From positions 1 through 46,724 of the forward strand of contig CAMWNG010000011.1 of the NCBI GenBank assembly GCA_947175575.1: a stretch of 46,724 nt of DNA, given 5' to 3'. The notes beneath the pieces are model-generated. The model was not told the origin of the DNA, did not search any database, and saw only the letters and a list, made by a program, of their open reading frames with translations. Below, piece by piece: positions 1-46,724 of this stretch (positions within the stretch are counted from its first letter, which is position 1; each line of letters begins with the position of its first letter). This DNA comes from an uncultured Bacteroidales bacterium (GTDB taxonomy: Bacteria > Bacteroidota > Bacteroidia > Bacteroidales > Muribaculaceae). The position numbers were made by a program, and so were the translations under genes.

Positions 1-69
1 ACTAAAATAATCGTCTCGACGCTCTGATATTACGCCTTTATAAGGGATTTTATAGATTAATAATTGAGA

Positions 70-178
70 AATAGGGTTCTGTAACTCAGCATTTCAAATA
101 GGGAGGTGAGAGGGTCAACGTCCCCGTCGCGTCTCTCCCATTGACCAAGATAGTCTCCGGCGAGGCAGCCAACCCTAT
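70..178 (+). ncRNA. Candidate structured RNA, unidentified
   Basis: No reading frame is apparent here, but the two ends form a perfect 8-bp closing stem: ATAGGGTT at 70-77 pairs with AACCCTAT at 171-178. Inside, CTG (78-80) can pair with CAG (166-169 region), and GGTCAA near 113-118 pairs with TTGACC near 140-145, giving a rod-like fold of about 109 nt. A GC-rich hairpin with a short T-run on the plus strand follows at 198-236, which suits a plus-strand transcript, although the minus strand is possible. The 3' part loosely resembles the tip of SRP RNA, but that tip would have to lie in the middle of the rod and does not. 6S RNA or another small RNA is possible. No good promoter was seen in bases 1-69. 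Confidence 0.35.
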
Positions 179-197
179 AAAAAATTAGTAATTATCC

Positions 198-236
198 GCC
201 CGCGCGACATCGCGTCGCACGGGCGGCTTTTCGTCT
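198..236. terminator. Hairpin terminator between candidate RNA and small ORF
   Basis: The arms CCGCCCG and CGGGCGG flank an inner CGCGAC/GTCGCG-type palindrome, giving a long GC-rich stem. CTTTTCG follows on the plus strand. On the minus strand the nearest T-run is about 15 nt further on, so termination toward the right is better supported, but the hairpin may serve both directions. Confidence 0.6.
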
Positions 237-271
237 CAAATACGTTATGTAAGCTGTCGATAGAATCCGTA

Positions 272-490
272 TTATACTGCGGCAAGATAGAAGTCGCGGC
301 TCTGCGACCATCCCTGCGAGGTGTTGCGCACTGTCAGAGTGACCAGGCCGGACATCAGTCCGGGGGTGTTGCGCACGCGATTGATTAGTTCGCCTAACGA
401 GCCGATGCCGCTGCCTGCGAACTGAAATACCTGACGCCCCATTATGGTGGCGCTTGCAAAGAGATTGTCGGTTGCGTTGATGTTTGCCAT
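272..490 (-). CDS. Small hypothetical protein, 72 aa
   Basis: I do not recognise a family. The protein is short, has no signal peptide, membrane segment or cysteines, and is rich in small and polar residues, with a Gly-rich centre (FAGSGIGSLGEL) and a likely beta-strand end (GLVTLTVRNTSQGW). It begins with a normal ATG at 490. A TAACTTTG -7 box (531-538) lies about 40 nt upstream, and a hairpin terminator lies beyond the stop, so it looks like a complete monocistronic gene rather than chance. Its role is unknown. It could be a small structural or DNA-associated protein, but nothing in the sequence shows this. Confidence 0.55.
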   Translation of the reverse strand: MANINATDNLFASATIMGRQVFQFAGSGIGSLGELINRVRNTPGLMSGLVTLTVRNTSQGWSQSRDFYLAAV

Positions 491-530
491 TGTTCAGAGG
501 AGATTTTAATGTTGCGTCTTATTGACACTG

Positions 531-538
531 CAAAGTTA
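531..538 (-). promoter_or_regulatory. -7 box (TAACTTTG) for the 72-aa gene
   Basis: This matches the Bacteroidetes -7 consensus TAnnTTTG on the minus strand. No TTG was found at the usual -33 distance, so only half the promoter is supported. Confidence 0.4.
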
Positions 539-585
539 CGCCCTGATGTGTGTAAAAATATTGCACACATATGTAAAATAATTAA

Positions 586-618
586 AAACACCCGAAAGCG
601 CGAAGCTTTCGGGTGTTT
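586..618 (-). terminator. Terminator of the LRR gene
   Basis: A perfect 14-bp stem (586-599 with 605-618) carries a 5-nt loop. Read on the minus strand it runs into T-rich sequence just past the stop codon of the LRR gene. Confidence 0.85.
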
Positions 619-638
619 CATATTGTGGAATTAAGGAT

Positions 639-3600
639 TTATTTCACGAGGAGCTTGAAGGTGAGATCGCCTGCCTTAACGACGTAGACGCCGGAGGTCA
701 GCGGGCCGAATGTGGCACAGCCGGTGGCACTACCTACGGTGCGGCCGGAGAGATCGGTGACAGTTACCGCTACGCCTTCCGCGGCAGTGACAATGATATT
801 CTGACCATTGACACGAGCACCCGCAACCGTCTCAACTGACACGTCCGCAACGCCTTTCGAAATCACATCCATTATCTTGGTGGTGAGGTAGAGATTCGGG
901 AAAACGGCGTTCTGCATCACACACACCACTCCGAAAGCGTCCTTCAGGAAGGTTGTCACGCCGTCCTTTATCTCATAGCTGTCTGTAGCCAGAGGAGTGC
1001 CGACGAGGTTCAGTTCGGCATCCAGATAGGGTTCGCCGTCAAACCATGTATATGTAGTGAATGTATCACCTACCTTAAGCTGAGACGAGAGGTCGACACA
1101 GCCGTCTACGGCTTCCACTTCGAGCGGTGCCTGACCGGAATATCCATAAATGTCATAGTTCCTGTCGGCCGGCAGGGTGGTGAAAGTGAAATAGTTGCTT
1201 TCAAGATGAACCACGCGGAGCGAGGGCGCTACGCTTAGATCAATAGTCTCGAACTTGTTATTGGCGATGAACAACTGGTCAAGAACCGGCAGTTTTGAAA
1301 GATCAAGCTGTGAGAGATTGTTACCGGTAAGTTCAAGATTCCACAGTTTGGGATTATTGCTTACGAATTCTTCGAGTCCGGAACGGTATGCATAGAATGC
1401 TTCCAGACGTTTGAGGGAGGAGATATCGATTTTCTTTATGTCGTTGTCGCCTGCATCGAGCATTTTGAGTTGTGCGTATTTCTCGATTACGGGTTGAAGG
1501 TCTGTGAGACCACAGCCGGTGAGGCGCATTTCCTTCAGTGCGGGAGATTCAGGAAGTTTGATATTGTCGTTGCCCGCTTTAGAGAACATCAACGAGAAGT
1601 ATGAGAGATCTTTGAGCGAGGACATATCGAAAGAGGAAAGCGGGCCTACAGCGAGCGAGATGCCGGAGAGACCATCATCTTCTGTGAGTGAGTAGCACTT
1701 GACTTCGGCGCCGGCAGTCACGGGAACCTCAAAATGTTGTACCTCGGTGGAAAGAATGTAAGGCTCCAGTTCGCCATTACCGGCCCAGTCGATATAGATT
1801 GCGGTATTGGACTTTTTGCCTGTGACTGACATCTGGCCTATGCCATCCAGTAGGGTCTTGAACGAGCCCCAGACGTAGTCAGGCTTTTCTGTGGGCTGGA
1901 CATCGGTTGTGGTAATGCGTGCGGCGTCCTTGAAGTCGGGGAATGCAGGATTGCTCATGCGGCAGAAAACTTTGCCGATAGAGGTATCCTTGAACGAGAA
2001 GCGGCCGTTATTGGCGTTGATTATGTTTTCGTCAACGGGAGTGTCGGTTCCGGCGAGATACCAGCTGAAAACTGTCGGAGTGCCGTCGGCGGCCGCCAGA
2101 TAGTCAACCAGACTGATCACGGGGGCGGTCATGGGGAGGGTCACCACGTTCTGGGGCGCGTAAGTGTATTTCTCGAATGAGCTTGCGGCAGGCATATTTG
2201 CGAAGGTGTAATCATTCAGGGAGATATCCACTTCTTCGAGAGGAACATAATCCGGGAGTTCGAACTCGCTGAGGTGGTTGCCGGCAGCCTTGAATACACG
2301 GAGCGATTCACAGTCGCGGAAAGAGAATACTGAAATATTGTTTCCGGAGATATTCAGTTCCTCGAGCAGGTTTATTTTGAGATACGGGAATTCTGTCAGA
2401 CGGTTGTTGGCCACATTGAACTTGCGCCATTCGCCTGCATTGTCGTAATCGAATGAGGTGAGGGCGTTGTTGGCCAGATTGATATCTGTAAGGATATTCT
2501 TTGTGAACAGTTCGTTAACACCGCGTAAAGATATTGTGGTGAGCTTGTTGCCGCTGAGGTCGAGCTTCTGGAGTCGAGAGTTGTATTGCAAAACGATCGA
2601 TGGCAACTGACATTCCGACAGAATTAGAGTGTTGAGTGCGCGGGCTTCCTTTAAGTCGACATTCAGCAGACGTTGACCCTTTACGGAGATGGACGTGAGC
2701 TGATCGCCCTCTGCGGTGTAGATTGTTATGGTTCCTGCGCGCTTGCCCTTTACATTTGGTTCATCTGTGGGCTGGTCGGAGAGAGCTTCGAACGGAGTCT
2801 TGACCCCATTACCGAAGTCGATGTAGAAAGTCTTGGGAGCATCCGTGGTGGCGCCGGCGATGCCGATGCAGAAACTGAGGTCTGATTCGCTGGAGGCGAA
2901 GCGCAGCGATGCGGTGGCGGAGGGTTGTCCGAAGTCTGCTTCCGACTTGACCATGAAGCGAGACGTGGTCATGTTGTAGAGGTCGAATACATTGTTCGAG
3001 AATTCGGCTACAAGACTGTCGGTGAAAACCTGATTGAGTGTGAGCTTGCCGTCGGCATAGGTATAAGCCTGCTGGTCGACAGGTGTTTTCTGGCGGGGAT
3101 CGGTGGATTTGATGCTGTAAAGCTGTACGGATGTCACTGTGCCTTCGCGCAGAACCTTGTCAGAGAAGTCAATGGTCGATCCAACCTTATAGCTACGTTC
3201 CACGGGGATATCGTTCTGGTAATATGTGTAGTCGTGGTAAACGGGCATGGGGAGCTTGCTGTACCACATATAGTTGCGGCTCAGGTTCAGGTTGATGAGC
3301 TTTTTCTGGTTTGAAAGGTCGATGGAGGTCAGGTGATTGTTCGACAGATAGAGATCCGTGAGCACGTCATTCTGACTGAGGTCTATATCCTCAAGCAGAT
3401 TGCCTGAAAGGAAAAGACGTGTCAGGTTCGGGGTTTTCGTCAGATCTATGTTTTTAAGCTTGTATTCGTTATTTACCGATCCGTCATGAGTGGCGTAGAA
3501 TTCGGTGAGTTTGGGGCACGGGGAGAGGTCAACCGACGTCACCTTGGTATCGCTTACGTTTATTATGATAAGTTCGGGATTGTTGGTGAAATCAACGTGG

Positions 3601-4286
3601 TCGACCGCTGCACCGTCAATGGAGAACTGCTTGAGGCGGGGACAATTGGATGTGTCGCCACTGAGGAGGGTAGGGGTGTTATAAGCCACGAATGATTCCA
3701 GTGCCGGATAGTCGCGGAGATCGAACGCCGGGTCGAGATTTTCGACCATAGAGATGGACATTATGCCCAGATAGGGCTTCTCCGCACCTATGATCATAGG
3801 TTTTTTATTGCAGGGGTTGTCATCGGCATATAGCGCGATGAGGTTGTGCATGTGGCTGAGGTCGAGTGATTCGAGCTCGTTATAGGAAACATTGAGCACT
3901 TCGACATTCTTGAGAGCCGAAAGGTCTACCGAGGACATATACAGGCCTTCGAGCATCACATAGTCGATCTTCGAAGGATCACCGTAAACGGTCACATTAC
4001 CGGCAGCGGAAACCGTGCCGCTGAAAGTCGAACCGGTCATGCCTGCGCTGCCGATAGTTGCTTGTTTTACCTCCATTTCGGTGAGGCCGTAACCACAGTC
4101 GACATCGACATACATGGGTTCGGTGGCGCCTAATTCAAAATGGAACGCGTTGCCCTCGCCCACATTGTCGTAGATGTTGGTGTGGAAGCTGAGGATCACC
4201 TGACTGTCAGAGCTGTTCTGAGCCGAGATAGCAGGGGAAATGGCCAGCGAGAGTCCGGCCAAAGCTCCGATGATTGATTTATTCAT
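639..4286 (-). CDS. Secreted leucine-rich-repeat protein, three LRR modules, type IX-like C-terminus
   Basis: This 1215-aa protein has a signal peptide (residues 1-22, ending AISAQ). It contains three blocks of SDS22/internalin-type leucine-rich repeats of the form LxxLxLSxNxLxxIDLS, at roughly residues 105-345, 530-690 and 875-1030. Each block is preceded by a beta-rich stretch containing a VDxD/IDFGNG/IDWAGNG motif and followed by a cap with a Tyr-rich Y-x-Y-x-P/G-Q segment, so the protein is a triplicated supermodule. The last 75 residues (VTDLSGRTVG, then SGVYVVKAGD, ending LLVK) resemble the type A sorting domain recognised by type IX secretion in Bacteroidota. It is probably surface-exposed or released and binds protein or glycan; no enzyme motif is visible. 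A strong promoter lies upstream and a terminator downstream, so it is monocistronic. Confidence 0.85.
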   Translation of the reverse strand: MNKSIIGALAGLSLAISPAISAQNSSDSQVILSFHTNIYDNVGEGNAFHFELGATEPMYVDVDCGYGLTEMEVKQATIGSAGMTGSTFSGTVSAAGNVTVYGDPSKIDYVMLEGLYMSSVDLSALKNVEVLNVSYNELESLDLSHMHNLIALYADDNPCNKKPMIIGAEKPYLGIMSISMVENLDPAFDLRDYPALESFVAYNTPTLLSGDTSNCPRLKQFSIDGAAVDHVDFTNNPELIIINVSDTKVTSVDLSPCPKLTEFYATHDGSVNNEYKLKNIDLTKTPNLTRLFLSGNLLEDIDLSQNDVLTDLYLSNNHLTSIDLSNQKKLINLNLSRNYMWYSKLPMPVYHDYTYYQNDIPVERSYKVGSTIDFSDKVLREGTVTSVQLYSIKSTDPRQKTPVDQQAYTYADGKLTLNQVFTDSLVAEFSNNVFDLYNMTTSRFMVKSEADFGQPSATASLRFASSESDLSFCIGIAGATTDAPKTFYIDFGNGVKTPFEALSDQPTDEPNVKGKRAGTITIYTAEGDQLTSISVKGQRLLNVDLKEARALNTLILSECQLPSIVLQYNSRLQKLDLSGNKLTTISLRGVNELFTKNILTDINLANNALTSFDYDNAGEWRKFNVANNRLTEFPYLKINLLEELNISGNNISVFSFRDCESLRVFKAAGNHLSEFELPDYVPLEEVDISLNDYTFANMPAASSFEKYTYAPQNVVTLPMTAPVISLVDYLAAADGTPTVFSWYLAGTDTPVDENIINANNGRFSFKDTSIGKVFCRMSNPAFPDFKDAARITTTDVQPTEKPDYVWGSFKTLLDGIGQMSVTGKKSNTAIYIDWAGNGELEPYILSTEVQHFEVPVTAGAEVKCYSLTEDDGLSGISLAVGPLSSFDMSSLKDLSYFSLMFSKAGNDNIKLPESPALKEMRLTGCGLTDLQPVIEKYAQLKMLDAGDNDIKKIDISSLKRLEAFYAYRSGLEEFVSNNPKLWNLELTGNNLSQLDLSKLPVLDQLFIANNKFETIDLSVAPSLRVVHLESNYFTFTTLPADRNYDIYGYSGQAPLEVEAVDGCVDLSSQLKVGDTFTTYTWFDGEPYLDAELNLVGTPLATDSYEIKDGVTTFLKDAFGVVCVMQNAVFPNLYLTTKIMDVISKGVADVSVETVAGARVNGQNIIVTAAEGVAVTVTDLSGRTVGSATGCATFGPLTSGVYVVKAGDLTFKLLVK

Positions 4287-4357
4287 AAAAAATACTTTAT
4301 ATTACCGGGAATGAAAGAAATAACAAGCCCGGGAAAGGTGGATGATTAGATTTTGTG

Positions 4358-4387
4358 CAAAATTACGATTTTAATGGCAATTTGCAA
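4358..4387 (-). promoter_or_regulatory. Promoter of the LRR gene
   Basis: On the minus strand TTG (4385-4387) is followed by a 19-nt spacer and TAATTTTG (4358-4365), a full match to the Bacteroidetes sigma-70-type consensus. The predicted start leaves a leader of about 65-70 nt. Confidence 0.8.
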
Positions 4388-4410
4388 AAGAAATGGCTGA
4401 AAATTGCATC

Positions 4411-4908
4411 TCAGCATAAAATATTTTGCTCAGGAAGGGGCGGTGCGGTCATAAGACTTACCAAAGTGCGAGCCACAGCCGTCGGATCCGAACCTTCCAC
4501 AGAGACCCCGCCACTGATCTTTCCGGATATGCTGAAAAGACGAGTGCCCTCGGGCAGTTCGGGCGCCACCGGTGCGTCTCCGGCCATGACGACGGCAGCC
4601 GGCGCATCGGATTCGGATGCAAGCCGTGCCAGCATCTCGTCGGCCGTACACGGATAAAAACGTCCTCCTGTATTTTGTGCCAGATGTGCTCCGTTCTGTC
4701 CCGCGGCCACAGTGAACGCGACGCGGCAACCTGTGGCGACCAACTGTCTGACCGCTTCGACCGAGCCTTGTGAGCCAACCCCGATTATCGCCACGCGCAT
4801 TGCCGGAAAAGTCAGAGAGGCAGCCGAACGGCGTGTTTTGGCCAAAGGGCGCGAATTATGCCCAGCCCGATAGTCCTCCATTCGTCTTTCGAGATAATTG
4901 TCAGCCAT
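4411..4908 (-). CDS. Rossmann-fold, short-chain-dehydrogenase-like protein, apparently degenerate
   Basis: This protein is 165 aa from the chosen start. It opens with MADNYLERRMEDYRAG, a head I associate with SDR-family proteins of Bacteroidales, followed by a beta-strand and glycine-rich loop VAIIGVGSQGS typical of nucleotide binding, and by the SDR-like phrase TGGRFYPCTADE. It is much shorter than a 250-aa SDR and no Tyr-x-x-x-Lys catalytic pair is visible, so it is probably not an active dehydrogenase. The ATG at 4908 overlaps the recQ stop by 8 nt (ATGGCTGA), implying translational coupling. A longer in-frame start at 4938 exists but lies well inside recQ. Its function is unknown. Confidence 0.6.
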   Translation of the reverse strand: MADNYLERRMEDYRAGHNSRPLAKTRRSAASLTFPAMRVAIIGVGSQGSVEAVRQLVATGCRVAFTVAAGQNGAHLAQNTGGRFYPCTADEMLARLASESDAPAAVVMAGDAPVAPELPEGTRLFSISGKISGGVSVEGSDPTAVARTLVSLMTAPPLPEQNILC

Positions 4909-7024
4909 TTCTGCGTGAATTGAATCGTCGGGCAGCAAGTGCCACGGCTATTGTACCGGATGAATATTTATCGCGCAGATCGGAAGGGACAGGAGCGTCC
5001 GGAGCCACTCCCGCGCAGATCTCGTCGAATGCCTTGCGGGTCAGATAACGCGAGAAGTCGGAAATCATGTCCTCGTCGATCAGGCGTGCGATATGGTTCA
5101 GGACGGTCTCGGTCTTGAGTCCGCGGGTCTCGGCTATCTCGCCTAAGGCGAGTCCGGCGTTGTGGAGCAGCAGAGTAGCCTTGTAGGTGGACCCTTCCGG
5201 CATCGAGGCACTCAGACCGTCGAATTTGCGGATCGCGGCAATAAATTTCCGGCCGTAACGTGCGGCCTTACGCTCTCCCACGCCGCTCACGTCCGTGAAA
5301 TCTTCGTAGGTGAGCGGATGGCGTCTGGCCATGTCGAGCAGGGTGGCGTCGCTGAACACAAGATAGGCAGGCACACCAGAGCGCGCGGCCACTGTCTTGC
5401 GCACACCCTTGAGATGTTCGAAAAGCTGAAGTACAGGATCGGTGGGAGTCTCCGGAGTCTTACGCGCACTTTTTTTCTCTTTTGCCTCGGGCAGTTCAGG
5501 TTCGGCGAGCATCACGGGCATCTCGCCGCGGAGCACTCTCCAACCCATAGGTGTCACCTTGAGGTGGTTTGATTCGTCGTAAGCCACATCGAGCAGTCCC
5601 ATCTGAATCATCTGCACGATGTAATTGTTCCATTTGAAAGCCGGGACATCGCGTCCTGCGCCGTAGGTCCGGATGGTGTCGAAGCCCTCGCGGCGCAGGT
5701 CGGCGCGGGCCGAGCCGCGCAGGATGTCGGTGAGCATGAAGATGCCGACGCGGCCATCGGTGCGCACCACGGCGCTTGCGGCCTTCTGCGCCAGAACCGT
5801 TCCGTCAAACCTCACTGGCGGATGCAGGCACACGTCGCAGTTGCCGCAGTCGGCCGGTGCCTCTTCGCCGAAATAGTTCAGCAAGACGCGGCGGCGGCAT
5901 ACGTTTCCTTCGGCATACCGCTGCATCTGTTCGAGTTTTTCGGTGTCGACCTGCGGACGCCCCGATTCCTCGATAAATTTCTTGCGGCGGATGACATCCT
6001 GGAAAGAATAGAAAAGGACAGTCTCTGCGGGCAGTCCGTCGCGTCCAGCTCGGCCGATTTCCTGATAGTAACTTTCGATGTTGCCCGGAAGATTGTTATG
6101 CACCACCCAGCGTATGTTGCTCTTGTCGATTCCCATGCCGAAGGCCACGGTGGCGCATATCACCTGCACGTTTCCGTCAGTGAAGGCGCGCTGTGCGGCG
6201 TTGCGTTCACGCGCATCCATGCCGGCGTGGTAGACAGCCGAACGTATGCCGGCTTCGGACATGGCTTTGTGCATATCCTCGGCTCCGGCGCGCGACAATG
6301 TGTAGACTATTCCGGAGTCGTTGGGATATTTACGCACCAGGGCGCGCACTGCCGCCACGCGGTCTTTTTTCGACGCGCCCTGCACCACACGCAGCGATAG
6401 GTTGGGCCGGGCGAACGAGCCTGTCCAACGCAGCGGGTCGCGCAGCCCGAGCTGTGCGGCTATATCGTCGCGGGTGAGACGGTCTGCCGTGGCTGTGAGC
6501 GCGAGCATCGGAGTGTCGGGGAACCGTTTCTTTATCACATTCAGCTGTGTATATGTTGGGCGGAAGTCGTGTCCCCATTGCGAGATGCAGTGAGCTTCAT
6601 CGACCGCGAACAGCGACACCGGCATGCGGCTCACCCACAGATCCAGATCCGAAAGCAACCGTTCCGGCGAAATGTACAGCAACTTTATCTTTCCGTCGAA
6701 AGCTGCCTGCACGATGTCGCGGTTCTCGCTCTCCGGGCGGTTGGAATGAATCGCGGCCGCAGGAATTCCATTAGCCACCAGAGCGGCCGTCTGGTCTTCC
6801 ATCAAGGCTATCAGGGGTGAGACAATCACGGCACACCCCTCGGCCATCAGGGCCGGAATCTGATAGCAGAGTGATTTCCCGCCTCCGGTAGGCATAAGCA
6901 CCAGCGCATCGCGTCCGGAGGCGACCGCTTCGATCACCTCGGACTGTCCGGGGCGAAAACGGTCGTATCCGTAGAACTTCTTGAGCAGCGCGAGGGCCCG
7001 GGTGCGGATAGCTATGGAATTCAT
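4901..7024 (-). CDS. recQ: ATP-dependent DNA helicase RecQ
   Basis: This 707-aa 3'-5' helicase acts in recombination and replication-fork repair. The superfamily 2 motifs are intact: Walker A MPTGGGKS (44-51), DEAH (142-145) followed by CISQWGHDFRP, and the QEIGRAGRDG motif VI. A four-cysteine zinc site lies at about 372-398 (NVCRRR and CGNCDVC), then a winged helix, then an HRDC domain at about 535-612 with VSGVGERKAARYG, and finally a helix-turn-helix tail (about 620-700) seen in many Bacteroidetes RecQ proteins. The length is normal for this domain set. It is the first gene of a two-gene unit with the SDR-like gene. A TAACTTTG box just upstream gives only a very short leader. Confidence 0.96.
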   Translation of the reverse strand: MNSIAIRTRALALLKKFYGYDRFRPGQSEVIEAVASGRDALVLMPTGGGKSLCYQIPALMAEGCAVIVSPLIALMEDQTAALVANGIPAAAIHSNRPESENRDIVQAAFDGKIKLLYISPERLLSDLDLWVSRMPVSLFAVDEAHCISQWGHDFRPTYTQLNVIKKRFPDTPMLALTATADRLTRDDIAAQLGLRDPLRWTGSFARPNLSLRVVQGASKKDRVAAVRALVRKYPNDSGIVYTLSRAGAEDMHKAMSEAGIRSAVYHAGMDARERNAAQRAFTDGNVQVICATVAFGMGIDKSNIRWVVHNNLPGNIESYYQEIGRAGRDGLPAETVLFYSFQDVIRRKKFIEESGRPQVDTEKLEQMQRYAEGNVCRRRVLLNYFGEEAPADCGNCDVCLHPPVRFDGTVLAQKAASAVVRTDGRVGIFMLTDILRGSARADLRREGFDTIRTYGAGRDVPAFKWNNYIVQMIQMGLLDVAYDESNHLKVTPMGWRVLRGEMPVMLAEPELPEAKEKKSARKTPETPTDPVLQLFEHLKGVRKTVAARSGVPAYLVFSDATLLDMARRHPLTYEDFTDVSGVGERKAARYGRKFIAAIRKFDGLSASMPEGSTYKATLLLHNAGLALGEIAETRGLKTETVLNHIARLIDEDMISDFSRYLTRKAFDEICAGVAPDAPVPSDLRDKYSSGTIAVALAARRFNSRRNG

Positions 7025-7028
7025 TCCA

Positions 7029-7036
7029 CAAAGTTA
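7029..7036 (-). promoter_or_regulatory. -7 box (TAACTTTG) for recQ
   Basis: A perfect TAnnTTTG lies only a few bases upstream of the recQ ATG, so the leader would be nearly absent. No TTG is present at the -33 distance. Confidence 0.45.
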
Positions 7037-7129
7037 CGTAAAAAAACGATGAATGGAATAAGGGACGGCAAAAAAAGACTTTTTTTGAACGGTCGGCACG
7101 CCGTGCTTTCATTTTTCAAAAAAAAGTAG

Positions 7130-7137
7130 TAACTTTG
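7130..7137 (+). promoter_or_regulatory. -7 box (TAACTTTG) for efp
   Basis: A perfect TAnnTTTG followed by C lies about 36 nt upstream of the efp ATG. The -33 region has TTC rather than TTG. Confidence 0.6.
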
Positions 7138-7173
7138 CACTTTCAAACGCGATAATTCATCTACAAAATATTT

Positions 7174-7740
7174 ATGGCAACAACAGCTGATTTCAAGAAC
7201 GGTATGTGTCTCGACATCGACGGCACCTACTACTTCATCAAGGAATTCCTGCACGTAAAACCCGGCAAAGGCCCCGCTTTCGTGCGCACCAAACTCCGCA
7301 ATGTCAAGACCGGTCGTATCATCGACAAGACCTGGAACTCGGGCGTAAAGGTTGAAGAAGTGCGCATCGAGCGCCGTCCCTACCAGTTCCTCTACAAGGA
7401 CGGAGACGACTACAACTTCATGCACACCGAAACCTTCGAACAGGTAGCCATTCCCGGCGAAAGCATCGAAGGCGTACAGTTCCTCAAAGAAGGTGACATC
7501 TGCGAAGCTATGGTTCACGCCGCTTCCGACACCATCCTCACCTGCGAAATGCCCACTTCGGTGGTTCTCGAAGTGACCTACACCGAACCCGGCATCAAGG
7601 GCGATACTGCCACCAACACCCTCAAACCCGCCACAGTGGAGACCGGTGCCGAAGTACGCGTTCCCCTCTTTGTCAACATCGGCGACAAAGTGAGAATCGA
7701 CACACGCGACGGTTCTTACCTCGAACGTATGAAAGCCTGA
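7174..7740 (+). CDS. efp: Elongation factor P
   Basis: This 188-aa factor binds between the P and E sites of the ribosome and relieves stalling at polyproline stretches. The KOW-like N-terminal domain has the tip loop PGKGPAF with lysine 32, the position that is post-translationally modified in many bacteria; the modifying enzyme is not in this window. The OB domains follow, with the conserved [17 protein letters not shown] and C-terminal signature ([17 protein letters not shown]). It is monocistronic, with its own -7 box and a very strong terminator. Codon choice (AAC, GAC, CGC, ATC) looks optimised for high expression. A decayed partial copy of this gene lies at 10710-10814. Confidence 0.98.
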
Positions 7741-7756
7741 TTAATCTATTAAGGCT

Positions 7757-7802
7757 AAAACCTGACGGGCGATTATCCGCGGATAATCGCCCGTCAGGTT
7801 TT
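7757..7802. terminator. 46-bp perfect palindrome, bidirectional terminator after efp
   Basis: Bases 7757-7802 are a perfect palindrome with no spacer: the centre is CCGCGG at 7777-7782, and the outer ends are AAAA and TTTT, so each strand ends in a T-run. It sits between the convergent efp and lipoprotein genes and can stop both. Confidence 0.9.
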
Positions 7803-7829
7803 TTGTATCTTTAAGTACAGACCACTTAC

Positions 7830-8567
7830 TTATTTCGAGTTTTTCAATTCTTCCCAATAGGGATCCGAATAGCGTTGGTCCTTGTAAAGAGATTCGTCGG
7901 GAATGGTGATGTAGACGGTGTAATTATCTTTATCATAGTTTTCCACCTTCTTTCCATCGAGGTACAGCTCCGGCGGGCGGACACCGTTTGCATACCATTT
8001 ATATTGGAAGTTCCAACTATAATTAGCCCGCGGCCAGTCGAATCTAAAGTCAACCACTACATCTTTTTTTTCTCTCGTGGTGTATTTAGCGAAATGAACT
8101 GCCACTGCAAAGAAAACCGCATTGCATAAAAATCGTCCGTCATCCAGATAATACTCTTTTTCAGACATCCCGCGGAGTTTTATGAACTGAGAATGTACCC
8201 GCCTATATGTATAATAATTGGTGAGAGCGTTATAAGGATCAAATTTTGTAGGATCGAAAAGCCTGTCATTTTCATCGAATACATAATCGTTATCATCAAT
8301 CGGGCGCACCCAATAGCGTTTGATCTCCACTTCCTCCTCATTAATGTAGAGATGGAATTCATCGTTTATGATTGACGGGAGTTCCGGGTCAACAGTGAAT
8401 AGATTCTGGCCATCATTACCCAAGAGAGTAATGTGGAAATATGGTTGGTGTGTTATAATGGTAGGCTTTACATCATCTTCCGAACACGAGGTGAGTGAAA
8501 CCAGAAGTACAAACATAGAGCAGAGCAGACATGCCAAGGCCGGATTGCTATTTTTTGAATACCGCAT
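7830..8567 (-). CDS. Hypothetical surface lipoprotein
   Basis: This protein is 245 aa from the ATG at 8567. The signal peptide ends in the lipobox LTSC with Cys28, followed by SEDD, the acidic signature of Bacteroidetes lipoproteins carried to the outer surface. The rest is rich in Tyr, Asp and Asn (repeated DDNDY, YYTYRR, YNFQYKWY), suggesting a beta-sandwich; no family was recognised. The frame extends upstream to a TTG at 8657, but that codon lies in the -33 box of the promoter, so the shorter start is preferred. The gene is more AT-rich than its neighbours, which may indicate acquisition. Confidence 0.75.
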   Translation of the reverse strand: MRYSKNSNPALACLLCSMFVLLVSLTSCSEDDVKPTIITHQPYFHITLLGNDGQNLFTVDPELPSIINDEFHLYINEEEVEIKRYWVRPIDDNDYVFDENDRLFDPTKFDPYNALTNYYTYRRVHSQFIKLRGMSEKEYYLDDGRFLCNAVFFAVAVHFAKYTTREKKDVVVDFRFDWPRANYSWNFQYKWYANGVRPPELYLDGKKVENYDKDNYTVYITIPDESLYKDQRYSDPYWEELKNSK

Positions 8568-8626
8568 ATTCTTGTATGTAATAGTTAGTAAATTGACTTG
8601 GAATTGTGAAAATGAATTCAGTTTTG

Positions 8627-8657
8627 CAAATATACAGAGTGAATTTGTGATAAACAA
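8627..8657 (-). promoter_or_regulatory. Promoter of the lipoprotein gene
   Basis: TTG (8655-8657), a 20-nt spacer, then TATATTTG (8627-8634) on the minus strand. This full consensus match gives a leader of about 50-55 nt to the ATG at 8567 and rules out the upstream TTG as start codon. Confidence 0.8.
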
Positions 8658-8692
8658 AATAGATCGCTATAATTTAAGTGTTTTTAAGATAT

Positions 8693-10177
8693 TCATTGAT
8701 GTATCGAAGACATTGGCCAGGCGGTGAGATTTACGGATGAGCCTCCGCGGAGGGAGAAAAGTTCAGCTCCGGTCTGGTCCGGAGCAGCGTAAGTGAGCAG
8801 CGTGAGGACTTTGGAACCGTCGGCAGTGAAAATCTCTACGGTGGATTTGTCGGTGAATATACGGAATTCAGGATTGCCACTGATATGGGTGCACGCGATC
8901 CGGCTGAACTTAGGCAGGCTGGCGTCGGTTGAGTTGGTACGGTCAACAGTCAGAAAGCCGGATGCGCTGTTATAGCTCACGGAGACCTTGCGGCCGTCGC
9001 CGCAGCATAGGTTCAACCCGACCACATCGTTCGGAGCAGGCTTGATGTCCACCTTCAGCTCGTAACAGTTATCCATGTCTGACACTTTCGGCAGCTCAGT
9101 GATTCCGGCTCGCAGTCTACGTTCGAAAGAATATGGCGCACCGCGAAGCACACTAAGATTTTCCGCGGGCAGCTGACGCAGCCGCAGCCCGTCGGGAGTT
9201 TCGCTGAGGAAAAGCCGCCGCGGCAGCGACCACACGCCCTTACCCCACGCAGAGGGAGCCTGCTGGGCGTAGTCCCAGGTGTTCACCCAGCCGATTGTAT
9301 AGACCGGAGCATCGGATTCATCGTAATTCTGAAATACACGCGAGGCGTAATAATCAAGACCGTCGTCTACGTAGAGCGGTTCTGCGTAGGGAGTATCGGG
9401 GATGAAACGCTTGCCGTCAAAATCACCGATGAAATATTGTTCGCGTGCCCAGTTCACAGAGACCAGCAACACCCATTTCTTCTCACCGGTCTGTTCTACC
9501 TCAAGCTGAAAAAGGTCGGGACATTCCCATGATTTCTCGTTGTCGCCCATCGGCCCGAAATCGCTTGTCCATGTCCAATGCTTGAGATCGTCAGACTCAT
9601 AGAAAGCCACTTTCTTTTCAAGAGCCTTGGCCACGGCCATAACCCATTTGCCCGCAGGCTCGAAGCGAATGACGGTGGGATCTCGAAACTCCGTACTCCA
9701 TATATCGATTACAGGGTTGAGATCGTAATAGCGGAAGGTCTTACCGCCGTCGTGGCTGAATGCTATCGATTGCGATTGCTTCTTGGAATCGCGGTCGAAC
9801 GAGGTGAAGGCAGCCACCAGAGCGTCGTTGCCCCAGCCCGATGTGTTGTTTTTGTCGACTACTACGCTTCCGGTGAACGGAGCCACATTTTCGGGCAGTT
9901 CAAGGATAGCATCGCGGTTTATCTCCGTCCAGTGAACCAGATCCTGCGATTCGGCCGCGCCCCAGCTGTATGCCATATAACGTCCGTCATGTTTTATAAG
10001 CCCGCACGGGTCACCGATCCAGCGGTGTGCCGGAGTGAAATGATATTGAGGACGATAAGGTTCGTGATAGAGAGTGGTGTCGGCGGCATAGGCTCCTGCT
10101 CCATGTACGGAAATCTGCGCACGGCTCGCGATAGCCGTTAGAACGATCAAGAAAAGGGATGTGTGTCTGAGAGTCAT
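8693..10177 (-). CDS. Glycoside hydrolase family 32 (fructan/levan/sucrose hydrolase)
   Basis: This 494-aa retaining glycosidase cleaves beta-fructosyl bonds in levan, inulin or sucrose. The signal peptide ends near SRAQ. The five-bladed propeller carries the nucleophile motif as WIGDPCG (Asp56) where the family usually has WMNDPNG. The FRDP motif (about residue 162) and the general-acid motif ECPDL (about 219) are intact, and a C-terminal beta-sandwich ends in KSTVEIF. Secretion to periplasm or surface is likely. It stands alone: no SusCD, fructokinase or regulator is adjacent. A TTG four codons upstream (10189) also opens the frame, but the ATG at 10177 leaves a more plausible leader from the -7 box at 10203-10210. 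Confidence 0.92.
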   Translation of the reverse strand: MTLRHTSLFLIVLTAIASRAQISVHGAGAYAADTTLYHEPYRPQYHFTPAHRWIGDPCGLIKHDGRYMAYSWGAAESQDLVHWTEINRDAILELPENVAPFTGSVVVDKNNTSGWGNDALVAAFTSFDRDSKKQSQSIAFSHDGGKTFRYYDLNPVIDIWSTEFRDPTVIRFEPAGKWVMAVAKALEKKVAFYESDDLKHWTWTSDFGPMGDNEKSWECPDLFQLEVEQTGEKKWVLLVSVNWAREQYFIGDFDGKRFIPDTPYAEPLYVDDGLDYYASRVFQNYDESDAPVYTIGWVNTWDYAQQAPSAWGKGVWSLPRRLFLSETPDGLRLRQLPAENLSVLRGAPYSFERRLRAGITELPKVSDMDNCYELKVDIKPAPNDVVGLNLCCGDGRKVSVSYNSASGFLTVDRTNSTDASLPKFSRIACTHISGNPEFRIFTDKSTVEIFTADGSKVLTLLTYAAPDQTGAELFSLRGGSSVNLTAWPMSSIHQ

Positions 10178-10202
10178 GATGAGGTACAATAATCTTCGAC
10201 TC

Positions 10203-10210
10203 CAAAGTTA
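10203..10210 (-). promoter_or_regulatory. -7 box (TAACTTTG) for the GH32 gene
   Basis: A TAnnTTTG match 26 nt upstream of the ATG at 10177. No TTG is present at the -33 distance. Confidence 0.45.
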
Positions 10211-10234
10211 GTTACTTTTGGCTTCGGAATACTG

Positions 10235-10609
10235 TCACTGATGTTGCATTTTATAGCACAATCGGTTATCATGAGCTTTTTTTGGAGGAATTTTTTGCAC
10301 GGACATACCGTCTGCGGAAGCCCGTCCGGCCGGGGTGCTGTGCCTCACAGAAGCTGTCGCTTCCTGAGATTCATCAGGGACGGGTGTTTTTTCTGCCTGA
10401 CAGTCGTTGTCGGAGCAGTATCGGATTCCGAATTCCTCTTCGATCAGGTCGAGTATTATGCCGAGATGCGGCATGAGCTTTTCCGGCACGGGAGTGCCAC
10501 GGTACAGATACGCGATCAGAGCGGCATAGAGCCGGGGCCGCATGCGATCCGAGAAACGCTCGATATGGTTGATCCACAGTGGTTTGAGTGTTACAGCTGA
10601 GTTTTTCAT
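10235..10609 (-). CDS. Hypothetical protein, 124 aa
   Basis: The first 65 residues look folded and helical (LWINHIERFSDRMRPRLYAA, LIAYLYRGTPVPEKLMPHLG, ILDLIEEEFG). Residues 66-124 are polar and probably disordered. The N-terminal pattern is reminiscent of small domains found in mobile-element replication proteins of Bacteroidetes (DUF6291-like), but I am not confident. There is no signal peptide. A TATCTTTG box lies about 26 nt upstream. It sits next to the decayed efp fragment, in a stretch that looks rearranged. Confidence 0.5.
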   Translation of the reverse strand: MKNSAVTLKPLWINHIERFSDRMRPRLYAALIAYLYRGTPVPEKLMPHLGIILDLIEEEFGIRYCSDNDCQAEKTPVPDESQEATASVRHSTPAGRASADGMSVQKIPPKKAHDNRLCYKMQHQ

Positions 10610-10634
10610 AATGTCTTTTGGATTTTTTTCATTG

Positions 10635-10642
10635 CAAAGATA
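10635..10642 (-). promoter_or_regulatory. -7 box (TATCTTTG) for the 124-aa gene
   Basis: A TAnnTTTG match upstream of the ATG at 10609. The nearest TTG lies 25 nt away, which is too far for a good -33. Confidence 0.4.
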
Positions 10643-10709
10643 CGATGCGGATGCCCGAAGTTGACGACAATCGGTCCGATTGTTGAATTTTTTCTCCGAT
10701 TATATGAAG

Positions 10710-10814
10710 GAACTCGGGCGTACAGTTCCTCAAAGAATGGGACATCCGCGAGCTATGGTTTATGCGCCTCCGACACCATCCTCACCTACGCCGAACCCGG
10801 CATCAAGGGCGATA
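10710..10814 (+). pseudogene. Decayed internal fragment of efp
   Basis: This stretch matches three separated pieces of the intact efp gene in the same order and orientation. GGAACTCGGGCGTA corresponds to 7334-7347. CAGTTCCTCAAAGAA onward through ACCATCCTCACCT corresponds to about 7477-7544. CCGAACCCGGCATCAAGGGC onward to GATA corresponds to about 7582-7606. The joints fall at short shared words (GGGCGTA/AGGCGTA and ACCT), as expected from deletions between microhomologies. Small indels destroy the frame and there is no start or stop. The fragment ends where the inverted-repeat element begins. The stretch 10610-11107 holds no intact gene, only this fragment, that element and a terminator. Confidence 0.85.
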
Positions 10815-11007
10815 AGTAACTCTTCAAAATTAGTTTATATTATGGCTTTTTTTGTAATCCTTCGGGCTGATATGCCTTTGATTGTCTTGATGGAGCCTTT
10901 CTCCCTTTCGTTCAGTCGTGTAGCTCGCTACACTCCTTCTCTCAACGAAGAAATTCCCGCATCAATCCTACTCAAATTCATATCAGCTAATTTTTAAGAG
11001 TTACTTA
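10813..11007. repeat. Palindromic terminal-inverted-repeat element, 195 bp
   Basis: The ends 10813-10833 and 10987-11007 are inverted repeats, 20 of 21 bases matching (TAAGTAACTCTT...). Inside, GCTGATATG (from about 10871) pairs with CATATCAGC (about 10978-10987), TTTCGTT pairs with AACGAA, and the apex is GTGTAGCTCGCTACAC near 10918-10933. The whole element can therefore extrude as one nested cruciform. It has no coding capacity, consistent with a MITE-like or REP-like repeat. Its apex is shared with the element at 29161-29477. No target-site duplication was seen. Confidence 0.75.
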
Positions 11008-11049
11008 CCCTCCAAAAGGCAAAATAACATTGATGCAGCCGGCAATATG

Positions 11050-11082
11050 AAGGCTGTGCCGCGAAGTTTACGACACAGCCTT
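11050..11082 (-). terminator. Hairpin downstream of the MFS gene
   Basis: AAGGCTGTG (11050-11058) pairs with CACAGCCTT (11074-11082). It lies about 25 nt past the stop of the minus-strand transporter gene. The T-run is poor, so termination efficiency is uncertain. Confidence 0.5.
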
Positions 11083-11107
11083 AAACTCAATGCGATCCGG
11101 ACGTTAA

Positions 11108-12559
11108 TCAGGCATCACCCTCCGACAGCTCGGCTTCGAGTGCCTGTGTCGATTTGATGTTGGGTTCCTGAAGTCCGTAGTGGTGGCGGTGGTTGAGGGC
11201 GAGGAGCCAGAACCCGAACAGCAGGGCGAGCACGCCGAGCGAGGCGAACAGCAGCATCGGAACTGTATAGTTGTACTGCAGAGGATCTTCGATGCCGGGA
11301 TTACTCATCACCAACACCTTGCCGATAAGGATGGGGAACAGGGCGAGGCCGATGTTCTGCACCCAGAAAATCAGTGAATAGGCCGACCCGAGGAAACGTG
11401 CGTCCATAATTTTTGGGACTGAAGGCCAGAGGGCTGCCGGCACCAGCGAGAAGGAGATGCCGAGAACGATGATGGCCGTAAAAGCGAGCCACTGTTCGGG
11501 ATAAGCAGGTAAAACCAGAGCGAAAGTTAGATGACAGGCTATCATCAGGATCGCACCGGCTATGAGCATCGACGCTCCCTTGCCGAAACGGTCGAGAGCA
11601 TAGCCCAGCAGAGGGGTCAGGGCGGCGGCGCCGATGGGGAACCAGCGGAAAATGTCTGCCGCGCTCTGGGCGCTCATGTGCAGAGTGCACTGGAGCATGT
11701 TGGTCGCGTAACGCTGGAAGGGAAATATTGCCGAGTAATAAAGCACGCAGAGCATAGCTATCACCCAGAAGAGTTTGCTGCGGAGGATGAACCCTACGTC
11801 GGAGAGTTTGAACTCGTCCTCGGAGGGGGCGTTGTCGGCCTCGTTTCGTGCCTTGAGTTCGTTGTCGAGACGGGTGTCCATGAAGGTGAACACGATGTAA
11901 GAGATCAGACCGATGAGCAACAGAACGGTACAGAAAGCCACCGGAGTCACGACACTCTCACGGCCAAACCATCCGGCGATGCGGGGCGATGCGGTGAAGA
12001 TGGCGAAGACACCCACACGGGCCAGAGCCATCTCGAGACCCATGGCCAGAGCCATCTCATGGCCTTCGAACCACTTGGCGAGGGTTTTGGATACGGTGAT
12101 GCCGGCCATCTCGCAGCCGCAACCGAATATCATGAAGCCCAGAGCCGCCAGTTTGGCCGAACCGGGCATTTCTGTCCACCAAGAGCCGAGCCAGAGATCG
12201 AAAGCCGAACCGGCGAAAAGGTCGCTGATGGCATACAGCTTTATGCAGGCTCCGACGAACATTACAGAGGCTGAGAGAACGCCTGTGAAACGTACGCCCA
12301 TCTTGTCAAGGATGATACCGGCTATGATCAGGAAACCGAACACGTTGAGGATGTACTCGGCACCGGCATAATAGCCGAACGCCTCGGGAGACCACCCGAG
12401 CTGTTTCTCCACGAGCGACTGGAGAGGCGACATTACGTCGACGAACATGTAGGCGAAGAACATCATCGAGGCCACGAGAATCAGGGCAGTCCAGCGGGCC
12501 CATGCGTGGTCGTTGAGCAGCTGTCTCACCTGCTCGTTGGTGCTGTTTTTTATAGACAT
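11108..12559 (-). CDS. Major facilitator superfamily transporter
   Basis: This 483-aa inner-membrane protein has about twelve predicted hydrophobic helices, beginning WTALILVASMMFFAYMFVDV, and a central polar loop (LKARNEADNAPSEDEFKLSD) between the two six-helix halves. The loop after helix 2-3 has the MFS pattern LDKMGVRFTG, and the second half has a matching LDRFGKGASM. Substrate is unknown; a sugar-phosphate, dipeptide or organic-acid carrier are all possible. It follows the TPR gene by 49 nt on the same strand, so it is probably the last gene of the DUF805-glnS-TPR-MFS run. Confidence 0.85.
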   Translation of the reverse strand: MSIKNSTNEQVRQLLNDHAWARWTALILVASMMFFAYMFVDVMSPLQSLVEKQLGWSPEAFGYYAGAEYILNVFGFLIIAGIILDKMGVRFTGVLSASVMFVGACIKLYAISDLFAGSAFDLWLGSWWTEMPGSAKLAALGFMIFGCGCEMAGITVSKTLAKWFEGHEMALAMGLEMALARVGVFAIFTASPRIAGWFGRESVVTPVAFCTVLLLIGLISYIVFTFMDTRLDNELKARNEADNAPSEDEFKLSDVGFILRSKLFWVIAMLCVLYYSAIFPFQRYATNMLQCTLHMSAQSAADIFRWFPIGAAALTPLLGYALDRFGKGASMLIAGAILMIACHLTFALVLPAYPEQWLAFTAIIVLGISFSLVPAALWPSVPKIMDARFLGSAYSLIFWVQNIGLALFPILIGKVLVMSNPGIEDPLQYNYTVPMLLFASLGVLALLFGFWLLALNHRHHYGLQEPNIKSTQALEAELSEGDA

Positions 12560-12608
12560 TTTTATTAGAAGTATGTATTAATGATGGGTTTATATTCGGA
12601 TGATATAC

Positions 12609-14045
12609 TCAAAGATCGTCGTATTTTTGAGCGAAGGGGTCGAACTGTTCCCAGAAACCGGGGGCGACAGGAGCCATAGATTTGACCGTAAGAAAGGATA
12701 TGATTCTGCGAGCACCGATACGCTCGATACGCGATCCCGGGAGCGGGGTGTCGCTGTCGATGGCCTTAAGCAATCCGGAAGCCATATCGAAAGCTTCGGA
12801 CGGGTGGCCCAAGCGCAGCAACATGGTGATATATAGAATCATACCTTCAAAGAAATGCTCTGCCAGACGAAGCGTGCCAGACGAGTCGGCATTTTGGAAA
12901 AGTGTGATGGCAGATTCATATTCTTTGGTTTCCCAGAGTCGCATGAAACGTATGTACTCATGCTCGAGCGGCTCTCCGGTGATGCGAGCGTACATGTCCT
13001 GAATGAGGTCGAAGGCCATGGCATTGCCCGAATAATGGGCTGACTCGAGCAGTCCGCGCCAGTCGTCAATGGTCGCGACACCTCCTTCTGCGGCTCGCGC
13101 CAGGAGGTCGTAAAGGTCAGGGTATCCCGTGATTATTGCGCACGACACCGTAGTGTACGACGGAATGGATGTGTCGGGAATCATCCTGATGAGCCGATGC
13201 ACGATGTCGTCGCGGTTCATATTGCGGGCGATGACAAGCGCTGTGTCGAGAAGTTCGTTATCCGGATTGCTGTCGAGAATTCGCAGAAGGATGTCTGTGA
13301 CCGCTTCCGGGTCTTTCTCGGGGTCAGTGAGCCGCAGACGCCCTTTCAGTGCCTCCACATGTCCCGGTTCAAGTGCAAGGGCGTATTCGATTGCGGATGA
13401 AGACTTTTCCTGTTCGCCTTCAAGAATATACAGATAAGCGAGCAGTGACCAGAAATCGGCCGTGAAAGGATCCGTTTCCGTCAGTTTCTCAAGGCATTCG
13501 ATAGCGAGCGGACGCAAAGCCGGACTGTCCTGTGCCACTATCCCTATTTCGTAGAGCAGGGTAGGCTCATAGGTCACGCGCTCATGTATGTCGGGATAGC
13601 GTTCGATAAGCCAATTGACCTGACCGAGCCTGTGGACGGCCTGGACAAACTGTATCACAAATTCGTCATCGTCGAAATTTCCGGTGTTGAACATTTCTTC
13701 GACTATGGCGAGCGCCTGAGCAGATGTGCCTTTGAAATTCTCGGTCTTCAGCAGTTTCATCAGGTCGGACTCGTCGCCTTCGTGATCCTCCATGAACCGG
13801 CTGAACACCTCCGGATCAGTCTGATTGTAGAATATTCCGCGACGGGCGAGCAAGGCTTCGGAGTCGGGATAAAGACGCGCGCCTACCATGAGCACTTCCT
13901 GGCGGATGTAGTCATCGTTCGAGTCACCGGCTGTGTCGAAAATGGAAACAAGCTCCTCCTCCGAGAAATAAATCTCGGAGAAGGGGCCTTGGAGTTGGCT
14001 GCGGAACCGTGCGCGCAGTTCGTCGTTCTGATTAGGTTCCGGCAT
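12609..14045 (-). CDS. Tetratricopeptide-repeat protein
   Basis: This is a 478-aa soluble protein with no signal peptide. It is acidic and almost entirely helical. TPR-like helix pairs are clearest at about residues 185-270: DFWSLLAYLYILEGEQEKSS followed by AIEYALALEPGHVEALKGRL, then ILLRILDSNPDNELLDTALV. Flanking segments look like degenerate repeats. Such proteins usually act as scaffolds; no partner can be inferred from sequence. Its start codon overlaps the glnS stop by one base (TGATG), implying translational coupling and co-expression with glutaminyl-tRNA synthetase. Confidence 0.8.
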   Translation of the reverse strand: MPEPNQNDELRARFRSQLQGPFSEIYFSEEELVSIFDTAGDSNDDYIRQEVLMVGARLYPDSEALLARRGIFYNQTDPEVFSRFMEDHEGDESDLMKLLKTENFKGTSAQALAIVEEMFNTGNFDDDEFVIQFVQAVHRLGQVNWLIERYPDIHERVTYEPTLLYEIGIVAQDSPALRPLAIECLEKLTETDPFTADFWSLLAYLYILEGEQEKSSSAIEYALALEPGHVEALKGRLRLTDPEKDPEAVTDILLRILDSNPDNELLDTALVIARNMNRDDIVHRLIRMIPDTSIPSYTTVSCAIITGYPDLYDLLARAAEGGVATIDDWRGLLESAHYSGNAMAFDLIQDMYARITGEPLEHEYIRFMRLWETKEYESAITLFQNADSSGTLRLAEHFFEGMILYITMLLRLGHPSEAFDMASGLLKAIDSDTPLPGSRIERIGARRIISFLTVKSMAPVAPGFWEQFDPFAQKYDDL

Positions 14046-15748
14046 CAGGCTTTTTTCTGTTCCTTTTCCCAGGTGTCGCGCAGACCGATGGTGCGGTTGA
14101 ACACAAGATGTTCCGGTGTGGAATCGTAGTCGGGAGTGAAGTAGCCGATGCGCTGGAACTGGAACTTAGTGCCCTGGGCGGCATTTTCAGCGGCGAAGGG
14201 TTCCACCTTTATCTGCTTGACAGTGAGCGATTCGGGATTGAGCATTTCGCGGAAGTCGCGGTCAGGCTCGGCCGCCGGATTCTCAACGTCGAAGAGTCGG
14301 TCGTAGATGCGTGCTTCGGCGTCGACGGCGTGTTCGGCGCTTACCCAGTGCAGCGTGCCCTTGACCTTGCGGTTGGCTCCGGGCATGCCGCTGAGAGTGT
14401 CAGGGTCGTAGGTGCAACGGATTTCGGTGATGTTGCCGTCGGCGTCTTTCACCACATCCTCGCACTTGATGATATATGCTCCTTTGAGACGCACCTCTCC
14501 GCCGGGAGAGAGACGGAAGAATTTCTTGGGAGGATTCTCCATGAAGTCTTCACGTTCGATGTAAAGCTCGCGCGAGAAGGGCATCTTGTGTGTGCCGCTG
14601 TCGGGCATTTCGGGGTTATTTTCCATCTCCACGGTCTCAACTTTGCCCTCGGGGTAGTTGGTAATCACTACTTTGACCGGGTTGATGACAGCCATGACGC
14701 GTGTGGCGATGCGGTTGAGATCGTCGCGCACGGCGTGTTCGAGCAGGCTTACGGAGTTGAGAGCCTCGTATTTTGTATATCCGATGGTGTCGATGAACTT
14801 ACGGATGGATGCCGGGGTGTAGCCGCGGCGACGCATGCCCGAGATGGTCGGCATGCGGGGGTCGTCCCATCCGCTTACGAGTCCTTCCTTGACCAGGGTG
14901 AGCAGTTTGCGTTTGCTCATCACGGTGTAGGTGAGGTTGAGGCGGTTGAATTCGATCTGCCGCGGACGGTAGGACTCATCGGCCAGTTCGTTGACGAAAT
15001 AGTCGTAGAGCGGACGGTGAGGCACGAATTCAAGGGTGCATATCGAGTGAGTTACGCCTTCGAAATAGTCGCTCTGACCATGCGCGAAGTCATACATCGG
15101 GTAGACCTTCCAGGTGGTACCTGTGCGGTGGTGGGGATGATGTATGATGCGGTACATGATGGGGTCGCGGAAGTGCATGTTGTCCGACGCCATGTCTATC
15201 TTGGCGCGGAGCACTCGGGCGCCGTCGGGAAACTCTCCGGCGTTCATGCGCATGAACAGGTCAAGGTTCTCTTCGGGAGTACGGTCGCGGTAGGGACTCG
15301 GCGTGCCCGGCACAGTGGGTGTACCTTTCTGTGCGGCTATCTGTTCCGAGGTCTGGTCGTCGACATAGGCTTTGCCTTCCTTGATCAACCGGCATGCGAG
15401 GTCAAAAAGCTGGGGAAAATAGTCGGACGCGTAGTATTCACGGTTGCCCCAGTCGAAACCGAGCCAGTGGATGTCATCGCGAATGGAATCGACGTATTCA
15501 ACATCCTCCTTGACAGGGTTTGTATCATCGAAACGCAGATTGCAAGTGCCACCGAATTTCTCGGCCACTCCGAAGTCCATGCAGATGGCTTTTGCATGTC
15601 CGATGTGGAGGTAGCCGTTGGGTTCCGGCGGGAAACGGGTGTTGAGGCGTCCGCCGTTCTTACCCTCGCGCAGGTCGTTGGCCACTTCCTGCTCTACGAA
15701 ATTGAGACCACGGGTCTCTGTAGTTTCCTGTTCTTTATTATCTGCCAT
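14045..15748 (-). CDS. glnS: Glutaminyl-tRNA synthetase
   Basis: This 567-aa class I synthetase charges tRNA-Gln with glutamine. The ATP-binding signature PPEPNGYLHIGHAKA is at about residues 40-54 (HIGH 48-51), and the KMSKS-like loop VMSKRKL is near 275. A C-terminal anticodon-binding beta-barrel follows (ending near GYFTPDYDST). The length fits the family. The frame opens at an ATG at 15787, but that start would overlap the preceding gene; MADNKEQET at 15748 begins just after that gene's stop and matches usual starts. Presence of GlnRS means direct charging, so the amidotransferase route need not supply Gln-tRNA. Confidence 0.96.
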   Translation of the reverse strand: MADNKEQETTETRGLNFVEQEVANDLREGKNGGRLNTRFPPEPNGYLHIGHAKAICMDFGVAEKFGGTCNLRFDDTNPVKEDVEYVDSIRDDIHWLGFDWGNREYYASDYFPQLFDLACRLIKEGKAYVDDQTSEQIAAQKGTPTVPGTPSPYRDRTPEENLDLFMRMNAGEFPDGARVLRAKIDMASDNMHFRDPIMYRIIHHPHHRTGTTWKVYPMYDFAHGQSDYFEGVTHSICTLEFVPHRPLYDYFVNELADESYRPRQIEFNRLNLTYTVMSKRKLLTLVKEGLVSGWDDPRMPTISGMRRRGYTPASIRKFIDTIGYTKYEALNSVSLLEHAVRDDLNRIATRVMAVINPVKVVITNYPEGKVETVEMENNPEMPDSGTHKMPFSRELYIEREDFMENPPKKFFRLSPGGEVRLKGAYIIKCEDVVKDADGNITEIRCTYDPDTLSGMPGANRKVKGTLHWVSAEHAVDAEARIYDRLFDVENPAAEPDRDFREMLNPESLTVKQIKVEPFAAENAAQGTKFQFQRIGYFTPDYDSTPEHLVFNRTIGLRDTWEKEQKKA

Positions 15749-15758
15749 AGCGGTATTA

Positions 15759-16136
15759 TCAAGCGACAACATTAGGTACGGGACCATACTGATTTGGATG
15801 CATCTCGCTGTCTTTGCACATCCAGATGATATATATGATTTCGCCTACGAAAGGAATGAGATTGATTAAAAGCCACCATCCGGAGCGGCCGATGTCATGC
15901 AGACGGCGCACACACAGCCCGAAGTAGGGCAGAATCAGCGCCAATACGACCAGACCGCTTATGGTTTGTCCGAAATCATTTTTACCGAAAATGAGGGCGA
16001 TGACAAAGATTAAAAGGGAATAGAACAGTATGAACCACCAGAATTCAGAGCGCGAGCTGCGTCCGCTGAAGTTGCAGTAATTGTTCTTCAGTGCCATAAC
16101 AATGGCTTCCTGAAAAGAAACCTGACGTTGAAACAT
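15759..16136 (-). CDS. DUF805 membrane protein
   Basis: This is a 125-aa inner-membrane protein. The family signature is clear: a short N-terminal helix, then YCNFSGRSSRSEFWWFILF, hydrophobic helices at about 33-52 and 60-78, the motif VRRLHDIGRSGWWLLINLIP, and a last helix GEIIYIIWM. The function of DUF805 proteins is not known. It begins a run with glnS, whose chosen start lies 11 nt after this stop. A TACCTTTG -7 box lies 33 nt upstream. Confidence 0.9.
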   Translation of the reverse strand: MFQRQVSFQEAIVMALKNNYCNFSGRSSRSEFWWFILFYSLLIFVIALIFGKNDFGQTISGLVVLALILPYFGLCVRRLHDIGRSGWWLLINLIPFVGEIIYIIWMCKDSEMHPNQYGPVPNVVA

Positions 16137-16168
16137 AACGATTTGTGTTTACAAGTTTGATTATTGCG

Positions 16169-16176
16169 CAAAGGTA
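16169..16176 (-). promoter_or_regulatory. -7 box (TACCTTTG) for the DUF805-glnS run
   Basis: A perfect TAnnTTTG on the minus strand, upstream of the DUF805 ATG. No clear -33 TTG. Confidence 0.5.
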
Positions 16177-16238
16177 CGACAAAAAAACGAATGATGAAAA
16201 CATAACATGTCAAAATGTATGCTTTGTCAATTGATGAA

Positions 16239-18410
16239 TCATTGCTTTTTCACCAGAGTAACCGACGCATTTCCGAAAGCGGCAGCTTCATCAAGCACTT
16301 TGAGCAGTCGCGGCCAGAAGGCGAGAGCGACATCGGCTTGTTTGTAGCGTAATAATGTGTTGAGTTCGAGATCGCCTTGGGCGTTTATCTTTGATTGAAC
16401 ATTGAACTGGGCGGTCACGTCGCTGATATTTCTTTGTAGAGCCTCGACGGAGGCCTCGTCAAAGCAATAACCGTCAGGAGCCTTGATCAGCATGGAATGT
16501 ATTTCCTGGTTGATAAACGGTAGCATCACGTCGAGAATACGGGAGCGTTCATTGTCAGACAGACGTGTTGGAACTCCGGAGAGCATTCCCACAGTCAGAC
16601 CAAGATCGTCACCGAAATGTTCCACAAGTCCGTCGAATTCCATGGCCGATTCAACCACTATATCGGTTGAGTCGGGCCGGATACCCCGGTCTTTTACGAC
16701 AGCTTCTGTTACTTTCTCCGGATTCTTGCCGTAATGACTTACACCGTTCTCCTTCAGCATAGTCTTTAACTCTTTTGACCGTGAGGCCGGGTCATAAGAT
16801 TTGTCACGGAAACGTCTGTTTTCAGGAATGTCAAAATAATCCTCGACTTCCGAGGCCCATTCAGGCACTTCCGTAAGATCGGAATACAGCGACTTGACTG
16901 CACCGGACATTTTCAGCATTGATTTCACCGCGACCTTGTCATCGTTTATAGTTATTGTGTCGCGAAATACCGCTGAGTTCTCGGAGGCTTTTCTGTGAGG
17001 CAGCGCATATTCCTTTATAGGAGTAAGCGTGGTCCAGGTCTTTCGGTCGCCGAAATATAAGACGGCTCCCTCACCGTAAAAGTCGCCGGGGAGTTCTCCG
17101 GGTGACATGGCGGTGTGAAGGGGAATATAATATAGCGCGTCCGGAGTGCGAATTACAAAATTTGATTCGTCCCAAGCCGAGATGTCACTCACCGGAACAT
17201 CGCTCCTGGGATTAATGATTCCTATTCCAATCTGATCGTCGGGATAAATTTTAAGTTTGCGTAGCATATCGCTGAAAACAAGTGCGCGCTCAAATTCGTC
17301 GGAGGATTTGGTATCGGCACCTTTTGACGTCAAATCCTGATACATGAGGGCGAGCCATGCGGCATCGGCTATCTGACGCGGTGACGCTTCCGGATTTGCT
17401 TTTAGAAAATTATCCTTTACTGTTTTGAGAGCCTTGGCTCCGGCTTTGGTTTCTATCTCATAATTGTAAAGATAGTCACGAAGTTCGGAAATTATCCTGC
17501 CCGGAAATACATCGCCGTGGAGTCCGCCACCTCGGGAGTTCTTTGAAATGTACAGTTTATCGATATTGTTGAGATATTGAACCCTAATAAATGGCAACTG
17601 CCGGAACTTCATGGTGAATTTTTCGAAATTAACGCTCGGCACATTCATCAGTGATAAGGATGCTGTAAGACTTCCGCGTTCTGTAGTGCCACGGCTCAAT
17701 GGCGGCACTCCGTTATAACATTTATATTCTACAGTGATAGCCGGATCTACAGCCAGGTTTATTTTTCGGTTCATTATGGGATAACGTGCGCATAAAACCA
17801 GATTCTGAGGTTCGAGAGAAAATGTTTCTGCCATTTCCTCGGTGAATCGGAAATAGTCGAGCACATCACCGGGTTCGAGGCCGGGGATCGCAATCTTGTA
17901 TGTCCGGTTGTCCTTGCCTTTCTTACCTTCACCGATCTCAATGGCATCGTTGAGATCTATTTCAATGATGCGGCCGTCAGGTTTATGGACACGTACGCCG
18001 AAGGCCGTTTTCAGGTCATAGAGCAACACTCTCTCCATGAATTTCACTTGTTTCTTCTCTCCGAATTCAAATTCGCTGTGAGAGTCTATTGCGCTCTGGT
18101 CCAAAAGTTTCACCATTATTCGATTAGTCCATTTTTTGGATATACGGTTGGTCTGTCCTGAAATGGTGTTCAAAGTGGTCTGAACCTCATGATCGACATC
18201 AATATCATCGGACCATGCGATTATCACCCCCGAGTTCGACTCCGTGAGAGAATCGGGGATTACGGCCGCACTGTCGAAGGCGGGGTCGGTGGATGCCCAT
18301 ACCTTATCGGCGATTTTTTTATAATACTTTGAGTCAATACCGGCTCGGGCGGTAAGACTAAATGCTGTAATACAGATAATTGTAGCGAATGAAAGAATGT
18401 GATGCCGCAT
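16239..18410 (-). CDS. DUF3857 protein with degenerate transglutaminase core
   Basis: This protein is 723 aa from the ATG at 18410, where a good signal peptide begins (MRHHILSFATIICITAFSLT, cleaved near ARAG). The longer frame from 18518 would put 36 basic residues before that peptide and overlap the upstream gene, so it is rejected. A DUF3857 beta-sandwich fills about residues 35-280 (RVHKPDGRIIEIDLNDAIEI, ending near IPGLEPGDVLDYFRF). The following region aligns in outline with a transglutaminase-like domain, but where the upstream neighbour has Cys, His and Asp it shows SSDEFERALVF, SNFVIR and YYIPLHT, so catalysis is unlikely. It is co-transcribed with the intact paralogue 16 nt upstream. 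It is probably periplasmic or at the outer membrane; role unknown. Confidence 0.85.
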   Translation of the reverse strand: MRHHILSFATIICITAFSLTARAGIDSKYYKKIADKVWASTDPAFDSAAVIPDSLTESNSGVIIAWSDDIDVDHEVQTTLNTISGQTNRISKKWTNRIMVKLLDQSAIDSHSEFEFGEKKQVKFMERVLLYDLKTAFGVRVHKPDGRIIEIDLNDAIEIGEGKKGKDNRTYKIAIPGLEPGDVLDYFRFTEEMAETFSLEPQNLVLCARYPIMNRKINLAVDPAITVEYKCYNGVPPLSRGTTERGSLTASLSLMNVPSVNFEKFTMKFRQLPFIRVQYLNNIDKLYISKNSRGGGLHGDVFPGRIISELRDYLYNYEIETKAGAKALKTVKDNFLKANPEASPRQIADAAWLALMYQDLTSKGADTKSSDEFERALVFSDMLRKLKIYPDDQIGIGIINPRSDVPVSDISAWDESNFVIRTPDALYYIPLHTAMSPGELPGDFYGEGAVLYFGDRKTWTTLTPIKEYALPHRKASENSAVFRDTITINDDKVAVKSMLKMSGAVKSLYSDLTEVPEWASEVEDYFDIPENRRFRDKSYDPASRSKELKTMLKENGVSHYGKNPEKVTEAVVKDRGIRPDSTDIVVESAMEFDGLVEHFGDDLGLTVGMLSGVPTRLSDNERSRILDVMLPFINQEIHSMLIKAPDGYCFDEASVEALQRNISDVTAQFNVQSKINAQGDLELNTLLRYKQADVALAFWPRLLKVLDEAAAFGNASVTLVKKQ

Positions 18411-18426
18411 TTCTGATCTGAATGTC

Positions 18427-20244
18427 TTATAAAGGTTTGATAGTAATGGGAGTGTTGGATATTTTTTCAATTTCTTTAATGGCTTCGTTCCATGAGTTCG
18501 CTTCGTCCGGCTCACCATGATCGCGTGTGGATCTTAAGACAGCTTCGCATACCACAGAGTGTCCGTCGGGCAATGGTAAATATTCCACAAAACCTTCGAA
18601 CCAGGCCGATTTTATTATATTTTTTTCTGGAAGAGAGTCAATAACGTATCCTTCGGGAATGTTGATGGAGAGTTTGGTTTCGAATGTCTTTTTGCGTCCT
18701 GTTTCGATTGGGGAATGTCTGTGTTCTGAGTTGATGCGTGTGAATTCAGCGGCTCTGAATGGACGTGGAAGCACATAGATTTTGCCGGATGACAGTACCC
18801 GAATGCCTGAGGGGTCAGACTCTTCGAATGTTACTGATGTGGCCGGGGCGTTCAGAGCCGGGGATTTCAAGTTGACAGCACCAGTTTTTACACCCTTACG
18901 ATTGAAAGCCATCAATCTTTCAAGGACTCCGGTACGGGCATAGGCGCTTCGGGATGAAATGATATTTTCAAGATTCAGTCTTTCCTGACCGGTGTAAGTA
19001 GCCTCATAGATGCCGTTGAGACAGTTGCGATCTATTTCGAGCTCGCCGTTCAGAATGATTTTATTTACGTCCGGCGCTTGCTCCGGAACTGTCCCGAGTA
19101 AAGGCGTGTCGCCACCATCGATCATGCACGGTTGGCCTGCTATGGCAGACGGAATCAGTCCGGCGGGAGCCATTTTGATGGTGCCGTCGATAAAAATTGT
19201 GGTGTCGGGTAGCATGGCAGCGGCAATCATGTGGTTACCTGCTGAGAGTGACGGGTTTTCAGACCAGGAGCCGGTGGTATCGAAGCGGGAACCTATCCAT
19301 ACCAGTCTGCAGTCAATTCCCACAGCCTGGAGCATGGCCCGGATCAGATTGGCCGAACCTTTGCAGTCGGCAAATCTTTTTTCAAGCACAACGTCAGCCT
19401 TTTCCGGACGGAAGGCATACACTCCGTGTTCGATACCCACATAGCGGATGTTGTTTCTGACCCATGCGGCTACGGTATCAATACGTTCCATGTCGGTATC
19501 CATTCCTTCGCAAAGTTGTCGCGATAGAGCCGCGACGGTCGAGGATGGTTCATCATCGGCTACATGGCCTTTCAAGTAGCGGTATAGATCCTCAGTATCT
19601 TTGAAATATCCTGATATTTCTATGCGAGGTGCGCATGCTGTGGCAGACCCGCAAAGGGGTTCGGGTTCGAATTTCGGTTGGTCTGACAAAGTTATGGAGT
19701 ATGTCTTATCACCACTTTTGCCTGTGGTACAGCTCAAATCAACTCCCTGTGGCAGATTACGGGGTGTCAGGATTATGGATTCTGCAAGTTGTGAAGGGAC
19801 GATGACGGTATAGGTCGCTTTTCCGGTAATTGGTGCGTCAGGAGCCAGAATGATGTCGGTGAACTGTTCCGGGGCGGTATAAGTCTGTTCGAAACAGACC
19901 TTTACGGGCTTCCCCTTTTTCAGAGAAACGGCCATCGCGCATATTCTCGACCCTGTGAAAAACAAGTCTGTGGACTCCCATGAGCGGTAAATCGGTTTTG
20001 CTCCCGGGGCCGACGCCTTGTCGATCGTGAGACGGTCATCATAGAACTCGGCAACCATGATAAGTTCGTCGGCCCGCTCGGCGACGTAATGGGTCTCCTC
20101 TATCTTCTTTACCGAACTCAGACGGCCCTTTTCGGCTTTAAGTTCATATGTGACGTTTTTTTCACGAATGGACACATTGTCGCTTGCCGCTGCTGTCAGG
20201 AACGCCACAAAAATCATGAAACAAATTAGTCTGAAATCACGCAT
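18427..20244 (-). CDS. DUF3857 / transglutaminase-like protein, catalytic triad intact
   Basis: This 605-aa exported protein has a signal peptide ending near TAAASDN. An N-terminal DUF3857 domain is followed by a transglutaminase/protease-like core. The candidate triad is Cys at about residue 294 (RFADCKGSANLIRAML), His at about 338 (SAGNHMIAAAM) and Asp at about 353 (IFIDGT). The preceding WVRNNIRYVGIEHG helix is typical of the fold. It may hydrolyse or transfer on peptide substrates in the envelope; the substrate is unknown. It is the first gene of a two-gene unit with a full-consensus promoter, and its partner is a catalytically dead relative. Confidence 0.88.
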   Translation of the reverse strand: MRDFRLICFMIFVAFLTAAASDNVSIREKNVTYELKAEKGRLSSVKKIEETHYVAERADELIMVAEFYDDRLTIDKASAPGAKPIYRSWESTDLFFTGSRICAMAVSLKKGKPVKVCFEQTYTAPEQFTDIILAPDAPITGKATYTVIVPSQLAESIILTPRNLPQGVDLSCTTGKSGDKTYSITLSDQPKFEPEPLCGSATACAPRIEISGYFKDTEDLYRYLKGHVADDEPSSTVAALSRQLCEGMDTDMERIDTVAAWVRNNIRYVGIEHGVYAFRPEKADVVLEKRFADCKGSANLIRAMLQAVGIDCRLVWIGSRFDTTGSWSENPSLSAGNHMIAAAMLPDTTIFIDGTIKMAPAGLIPSAIAGQPCMIDGGDTPLLGTVPEQAPDVNKIILNGELEIDRNCLNGIYEATYTGQERLNLENIISSRSAYARTGVLERLMAFNRKGVKTGAVNLKSPALNAPATSVTFEESDPSGIRVLSSGKIYVLPRPFRAAEFTRINSEHRHSPIETGRKKTFETKLSINIPEGYVIDSLPEKNIIKSAWFEGFVEYLPLPDGHSVVCEAVLRSTRDHGEPDEANSWNEAIKEIEKISNTPITIKPL

Positions 20245-20284
20245 GAAAATCAGTATTTTGTTTTGTTAGAAATGAACGATATCG

Positions 20285-20314
20285 CAAATTTACATAAAAT
20301 CTTTGTCAATCCAA
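20285..20314 (-). promoter_or_regulatory. Promoter of the DUF3857 pair
   Basis: TTG (20312-20314), a 19-nt spacer, then TAAATTTG (20285-20292) on the minus strand. This is a full consensus match giving a leader of about 35 nt. Confidence 0.8.
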
Positions 20315-20439
20315 ATTTTTCATGAATTTTTAGTGTGCACATGTCGGATGTTTTCTCTATTTAGTGGATATGAGATGGAAAAATATGTGACAAAGATGAT
20401 TTTCAAAGGTCAGGTCGTGGAAATACGGTGTTTTTTGCT

Positions 20440-20447
20440 TACCTTTG
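20440..20447 (+). promoter_or_regulatory. -7 box (TACCTTTG) touching the DUF4199 start
   Basis: A perfect TAnnTTTG ends 6 nt before the ATG at 20454. Transcription from it would begin almost at the start codon. No clear -33 TTG. Confidence 0.5.
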
Positions 20448-20453
20448 CAGTCT

Positions 20454-20993
20454 ATGAACACACCATATGAATCTGTATATGTTGCGGGTGCACGCGGCGG
20501 ACTTGTGCTTGGCCCGGTGATGACTCTGGCTGTGATGCTTCTCGGAGCATCTGTCTACTCGGCGATGTGGTCGCTTCCGGCTTTGGCATGCTGTCTGGCT
20601 GTGCCCGTGCTGGCCTATTTTATAATAGGCAAAGTCTATCGGACCAATCCGTCGTACAGTTTTTCGGCTCTTTGGCTTACAGGAATATGTGCGTTTTTCT
20701 TCGGAGGCCTGATAATGGGAGCTGTTGTGGCCGGAACGCTCCGGTGGGTGCAACCCGGCTTCATGCATTATATGGTGTCGCAGGTGGTGGATATATACAG
20801 CAACGTCCCTGACGCACAGGCACAGAATGTAGCCGACACCCTCAACAAAATGATAGAGGCCAACACGCTTCCCACGCCTGTTGACTGCGCTCTGGAGCTG
20901 ATTTATGCGGCAGTGTTCTCAGGATCGTTGCTGTCGATGATTTATGCCGTAGTGGTGCGTCGCACCTCTCGCGTTTCCCGTAAAAATCTCTGA
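20454..20993 (+). CDS. DUF4199 membrane protein
   Basis: This 179-aa inner-membrane protein has four hydrophobic helices: about residues 17-37, 40-60, 71-95 and the C-terminal AAVFSGSLLSMIYAVVV. Between helices 3 and 4 is a soluble helical stretch. The order of helices, the GALVAGTLRWVQ-like turn and the downstream GT2 gene fit DUF4199, which often sits beside such a glycosyltransferase in Bacteroidetes. Function is unknown; it may assist lipid-linked sugar transfer. The frame also opens at a TTG at 20445, but that codon lies in the -7 box, so ATG 20454 is used. The stop is followed after 3 nt by the next gene. Confidence 0.8.
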   Translation: MNTPYESVYVAGARGGLVLGPVMTLAVMLLGASVYSAMWSLPALACCLAVPVLAYFIIGKVYRTNPSYSFSALWLTGICAFFFGGLIMGAVVAGTLRWVQPGFMHYMVSQVVDIYSNVPDAQAQNVADTLNKMIEANTLPTPVDCALELIYAAVFSGSLLSMIYAVVVRRTSRVSRKNL

Positions 20994-20996
20994 GTT

Positions 20997-21959
20997 ATGG
21001 ATATATCAATAGTCGTTCCACTGTACAACGAGGCAGAATCGCTGCCCGAACTCGCCGCTTGGATCAAGCGGGTGATGGACGAGAACGGATTCTCATACGA
21101 GATAATCTTTGTAAACGACGGCTCGACGGATGAGTCTTGGAATGTCATAACATCGCTTGCGGCGGAGCATCCCGAGGTGCGGGGCGTGTCGTTCAGGCGT
21201 AATTACGGAAAATCCCCGGCACTGAACACAGGTTTCGCGCGCACGCGCGGGAATGTGGTCATCACGATGGATGCCGATCTTCAGGATTCTCCTGACGAGA
21301 TTCCCGAACTCTACCGCATGATCACGCAAGAAGGATATGATCTGGTCAGCGGGTATAAGAAGAAACGCTATGATCCGTTGTCGAAAACCATTCCGACCAA
21401 ACTGTTCAACGCTACGGCACGCCGTGTCACCGGAATACATAATCTTCATGACTTCAATTGTGGACTCAAGGCATATCGGTCGGCTGTTGTCAAACATATA
21501 GAGGTCTACGGCGACATGCACCGCTATATGCCGTATCTTGCCAAGCTGGCCGGTTTCACCCGTATAGGCGAGAAAGTGGTGCAGCACCGCGCGCGCAAAT
21601 ACGGCTCGACAAAGTTCGGTCTGGATCGCTTTGTTAACGGCTATCTCGATCTGGCGACCTTATGGTTCACCGGGAAATTCGGCGGGAAGCCGATGCATTT
21701 CTTCGGCTTGTTAGGCAGTCTGATGTTTATTTTAGGTTTTGTTGCAGTGGCAGTGGTTGGCTTCGGCAAACTGTGGGCCATGCATCATGGACATCCGTAC
21801 ACACTGGTCACATCATCGCCTTATTTTTACCTTGCCCTGACGCTGATGCTGCTGGGCAGCCAGCTTTTCCTCGCGGGATTTGTGGGAGAACTGATCGCGC
21901 GCAATTCTCCGCGCCGTAACGATTATGAAATTAATGAAGAAATAACCCACGATGCGTAA
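20997..21959 (+). CDS. Family 2 glycosyltransferase, polyprenyl-phosphate type
   Basis: This 320-aa enzyme probably transfers a sugar from a nucleotide donor to undecaprenyl phosphate at the inner face of the membrane (DPM1/GtrB-like). The GT-A domain starts ISIVVPLYNEAESL, has FVNDGSTD, and the metal-binding MDADLQD at about residues 89-95. Two C-terminal membrane helices follow (FFGLLGSLMFILGFVAVAVV at about 238-257 and YLALTLMLLGSQLFLAGFVG at about 278-297), typical of this subgroup. In many Bacteroidetes the next gene is a dihydroorotase; here it is a nitroreductase. It overlaps that gene by 8 nt. Confidence 0.92.
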   Translation: MDISIVVPLYNEAESLPELAAWIKRVMDENGFSYEIIFVNDGSTDESWNVITSLAAEHPEVRGVSFRRNYGKSPALNTGFARTRGNVVITMDADLQDSPDEIPELYRMITQEGYDLVSGYKKKRYDPLSKTIPTKLFNATARRVTGIHNLHDFNCGLKAYRSAVVKHIEVYGDMHRYMPYLAKLAGFTRIGEKVVQHRARKYGSTKFGLDRFVNGYLDLATLWFTGKFGGKPMHFFGLLGSLMFILGFVAVAVVGFGKLWAMHHGHPYTLVTSSPYFYLALTLMLLGSQLFLAGFVGELIARNSPRRNDYEINEEITHDA

Positions 21960-22488
21960 TACTGATTTATATCCTCAGCTGATGCAACTGTTGCGCGAGC
22001 GCTATTCGTGCCGCGCCTACAAGTCCGAGCCGGTTGACCGCGATACTCTCACGGCGGTGCTCGACGCAGCGCGTCTGGCTCCGTCGGCCACCAACAGACA
22101 GCCGTGGGTGTTTCTCGCTGTGGATTCGCCCGAAGGACTCGAGGCCATTCGTAAGTCATATCCGCGCGAATGGATAAAAACAGCTCCGGTGTGCGTAATC
22201 GCTTTCGGTGACCATAAAGCGGCATGGCATCGCCCGTCGGACGGCAAGGACCATACCGATGTCGACTTGTCCATAGCAGTGGAACACATCTGTCTGGCGG
22301 CCACTTCGCTCGGTCTCGGATCGTGCTGGGTGTGCAACTTTGATCCGTCCGTTCTGCGCGATGCGTTCGAGGTGCCAAGTTCTCTGGAACCAATTGCAAT
22401 AATCCCTCTGGGACATCCTGCCGCTGATTCTGTGCCTGAAAAATCGCGGAAGAAAGCTGAGGATATAATACGTTTCAATAGCCTATGA
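21952..22488 (+). CDS. Nitroreductase-family flavoprotein
   Basis: This 178-aa protein is predicted to bind FMN and reduce nitro or quinone-like compounds with NAD(P)H; the true substrate is unknown. Family motifs are RYSCRAYKSEPV near the N-terminus, LAPSATNRQPWVF (phosphate and isoalloxazine contact) and LAATSLGLGSCWVCNFDP. The length is normal for the short subfamily. Its ATG lies inside the end of the glycosyltransferase gene (8-nt overlap) and its stop overlaps the next start by 4 nt (ATGA), so it is tightly coupled on both sides. Confidence 0.88.
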   Translation: MRNTDLYPQLMQLLRERYSCRAYKSEPVDRDTLTAVLDAARLAPSATNRQPWVFLAVDSPEGLEAIRKSYPREWIKTAPVCVIAFGDHKAAWHRPSDGKDHTDVDLSIAVEHICLAATSLGLGSCWVCNFDPSVLRDAFEVPSSLEPIAIIPLGHPAADSVPEKSRKKAEDIIRFNSL

Positions 22489-22997
22489 GAGGGGTGAGGA
22501 GTGCGTTGCTCGGTATTGTGCTGGCGTCGGCTTTTGCCGGATGCAGTTCCTCGGGATGTCTCGACAACGGCAGCTCAATTCCGTTGGCCGGATTCTATTC
22601 ATCCGCCACCCTTCAGTCAATAAGGCTCGATTCGCTGGAGATATCCGGGGTAGGAGCTCCGAATGATTCCGTATTGATGTATCCCGGTGCAAACTCTCAG
22701 GTATATCTGCCGATGAATCCGGATGCCGAATCGGTCACGTGGCTGATCACATATCGATATAAGGCTCTTGAAGCGTTCGGTGTCACCGACATGATCACGT
22801 TGCGCTACCGCGCCTTGCCGTATTTCGCATCCGAAGCCTGCGGCGCCATGTATGCCTATAGGGTGACCGGGGTTGAGTATTCCGGAAATCTGATTGATTC
22901 GGTAGCGTTGGTTGATTCGTTGATAACAAATACGGATATAGAACGTATAAAGATATTTTTCCGAACTGAGGACGCCGGGGAGGGCGACGCGCAATGA
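22485..22997 (+). CDS. DUF6452 family lipoprotein
   Basis: This 170-aa protein has a lipoprotein signal peptide with lipobox AFAGC (Cys20). The motif CLDNGSSIPLAGFYSS and the later CGAMYAYRVTGVEYSG match a Bacteroidales family I know as DUF6452, which usually precedes a DUF6048 gene, as here. Two further Cys residues (25 and near 126) could form a disulphide. It is predicted to be periplasmic or outer-membrane anchored, with unknown role. It overlaps both neighbours by 4 nt (ATGA). Confidence 0.8.
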   Translation: MRGVRSALLGIVLASAFAGCSSSGCLDNGSSIPLAGFYSSATLQSIRLDSLEISGVGAPNDSVLMYPGANSQVYLPMNPDAESVTWLITYRYKALEAFGVTDMITLRYRALPYFASEACGAMYAYRVTGVEYSGNLIDSVALVDSLITNTDIERIKIFFRTEDAGEGDAQ

Positions 22998-23911
22998 AGC
23001 CGATGCGATTCCTGCCGATATGGGCAACGGTGGTTTCGGCAGTTGCCGTGGTAGCGGCCGATGAACCGCCTGCACGCAAGCGTCCGCAAGTTTCGCCTGT
23101 GACGACTGCCGCCACCACCACACAGTCGATAAATCAGACCAAAGGCGACACATCGCGTATCAATGCAGCGTTCCGCGCGCGAAGTATTCATCATCATCGC
23201 GACGACGGCGCTATAATTTACACGGACACCGTGACGGGAGATCAGTGGATCGACTCGATGCCGATTCGCAAGGTGCCGAAGATGCAGTATCCGCTTTATA
23301 ACGGTGTGGATGTGTCGGTGGATGTGTGGGATCCTCTGATGCGTGCGTTCGGCCAGAAGTTCGGTATCATCGGATTCGGTGCGGATGTAAATCTGCACAA
23401 CCGGTATTTCCCGGTATTTGAGGCAGGATTGGGCGCGGCACACCGCACACCTTCGGGCATGGATTACACCTACCGCTCACCGCTCAGCGCATATTTCAAA
23501 ATAGGAATGGATTATAACTTCCTATACAACTCTAATCCGGATTATAAATTTTTCGCCGGTGTGCGCTATGGATTTTCCGCGTTCAAGTGGGGTCTGGATA
23601 ATGTGACACCGTCGCCGGGGTATTGGGGCAGTGTGGAGCCGTTTGAATTGCCGTTGCAGAATTCGTTTACCGGATGGTTCGAGTTCTGCCTGGGACTGCG
23701 AGTGCGTCTGATCGGTCCTGTTTCAGCAGGATGGATGGTGCGTGTACATACGCCCCTCAATCAGAGCAAGAACGAACACGGTCAGCCCTGGTACATTCCG
23801 GGTTATGGCTCGCGTGGCCAGCTGTTTACCGGAACATTTTCGTTCACTTATACCATTCCGGCGAGTCCTAAGTTGGAAATAGTAGCCGACACAATTTCGG
23901 GTACACTGTAA
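22994..23911 (+). CDS. DUF6048 family protein, probable outer-membrane beta-barrel
   Basis: This 305-aa protein has a signal peptide (MKPMRFLPIWATVVSAVAVV, cleaved before ADEPP), then a Thr/Ser-rich linker. From about residue 95 alternating strands with aromatic ends (FGIIGFGADVNLHNRYFPVF, YFKIGMDYNFLYN, WFEFCLGLRVRLIG) suggest an eight- to ten-stranded barrel. The partner DUF6452 lipoprotein overlaps its start by 4 nt, so the two probably form an envelope complex; this is inference. A strong terminator follows. Confidence 0.8.
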   Translation: MKPMRFLPIWATVVSAVAVVAADEPPARKRPQVSPVTTAATTTQSINQTKGDTSRINAAFRARSIHHHRDDGAIIYTDTVTGDQWIDSMPIRKVPKMQYPLYNGVDVSVDVWDPLMRAFGQKFGIIGFGADVNLHNRYFPVFEAGLGAAHRTPSGMDYTYRSPLSAYFKIGMDYNFLYNSNPDYKFFAGVRYGFSAFKWGLDNVTPSPGYWGSVEPFELPLQNSFTGWFEFCLGLRVRLIGPVSAGWMVRVHTPLNQSKNEHGQPWYIPGYGSRGQLFTGTFSFTYTIPASPKLEIVADTISGTL

Positions 23912-23985
23912 GTAGGATTATCTTATTTTGGTCTCCATCTGCGATACGGATAGGCTTTGACTTGGTCTCCCAATAGCAACCGAAT

Positions 23986-24028
23986 GAAAAAAGCCGACTT
24001 GAAATCAAAATTCAAGTCGGCTTTTTTC
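23986..24028. terminator. Bidirectional terminator after the DUF6048 gene
   Basis: An 18-bp perfect stem (23986-24003 with 24011-24028) with a 7-nt loop, flanked by A6 and T6 so that both strands end in a T-run. Confidence 0.9.
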
Positions 24029-24065
24029 GGGCGATTCCATTCGCTTACTGCCAAGGTGTCGGGCA

Positions 24066-24102
24066 ATAAAAAAGTCCGCCACTTAGTGACGGACTTTTTT
24101 AT
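24066..24102. terminator. Bidirectional terminator after the OmpA-like gene
   Basis: A stem with one mismatch (AAAAAAGTCCG paired with CGGACTTTTTT) around CACTTAGTG lies about 20 nt beyond the stop of the minus-strand OmpA-like gene. Two terminators thus face each other in this convergent gap. Confidence 0.88.
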
Positions 24103-24120
24103 ATCTTGGAAGATTTATAA

Positions 24121-25329
24121 TTATTTACCTTCTTCGATTGTTACGGCGCGGTCGAGGGCTACGTATTTTTCACCGAGATCGCAGAGGTTGCCGTTGTTGA
24201 TGGTGGCGGTGAGCTGAGAAGCGGGAACGCCGGATTTAACGAGCTTGTTGTAAACGCCGTTTACACGGTTGTGACGGAGACGTACGTTGATGGCGTCGGT
24301 ACCGGTGTAGTTATCGGCCCAGCCGGTGAGAACGTAATGAGTGTTGGAGTTGCTCTTCATCACGTTAGCGATAGCGTCAAGCACGTTGTTGTCTTCTTTG
24401 GTCAGACGGTAAACATTGATGGGATAGTAGATAGTTGCGAGGGGAGCAGCCTGAGCAGCAACTTCTTTAACTTCAGCAGGACGGTTGAGGCAGTCGCGGA
24501 GCTGAGCTTCGAGGTCGGCGATGCGAGCATCGGCAGCAGCGAGACGAGCGCGGAGAGCGTCGCAGTTCTCGGGTTCGGGGCAAACGGGAACCACGGGGTG
24601 ATGCCATTCACGGTCGTTGAAGAGGTAGGTAAGACCGAGGTAAGCCTGAACGTCGAGGAAGGTGCGGTTACCGGTAGCGGCAACTTTTTCGCGGTGTCCG
24701 TCGAGAGCGGTTGCACGGAGGTCGAGAGAGATCTGAACCTGCTTGCTTACGTTGAACGAGTTGATGATACCTGCACGGAAGGTGAGGACATTGTCGTGAG
24801 CGTTCTTGTAACCTTCGCTTTCGCCTTTCTTGTTATATTCTTTGGCGAGAGTCCAGTAGCCACCTGCACCGGCATAGAGGGTGAAGTTGTAAACGCGGCC
24901 GGGGTGGTAACCACAGAAGAGGTTGGTGAGGTTAGCCATCACGTCGAAGGTAGGACCTACGTGAGCGATGTTTGATTTAACATTACCGTCGGTCATGTGT
25001 TCGCCCTGGAGAGCACCGAGGAAACCGGGCTTTGTGAGGCCTTTGTTAACGAGGTAGTCAACACCTACGCGGGCACCCCAAACGGGAGTGAACCATTTAC
25101 CGATGTAGAGGTTGGCGTTGGGAGCGAAACGATCTTTCAGGTCACGTGCTTTGTCGAAGTGAGAGAAAGAAACATTAGCACCACCCTGTGCGGTGATGAA
25201 CCAGTTGTCCTTGAAAGAGTTGATAACGTAACCCTGGGTTGCGTCTTCAACATACTGGACTTCCTGAGCCTGTGCGTTCTGGCTCATGAAAAGAGCGCAG
25301 GCGGCGGCGATGAGTGTAATCTTCTTCAT
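24121..25329 (-). CDS. OmpA-family outer-membrane protein
   Basis: This 402-aa protein has a signal peptide (cleaved near AQAQ). An N-terminal beta-barrel covers about residues 40-245 (alternating strands with Tyr/Phe/Trp, such as GYVINSFKDNWFITAQGGAN). A Pro/Cys-rich hinge (VPVCPEPENC) is followed by a short coiled coil at about 258-282 (LRARLAAADARIADLEAQL). The last 110 residues are an OmpA-like peptidoglycan-binding domain with GWADNYTG and RLRHNRVNGVYNKL, the Asp and Arg expected to contact diaminopimelate. Strong codon bias suggests high abundance. It is monocistronic with its own promoter, leader hairpin and terminator. It probably anchors the outer membrane to the cell wall. Confidence 0.93.
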   Translation of the reverse strand: MKKITLIAAACALFMSQNAQAQEVQYVEDATQGYVINSFKDNWFITAQGGANVSFSHFDKARDLKDRFAPNANLYIGKWFTPVWGARVGVDYLVNKGLTKPGFLGALQGEHMTDGNVKSNIAHVGPTFDVMANLTNLFCGYHPGRVYNFTLYAGAGGYWTLAKEYNKKGESEGYKNAHDNVLTFRAGIINSFNVSKQVQISLDLRATALDGHREKVAATGNRTFLDVQAYLGLTYLFNDREWHHPVVPVCPEPENCDALRARLAAADARIADLEAQLRDCLNRPAEVKEVAAQAAPLATIYYPINVYRLTKEDNNVLDAIANVMKSNSNTHYVLTGWADNYTGTDAINVRLRHNRVNGVYNKLVKSGVPASQLTATINNGNLCDLGEKYVALDRAVTIEEGK

Positions 25330-25400
25330 AGGAGTTACAGTTAATTTATAATTGAATGTTTTTTAATTTGTTTGATTATGCAAATAAGAGGTCAAACTGC

Positions 25401-25428
25401 CCGCGGACAATTTCACGCGGTAAAGTTA
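25401..25428 (-). promoter_or_regulatory. -7-like box and 5' leader hairpin of the OmpA-like gene
   Basis: TAACTTTA (25421-25428) is one base off TAnnTTTG. Immediately after it, CCGCG (25416-25420) pairs with CGCGG (25401-25405) around a 10-nt loop, placing a stem-loop at or very near the 5' end of a roughly 85-nt leader, an arrangement that can stabilise abundant mRNAs. Confidence 0.45.
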
Positions 25429-25560
25429 CGACTTTTTCTTGAATTCTAACTAAAAAGAGTTTAAAAAAGTTTTGAGGATGTCAATAATTTTTGCACTTAA
25501 CCCTGAATTTAACCTTTTGAGCTGTTTGAAATGTTAATTTTAACACTTTGAGGCCTGTTT

Positions 25561-27597
25561 TTAGGGCTTTCGGGACAGCAATTCAAGCACCCTCGAATGA
25601 ATGTTTTCGGGCGTAAAACCGAACTTTTCATCAAGTACAGCGAAAGGAGCCGAAGCGCCGAATCGGCTGAGACCGAAAACCTCACCGTCGAAGCCGCGGA
25701 TAGCCCTGAGAGTCGAGGGCAATCCGGCTGTCAGACCGAAGTGCGGGATGCCGGCGGGGATCACCTCGCCACGATAACGCGCGCTCTGTTCGTTGTACAG
25801 TCCTATGGACGGAACCGATACCACGCGAGCCGCTACGCCGTCGGCCTTGAGCATTTCGGCCACGCGACAGAGCAGTGTGACCTCGGAACCATTGGCTACG
25901 AGCACCACATCGGCTTTCTCGGGCGCGATGACAGCGTATCCGCCGCGACGGGCCTGTTCGGCATCGGCGCGCCGGTTGCCGGATGCGCTTGGAAGATCGT
26001 GAAGATCCTGACGGGAAAGTATCAGAGCGGTGGGACTGCCGTCATTGTGCATGGCCATGTCCCAGCATACGAGACATTCGGCCGAGTCTGCCGGGCGCAG
26101 AGCCAGCAGAGAAGGACGTCCTTTGAAATTACGCACTTCTTCGAGCAGACGAATCTGTGCTTCCTGTTCTACCGGTTCGTGTGTTGGGCCGTCTTCACCG
26201 ACACGGAACGAGTCGTGGCTCCACACGTATTTCACGGGCAGCTCCATGAGAGCCGACATGCGCACGGCGGGTTTCATGTAATCGCTGAACACGAAGAAGG
26301 TGCCGCAGGCGGCCATCAGTCCGCCGTGCAGAGCTATGCCGTTCATGATTGACGCCATTGTAAGCTCGCTTACGCCTGCGTGGATGAATCCCCCGGTGAA
26401 ATCACCGCGCACGATGGCGTGTGATCCTTTGAGGAAACCGTCTGTCTTGTCGCTGTTGGCAAGGTCGGCGCTGCTCACGATGAGATTACCTATATGTTTC
26501 GAGAGATAAGCCAGGAAATCAGACGAAGCTGTGCGGGTGGCGGCATTCTCGCGCAGAGGAATCGAGGCGTAGTCGATGTCGGGCACACGTCCCGATAGCC
26601 AGCTTTCGAGCAATCGGGCCTTTTCGGGGTTGGCGTCGGCCCATTCGCGGTGAGCCTTGCGGCGGGCAGCCACTATGTGGCGGAGTTCAGCTTCGCGTTC
26701 GGCGTAGAGCTGTTTGGCTTCTTCAAAAATTGTGAAAGGATTCTCCGGATCGCCGCCCAGACCTGCGATGGTGGCCGGGATGTCAACACCGGCCTTGCTC
26801 AGAGGCTGACCGTGTGTCGAGCAAAGATTCTCTTTGGATGAACCGTCGGCGGCCACGGCTCCTTTACCCATCACGGTGCGTCCGATGATGAGGGTGGGGC
26901 GGGCGGTCTCGTTGTTGGCGCGTCGGAGCGCGTCGTGAATCTGCATGGCGTCATTGCCGTCGATCTCCATGACGTTCCAACCCCAAGCGCGGTATTTGGC
27001 TGCATAATCTTCTTCGTCAACTTCGGCGACAGTGGTTGAGAGCTGGATGCCATTGCAGTCGTAGAACATTATGAGCTGGCTGAGGCCGAGGTGTCCGGCG
27101 ATGCGGCCCGCGCCCTGGGATATTTCCTCCTGAATTCCGCCGTCGGAGATGAAGGCGTAGGTCTTGTGGGCGATGGTATTGCCGAACCGTGCCACGAGGA
27201 AACGCTCAGCGATAGCCGCGCCGACAGCCATGGTGTGACCCTGGCCGAGAGGACCGGACGTGTTCTCGATGCCGCGGCGCGGATCTACTTCGGGATGACC
27301 CGGAGTGACGCTGCCCCACTGGCGGAGCTGCCTGAGCTCATCCATCGTGTATTTGCCTGTGAGGGCGAGTACGGCGTAGAGCATTGGCGACATGTGCCCG
27401 GGATCAAGGAAGAAGCGGTCTCGGCCGACCCATGTCGGGTCGTCGGGGTCGGTGACCAGAAATTGCGAGTAGAGGACGTTTGCGAAGTCAGCCGCACCCA
27501 TGGCTCCGCCGGGGTGACCAGATTTCGCTTTTTCCACCATTGCGGCGGTCAGTACGCGGATGTTGTCGGCCGCGCGCTTCATCACTTGAATATCCAT
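25561..27597 (-). CDS. tkt: Transketolase
   Basis: This 678-aa thiamine-diphosphate enzyme moves two-carbon units between sugar phosphates in the pentose phosphate pathway. The N-terminal TPP/metal region has MVEKAKSGHPGGAMGAADF, TSGPLGQGHTMAVGAA and FISDGGIQEEISQG followed by FYDCNG, the Bacteroidetes form of the GDG-N motif. The pyrimidine domain has HAGVSELTMASIMNGIALHG and the catalytic-site stretch SHDSFRVGEDGPTHEPVEQ. The C-terminal domain is complete. It follows a FucP-type sugar transporter by 73 nt on the same strand, so imported hexoses may feed this pathway. Confidence 0.97.
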   Translation of the reverse strand: MDIQVMKRAADNIRVLTAAMVEKAKSGHPGGAMGAADFANVLYSQFLVTDPDDPTWVGRDRFFLDPGHMSPMLYAVLALTGKYTMDELRQLRQWGSVTPGHPEVDPRRGIENTSGPLGQGHTMAVGAAIAERFLVARFGNTIAHKTYAFISDGGIQEEISQGAGRIAGHLGLSQLIMFYDCNGIQLSTTVAEVDEEDYAAKYRAWGWNVMEIDGNDAMQIHDALRRANNETARPTLIIGRTVMGKGAVAADGSSKENLCSTHGQPLSKAGVDIPATIAGLGGDPENPFTIFEEAKQLYAEREAELRHIVAARRKAHREWADANPEKARLLESWLSGRVPDIDYASIPLRENAATRTASSDFLAYLSKHIGNLIVSSADLANSDKTDGFLKGSHAIVRGDFTGGFIHAGVSELTMASIMNGIALHGGLMAACGTFFVFSDYMKPAVRMSALMELPVKYVWSHDSFRVGEDGPTHEPVEQEAQIRLLEEVRNFKGRPSLLALRPADSAECLVCWDMAMHNDGSPTALILSRQDLHDLPSASGNRRADAEQARRGGYAVIAPEKADVVLVANGSEVTLLCRVAEMLKADGVAARVVSVPSIGLYNEQSARYRGEVIPAGIPHFGLTAGLPSTLRAIRGFDGEVFGLSRFGASAPFAVLDEKFGFTPENIHSRVLELLSRKP

Positions 27598-27635
27598 ATA
27601 TTTATATGATGTATGTTTGATATGTCTTGATCGGA

Positions 27636-27656
27636 GGATTATCGGGGTGATAATCC
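27636..27656 (-). other. Intercistronic hairpin between transporter and transketolase
   Basis: GGATTATC (27636-27643) pairs perfectly with GATAATCC (27649-27656) around a 5-nt loop. There is no T-run on the minus strand, so it is more likely a processing or stability element than a terminator. Confidence 0.5.
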
Positions 27657-27670
27657 GGAATTATGACAGG

Positions 27671-29026
27671 TCAGAGTTCTACAGGCTTTCCGTCTTCTTC
27701 GAGCACTTCTTTCTGCTGGGGCTCAGATGAGTCGGGTTTGCCGAGCCACAGGGCATAGACGAGCAGATAAGCTGTGAGGGCAACGGGGAGCCAGAACGAA
27801 CCGAGCATCGAACCGTTGGCCAGGAAGCCCTGGATTGTCGGCAGGATACCGCCGCCGCAAACCATCACCATGAACAGACCCGAAGCCAGAGCGGTGTATT
27901 TGCCGAGACCCTGCACCGAGAGGTTGAAGATAGCGCCCCACATCACAGAAGTACAGAGGCCGCATGCGATGAAGAGGATTGCGTTCATCGGAATCTGCAC
28001 CGGAGCAAACAGCATGTGGTTGGAATCGAACCCGATGAAGCCTACGGTGGTCTCAGGTAAGTAAATACCTAAGATCATGAGTACGATGGCCACCGAGCTT
28101 GTCACGGCCAGCATGGCTTTTGAGCTGACTTTGCCGCCTACGAGGCCGCCGAGGAGGCGTCCCACGAGCATCAGCAGCCAGTAGATGCCAACCACTGTGC
28201 CGGCTATGGCTGCGGCGCTGAATACGGTGATGTCGTTGTGCGCGGCCACCTGTTCGGAGTTGGTGAGATATTGCATGGTCCAGTTGGCAACGCCGACTTC
28301 GATACCTACGTAGCAGAAGATGGCGAGCAGACCGAAACGGAAGTTGCTGTATTTCAGCGCACCGCTGACTTTGACATTTTCCTTGGCCTGACGAGGAGTG
28401 CCGAAACCTTCAGCCTCGGGAAGATTCGAGAAGTACAGAATCACGAACGCGAGGGCGAAAATGGCCATGGCCATGTAGAACACTGAATTTGCAGATGCGA
28501 TGGTGTTTGCGCTGCCTCCGATGAGACCGCCGACAATAACCGGTGCGAGTGTGGCACCGAGGGAGTTGCACGAACCGCCGAACTGAACAAGCTGGTTACC
28601 CTGCTTCTGGTTCTTACCCAGAGAGTTGAGCATCGGGTTGACGACAGTGTTGAGCATACACATCGAGAATCCTGCCACGAATGCGCCGATGAGGTAAACG
28701 ACTACGGCGTGGGTGTTGTCCGCGATCGTGCCGCTGAGGTAGGTGATGGCAACACCTATGAAACCGACTGTCACGGCCCAGAGAGCTGTCATGCGGTAAC
28801 CGCTGCGTTCCAGAAGTTTGCCGGCCGGATAGCCCATGAAGGCGTAAGCGATGAAGTTGGCCAGAGTGCCGAGCTGCGAGAGCACGGCGTTTTCGCCGGT
28901 CATTTTACGTATTACTTCGCCAAGAGGGTTCTGGTAGCCGGTGACGAATGCTATCATGAAGAAGAGAGCAAACATGATAGCTATGGGAAGCGTATAGTTG
29001 CGCTGTTGGTTAGTTTTCTGGTTCAT
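27671..29026 (-). CDS. FucP/GluP-type sugar MFS transporter
   Basis: This 451-aa inner-membrane symporter has twelve predicted helices. FucP/GluP-family features include the helix 1 phrase FFMIAFVTGYQNPLGEVIRK, the half-1 loop GYPAGKLLERSGYRMTAL, the conserved MCMLNTVVNPMLNSLG in helix 4-5, and the polar FGGSCNSLGATLAPVIVGGL. The family imports fucose, glucose or galactose with protons. Which sugar cannot be read from the sequence. It is upstream of tkt on the same strand. Confidence 0.92.
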   Translation of the reverse strand: MNQKTNQQRNYTLPIAIMFALFFMIAFVTGYQNPLGEVIRKMTGENAVLSQLGTLANFIAYAFMGYPAGKLLERSGYRMTALWAVTVGFIGVAITYLSGTIADNTHAVVVYLIGAFVAGFSMCMLNTVVNPMLNSLGKNQKQGNQLVQFGGSCNSLGATLAPVIVGGLIGGSANTIASANSVFYMAMAIFALAFVILYFSNLPEAEGFGTPRQAKENVKVSGALKYSNFRFGLLAIFCYVGIEVGVANWTMQYLTNSEQVAAHNDITVFSAAAIAGTVVGIYWLLMLVGRLLGGLVGGKVSSKAMLAVTSSVAIVLMILGIYLPETTVGFIGFDSNHMLFAPVQIPMNAILFIACGLCTSVMWGAIFNLSVQGLGKYTALASGLFMVMVCGGGILPTIQGFLANGSMLGSFWLPVALTAYLLVYALWLGKPDSSEPQQKEVLEEDGKPVEL

Positions 29027-29094
29027 AACGGTTTGCGTGTTTATGTTAAGGGGTTTCAGTCATGAGGGTGAGTCGTGGAGGGCGTTTCCGAACG

Positions 29095-29102
29095 CAAAGG
29101 TA
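29095..29102 (-). promoter_or_regulatory. -7 box (TACCTTTG) for the sugar transporter
   Basis: A perfect TAnnTTTG gives a leader of about 65 nt. No TTG at the usual -33 distance. Confidence 0.5.
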
Positions 29103-29160
29103 GCACTTTTTTGCCACATTCCGCCTTGATGTAACAAAAAAAATGAGGAAGATGTTAAAA

Positions 29161-29477
29161 CCCCGTTCCCCAATATTTGTTAACGCTGGGGCGGTCAAGC
29201 GTCGTGCAGATGTGTTTGCGCAGTGAGGGAGCAGTGCGGTGGCATTGTGACCGATGCAAACGGACGCAGATGCATGACGATTGGCCAGTGGAAATCCATT
29301 TGCGATAAATTCATATATGAATTGTTTTGTAACGAAAAAATTACCTTTATATCGCATCTCGCCGGTGATTTTTGCCTTGTCCTTCAGTCACGTAGCTACA
29401 GCTACGCTCCTTCATCACAAGACAACAATCACTCGGAGATATGCGACCCAAGCCTTAATAAATATTTAGGAACGGGG
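29161..29477. repeat. Terminal-inverted-repeat element, 317 bp, with nested palindrome
   Basis: The ends 29161-29183 (CCCCGTTCC...) and 29455-29477 (...GGAACGGGG) are inverted repeats matching at 20 of 23 bases. The left half (29165-29286) recurs at 46448-46569. The right half contains a nested palindrome, 29352-29446, with outer arms TCGCAT/ATGCGA and apex GTAGC-TACA-GCTAC at 29392-29405; the apex region resembles that of the element at 10813-11007. No transposase and no plausible gene lie inside, and no target duplication was found. It fills most of the gap 29027-29505, whose remainder holds only the transporter leader. Likely a non-autonomous mobile repeat (MITE-like). Confidence 0.8.
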
Positions 29478-29505
29478 TCTAAGACATCGCCTCATTTTTT
29501 TCGAT

Positions 29506-30174
29506 TCAATATTGTCTTTCGCCGAAGATGGCTGTGCCGACGCGAACCAGGGTCGCCCCTTCTTCGATAGCGAGCGGATAATCGTCGCTCATACCCATTG
29601 AGAGAGTATCGAATCCGCGCAGGTCGGGACACATACGCGCGATTTCGGACTTGATTTCGGCCAACCGGTGGAAATCGTCGCGGATTCGGATTGTATTGTC
29701 AGTATTGGTAGCCATTCCCATGATGCCGCATATATGTGTGGCTTTGAGATTCTCGAATCGCCTGGCGCGGAAATATACAAGGATCTCGTCAGGAGAGAAT
29801 CCGAATTTGGTCTCCTCCGCCGCCACATGCACCTGCATCAGCACCCGCGTGGTGGCTCCCGCGTCCGCGCTGAGGCGGTCGATAAGTTCAAGCAGCCGTT
29901 CCGAATCCACGCTTTCGATCATTGCGGTCCGGCCGATGAGTTGGCGCACCTTGTTCGTCTGCAGATGGCCGATGAAATGCCAACGGACATCGGCTGGCAT
30001 TTCGGGCTGTTTGGCCAAAAGCTCCTGCACGCGGCTTTCGCCGAAGATGCGTTGGCCGGCGTCGTATGCGGCACGCAGGGCCTCGACAGGGTGGAATTTG
30101 GAGACTGCCACGAGCTCCACCCCTTCAGGCAGGGTGGAATGCAGCTGACGGATTGCCTCGGAGATGCGGTTCAT
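29506..30174 (-). CDS. yggS: YggS/PROSC-family pyridoxal phosphate homeostasis protein
   Basis: This 222-aa cytosolic protein binds PLP and buffers its level. The PLP lysine is Lys26 in VAVSKFHPVE. Other family marks are FGESRVQELLAK, WHFIGHLQTNKVRQLIG, the EETKFGF segment, SMGMSDDYPLAIEEGATLVR and the end VGTAIFGER. The length is normal. Its start overlaps the DUF4494 stop by one base (TGATG), so the two are co-translated. Confidence 0.95.
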   Translation of the reverse strand: MNRISEAIRQLHSTLPEGVELVAVSKFHPVEALRAAYDAGQRIFGESRVQELLAKQPEMPADVRWHFIGHLQTNKVRQLIGRTAMIESVDSERLLELIDRLSADAGATTRVLMQVHVAAEETKFGFSPDEILVYFRARRFENLKATHICGIMGMATNTDNTIRIRDDFHRLAEIKSEIARMCPDLRGFDTLSMGMSDDYPLAIEEGATLVRVGTAIFGERQY

Positions 30175-30608
30175 CAGTCCACTACTTTCATGCGGTAGAC
30201 ATCCATGATTGGCGTCTCGGAGATCGACACGATGTCATAGTCGGCCAAAGTGCCCTCCATGTGTTTGAGGAAATTGTCGTATGCGCTCTTGAATCCGCCC
30301 GCCTGAACAAGAATCTGCGAAATGGTTCGTTTTTCCACTCCGGATTTCTCGTCGACGGTAACGAAACCGACTTTAACAAGATACCATCGGTCGCCTTCTT
30401 CATTGAACGCGATTTCGGCAATCTTGCAGCGTTTGACGGCCGCCACTTCGAATTCGCCGCTTATGAAAGGACGCTGTTCCTCTGTGATGCGGGCCTCGGC
30501 TTCTGTGAAACTCAGTGCGTCGACCAGATAAGGTTCTGTGACCTTCTTGGCGGCCCCGTTTTCTTGCAATTTATCATAACGGACCTTACATTCAAACCAA
30601 TTTGCCAT
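30174..30608 (-). CDS. DUF4494 domain protein
   Basis: This 144-aa cytosolic protein has the opening MANWFECKVRYDK and the phrases VTEPYLVDALSFTEAEARI and WYLVKVGFVTVDEKSGVEKR, which I recognise as DUF4494, a small family widespread in Bacteroidetes and often next to yggS. It is predicted to be a mixed alpha/beta fold with no catalytic motif visible. Function unknown. It is the first gene of the pair with yggS; the shared TGATG joint implies coupling. A TACCTTTG box lies about 90 nt upstream. Confidence 0.85.
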   Translation of the reverse strand: MANWFECKVRYDKLQENGAAKKVTEPYLVDALSFTEAEARITEEQRPFISGEFEVAAVKRCKIAEIAFNEEGDRWYLVKVGFVTVDEKSGVEKRTISQILVQAGGFKSAYDNFLKHMEGTLADYDIVSISETPIMDVYRMKVVD

Positions 30609-30696
30609 AAATCGTTATATGTACTAATATAATAATGTATAAAATAATTAATGTGTATCTTGAATCACGGGATATCTCCCAGAGTGAAGAACGTGA

Positions 30697-30704
30697 CAAA
30701 GGTA
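30697..30704 (-). promoter_or_regulatory. -7 box (TACCTTTG) for DUF4494-yggS
   Basis: A perfect TAnnTTTG on the minus strand, giving an AT-rich leader of about 85 nt. No -33 TTG. Confidence 0.45.
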
Positions 30705-30957
30705 ATAATTTTTTTTGAAACCTGAGCATCCCCCATGCCGGAAAAATCCCGGCCTGCGAGCGTCAGATATTCAGCCATGGCAAGGAACGTATGTGTGGCT
30801 CCTGCATCAGTCGGCATTTTTGTTCGCTCTTATATAAGTATGTGTATTCCGGTGGCAATTTGCGCGCAAAAGTCGGTTTTGGGTTGCCTTTTGGCAGGTT
30901 AAAATGAACGAAAGTTGCCGAGTGCAAATGTTAAAATCAAAAAATTCTTACCAAAAA

Positions 30958-30990
30958 TTGCTTAATATTCGCAGAAAGTGTTTACCTTTG
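30958..30990 (+). promoter_or_regulatory. Promoter of the susC-susD operon
   Basis: TTG (30958-30960), a 22-nt spacer, then TACCTTTG (30983-30990). The spacer is slightly long, which would suit a promoter needing activation. No regulator gene (HTCS, SusR or ECF sigma/anti-sigma) is adjacent. Confidence 0.6.
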
Positions 30991-30999
30991 CAAAAATTT

Positions 31000-31023
31000 C
31001 TTCCCGGAACCCACTCCGGGAAG
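31000..31023 (+). promoter_or_regulatory. Leader hairpin of susC mRNA
   Basis: CTTCCCGG (31000-31007) pairs perfectly with CCGGGAAG (31016-31023) around an 8-nt loop, just after the predicted transcription start, in a leader of about 85 nt. A role in stability or in regulation of susC is possible; no T-run follows. Confidence 0.5.
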
Positions 31024-31080
31024 CTGCTTTCACCGTGACATATATCACTTTATTTACTCTATGTATAACTAATTCTTAGT

Positions 31081-34000
31081 ATGAAAAAGCTGTTTCTTTT
31101 ACTTGTGGCAGTGCTTACTATGACCCTCTGTGCGTCGGCTCAGACGCGTACGGTTACAGGTACTGTCATCGACGCCAACACAGAGGAGCCTCTGATTGGC
31201 GCGTCTGTGACAGCAGGCAACTCTAATCAAGGTGTGGCCACCGACTACGACGGCGCATTCTCGATTACCGTGCCCACCAATGTCACCACTCTGACTGTGT
31301 CTTATGTGGGTTATGAACCTCAGCATGTAAAAATCGTAGGTGGACCGCTTGTGATTAAGCTTCGTCCCTCCGCAAACGCTCTCGATGAAGTAATTGCCGT
31401 GGCTTACGGTACTGTGAAGAAATCGGAATACACCGGTTCTGCATCAGTAGTGAAAGCCGACCAGCTCGAGGACGCACTCGTCACCACCGTTACGTCCGCC
31501 CTCAGCGGCCGCGTAGCCGGTGTGATGACTCTCAGCTCGAACGGTCAGCCCGGTGCAGCTCCCTCTGTGCTTATCCGCGGTGTCGGCTCGATCAACGCCG
31601 GTACACAGCCCCTTTACGTTGTTGACGGTGTTCCCTATGCAGGTGACATCGCCGGCATCCCCACCACCGACATTGAGTCTATGACTGTCCTCAAGGACGC
31701 AGCTTCCGCAGCTCTTTACGGTGCGCGCGGTGCCAACGGTGTGATCCTCATCACAACCAAGCACGGTTCCGAAGGTACAGCCAAGATTACGGTCGACGCA
31801 CGTTGGGGCGGCAACTCCCGCGCACTTCCCAACTACGATGTGGTGACCAATCCCCGTCAGTATCTGGAACAGGTTTACAAAGGACATTATATGACCGCCA
31901 AGATGAACTCGGATCTCGACACAGGCGGTATGTCTCCCTATCAGTGGGGTCTCAATCAGCTCTGGCCTTCACTCGGCTACCAGACCTGGACTGCACCCGA
32001 GGGTCAGGCTATCATCGGTACTGACGGTCGCTTCAACCCCTACGCAACGCCCGGTTACTATAACGAACGCGCCGGTTACTACTATCTTGGCGATGACTGG
32101 GGTGAACAGCTCACCAACGGTCTCCGTCAGGAATACAACATCAGCATCAACGGCGGTACAGACAAGTTCACCTACTATCTGGGTGCAAGCTATCTGGGCG
32201 ATGAAGGTATCATCACCGGTTCGCACTACAAACGCTTCTCGACCCGTGCAGCTGTCGACTATCAGGCTAAACCCTGGCTGAAAATCGGTACCAACATTTC
32301 ATACACCTACGTTAACACCGGCTATCCTGACTCCCAGACAGAATCCGGCAACACCGGCAATGCTTTCTACATGGCCAACTCTATCGCACCCGTGTTCCCC
32401 ATGTATGTTCGCGGTGCAGACGGTAATATCGCCTGGAACGACCAGTATAACCTCCCCATCTACGACTACGGTAACAGCCAGGCCGGTCTTGGCAACGCAA
32501 AGGCCAACGGCGGTGATGCAGCTGTGCGTAACGTGATGTCGATGTCTAACCCCGCAGGTTCTCTCAATTATGACCTCGAAGAAGACCTCATGGACATCTT
32601 CGACGGTAAATGGTATGCTCTTCTCACTCCCGTTGAAGGCCTCACTATCAATGGTAATGTAGGTTATTTCGTTGACAACAGCCGTAACCATTCGATTCTC
32701 AACGGTCTCTACGGTCAGTTCGCAAGCTTCGGCGGTCAGGCTCTTCAGGTTGCCAGCCGCATCCGCACTCTTAACGTACAGGCTCTGGCTGAATATCAGC
32801 ATACCTTCGGTAATGTTCACAATGCCGGCCTGATGATCGGTTACGAATCATTCGACCGTTGGGACGAAAATGTCCAGGCTATCGGTAACAACCTCTACAA
32901 CCCCAACAGCTGGGCTGTGAGCAACACCATCGACCAGCGTCGTGGCTACGGCAGCGGCGGCGGTTACGCCACCCGCGGCTACTTCGGACGTCTGAAATAC
33001 AACTACGACGAACGCTACTTCTTCATGGGTTCGTTCCGTCGCGACGCATCCTCCCGCTTCCATCCCAAAAAACGCTGGGGTAACTTCTGGTCTGCTTCAG
33101 TAGCGTGGGATATCGCCAAGGAAAAATTCATGGAAGACTTCACCAATGTCGATCTTCTGAAGTTCAAGTTCTCGTTCGGTCAGAACGGTAACGACAACAT
33201 CGGTAACTACTACGCTTACATGGACCAGTACTCACTGACCGGTTCGGACGGCGTGTTCAACGATGCAACACTGGCTTACAAAGGTAATCCCGATATCACT
33301 TGGGAAACATCGAACAACCTCAACGTAGGTTTCGACTTCTCGTTCTTCAAGGGCGGTCTCTCCGGTTCACTTGAATATTATCAGCGTCAGGTGTCCGACA
33401 TGCTCTTCAACCTCCCCGTGGCACCCTCGCTCGGTTACAGCTCGATTCCCTCTAACGTAGGTTCGATGCGCAACTATGGTGCAGAACTCGACCTCAACTA
33501 CCGCGCAGTAAACACCCGCGACATCACCTGGGATATCTACGCTAACTTTACCCTCCCCGCCAACAAGGTTATCAAACTGTCACCCGATATCGTCAACAAG
33601 GACGGTGACTGGCTCACAGGCGGCCGTATCTTCCACGAAGGTCAGTCGATGTATCAGCTTTATCTCGTGAAATACGCAGGCGTTGATCCTGACACCGGTG
33701 AAGCGCTCTACTGGGCGATGCTGCCTGAGAAAGATGCCAACGGCAATACAGTAATGGAAACCGTTGTAGTAGATGGTCAGGAAGTGGAACAGCCCAAACT
33801 TACCGAACAGAAAACAGCAAACTACGCTATCGCACAGCAGAACAACCGTCAGTCCACAGGCAACCTCATGCCGAAGGGATACGGTGGCTTCGGTACGCAG
33901 CTGAACGCATACGGCTTCGACCTCGCCGTACAGTTCGCCTACCAGTTCGGTGGCCGCATCTACGATAACACATATTCTTCGTTTATGCACGGCATGAAGT

Positions 34001-34359
34001 CATCTGAAATCGGTATGAACATTCATAAAGACCTGCTCAACGCTTGGGATCATCCCGGCCAGGTGACCGACGTTCCCCGTCTGTCGACCTCCGACCAGTA
34101 CACCCGTAGCCAGAGCACCCGCTTCCTGACTTCAAGCAACTATCTGTCGCTCAACAATATCACCTTCGGTTATACCCTTCCCGAAAAAGTGACTGCCAAG
34201 GCATATCTGAGCAACGTCCGCTTCTACTTCTCTGCTGAGAACGTGGCACTCTGGAGCAAACGCAAAGGTCTTGACCCGCGTCAGAGCTTCACAGCATCAA
34301 GCAACGGTACCTACTCACCGATTCGTTGCTTCTCCGGCGGCGTACGTCTCTCCTTCTAA
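31081..34359 (+). CDS. SusC-like TonB-dependent outer-membrane transporter
   Basis: This 1092-aa outer-membrane protein has a signal peptide (cleaved near CASAQ). A carboxypeptidase-D-like domain follows (about 24-105: VTGTVIDANTEEPLIGASV ... VSYVGYEPQ), then a TonB-box-like LDEVIAVAYGT, the plug (about 115-240: LSGRVAGVMTLSSNGQPG, VLIRGVGSINAGTQPLYVVD, YGARGANGVILITTK) and a 22-stranded barrel ending in LSF with a terminal aromatic. It imports an oligosaccharide or peptide captured by the downstream SusD, with energy from TonB-ExbBD. The substrate cannot be read from the sequence because no degradative enzyme is adjacent. Strong codon bias suggests high expression. Confidence 0.96.
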   Translation: MKKLFLLLVAVLTMTLCASAQTRTVTGTVIDANTEEPLIGASVTAGNSNQGVATDYDGAFSITVPTNVTTLTVSYVGYEPQHVKIVGGPLVIKLRPSANALDEVIAVAYGTVKKSEYTGSASVVKADQLEDALVTTVTSALSGRVAGVMTLSSNGQPGAAPSVLIRGVGSINAGTQPLYVVDGVPYAGDIAGIPTTDIESMTVLKDAASAALYGARGANGVILITTKHGSEGTAKITVDARWGGNSRALPNYDVVTNPRQYLEQVYKGHYMTAKMNSDLDTGGMSPYQWGLNQLWPSLGYQTWTAPEGQAIIGTDGRFNPYATPGYYNERAGYYYLGDDWGEQLTNGLRQEYNISINGGTDKFTYYLGASYLGDEGIITGSHYKRFSTRAAVDYQAKPWLKIGTNISYTYVNTGYPDSQTESGNTGNAFYMANSIAPVFPMYVRGADGNIAWNDQYNLPIYDYGNSQAGLGNAKANGGDAAVRNVMSMSNPAGSLNYDLEEDLMDIFDGKWYALLTPVEGLTINGNVGYFVDNSRNHSILNGLYGQFASFGGQALQVASRIRTLNVQALAEYQHTFGNVHNAGLMIGYESFDRWDENVQAIGNNLYNPNSWAVSNTIDQRRGYGSGGGYATRGYFGRLKYNYDERYFFMGSFRRDASSRFHPKKRWGNFWSASVAWDIAKEKFMEDFTNVDLLKFKFSFGQNGNDNIGNYYAYMDQYSLTGSDGVFNDATLAYKGNPDITWETSNNLNVGFDFSFFKGGLSGSLEYYQRQVSDMLFNLPVAPSLGYSSIPSNVGSMRNYGAELDLNYRAVNTRDITWDIYANFTLPANKVIKLSPDIVNKDGDWLTGGRIFHEGQSMYQLYLVKYAGVDPDTGEALYWAMLPEKDANGNTVMETVVVDGQEVEQPKLTEQKTANYAIAQQNNRQSTGNLMPKGYGGFGTQLNAYGFDLAVQFAYQFGGRIYDNTYSSFMHGMKSSEIGMNIHKDLLNAWDHPGQVTDVPRLSTSDQYTRSQSTRFLTSSNYLSLNNITFGYTLPEKVTAKAYLSNVRFYFSAENVALWSKRKGLDPRQSFTASSNGTYSPIRCFSGGVRLSF

Positions 34360-34391
34360 TCAATGTCGTCAATTCATAAAGACTGCAAACA

Positions 34392-36020
34392 ATGAAAAAT
34401 CTCAATAAAATAGTTGCCACGATGCTCGCCGGTGCGATGTTTACCGCATGTGCCGACCTCAACATCGAACCTATGGGCAGCACCATCACCTCAGAGCAGA
34501 AAGAGCAGGTCGCATCTGTTGACCCCGCCAAACTTCTCGCCTCTGTAACAGGTATCCCCGCAAACATGATCGCTGCGGGTTCACTCACCGGCGATACTCA
34601 GGAATATCAGTGGGACTTCGGTTTCCCCTCGCTGATGCTTCAGTTTGACCTCCGCGGCATGGATATGTTCTCGCTCAACACCGGTTATAACTGGTTCCTG
34701 TCATCACAGACTTATGGTGACTGTATCGTTAACTCTCAGTTCGGCTACAATCCCTGGGGTTACAACTACGATGTTATCCGCGCTTGTAACTCACTTCTCG
34801 AATCCGCATTGCCCGCTATTGATCTTGAGGCAACTGACGAAGCCACAATGTCGCAGAAGTTCTACGCAGCTCAGGGACTTGCCTTCCGCGCTTACTGCTA
34901 CCTCTATCTGGTGCAGGCATATCAGTTCACCTACGACGGTCACGAAAATGACGCCGCTGTGCCTGTGATCACTGAAGAGAACAACAATGACGCCGCTGTG
35001 AACGGCTGCCCCAACAGCACCGTTGCCGAGGTTTATGACCAGATTCTCGCTGACCTTGACAAGGCTGCATCCTTCATGGAAGGCAACCCTGTAACCCCCC
35101 GCACTGTACTTGACAGCAAAACTAACCGCTTCTTCTCCCTTAACGCTGTCTATGGCTTGCGCGCCCGCACCAAGCTGATCATGACTGACTGGGCCGGCGC
35201 CGTTGCTGACGCTCAGAAGGCTATCGACAGCTTCTCCGGTTCTCCCCTGAGCCTCGATGAAGCATCTGTTCCCGGATTCAACACAGCTGACGCACACAAC
35301 TGGATGCTCGGCATCGTTTACACCGAAACAGACAATGCCGTGCGTACCGGTATCGTGAACTTCCCCTCGCACATGGGTTCGTTCTCCTATGGCTATGCAA
35401 CCGAGGTAGGCGCATTCAAGTGGATCAACGAAAAGCTGTATGCTTCTATTCCCTATACCGACGTCCGCAAGGGCTGGTGGCTTGACGAAGCTGCTGAATC
35501 TGCCAACCTCAACGCTGCCCAGCAGGCATATCTTGCTGAACATGGTGCATCAGCCGGCGTACAGGTGAAATTCGCTCCCTACAAGGATCAGGTCGGCGTC
35601 GATGTCAACGCAAGCGATATACCTCTGATGCGCGTAGAGGAAATGTACTACATCCTTGCTGAAGCACAGGGTATGCAGTCAGTTTCCACCGGTGTTGAAA
35701 CCCTCGTAAACTTCGTAAAGACCTACCGCGATCCTTCATACACCTTCTCGGCAACCGATACCGAAGCATTCCGCGATGAAATCTGGAAACAGCGCCGTAT
35801 CGAATTCTGGGGCGAAGGTCTGTCATATTTCGACATGCTCCGTCTCAAGAAGGATATGGACCGCCGTGGCGGCGGCTGGCCTGCAGCAAATGTATTCTTT
35901 GTGAAGGCTGACGACTGGGCTCTCGTTTATCCCACTCCTCAGGCCGAAACTCAGACCAACAAGGCTCTTACGGTCAATCACCCTGCCGGTACAACTCCCA
36001 CACCTGTATCCAACAACTAA
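34392..36020 (+). CDS. SusD/RagB-like substrate-binding lipoprotein
   Basis: This 542-aa outer-membrane lipoprotein has lipobox FTAC (Cys20). The helical TPR-like SusD fold is marked by YDVIRACNSLLESALP, FYAAQGLAFRAYCYLYLVQA and, near the C-terminus, RVEEMYYILAEAQGM and EIWKQRRIEFWGEGLSYFDM followed by LRLKKD, all family hallmarks. It forms the lid of the SusC barrel. It lies 32 nt downstream of susC, so it is co-transcribed. An intercistronic hairpin separates it from the next gene. Confidence 0.95.
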   Translation: MKNLNKIVATMLAGAMFTACADLNIEPMGSTITSEQKEQVASVDPAKLLASVTGIPANMIAAGSLTGDTQEYQWDFGFPSLMLQFDLRGMDMFSLNTGYNWFLSSQTYGDCIVNSQFGYNPWGYNYDVIRACNSLLESALPAIDLEATDEATMSQKFYAAQGLAFRAYCYLYLVQAYQFTYDGHENDAAVPVITEENNNDAAVNGCPNSTVAEVYDQILADLDKAASFMEGNPVTPRTVLDSKTNRFFSLNAVYGLRARTKLIMTDWAGAVADAQKAIDSFSGSPLSLDEASVPGFNTADAHNWMLGIVYTETDNAVRTGIVNFPSHMGSFSYGYATEVGAFKWINEKLYASIPYTDVRKGWWLDEAAESANLNAAQQAYLAEHGASAGVQVKFAPYKDQVGVDVNASDIPLMRVEEMYYILAEAQGMQSVSTGVETLVNFVKTYRDPSYTFSATDTEAFRDEIWKQRRIEFWGEGLSYFDMLRLKKDMDRRGGGWPAANVFFVKADDWALVYPTPQAETQTNKALTVNHPAGTTPTPVSNN

Positions 36021-36030
36021 ACTCCTCAAA

Positions 36031-36061
36031 GTCTCCGGGGCGCGCCCCGTGTCCCGGAGAC
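36031..36061 (+). other. Intercistronic hairpin between susD and the third gene
   Basis: GTCTCCGGG (36031-36039) pairs perfectly with CCCGGAGAC (36053-36061). An inner GGGGCGCGCCCC palindrome offers an alternative fold. Only GATTTTCTTC follows, so it is a weak terminator, attenuator or RNA-processing site rather than an operon end. Confidence 0.6.
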
Positions 36062-36094
36062 GATTTTCTTCAAATACATTCATTCTAAAGAATC

Positions 36095-38062
36095 ATGAAG
36101 TTTTTCAAATATTCAATCCTGGCTTTTGCCGCCGTCAGCATGGCTACCGGTTTCACCGCATGCTCCGATGACGACAATTACACACCGGGTGGTGAGGTAA
36201 ACGGTGTTTTCTTTGACGCCGAGGCTTCCTCAGCCGTCGAGGTGACCAAGAGCTCGACCTCTTTCACCGTCAGCGTTGGTCGTTCGGGTCTTACCCCCGC
36301 CGCTACATATAATGTTACAGCTACCACCGACGCTCCCGAAGGTGCCATGACTTTCCCTGCAACGGTTACCTTTGCCGAGGGTGAACTCACTGCCGAATAT
36401 GTTGTGGCTGTGGATCCCGCGCTTTTCGAAGGTACATACAACGTCAGCCTGGCATTTGGCGATGGTGTTACGCTTTCTCCCTACGGTGCTGACAAATATG
36501 ATTTCACCATTAAAGTCGGTATCTCTTATACTGCGTGGAAACCGTTCCTTACCGGTACCGGTACATATGATTACGCTCTGAACTTCCTGTTCACCGGCGA
36601 TGATCCCGATCTCCCTGTCCTTTATCGTGCGAACGAAGAAGACCCCAACGATATCCAGGTTGTGATCCAGCACCTCTTCCTCGATCAGGATATCTATATG
36701 AACGTAAACCTCGGTACGGGTGAGGTGTCAATGCCCATCCAGGCTCTCTATGAAGAAGGTGAACCTCTGACAATCAACAAGGGCGACTATGCGATGTATG
36801 TCTGCGACATGTACACTTATGCCATCAATTTCGAGCCCGAGGCTGCTGCCAACTTCAAGGGACTCTCAGTCTTCGATGCAGAAGCAGGTCTTTTCGAAAT
36901 TGCAATTGCGTATATTGGTAACTCTACAGCCGATGCTTCTAAATGGGGGCTGTTCCAGGGCAGCTACGGTTTTGAATACTTCCAGCTGAGCGGTTTCACC
37001 AATGCCAATGTAGAACTTGAATACGAAGGCATGTACACCGATAAGACGAATAATCAGTTTGCCATGTTCACTGTATCTGTAGGTGAAAAAGCAAACAAAG
37101 CTATCGTGGGTGTATCCAAGACTGTCAAGGGCGAAAACCTCGCTTATGCAGTGGCTATGGGCACAGTCAAAGGTGTCGAAGTCGGTGCAGGCGAAGGCAT
37201 GAAAGTAAATGTGCCCCTCGATGGCGCCGGTAAATACGATGCCGCTATCGTTTCTTTCGTAGATGACGAACCTGAAATGTATGCAGTAGTTTCCTTCACT
37301 ATCAAAGGAACAGCCGGAGGTGACGAGGGAGACGTAGACTGGAAATCTCATGGTGTCGGCGAAATTACCGACGGCTGGATCACCGCACGCTATCAGTTCA
37401 CCAACAATCAAGACGGTTCTGTGTACACATTTGCAGATCTGCCCTGGGAAGTGATGATTGAGCAGAATGTAAAGACTCCTACTCTTTACCGCATGGTTAA
37501 TCCCTGGAGTGACCCGAACAGTTTCGTAGTTATGCAGGGAATCAATGAAGATCCTCAGGAAGCCAACATCGAAATCGACTGCGCTAATCCCAATTTCGTC
37601 AAGATCGCACCTCAGTATTCCGGTCTCTCCATGAAGATGAACCAGACAGATAAGAAGGCTACGAAGATTGATGTAGGCGACTACTCGTTCATGCTCGGCG
37701 AAGAACTTGAGGACGGCACAATCATTGACGAAGAAATCCTCACACGTCTGGGTTACAACTCGACTCTCGAAGACGGCGTTGTGAATGTTCCGCAGGGAGC
37801 ATGTCGCTTCGGTTATGACGGACAATTCGGCTATGCATGGATTGATGCAGAGAAGCAACCCATCGGTTACGGTATCATCTATCTCGGCGATCCTGATGAA
37901 CAACTCGGAGCACGTCAGAAAGCACAGAAGCGTGCAGCTGACCGTCTGGCTGTGACACGTGCGTTCAACCCCGCCGGCGTAGGACTCCGCCTGCTGCCCG
38001 AGGGTCACAAGGTTCCCCTGCAGGGCGCACCTGTAATCAAATTCAAATTCGCTAAAAAATAA
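36095..38062 (+). CDS. Surface lipoprotein in SusE/SusF position, two related domains
   Basis: This 655-aa protein has lipobox FTAC (Cys23) followed by SDDDN, the surface-export signature. An N-terminal Calx-beta-like domain (about 33-142, with SSTSFTVSVGRSG) is followed by two related units starting at about residue 147 (AWKPFLTGTGTYD) and about 416 (DWKSHGVGEITDG). Each contains the phrase LYR plus N a few residues on (VLYRANEEDPND and TLYRMVNPWSDPNS) and a DPN/NP-type turn. This repeat is common in third genes of Bacteroidetes polysaccharide loci and is probably a ligand-binding sandwich. It is likely to capture the same substrate as SusCD; no enzymatic motif was seen. A terminator follows. 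Confidence 0.8.
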   Translation: MKFFKYSILAFAAVSMATGFTACSDDDNYTPGGEVNGVFFDAEASSAVEVTKSSTSFTVSVGRSGLTPAATYNVTATTDAPEGAMTFPATVTFAEGELTAEYVVAVDPALFEGTYNVSLAFGDGVTLSPYGADKYDFTIKVGISYTAWKPFLTGTGTYDYALNFLFTGDDPDLPVLYRANEEDPNDIQVVIQHLFLDQDIYMNVNLGTGEVSMPIQALYEEGEPLTINKGDYAMYVCDMYTYAINFEPEAAANFKGLSVFDAEAGLFEIAIAYIGNSTADASKWGLFQGSYGFEYFQLSGFTNANVELEYEGMYTDKTNNQFAMFTVSVGEKANKAIVGVSKTVKGENLAYAVAMGTVKGVEVGAGEGMKVNVPLDGAGKYDAAIVSFVDDEPEMYAVVSFTIKGTAGGDEGDVDWKSHGVGEITDGWITARYQFTNNQDGSVYTFADLPWEVMIEQNVKTPTLYRMVNPWSDPNSFVVMQGINEDPQEANIEIDCANPNFVKIAPQYSGLSMKMNQTDKKATKIDVGDYSFMLGEELEDGTIIDEEILTRLGYNSTLEDGVVNVPQGACRFGYDGQFGYAWIDAEKQPIGYGIIYLGDPDEQLGARQKAQKRAADRLAVTRAFNPAGVGLRLLPEGHKVPLQGAPVIKFKFAKK

Positions 38063-38083
38063 ATTTGATTTGAAATATTGAAT

Positions 38084-38117
38084 AAGCATCCGTGCGATTT
38101 CGTACGGATGCTTTTTT
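38084..38117 (+). terminator. Terminator of the susC-susD operon
   Basis: AAGCATCCGT pairs with ACGGATGCTT (38084-38113), with inner CGA/TCG pairing, followed by a run of T. Confidence 0.9.
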
Positions 38118-38151
38118 TCTGTGCTTGAAATAATTTCGGGTCGAAAATAGC

Positions 38152-38180
38152 TTGCGATTCCGAAATTATTGCTAAATTTG
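38152..38180 (+). promoter_or_regulatory. Promoter of the ferredoxin gene
   Basis: TTG (38152-38154), an 18-nt spacer, then TAAATTTG (38173-38180), giving a leader of about 45 nt. Confidence 0.7.
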
Positions 38181-38228
38181 CACGCATAAAACCATAACTG
38201 AAAAACCAACCTTTTAAAGAAAGAAATC

Positions 38229-38399
38229 ATGGCATACGTAATCACCGACACATGCGTAGCATGCGGCACCTGCCTGCCCGAATGCCCCGTTGAGGCTATC
38301 TCTGAAGGCTCAATCTACAAGATCGATCCCGACACCTGCATCGAATGCGGATCTTGCGCAGCAGTCTGCCCCACCGACTCAATCGAAGCTCCCAACTGA
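38229..38399 (+). CDS. 2[4Fe-4S] ferredoxin, 56 aa
   Basis: This short clostridial-type ferredoxin has two complete cluster motifs: Cys9-x2-Cys12-x2-Cys15-x3-Cys19-Pro (CVACGTCLPECP) and Cys37-x2-Cys40-x2-Cys43-x3-Cys47-Pro (CIECGSCAAVCP), with the usual pseudo-twofold symmetry. It carries low-potential electrons in the cytosol for enzymes such as pyruvate:ferredoxin oxidoreductase. It starts at ATG 38229 and ends at TGA 38397-38399. It is monocistronic, with its own promoter and a strong hairpin terminator. Codon choice is highly biased, suggesting abundance. It is short enough to be missed by length cut-offs. Confidence 0.96.
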   Translation: MAYVITDTCVACGTCLPECPVEAISEGSIYKIDPDTCIECGSCAAVCPTDSIEAPN

Positions 38400-38424
38400 T
38401 TATCAGTCTCCGATTAAGTAAAAC

Positions 38425-38460
38425 GCGTAGCCCGGCCTCAGGCCGGGCTACGCTGTTTTT
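38425..38460 (+). terminator. Terminator of the ferredoxin gene
   Basis: A 14-bp perfect GC-rich stem (38425-38438 with 38440-38453) with a single central base is followed by T5. Confidence 0.92.
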
Positions 38461-38513
38461 ATCATGAATGCTTGATAAGTTTCAGTAATTCAGTGTCAGT
38501 GCGAAAACGAAAA

Positions 38514-38540
38514 CGGAGACCTGCTACTTGCTGGTCTCCG
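38514..38540 (-). terminator. Terminator of the 78-aa gene
   Basis: CGGAGACC (38514-38521) pairs with GGTCTCCG (38533-38540). Read on the minus strand it runs into TTTTCGTTTTC, about 25 nt past the stop of the gene at 38566. Confidence 0.8.
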
Positions 38541-38565
38541 GCTTCATGGTTGGATGTCAAATCGC

Positions 38566-38802
38566 CTACTGCTCGGCGTAACTGAGTATCGTAGGCGACT
38601 GGACGTCCACCCCATACTCTTTGGCTTTAGCGAGAATCGCGAGAGCCAGTTTGTGTTTCAAATCTTCAGGACAATATCTGAAATATGCCTCGGCTGCGCG
38701 CACATGGGCTGCGTCGGGCATAGGATATTCGCGTCGTTCGGGAAGCCCGTAAACTGAATCGGGCAATACCTTTCGTTCTTCTTCGGTCAGGATGTCATGC
38801 AT
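38566..38802 (-). CDS. Small soluble protein, DUF6582-like
   Basis: This 78-aa protein starts at ATG 38802. The longer frame to 39129 is only antisense to the neighbouring iron-sulphur gene's C-terminus and is rejected. The pattern LTEEERKVLPDSVYGLPERR then EYPMPDAAHVRAAEAYFRYC then a helix ending AKEYGVDV resembles a short domain (DUF6582) usually seen in phage or mobile-element proteins, where it reads LxxxxRxxLPDSxFAxPxxRxYPIPDxxHAR. Here it stands as a free-standing gene with its own terminator. Role unknown. Confidence 0.7.
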   Translation of the reverse strand: MHDILTEEERKVLPDSVYGLPERREYPMPDAAHVRAAEAYFRYCPEDLKHKLALAILAKAKEYGVDVQSPTILSYAEQ

Positions 38803-38876
38803 AGCGTTTATGTTTTTGATTTGTACAATAAACGCTGTCGCGACAGGAAAGTTAAGACGACCTTGTGTAAAATTTG

Positions 38877-39731
38877 TTAACGGCGCGAGGCGTCGGATGT
38901 TTCCACCACGGATGGCTGCGATTCCTGTCCGGGAACAGCTTTCGGCAGAACCTCGCGAAGCAGCGGAAGCTGCAATTGATGACGTCCGCGTCGGAATGTA
39001 ATGGCCCCGGTGGGACAGCCCGCCGCGCAATCGAAGCACACTACGCAGCGGGTGAGGTCGATGGTATGTGCGATGTGGTCGATACATTCGCTCTTGCATC
39101 CCGCCGAGCAACGTCCGCACCCCACGCATTTGTCAGGGTTGATGTCCATGTGAAGCATGGAGTTGACACTCAGTGCTCCCATAATCGTGCCGAGAGGGCA
39201 GAGGGTGTTGCAAAGCAATCGTCCTCGGCGGAACGACATAGTGCCTACGACCACCAATGTGGCTGCGGCAGCAAGCATGGAGCCTGCGGTGAAAGCGAGC
39301 GATGCCCCGAGCGGACCGGCTACAGCTGTAACGATGCGGTCGAAGCCCGCCGAAGGGTCAAGAGCCTGGCTTACGGTGGTGATGCCGAGGACAAACGCTC
39401 CGGTGCCCAGAAAGAACGTACACCATCGCACCAAGGGGTAGGGCACCGTGAAGCCGAATTTACGCCGGCGCAAGAGGCGGCTGATGCAGTCCTGAAATGT
39501 GCCGAGCGGACAAGCCGTGGAGCAGTAGATTCGCCCGAGCAGAAGAGTGACGCCCAGCCAGAGCAGGAGCCAGATGCCTGTGCCTGTGGCAAGTGCGGGA
39601 ATGAGCTGCCAATGGCGCAGCCAGCAATCGAAACCGAACACCAGAGAAGCCGCAGTGGCCGCCATCACGGCCACGCTGACCGCGACACGCAGCCATTTCG
39701 CTGTCTTATATGCTGATTTCAAGAGCTTCAT
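38877..39731 (-). CDS. Membrane polyferredoxin, NapH/CcoG-like
   Basis: This 284-aa inner-membrane iron-sulphur protein has four to five hydrophobic helices (about 13-33, 41-66, 98-118, 140-165). Two CxxxCP motifs sit at membrane edges (RIYCSTACPLGTFQD near 70 and RLLCNTLCPLGTIMG near 172). A C-terminal two-cluster ferredoxin domain has CVGCGRCSAGC (then KSECID) and CVVCFDCAAGCPTGAI. The layout matches NapH, NosR and CcoG relatives that pass electrons across or along the membrane. The tail after residue 262 is low-complexity. No partner oxidoreductase is adjacent; a cytosolic ferredoxin gene lies convergently about 500 nt away. Confidence 0.88.
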   Translation of the reverse strand: MKLLKSAYKTAKWLRVAVSVAVMAATAASLVFGFDCWLRHWQLIPALATGTGIWLLLWLGVTLLLGRIYCSTACPLGTFQDCISRLLRRRKFGFTVPYPLVRWCTFFLGTGAFVLGITTVSQALDPSAGFDRIVTAVAGPLGASLAFTAGSMLAAAATLVVVGTMSFRRGRLLCNTLCPLGTIMGALSVNSMLHMDINPDKCVGCGRCSAGCKSECIDHIAHTIDLTRCVVCFDCAAGCPTGAITFRRGRHQLQLPLLREVLPKAVPGQESQPSVVETSDASRR

Positions 39732-39784
39732 AAAGCGAAATTACACAAAAAAATGCAGGCGGCCAAATTAACATGCAGTTAATT

Positions 39785-39814
39785 TTGTGATGTGCTGAAA
39801 AGTTACTACCTTTG
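39785..39814 (+). promoter_or_regulatory. Promoter of the dnaN cluster
   Basis: TTG (39785-39787), a 19-nt spacer, then TACCTTTG (39807-39814). This full consensus match gives a leader of about 65 nt to ATG 39885 and shows that the upstream in-frame start at 39792 cannot be used. Confidence 0.85.
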
Positions 39815-39884
39815 TATCAGTGGCAAAAGAGCCTTACGGCGAGACCGCCTCTCCCTACATCTGATAAATCAAAACACTGACCAT

Positions 39885-41015
39885 ATGCGCTTTACTATCT
39901 CCCGAAAGCCTTTTTATACAGCTGTCTCGGCTGTCAGCAAGGTGATTAATGCAAAGAATTCCCTCAGTATACTCGACAATTTCCTGTGCACACTGGCCGG
40001 CGATACCCTCACGGTGACCGGCGCCGATATGGATAACGAACTTTCGGCGCACGTCGATGTGGCCGACTCCGACGGCGACACTAAGTTCTGCCTGCCCGCA
40101 CGCCGCCTGGTCGAGCTTCTCAAGGAGCTGCCCGACACATCGCTCGTGATAGAGATGAACGACCAGACTTTCGAGGTGCTTATCAAATATCCCGGCGGAC
40201 AGTATAACATGATGGCCATCAGTGGTATGGAGTACCCTGTCTATCGTGCTGACGATGACGATAACGCACCCATGGAATTCGACATCACCGCTGAATCGCT
40301 TCTTCAGGGACTCGACTACACGATTTTCGCTGTCGGTGACGATGACTACCGCCCGATGATGAAAGGCGTGCTGTTCGACATCAAACCCGACCGCATGATC
40401 TACGTGGCCACCGACACCCACAAACTGGTGCGCTTCACTGACCACCGCGTCGCCCCCGGCATCGAGGCATCGTGCATAGTGCCGGTAAAGCCGGCCAACA
40501 TCCTGCGCAACATAGTGTCAAAAGATGAAAAGGTGCATGTGTCGATGACCCGCAAGAGCGCCACGCTCACCACAGAAAAAATGGTGTTCCGCTGCTCGTT
40601 CCTCAACGGACGTTTCCCGCCGTACGAACGTGTGATTCCCACACAATCGCCGTTCACGCTCACCTTTGACCGTGTGGCAACCCTCAACGCTGTGCGTCGT
40701 GTGGCAATCTTCGTCGATCCCGGTCACGGTCTCGAGAAATTCAAGATCACCCCTGAGCATCTCGAAATCAAGAGCGACGATAACGGCATGGGTACAGCAG
40801 CCCGCGAGGTGGTTCCGTGCGGATTCGACGGCCCCGAGACCGTCATCGGTTTCAGCGCTCCTTTCCTGATCGAGTTCCTCGGCATCATTCCCACAGACGA
40901 AGTTGTTGTGGAGCTCGCCGATCCGTCGCGCGCCGGAGTGTTCACACCCGCGGAGAATATCGAAGGCACCGAGCTCGTGATGTTGCTGATGCCCATGAAT
41001 GTCGATAAATTCTGA
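39885..41015 (+). CDS. dnaN: DNA polymerase III beta subunit (sliding clamp)
   Basis: This 376-aa clamp encircles DNA and tethers the replicative polymerase. It starts MRFTISRKPFYTAVSAVSKV, has the conserved NSLSILDNFL of domain I, YMMAISGMEYP-like and LLQGLDYTIFAVGDDDYRP in domain II, VATDTHKLVRF, the FPPYERVIP loop, and ends MLLMPMNVDKF, the usual clamp terminus (LMPM). The longer frame beginning at 39792 would start inside the promoter. It heads a plus-strand run with an exonuclease 11 nt downstream. Confidence 0.97.
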   Translation: MRFTISRKPFYTAVSAVSKVINAKNSLSILDNFLCTLAGDTLTVTGADMDNELSAHVDVADSDGDTKFCLPARRLVELLKELPDTSLVIEMNDQTFEVLIKYPGGQYNMMAISGMEYPVYRADDDDNAPMEFDITAESLLQGLDYTIFAVGDDDYRPMMKGVLFDIKPDRMIYVATDTHKLVRFTDHRVAPGIEASCIVPVKPANILRNIVSKDEKVHVSMTRKSATLTTEKMVFRCSFLNGRFPPYERVIPTQSPFTLTFDRVATLNAVRRVAIFVDPGHGLEKFKITPEHLEIKSDDNGMGTAAREVVPCGFDGPETVIGFSAPFLIEFLGIIPTDEVVVELADPSRAGVFTPAENIEGTELVMLLMPMNVDKF

Positions 41016-41026
41016 AACTGACAGAG

Positions 41027-41812
41027 ATGAAGCTCCAGCTCAGAAGACCTATCGTATTCTTCGACCTCGAAACCACAGGTATAAATATCACCCGCGACCG
41101 TATCGTCGAAATTTCAATAGTGAAGGTAAGTCCCGGACATGAGGACCGGCCGGAGGTAAAATGCCGCCGCATAAACCCAGAGATGCCTATCCCCGCCGAG
41201 GCCACTGCAATCCATCACATCTCGGATGCCGATGTGGCCGACGCTCCCACATTCAAGCAAGTGGCCAAAAGCCTTGCCGATTTCATCCGCGGATGCGACA
41301 TAGCGGGGTTCAATTCCAACCGGTTCGACATTCCCCTGCTTGATGAAGAGTTCAACCGCGCCGGAGTGGATTTCGATTTTCACAAAGCCCGGTTCATAGA
41401 TGTTCAGACCATCTTTCACAAGCAAGAACCGCGCACATTGGTGGCCGCCTATAAATTCTATTGCGGAAAGGACCTCGAAGGCGCGCACAGCGCGCAAGCC
41501 GACACACTCGCCACCTACGAGGTATTACTTGCGCAGCTTGACCGCTACGAGTCGCTGCCTTCCGATGTCGAGGGTCTCGCAGCCTATGCGACACCCAACC
41601 GCAATGTGGACCTCATGGGTCGTCTGATATATGACGATCAGGACCGTGAGGTTATAAACTTCGGTAAACACAAGGGACGTCCGGCAGCCGAGGTGCTGCG
41701 TGAAGACCCAGGTTATTACAGCTGGATAATGCAAGGCGATTTCTCGAACGATACCAAACGAGCCTTCACGCGCATCAAACTGGCATCAAGCAAGAACAAG
41801 TCAAAAAAATAA
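41027..41812 (+). CDS. DEDDh 3'-5' exonuclease (DnaQ/epsilon-like)
   Basis: This 261-aa protein has Exo I VFFDLETTG (Asp13, Glu15), Exo II GFNSNRFDIPLL (near residue 101) and Exo III HSAQADTLAT (near 154-160), a complete DEDDh active site. After residue 190 a short C-terminal domain contains INFGKHKGRPAAEVL and YYSWIMQGDF, as in exonuclease-X-type proteins. It may act as proofreader or repair nuclease with the clamp encoded 11 nt upstream. Its stop overlaps the coaBC start by one base (TAATG). Confidence 0.92.
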   Translation: MKLQLRRPIVFFDLETTGINITRDRIVEISIVKVSPGHEDRPEVKCRRINPEMPIPAEATAIHHISDADVADAPTFKQVAKSLADFIRGCDIAGFNSNRFDIPLLDEEFNRAGVDFDFHKARFIDVQTIFHKQEPRTLVAAYKFYCGKDLEGAHSAQADTLATYEVLLAQLDRYESLPSDVEGLAAYATPNRNVDLMGRLIYDDQDREVINFGKHKGRPAAEVLREDPGYYSWIMQGDFSNDTKRAFTRIKLASSKNKSKK

Positions 41813-43047
41813 TGTCGACAAGCATAGCTCTGAACAATCTGCACGGACGCCATATCGTGCTTGGAATCACCGGAGGCATAGCAGCATATAAATCGGCCGT
41901 TCTGGTGCGGCTGTTCGTAAAGGCCGGAGCCGAGGTGCAGGTGATCATGACTCCTAACGCCCGTGAGTTCATCGGTCCCGTCACCATGTCGACTCTGACC
42001 GGCAAACCTGTGATAACCGAATTCTTTTCGGCAAATACGGGTGAATGGCATTCGCATGTTGACCTTGGACTCTGGGCTGACGCGATGGTGATAGCTCCGG
42101 CGACAGCCTCCACCATAGCCAAGATGGCTAACGGTGTGGCCGACAATATGCTTGTAACGTCCTATCTCTCGGCCCGGGCGCCGGTGTTCGTGGCTCCCGC
42201 TATGGATTTCGACATGATGCAGCATCCATCCACCGTGCGCAACATCGAGACCTTGCGGTCATACGGAAACCACATCATCGAGCCGGCCGAAGGAGAGCTT
42301 GCCTCGCATCTTGTCGGCAAAGGACGTATGGAAGAGCCGGAAGCCATAGCTCTGGCCATCGACGCTTTTTTCGGCGTGTCCGGTCCGCTGGCCGGGCATC
42401 ACGTGCTCGTTACTGCAGGACCTACATACGAACGCATCGATCCGGTGCGCTTCATAGGCAATTTCTCATCCGGACTGATGGGTTATGCCATAGCCAATGC
42501 CGCGGCCTCGATGGGCGCAAAGGTCACTCTGGTAAGCGGCCCCGTCGACCGGTCGCTCCGGACATATCCCGGAGTGGAGACCGTGCAGGTTGAAAGCGCC
42601 CGCGAGATGCTCGACGCCTGCGCGAAAGCTTTTCCGGAGTCTGATATAGCGATAATGGCGGCAGCCGTGGCCGACTATCGGCCCTCGGAATGTCATGAAT
42701 CGAAGATCAAACGCGAGAAGGACGGAATAGATGTCATAGAACTGGTCAAGAACCCCGACATCGCCGCCACTCTCGGCCAGATGAAACGCCCCGGACAAGT
42801 GCTCGCAGGATTCGCTCTCGAGACCGACCACGAACGCGAGAATGCCAAAGATAAACTCGCCCGCAAGAACCTCGACATGATTGTCCTCAACTCGTTGCGT
42901 ACACCCGGTGCCGGTTTCGGAGTGACGACAAATGCCGTCGAAATAATATTCGCATCTGGGAATCCTGCGATATCCGTGCCTTTGAAGTCAAAAGAAGAAG
43001 TGGCGCTCGAAGTGGTGCGTGCCGCCGCCATACTGCTTCCTTTATAA
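41812..43047 (+). CDS. coaBC: Bifunctional phosphopantothenoylcysteine decarboxylase / phosphopantothenate-cysteine ligase
   Basis: This 411-aa enzyme performs two consecutive steps of coenzyme A synthesis. The N-terminal flavoprotein half (CoaC) starts VLGITGGIAAYKSAVLVRLF, has the catalytic-His segment WHSHVDL and the PAMN-type motif as APAMDFDMM. The CoaB half begins at about residue 193 (HHVLVTAGPTYERIDPVRFI then GNFSSG) and has AAAVADYRPSE, KIKR and VLAGFALETD. At the site near GKGRMEEPE where the classical enzyme has ACG, this one reads ASH, so the usual cysteine is absent. Start overlaps the exonuclease stop. Confidence 0.95.
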   Translation: MSTSIALNNLHGRHIVLGITGGIAAYKSAVLVRLFVKAGAEVQVIMTPNAREFIGPVTMSTLTGKPVITEFFSANTGEWHSHVDLGLWADAMVIAPATASTIAKMANGVADNMLVTSYLSARAPVFVAPAMDFDMMQHPSTVRNIETLRSYGNHIIEPAEGELASHLVGKGRMEEPEAIALAIDAFFGVSGPLAGHHVLVTAGPTYERIDPVRFIGNFSSGLMGYAIANAAASMGAKVTLVSGPVDRSLRTYPGVETVQVESAREMLDACAKAFPESDIAIMAAAVADYRPSECHESKIKREKDGIDVIELVKNPDIAATLGQMKRPGQVLAGFALETDHERENAKDKLARKNLDMIVLNSLRTPGAGFGVTTNAVEIIFASGNPAISVPLKSKEEVALEVVRAAAILLPL

Positions 43048-43082
43048 TATAATAATGCGGGGATGATGCGCGTTATATCGTT

Positions 43083-43994
43083 ATGAAATACTTTCTCCTC
43101 ATATTATTTGTCGTAACCGCTGCTTTCACACGTGTGTCGGCTCAGGAACTCAACTGCACAGTGGAGTTCAACACCGACCAGCTCTCAGGCACCAACAAGT
43201 CCGTGTTCGAGACACTCCAGAGTGCCGTGAGCGACTATATGAACACCACGACTTTCACGCCCGCGCAGTTCGCTGCCAACGAGAAAATTGAATGCCGCAT
43301 GTTTTTCACTGTAAAGGAATATTCCGATGACGGCATCATCAAGGGCGACCTGCAGGTGCAGTCGACACGTCCGGTGTACAATTCATCATATACCACCACG
43401 CTGCTTAACTTCAAGGATTCGAAGATTGATTTTGAATATCGTGAGGGTGATCCGCTCGTGTTCACGGTCAATTCGATGGAGAGTCAGCTTACCGCAATTC
43501 TGAATTTCTACGCTTACCTCATCCTTGCCATAGATTTCGATTCTTTCGCCCCGAAAGGCGGGGAACCCTTCTGGGAGCGTCTCCAGCAGATAGTGCAGAT
43601 GGCTCAATCGTCCGGCGAGACCGGCTGGAAGGCTTTCGAGGACACCAAGAACCGCTCCGCCTTGCTTTCCGCTTTCACGGAAGGCCGCACCGGAGACGGT
43701 CTGCGCACTATGCTTTACGACTATCACCGTCGCGGACTTGACCAGATGTCATTATCAGTCGATAAAGGTCGGGCTGTGGTGACCGAAAGTCTTGATGCCG
43801 TCAAGGCCGTCTACGACATCCAGCCGATGTCCGTGGCGCTGTCTATGTTCAAAGATGCTAAACTCGACGAACTTGTGAACGTGTATTCCAAGGCTCCGTC
43901 CGATGAACGTACAAAGGTGTACAACCTCCTCCAGCCGCTCTATCCTACAGAAGAGCAGCGACTTACCAAACTCAAAAACGGTCAGGAAAAATGA
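43083..43994 (+). CDS. DUF4835 family secreted protein
   Basis: This 303-aa protein has a signal peptide (cleaved near VSAQ) followed by ELNCTVEFNTDQLSGTNKSV, the usual start of DUF4835 in Bacteroidetes. The middle has FDSFAPKGGEPFWERLQQIV then QMAQSSGETGWKAFED and the later YHRRGLDQMS, also characteristic. It is predicted to be periplasmic and soluble. Function unknown; the gene is typically found between coaBC and recN, as here, and its stop overlaps recN by 4 nt. Confidence 0.88.
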   Translation: MKYFLLILFVVTAAFTRVSAQELNCTVEFNTDQLSGTNKSVFETLQSAVSDYMNTTTFTPAQFAANEKIECRMFFTVKEYSDDGIIKGDLQVQSTRPVYNSSYTTTLLNFKDSKIDFEYREGDPLVFTVNSMESQLTAILNFYAYLILAIDFDSFAPKGGEPFWERLQQIVQMAQSSGETGWKAFEDTKNRSALLSAFTEGRTGDGLRTMLYDYHRRGLDQMSLSVDKGRAVVTESLDAVKAVYDIQPMSVALSMFKDAKLDELVNVYSKAPSDERTKVYNLLQPLYPTEEQRLTKLKNGQEK

Positions 43995-45658
43995 TGACCT
44001 ATCTTTACATAAGCAATTATGCGCTGATTCGCGAGCTTGAACTGCAGCCCGGCGAAAAGTTCAACATAATTACCGGTGAGACAGGCGCGGGAAAATCCAT
44101 TATGCTGGGTGCGCTCGGGCTTTTGCAAGGTAAGCGCGCCGACATAAAGGCCGTAGGAAGTCCATCGGCCAAATCCATAGTTGAGGCCTCGTTCCGTCCG
44201 GCTCCGGAAATCATGGCAGATGTGGCTCCTATTCTAAAAGAGAACGACGTCGAGGCTGATGACACACTTGTGATACGTCGCGAAATTCATCCGTCAGGCC
44301 GATCATCCGCCACCATAAACGGCGTTCCTGTACGTCTCGGAGTGTTATCGGAGATTACCGACCGCATCGTGGATATCCATTCGCAGCATCAGAATCTTCA
44401 GCTTAACGATCCGGCCTTTCAACTCGGAATTCTCGACGACATGGCGGAGAACTCAGCTTTGCTCGACGCTTATCATAAGGCTTACGCCGAATATCGCGCG
44501 TCATTGCTGAAATTCTCACGTACGCGCGATGAAATAGAACGCACCGGAGCGGATGCCGACTATCTTGAATACCAACTCAACGAACTCAGGAAACTCGATC
44601 TGTCACCCGATGAAGAGTCAGAGCTCGAACAGCTTCGTGACACACTGAGCAGTACGGGCGAGATAGCCGAGGCACTCGCATCCGCCTCACAACTTCTCAG
44701 TTGGCGTCCCGGTAATGCCACCGAACTGGTTACAGAGGCTCTCGGATCGTTGCGCGATGCATCTAATCTCAGCGAAGAATATGCTCCCTTGGCCGAAGAA
44801 CTCCGCCGTGTGAGAGATTCTCTTGACAGTCTGGCCGAAACTGTGGCTGCCAAAACCCGGGACCTTCGTCACGACCCCAAGGAACTCGCGGAAGTGGAAC
44901 GACGTCTTGAACGCATATCCGCACTAAAGACCAAGCATAGAGTCTCTACCGTGGGAGAACTTGTGGAACTCCGCGACAGCCTCGAAGGCCGCCTCGCAGC
45001 ACTCGAAGATTCCGACACCCTGCTCAAAAGCCTCGAACAACACGCACGCGGACTCAAACGGCGTGCCGTGGAACTCGCCTCCGAATTATCGGAACGTCGC
45101 CGTGCGGCCGCTGAATCCCTTATGGCAATGCTTACGGAGAAAGCGCGTCCTCTCGGAATGGAAAATCTCCGTTTCGAGATAAGAATAGAATCAGGCAAAC
45201 TCAATCCCGACGGTTCCGACACCGTGGAATTCCTGTTTGCGTTCAACAAGAATCAGGAACCCGCACCAGCCGGCGGTCGCGCCTCCGGGGGTGAAATTTC
45301 CCGAGTGATGCTTGCCCTTAAGGCTGTGACTGCTCATCGTCGCGGCCTCCCGACCATCATCTTCGACGAGATCGACACCGGAGTGTCAGGAGACGTTGCC
45401 AACCGCATGGCCTCACTCATGGCCGACATAAGCCGTTCGAGCCAGGTGCTCACGATCACGCACCTACCCCAGGTGGCAGCCCGCGGCAACACTCATTTCA
45501 AAGTGTATAAGGAAGACGACGAGACGTCGACCAGTACCCATATCCGCATGCTCTCACCCGAAGAACGTCGCTCTGAAATAGCTCTGATGCTGAGCGGCTC
45601 CACTAAAGATCCATCGGCTCTTGCTGCAGCCGACACTTTATTAAAAATCTCCGACTAA
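43991..45658 (+). CDS. recN: DNA repair protein RecN
   Basis: This 555-aa SMC-like ATPase acts in double-strand-break repair. Walker A is GETGAGKS (29-36) within a typical N-terminal head. Central coiled-coil arms follow (about 160-370, rich in Glu, Arg and Leu heptads, with QLNELRKLDLSPDEESEL). The C-terminal head has the ABC signature ASGGEISRVMLALK (about 430-443), Walker B PTIIFDEIDTGVSGDVA (about 455-471) and the His-containing LTITHLPQVAA. Two ATG codons overlap at the start (ATGATG), coupling it to DUF4835. Confidence 0.96.
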   Translation: MMTYLYISNYALIRELELQPGEKFNIITGETGAGKSIMLGALGLLQGKRADIKAVGSPSAKSIVEASFRPAPEIMADVAPILKENDVEADDTLVIRREIHPSGRSSATINGVPVRLGVLSEITDRIVDIHSQHQNLQLNDPAFQLGILDDMAENSALLDAYHKAYAEYRASLLKFSRTRDEIERTGADADYLEYQLNELRKLDLSPDEESELEQLRDTLSSTGEIAEALASASQLLSWRPGNATELVTEALGSLRDASNLSEEYAPLAEELRRVRDSLDSLAETVAAKTRDLRHDPKELAEVERRLERISALKTKHRVSTVGELVELRDSLEGRLAALEDSDTLLKSLEQHARGLKRRAVELASELSERRRAAAESLMAMLTEKARPLGMENLRFEIRIESGKLNPDGSDTVEFLFAFNKNQEPAPAGGRASGGEISRVMLALKAVTAHRRGLPTIIFDEIDTGVSGDVANRMASLMADISRSSQVLTITHLPQVAARGNTHFKVYKEDDETSTSTHIRMLSPEERRSEIALMLSGSTKDPSALAAADTLLKISD

Positions 45659-45673
45659 CCCATCTGTCCTCAC

Positions 45674-46429
45674 ATGGAACCTACCGATTATATCTACGGT
45701 CTGCGCGCGATCATCGAAGCCATACGTCAGGGCCGTCCCATCGACAAACTCTTTATCCGCAAAGATCTTCAGGGCGAACTCGCTTCCGAACTTTTCGGTT
45801 TGCTGAAACAGCACCGGATTGTGGCTCAGCGAGTGCCGGTGGAACGACTTAACCGAATTACCCGAAAGAACCATCAAGGGGCGATAGCCATCCTCTCAGC
45901 CGTTGAATACCGGAATCTTGGGACTCTGGTTACTTCGCTGTTTGAAGAAGGAATCTTGCCATTCATCGTTGTGCTCGACGGCATAACCGATGTGCGTAAT
46001 TTCGGTGCGATAGCCCGCACGGCGGAATGTTGTGGCGTTAATGCCATCGTGATCCCCGAGCGCGGAAGTGTCAGTGTGGGAGCCGATGCCGTGAAGACCT
46101 CGGCCGGAGCTCTGCTTTCTCTTCCCGTATGTAGAGACCATACTGTCGCCGGTGCCGTCAGATTCCTGAAAGACAGCGGTTTCAATGTGGTAGCCGTGAG
46201 TGAGAAAGCCGATTTCAATTACACACGCGCCGATTATACTGTCCCTACGGCTCTGGTGATGGGAGCCGAGGACACGGGTATATCTCCGGAAGTGATGAAA
46301 CTGTGCGATACGCGTGTCTCGATTCCAATGTTCGGAGATATCGGCTCGCTAAACGTGTCGGTAGCAGCCGGTGTGATGATGTACGAGGTGGTACGTCAGC
46401 GCCTTGAAGATAATCTGGAGGTGATTTAA
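45674..46429 (+). CDS. rlmB: TrmH/SpoU-family RNA 2'-O-methyltransferase (RlmB-like)
   Basis: This 251-aa enzyme is predicted to methylate a ribose in 23S rRNA using S-adenosylmethionine. An N-terminal L30e-like substrate-binding domain (about 1-85, YIYGLRAIIEAIRQGRPIDK) is followed by the knotted SPOUT domain with the three motifs NFGAIARTAECCG (about 111-123), LVMGAEDTGISPEV (about 195-208) and IPMFGDIGSLNVSVAAGV (about 217-234). The symbol is by overall similarity; a tRNA-modifying relative is possible. It is the last gene of the run; a repeat begins 18 nt after the stop. Confidence 0.88.
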   Translation: MEPTDYIYGLRAIIEAIRQGRPIDKLFIRKDLQGELASELFGLLKQHRIVAQRVPVERLNRITRKNHQGAIAILSAVEYRNLGTLVTSLFEEGILPFIVVLDGITDVRNFGAIARTAECCGVNAIVIPERGSVSVGADAVKTSAGALLSLPVCRDHTVAGAVRFLKDSGFNVVAVSEKADFNYTRADYTVPTALVMGAEDTGISPEVMKLCDTRVSIPMFGDIGSLNVSVAAGVMMYEVVRQRLEDNLEVI

Positions 46430-46447
46430 AGTCTGGTCTTAGCCCCG

Positions 46448-46569
46448 GTTCCCCAATATTTGTTAACGCTGAGGCGGTCAAGCGTTATGCAGATGTGTTC
46501 GCGCAGTGAGGGAGCAATGCGGTTGCATTGTGACCGAAACAAGCGGACACAGATGCATGACGATTGGCC
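46448..46569. repeat. Second copy of the left half of the 29161 element
   Basis: 122 bp align without gaps to 29165-29286 with about ten substitutions. The upstream flank GTCTTAG-CCCC also resembles the reverse complement of the other copy's right end. The right-hand palindrome and right terminal repeat are not present before the window ends. No gene is credible in 46430-46724; the rest of that stretch holds two small hairpins. Confidence 0.85.
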
Positions 46570-46594
46570 GTGGCAATGGTAACTCATGCCACGG
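46568..46594. other. Hairpin after the partial repeat
   Basis: CCGTGGCA (46568-46575) pairs perfectly with TGCCACGG (46587-46594). It may close the repeat on this side or act as a terminator for the dnaN-rlmB run, although no T-run follows. Confidence 0.5.
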
Positions 46595-46680
46595 ATAAGT
46601 AAGAATAATGATATGTACGGATTTCGGGGTGGAGTTGGATTATACAAACCGCAACATAAACATTGCGCATGCCGCCATCG

Positions 46681-46708
46681 CAATTCCTTTTGAAGTGTGA
46701 AGGAATTG
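46681..46708. other. Hairpin near the window end
   Basis: CAATTCCTT (46681-46689) pairs perfectly with AAGGAATTG (46700-46708) around a 10-nt loop. The context to the right is cut off by the window, so its role cannot be judged. Confidence 0.4.
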
Positions 46709-46724
46709 TTCGTAGTTTCTGTTT

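Follow-up and report, generated by a model that had tools for sequence, protein, structure and literature searches.

Paired Inward Hairpins in a Putative IS5-Derived MITE of Bacteroidales and Their ERIC-Like Apex

What is the short non-coding segment with inverted ends that is flanked by a yggS-like and an MFS gene in the genome of an uncultured Bacteroidales bacterium of the Muribaculaceae? The window analysed here is the whole stretch of 46,724 nucleotides, which is the whole of contig C11. The initial annotation had described the segment as a MITE-like element or a mobile structured-RNA cassette of no named family. The best explanation overall, on sequence comparison, is a MITE derived from an IS5-family insertion sequence (IS), with paired inward hairpins whose selected form is RNA; we give this reading a probability of about 0.8.

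Ends, copies and insertion site

As shown in Table 1, the element runs from 29159 to 29479 and is flanked by TAA at each end; it had first been placed at 29161 to 29477. Its inverted ends, which had been described as matching at 20 of 23 bp, are real but longer: the arms 29160-29191 and 29447-29478 are 32 nt long and 84% complementary. The nested palindrome at 29352-29446 was borne out as well (self-match of 72.9% over 96 nt), but it was the only one reported, and a second of the same kind is located at 29191-29287. The half said to recur in the window is the left half, found again at 46444-46577, where the copy runs into the contig end. In the middle of the element, ~29291-29317 resembles by eye, unscored, a piece of the transposase gene of the copy at locus L053. 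Two open frames run across the element, 29223-29570 on the plus strand (115 aa) and 29046-29357 on the minus strand (103 aa). Neither matched a Pfam family at E 0.01, in agreement with the statement that the element holds no gene, and the MITE accounts for spurious short reading frames across these repeats. No Rfam match at the gathering score was detected within the window; at the E-value threshold there was one sub-threshold match (E 0.22), which told us nothing useful. No U tract of an intrinsic terminator was seen at the hairpins, and no tRNA within the window.

Table 1. Features of the window assigned to the element, its second copy and a different MITE. Folds are RNA folds in kcal/mol; fractions are the number of 200 shuffles that fold as well.
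Feature	Position	Strand	Evidence or remark
Target-site duplication TAA, left	29156..29158		identical 3-bp TNA in 35/46 evaluable copies
MITE, 321 bp	29159..29479	+	ends set by comparing 47 complete copies
Left terminal inverted repeat (TIR)	29159..29191	+	first base A; G in most copies
Left nested hairpin	29191..29287	+ (motif strand)	fold -53.8 (z -6.75, 0/200) vs -23.4 on the other strand (z -0.34, 74/200); model match 29212-29270, 43.4 bits
Left apical motif GGAGC-stem-loop-stem-GTGACCGA	29228..29254	+	one stem pair is G.T
Middle, probable leftover of IS interior	29290..29350		sequence
Right nested hairpin (the palindrome first reported)	29350..29448	- (motif strand)	fold -50.9 (z -7.8, 0/200) vs -36.9 on the plus strand (z -6.5, 0/200); model match 29368-29426, 52.5 bits
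Right apical motif GGAGC-stem-loop-stem-GTGACTGA	29384..29410	-	motif pattern
Right terminal inverted repeat	29447..29479	-	arm pairing and copy comparison
Target-site duplication TAA, right	29480..29482		copy comparison
Second copy, left end, cut by the contig end	46444..46577	+	90% match; model match 46495-46553, 48.2 bits
Transposase remnant of the second copy	46643-46723	-	sequence match
Different MITE, one hairpin with the same apex	10811..11009	-	other TIRs, TA at both edges

The element is multi-copy, as expected of a mobile element. Blastn with the 317 bp gave 67 matches within its own genome, a large share of which lie at the ends of contigs, and matches in 24 of the 61 genomes searched, all within its own genus. 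The copies have about the first 135 and the last 140 bases in common and differ in the middle. A fuzzy TIR search of loci fetched from the genus gave 47 distinct complete copies of 69-1060 bp (median 346), including a doubtful one of 69 bp, a few from diverged subfamilies and three, from genome G008, that share near flanks and so are not all independent. Aligning the copies with their flanks, a check that had been suggested at the outset, gave the exact ends and identical 3-bp TNA flanks in 35 of the 46 copies with both flanks (18 TTA, 16 TAA, 1 TCA).

Both hairpin apices were found in 30 of the 47 complete copies with a strict pattern, one in 13 and none in 4; a loose pattern found two in 38, one in 8 and none in 1. 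Since some persisting copies have fewer than two apices, two hairpins are not strictly needed to persist. Complete single-hairpin copies of 161-213 bp with perfect duplications occur at L033 87-247, L025 1438-1607, L313 384-579 and L299 416-628, and their layout is the same as that of ERIC-type elements.

Two contigs of genome G019 (L053 on C58, L091 on C10) share 567 bp at 100% identity, made up of the right part of the element and ~300 bp of flank; the identical right flank adjoins an element of 1060 bp on one contig and of 352 bp on the other. Either the element lost internal sequence at this very site, or the assembly combines two strains. At L050 450-5567 (G025:C6), 5.1 kb lie between the two ends of an element with TTA on both sides; this interior contains phage head protease, major head and neck-type genes and is a phage fragment either inside a copy or between copies.

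Both neighbours of the window insertion were found on one locus in 15 of the 29 relatives' loci, with a gap of 55-178 bp in all 15, compared with 479 bp here, and blastn detected the element in none of the 29. The MFS neighbour was 64-73% identical in six of the 15 and 41-45% identical in nine, which may be paralogues. The element is thus not kept at a fixed place among relatives: all 15 syntenic loci are empty, at the level of the locus and not of the single base.

Transposase remnants and the likely parent

Fragments of a DDE transposase lie in the middle of several copies of 475-1060 bp, on the minus strand in the orientation of the window. In the copies L053, L054 and L058 they are located between the same ends as those of the window element, and the longest copy, L053, contains a 239-aa stop-to-stop frame. 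L053 and L082 were over the cut-offs of Pfam DDE_Tnp_1/DUF4096 and of NCBIfam NF033580 (IS5 family; 171.2 bits for L053 and 161.8 bits for L082, cut-off 110). L082 is an intact related IS in the same genome, 1149 bp long with a 250-aa frame (50% identical), and its TIR, AGAGCCGGTTC, is related to that of the window element, with TAA on both sides. L098 likewise has AGAGCCGGTTC TIRs and TAA flanks.

A search of 49 genomes from the genus at E 1e-40 gave no intact copy of the exact parent, several of its matches stopping at contig ends. Many contigs of the source assembly, G000, start or stop inside a copy (e.g. C12, C47, C73, C81 and C103), and the assembly therefore probably lacks intact copies of the IS; the MITE explains why the source assembly often breaks at these repeats. 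Of the full-length relative with a transposase that had been anticipated, we thus obtained remnants between the same ends and the intact L082 with related TIRs, but not the parent itself.

The common ends, the TNA duplications, the transposase fragments, the varied internal lengths and the intact relative indicate that the MITE at 29159-29479 arose from an IS5-family IS of the NF033580 type through internal deletion. Copy number, TIRs and the 15 syntenic relatives without the insertion agree with the MITE reading put forward initially, and the parent can be placed in a named family, the IS5 family. The MITE was presumably moved in trans, by a transposase that acts on its TIRs. REPINs consist of REP sequences that go with a Y1 (RAYT) transposase. 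TIRs, TNA duplications and a DDE transposase fit IS5 and not the REPIN/RAYT system. The window element is like known IS5-family elements (NF033580, transpos_IS5_3) and their MITEs in transposase family, TIRs, TNA-type duplication and internal-deletion derivatives; it is unlike them in the ~95-nt inward hairpins between TIR and gene, usually at both ends.

The hairpin apex and where it is found

Each end carries a ~95-nt nested hairpin which, read inward, has the apex RGGAGC-[variable paired stem]-loop-GUGACY. The own genome contains 31 instances of the pattern GGAGCN(11-18)GTGACYGA and 2 of its reversed control. At the 30 own-genome sites that were fetched, five Watson-Crick stem pairs were found in 28 and four in two, one of which is the left apex of the window. 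Y is paired with the base preceding GGAGC at all 30 (16 G/C, 14 A/T).

Covariation was scored on apices from the fetched loci with stems of at least five pairs, reduced to 26 with flanks less than 80% identical; three were dropped, two that look like chance and one near-duplicate, leaving 23 rows. In these rows 194 of 195 cells pair and the covariation score was 0.623, against 0.197 when shuffled and at most 0.105 when slid. Rows were chosen in part for their inner stem, and the pattern itself prescribes GGAG, TGAC and GA, which biases the figures for those parts. The R-Y pair was unselected, and in the 26 rows it was G/C in 16, A/T in 9 and C/T in 1, the exception being a dropped row. The stem and the R-Y pair covary. 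The unpaired apex letters are likewise prescribed by the pattern, and that they do not vary across the 23 rows proves nothing alone. In the frame R-G-GA-G-C / G-U-GA-C-Y, a G.U stands beside two adjacent G.A mismatches, between Watson-Crick pairs, and the conserved positions are compatible with two such mismatches and the G.U. The two ends of one IS can differ in stem (L098, L099, L106).

The motif strand folds better than its complement in all 23 non-redundant hairpins, by a mean of -18.2 kcal/mol with RNA parameters and of -7.3 with DNA parameters (again 23/23), the rows being related by descent within groups and not 23 independent trials. With the apex removed, the arms alone favour the motif strand in 23/23 (-34.5 vs -24.8). 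There are 103 G.U pairs in the motif-strand folds, 25 of them in the apex, vs 16 in the complements; in the arms they make up 78 of 728 pairs vs 16 of 619. Within the genus, distinct single-change types numbered 22 G.T vs 14 A.C, too weak to serve as stand-alone support for a wobble bias; counted as cells they were 58 vs 17, a figure inflated by shared ancestry. A plain DNA palindrome gives no reason for an excess of arm G.U pairs on one strand, and the strand bias points to transcribed RNA, or to one DNA strand. The structured-RNA half of the initial reading is supported, as far as sequence goes, by the covarying apex and this strong one-strand bias.

A covariance model of the 23 apices, all from Bacteroidales (R1), was run on 100 loci around related transposases and on nine initially omitted. 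The 12 of 88 distinct transposases with hairpins beside the gene form one branch in a quick tree (SH-aLRT 99), and none of 500 label shuffles was as low as the observed hairpin clustering. All 12 rows of this clade have at least one hairpin (both ends found in 9, one in 3), and no R1 hairpin was found beside the other 76. In the clade ISs the module sits between the TIR and the gene, reading inward. Six hairpin-bearing ISs were measured at 1112-1283 bp, compared with 892-910 bp for hairpin-less relatives with resolved TIRs (5 of 8 tried; one was masked and two had no clear TIR). The hairpin-less ISs L123 and L118 are 875 bp and 901 bp long; other-strand hairpins at these two loci lie outside the ISs, which were therefore scored "no" in the tree. 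The size difference and the single branch indicate that the module is an addition of ~100 bp per end, apparently gained once in this IS5 branch and then kept. The named loci with hairpin-ended ISs are labelled Muribaculaceae, Porphyromonadaceae, Barnesiella or Bacteroides; among 18 genomes reached via named loci, R1 matched only Barnesiella sp. WM24 and Bacteroides muris at E 0.01. At L123 2351-2512, a 162-bp MITE with TIR AGAAACTGTTTAAATTT and the same apex adjoins a hairpin-less IS5-type IS.

Further Bacteroidales families have single hairpins of ~120 nt that end in this apex. In the family f87, 21-47 pattern matches were found in three of four genomes (controls 0-1), the fourth having 2 vs 5 in the control; apex copies are also present in families f20, f28, f31, f81, f105 and f108. 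An IS5_3 transposase was considered as the partner of these single-hairpin elements and rejected, none of eight genomes that carry them having an NF033580 match over the cut-off. One edge of the f87 element, GAGACTGTTGCA, is the TIR printed for the IS5-family ISPg4 and for MITEPgRS of Porphyromonas gingivalis (PMC4596501); the other f87 edge differs from these. Like the window element, the P. gingivalis MITEs BrickBuilt, MITE239 and MITEPgRS/MITE464 are non-autonomous and have TIRs of the IS5 family, to which ISPg4 belongs. The portion of PMC4596501 consulted does not describe the apex in these MITEs; BrickBuilt is a minisatellite. At L383 (G494:C7), apices at 864-888 (+) and 1131-1155 (-) belong to two single-hairpin f87 elements, inverted and ~270 bp apart. 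Gene context was taken for 41 f87 sites examined of 64 pattern matches in two genomes: 15 lie between convergent and 2 between divergent genes, 8 are undecided, and the 16 between genes of the same direction divide into 8 sense and 8 antisense copies. Host-gene orientation in f87 was accordingly discarded as an argument that the hairpins act in mRNA.

The second MITE of the window, ~195 bp long, has a minus-strand hairpin and TIRs AGTAACTCTTCAAAA / AGTAACTCTTCAAAATTAG. It gave 20 own-genome blastn matches, ten of them full-length, with near-identical copies among the matches. Among 49 genomes of the genus 11 matched, some over TIR length only, with copies of 71-77% in G004. In its apex the G.U is replaced by G-C and the neighbouring C-G by U-A.

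ERIC sequences are widely used in strain typing. ERIC (also IRU or RU-1), of Enterobacteriaceae and Vibrionaceae, is like the window element a non-coding palindromic intergenic repeat. It differs in having one hairpin, 127 bp and its own TIR, compared with two hairpins in 321 bp, and in its hosts, the 24 genomes with the window element all belonging to the element's own genus and not to enterobacteria or vibrios. The E. coli consensus, reverse-complemented, reads CCCCAGGAGC-TTAC-ATAA-GTAA-GTGACTGGGG as printed in PMC2759123. Its apex, CAGGAGC-TTAC-ATAA-GTAA-GTGACTG, has the same RGGAGC..GTGACY frame with a stem that changes on both sides. A 44-base ERIC core matched 5373 of 5426 E. coli genomes. 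R1, built with no enterobacterial input, gave the ERIC core a score of 20.9 bits, with E 0.0007 for the 98 kb searched (~0.03 for one copy when scaled to a whole E. coli genome); the best chance match in 50 kb of K-12 scored 10.0 bits. Five ERIC-like copies were picked from viral contigs, of which four scored above 20.9 (to 24.6) and one the same. ERIC stem changes on both sides, TTAC/GTAA and ATAG/CTAT, were seen in viral contigs. Two pattern scans of these contigs were made, each with 80 loci fetched of at least 120 matched. The first was set aside as mostly chance (a 4-bp stem in 2 of 80 matches); in the second a 4-bp stem was present in 12 of 84, nine with ERIC-like flanks by eye, two of them identical.

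Likeness to ERIC beyond the apex is weak. Among 11 single-hairpin elements the best p was 0.009 and most were non-significant; for the arms of 13 IS ends shuffle p ranged from 0.01 to 0.89, with 3 below 0.025. Extended homology to ERIC outside the apex was accordingly dropped. These comparisons show, at the level of sequence, that the ERIC apex equals the Bacteroidales apex; common descent with ERIC is not shown. No parent IS is named for ERIC in the portion of the ERIC literature consulted, and no open-access title or abstract start was found to tie the ERIC core to an IS end, which is not proof of absence.

Possible roles of the hairpins

The selected form of the hairpin is probably RNA. A role for this RNA can be suggested only tentatively, by analogy: the hairpins may insulate the element against read-through by folding and processing. 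Transcription entering the element from outside would make the inward RNA, which would fold into the hairpin with its conserved apex on a covarying stem. The folded hairpin would then be processed or shed, and transcripts read in from the host would thereby neither express the transposase nor disturb the ends. This guess draws on the RNA hairpins of ERIC and Correia, which are reported as RNase targets. The Correia element (NEMIS) of Neisseria is described in PMC2229807 and PMC10969869 as a TIR-bearing MITE that gives a folded transcript, which RNase III cleaves, and its likeness to the window element is one of reported architecture and RNA folding. ERIC in Yersinia is reported to have an orientation-dependent effect on mRNA stability with RNase E (PMC2229807; also PMC10969869). 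How such repeats move is given as an open question in a review (PMC2229807).

Several observations could also be read as a sign that the hairpins act as DNA, as single-stranded or cruciform ends that the transposase or a host factor would recognise, and so are part of the transposition machinery. The module is mirror-oriented at both ends, which suits a symmetric DNA complex; 30 of the 47 complete copies keep both apices under the strict pattern and 38 under the loose one; and the motif strand is also preferred with DNA energy parameters (23/23). A double-stranded palindrome has no need, however, of 78 G.T-type arm pairs against 16 in the mirror image; hairpin-less IS5 relatives with TIRs are present in several copies per genome and are presumably mobile; and one-hairpin copies have perfect duplications. 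We regard a DNA role as unlikely. Use of the hairpins by the host for mRNA stability or regulation, as reported for Yersinia ERIC in PMC2229807 and PMC10969869, appears less probable still. The excess of f87 copies between convergent over divergent gene pairs (15 vs 2) might be taken in its favour, but such an excess is expected of any element that avoids promoters, f87 orientation is unbiased (8 vs 8), and the window site is empty in 15/15 syntenic relatives. The folding bias, which exists despite that 8/8 orientation, indicates selection on the element's own strand and not a fixed host-mRNA role.

Symmetry that arises from mutation alone, one arm being copied onto the other with no function, seems very unlikely. 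Arm-templated correction also yields compensatory changes, and so would mimic covariation, but it leaves unaccounted for the unpaired apex letters that recur in the own genome (31 vs 2 in the control); copying would erase G.U pairs, yet 78 are kept in the arms of one strand, and IS ends may keep different stems (L098, L099, L106). That no Rfam family matched at the gathering score would leave room for an undescribed RNA, in the form of a fixed, non-mobile structured-RNA gene of the host; this is refuted by the duplications, and also by the TIRs, the copy number, the transposase remnants and the empty locus, and its probability is negligible. An RNA form selected within an IS5-derived MITE is therefore the reading we prefer.

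The element itself is known in kind, an ordinary MITE; what is new is a clade of hairpin-ended ISs that share the ERIC apex. It is conceivable, though we would not count on it, that the apex marks a single RNA module which has spread across phyla as the working part of many MITEs, and which in Bacteroidales still forms part of transposase-bearing IS5-family elements, one at each end. Loss of one hairpin and the gene would then give the single-hairpin, ERIC-like architecture, and ERIC would descend from a hairpin-ended IS or have captured its core from one. If this were true, some widely conserved factor that handles RNA would recognise the module. A transposase-bearing IS clade with an ERIC-like apex makes both the movement and the role of the hairpin testable, and a covarying apex with a G.U and two G.A mismatches, common to elements whose TIRs differ, offers a defined target in the search for its reader protein.
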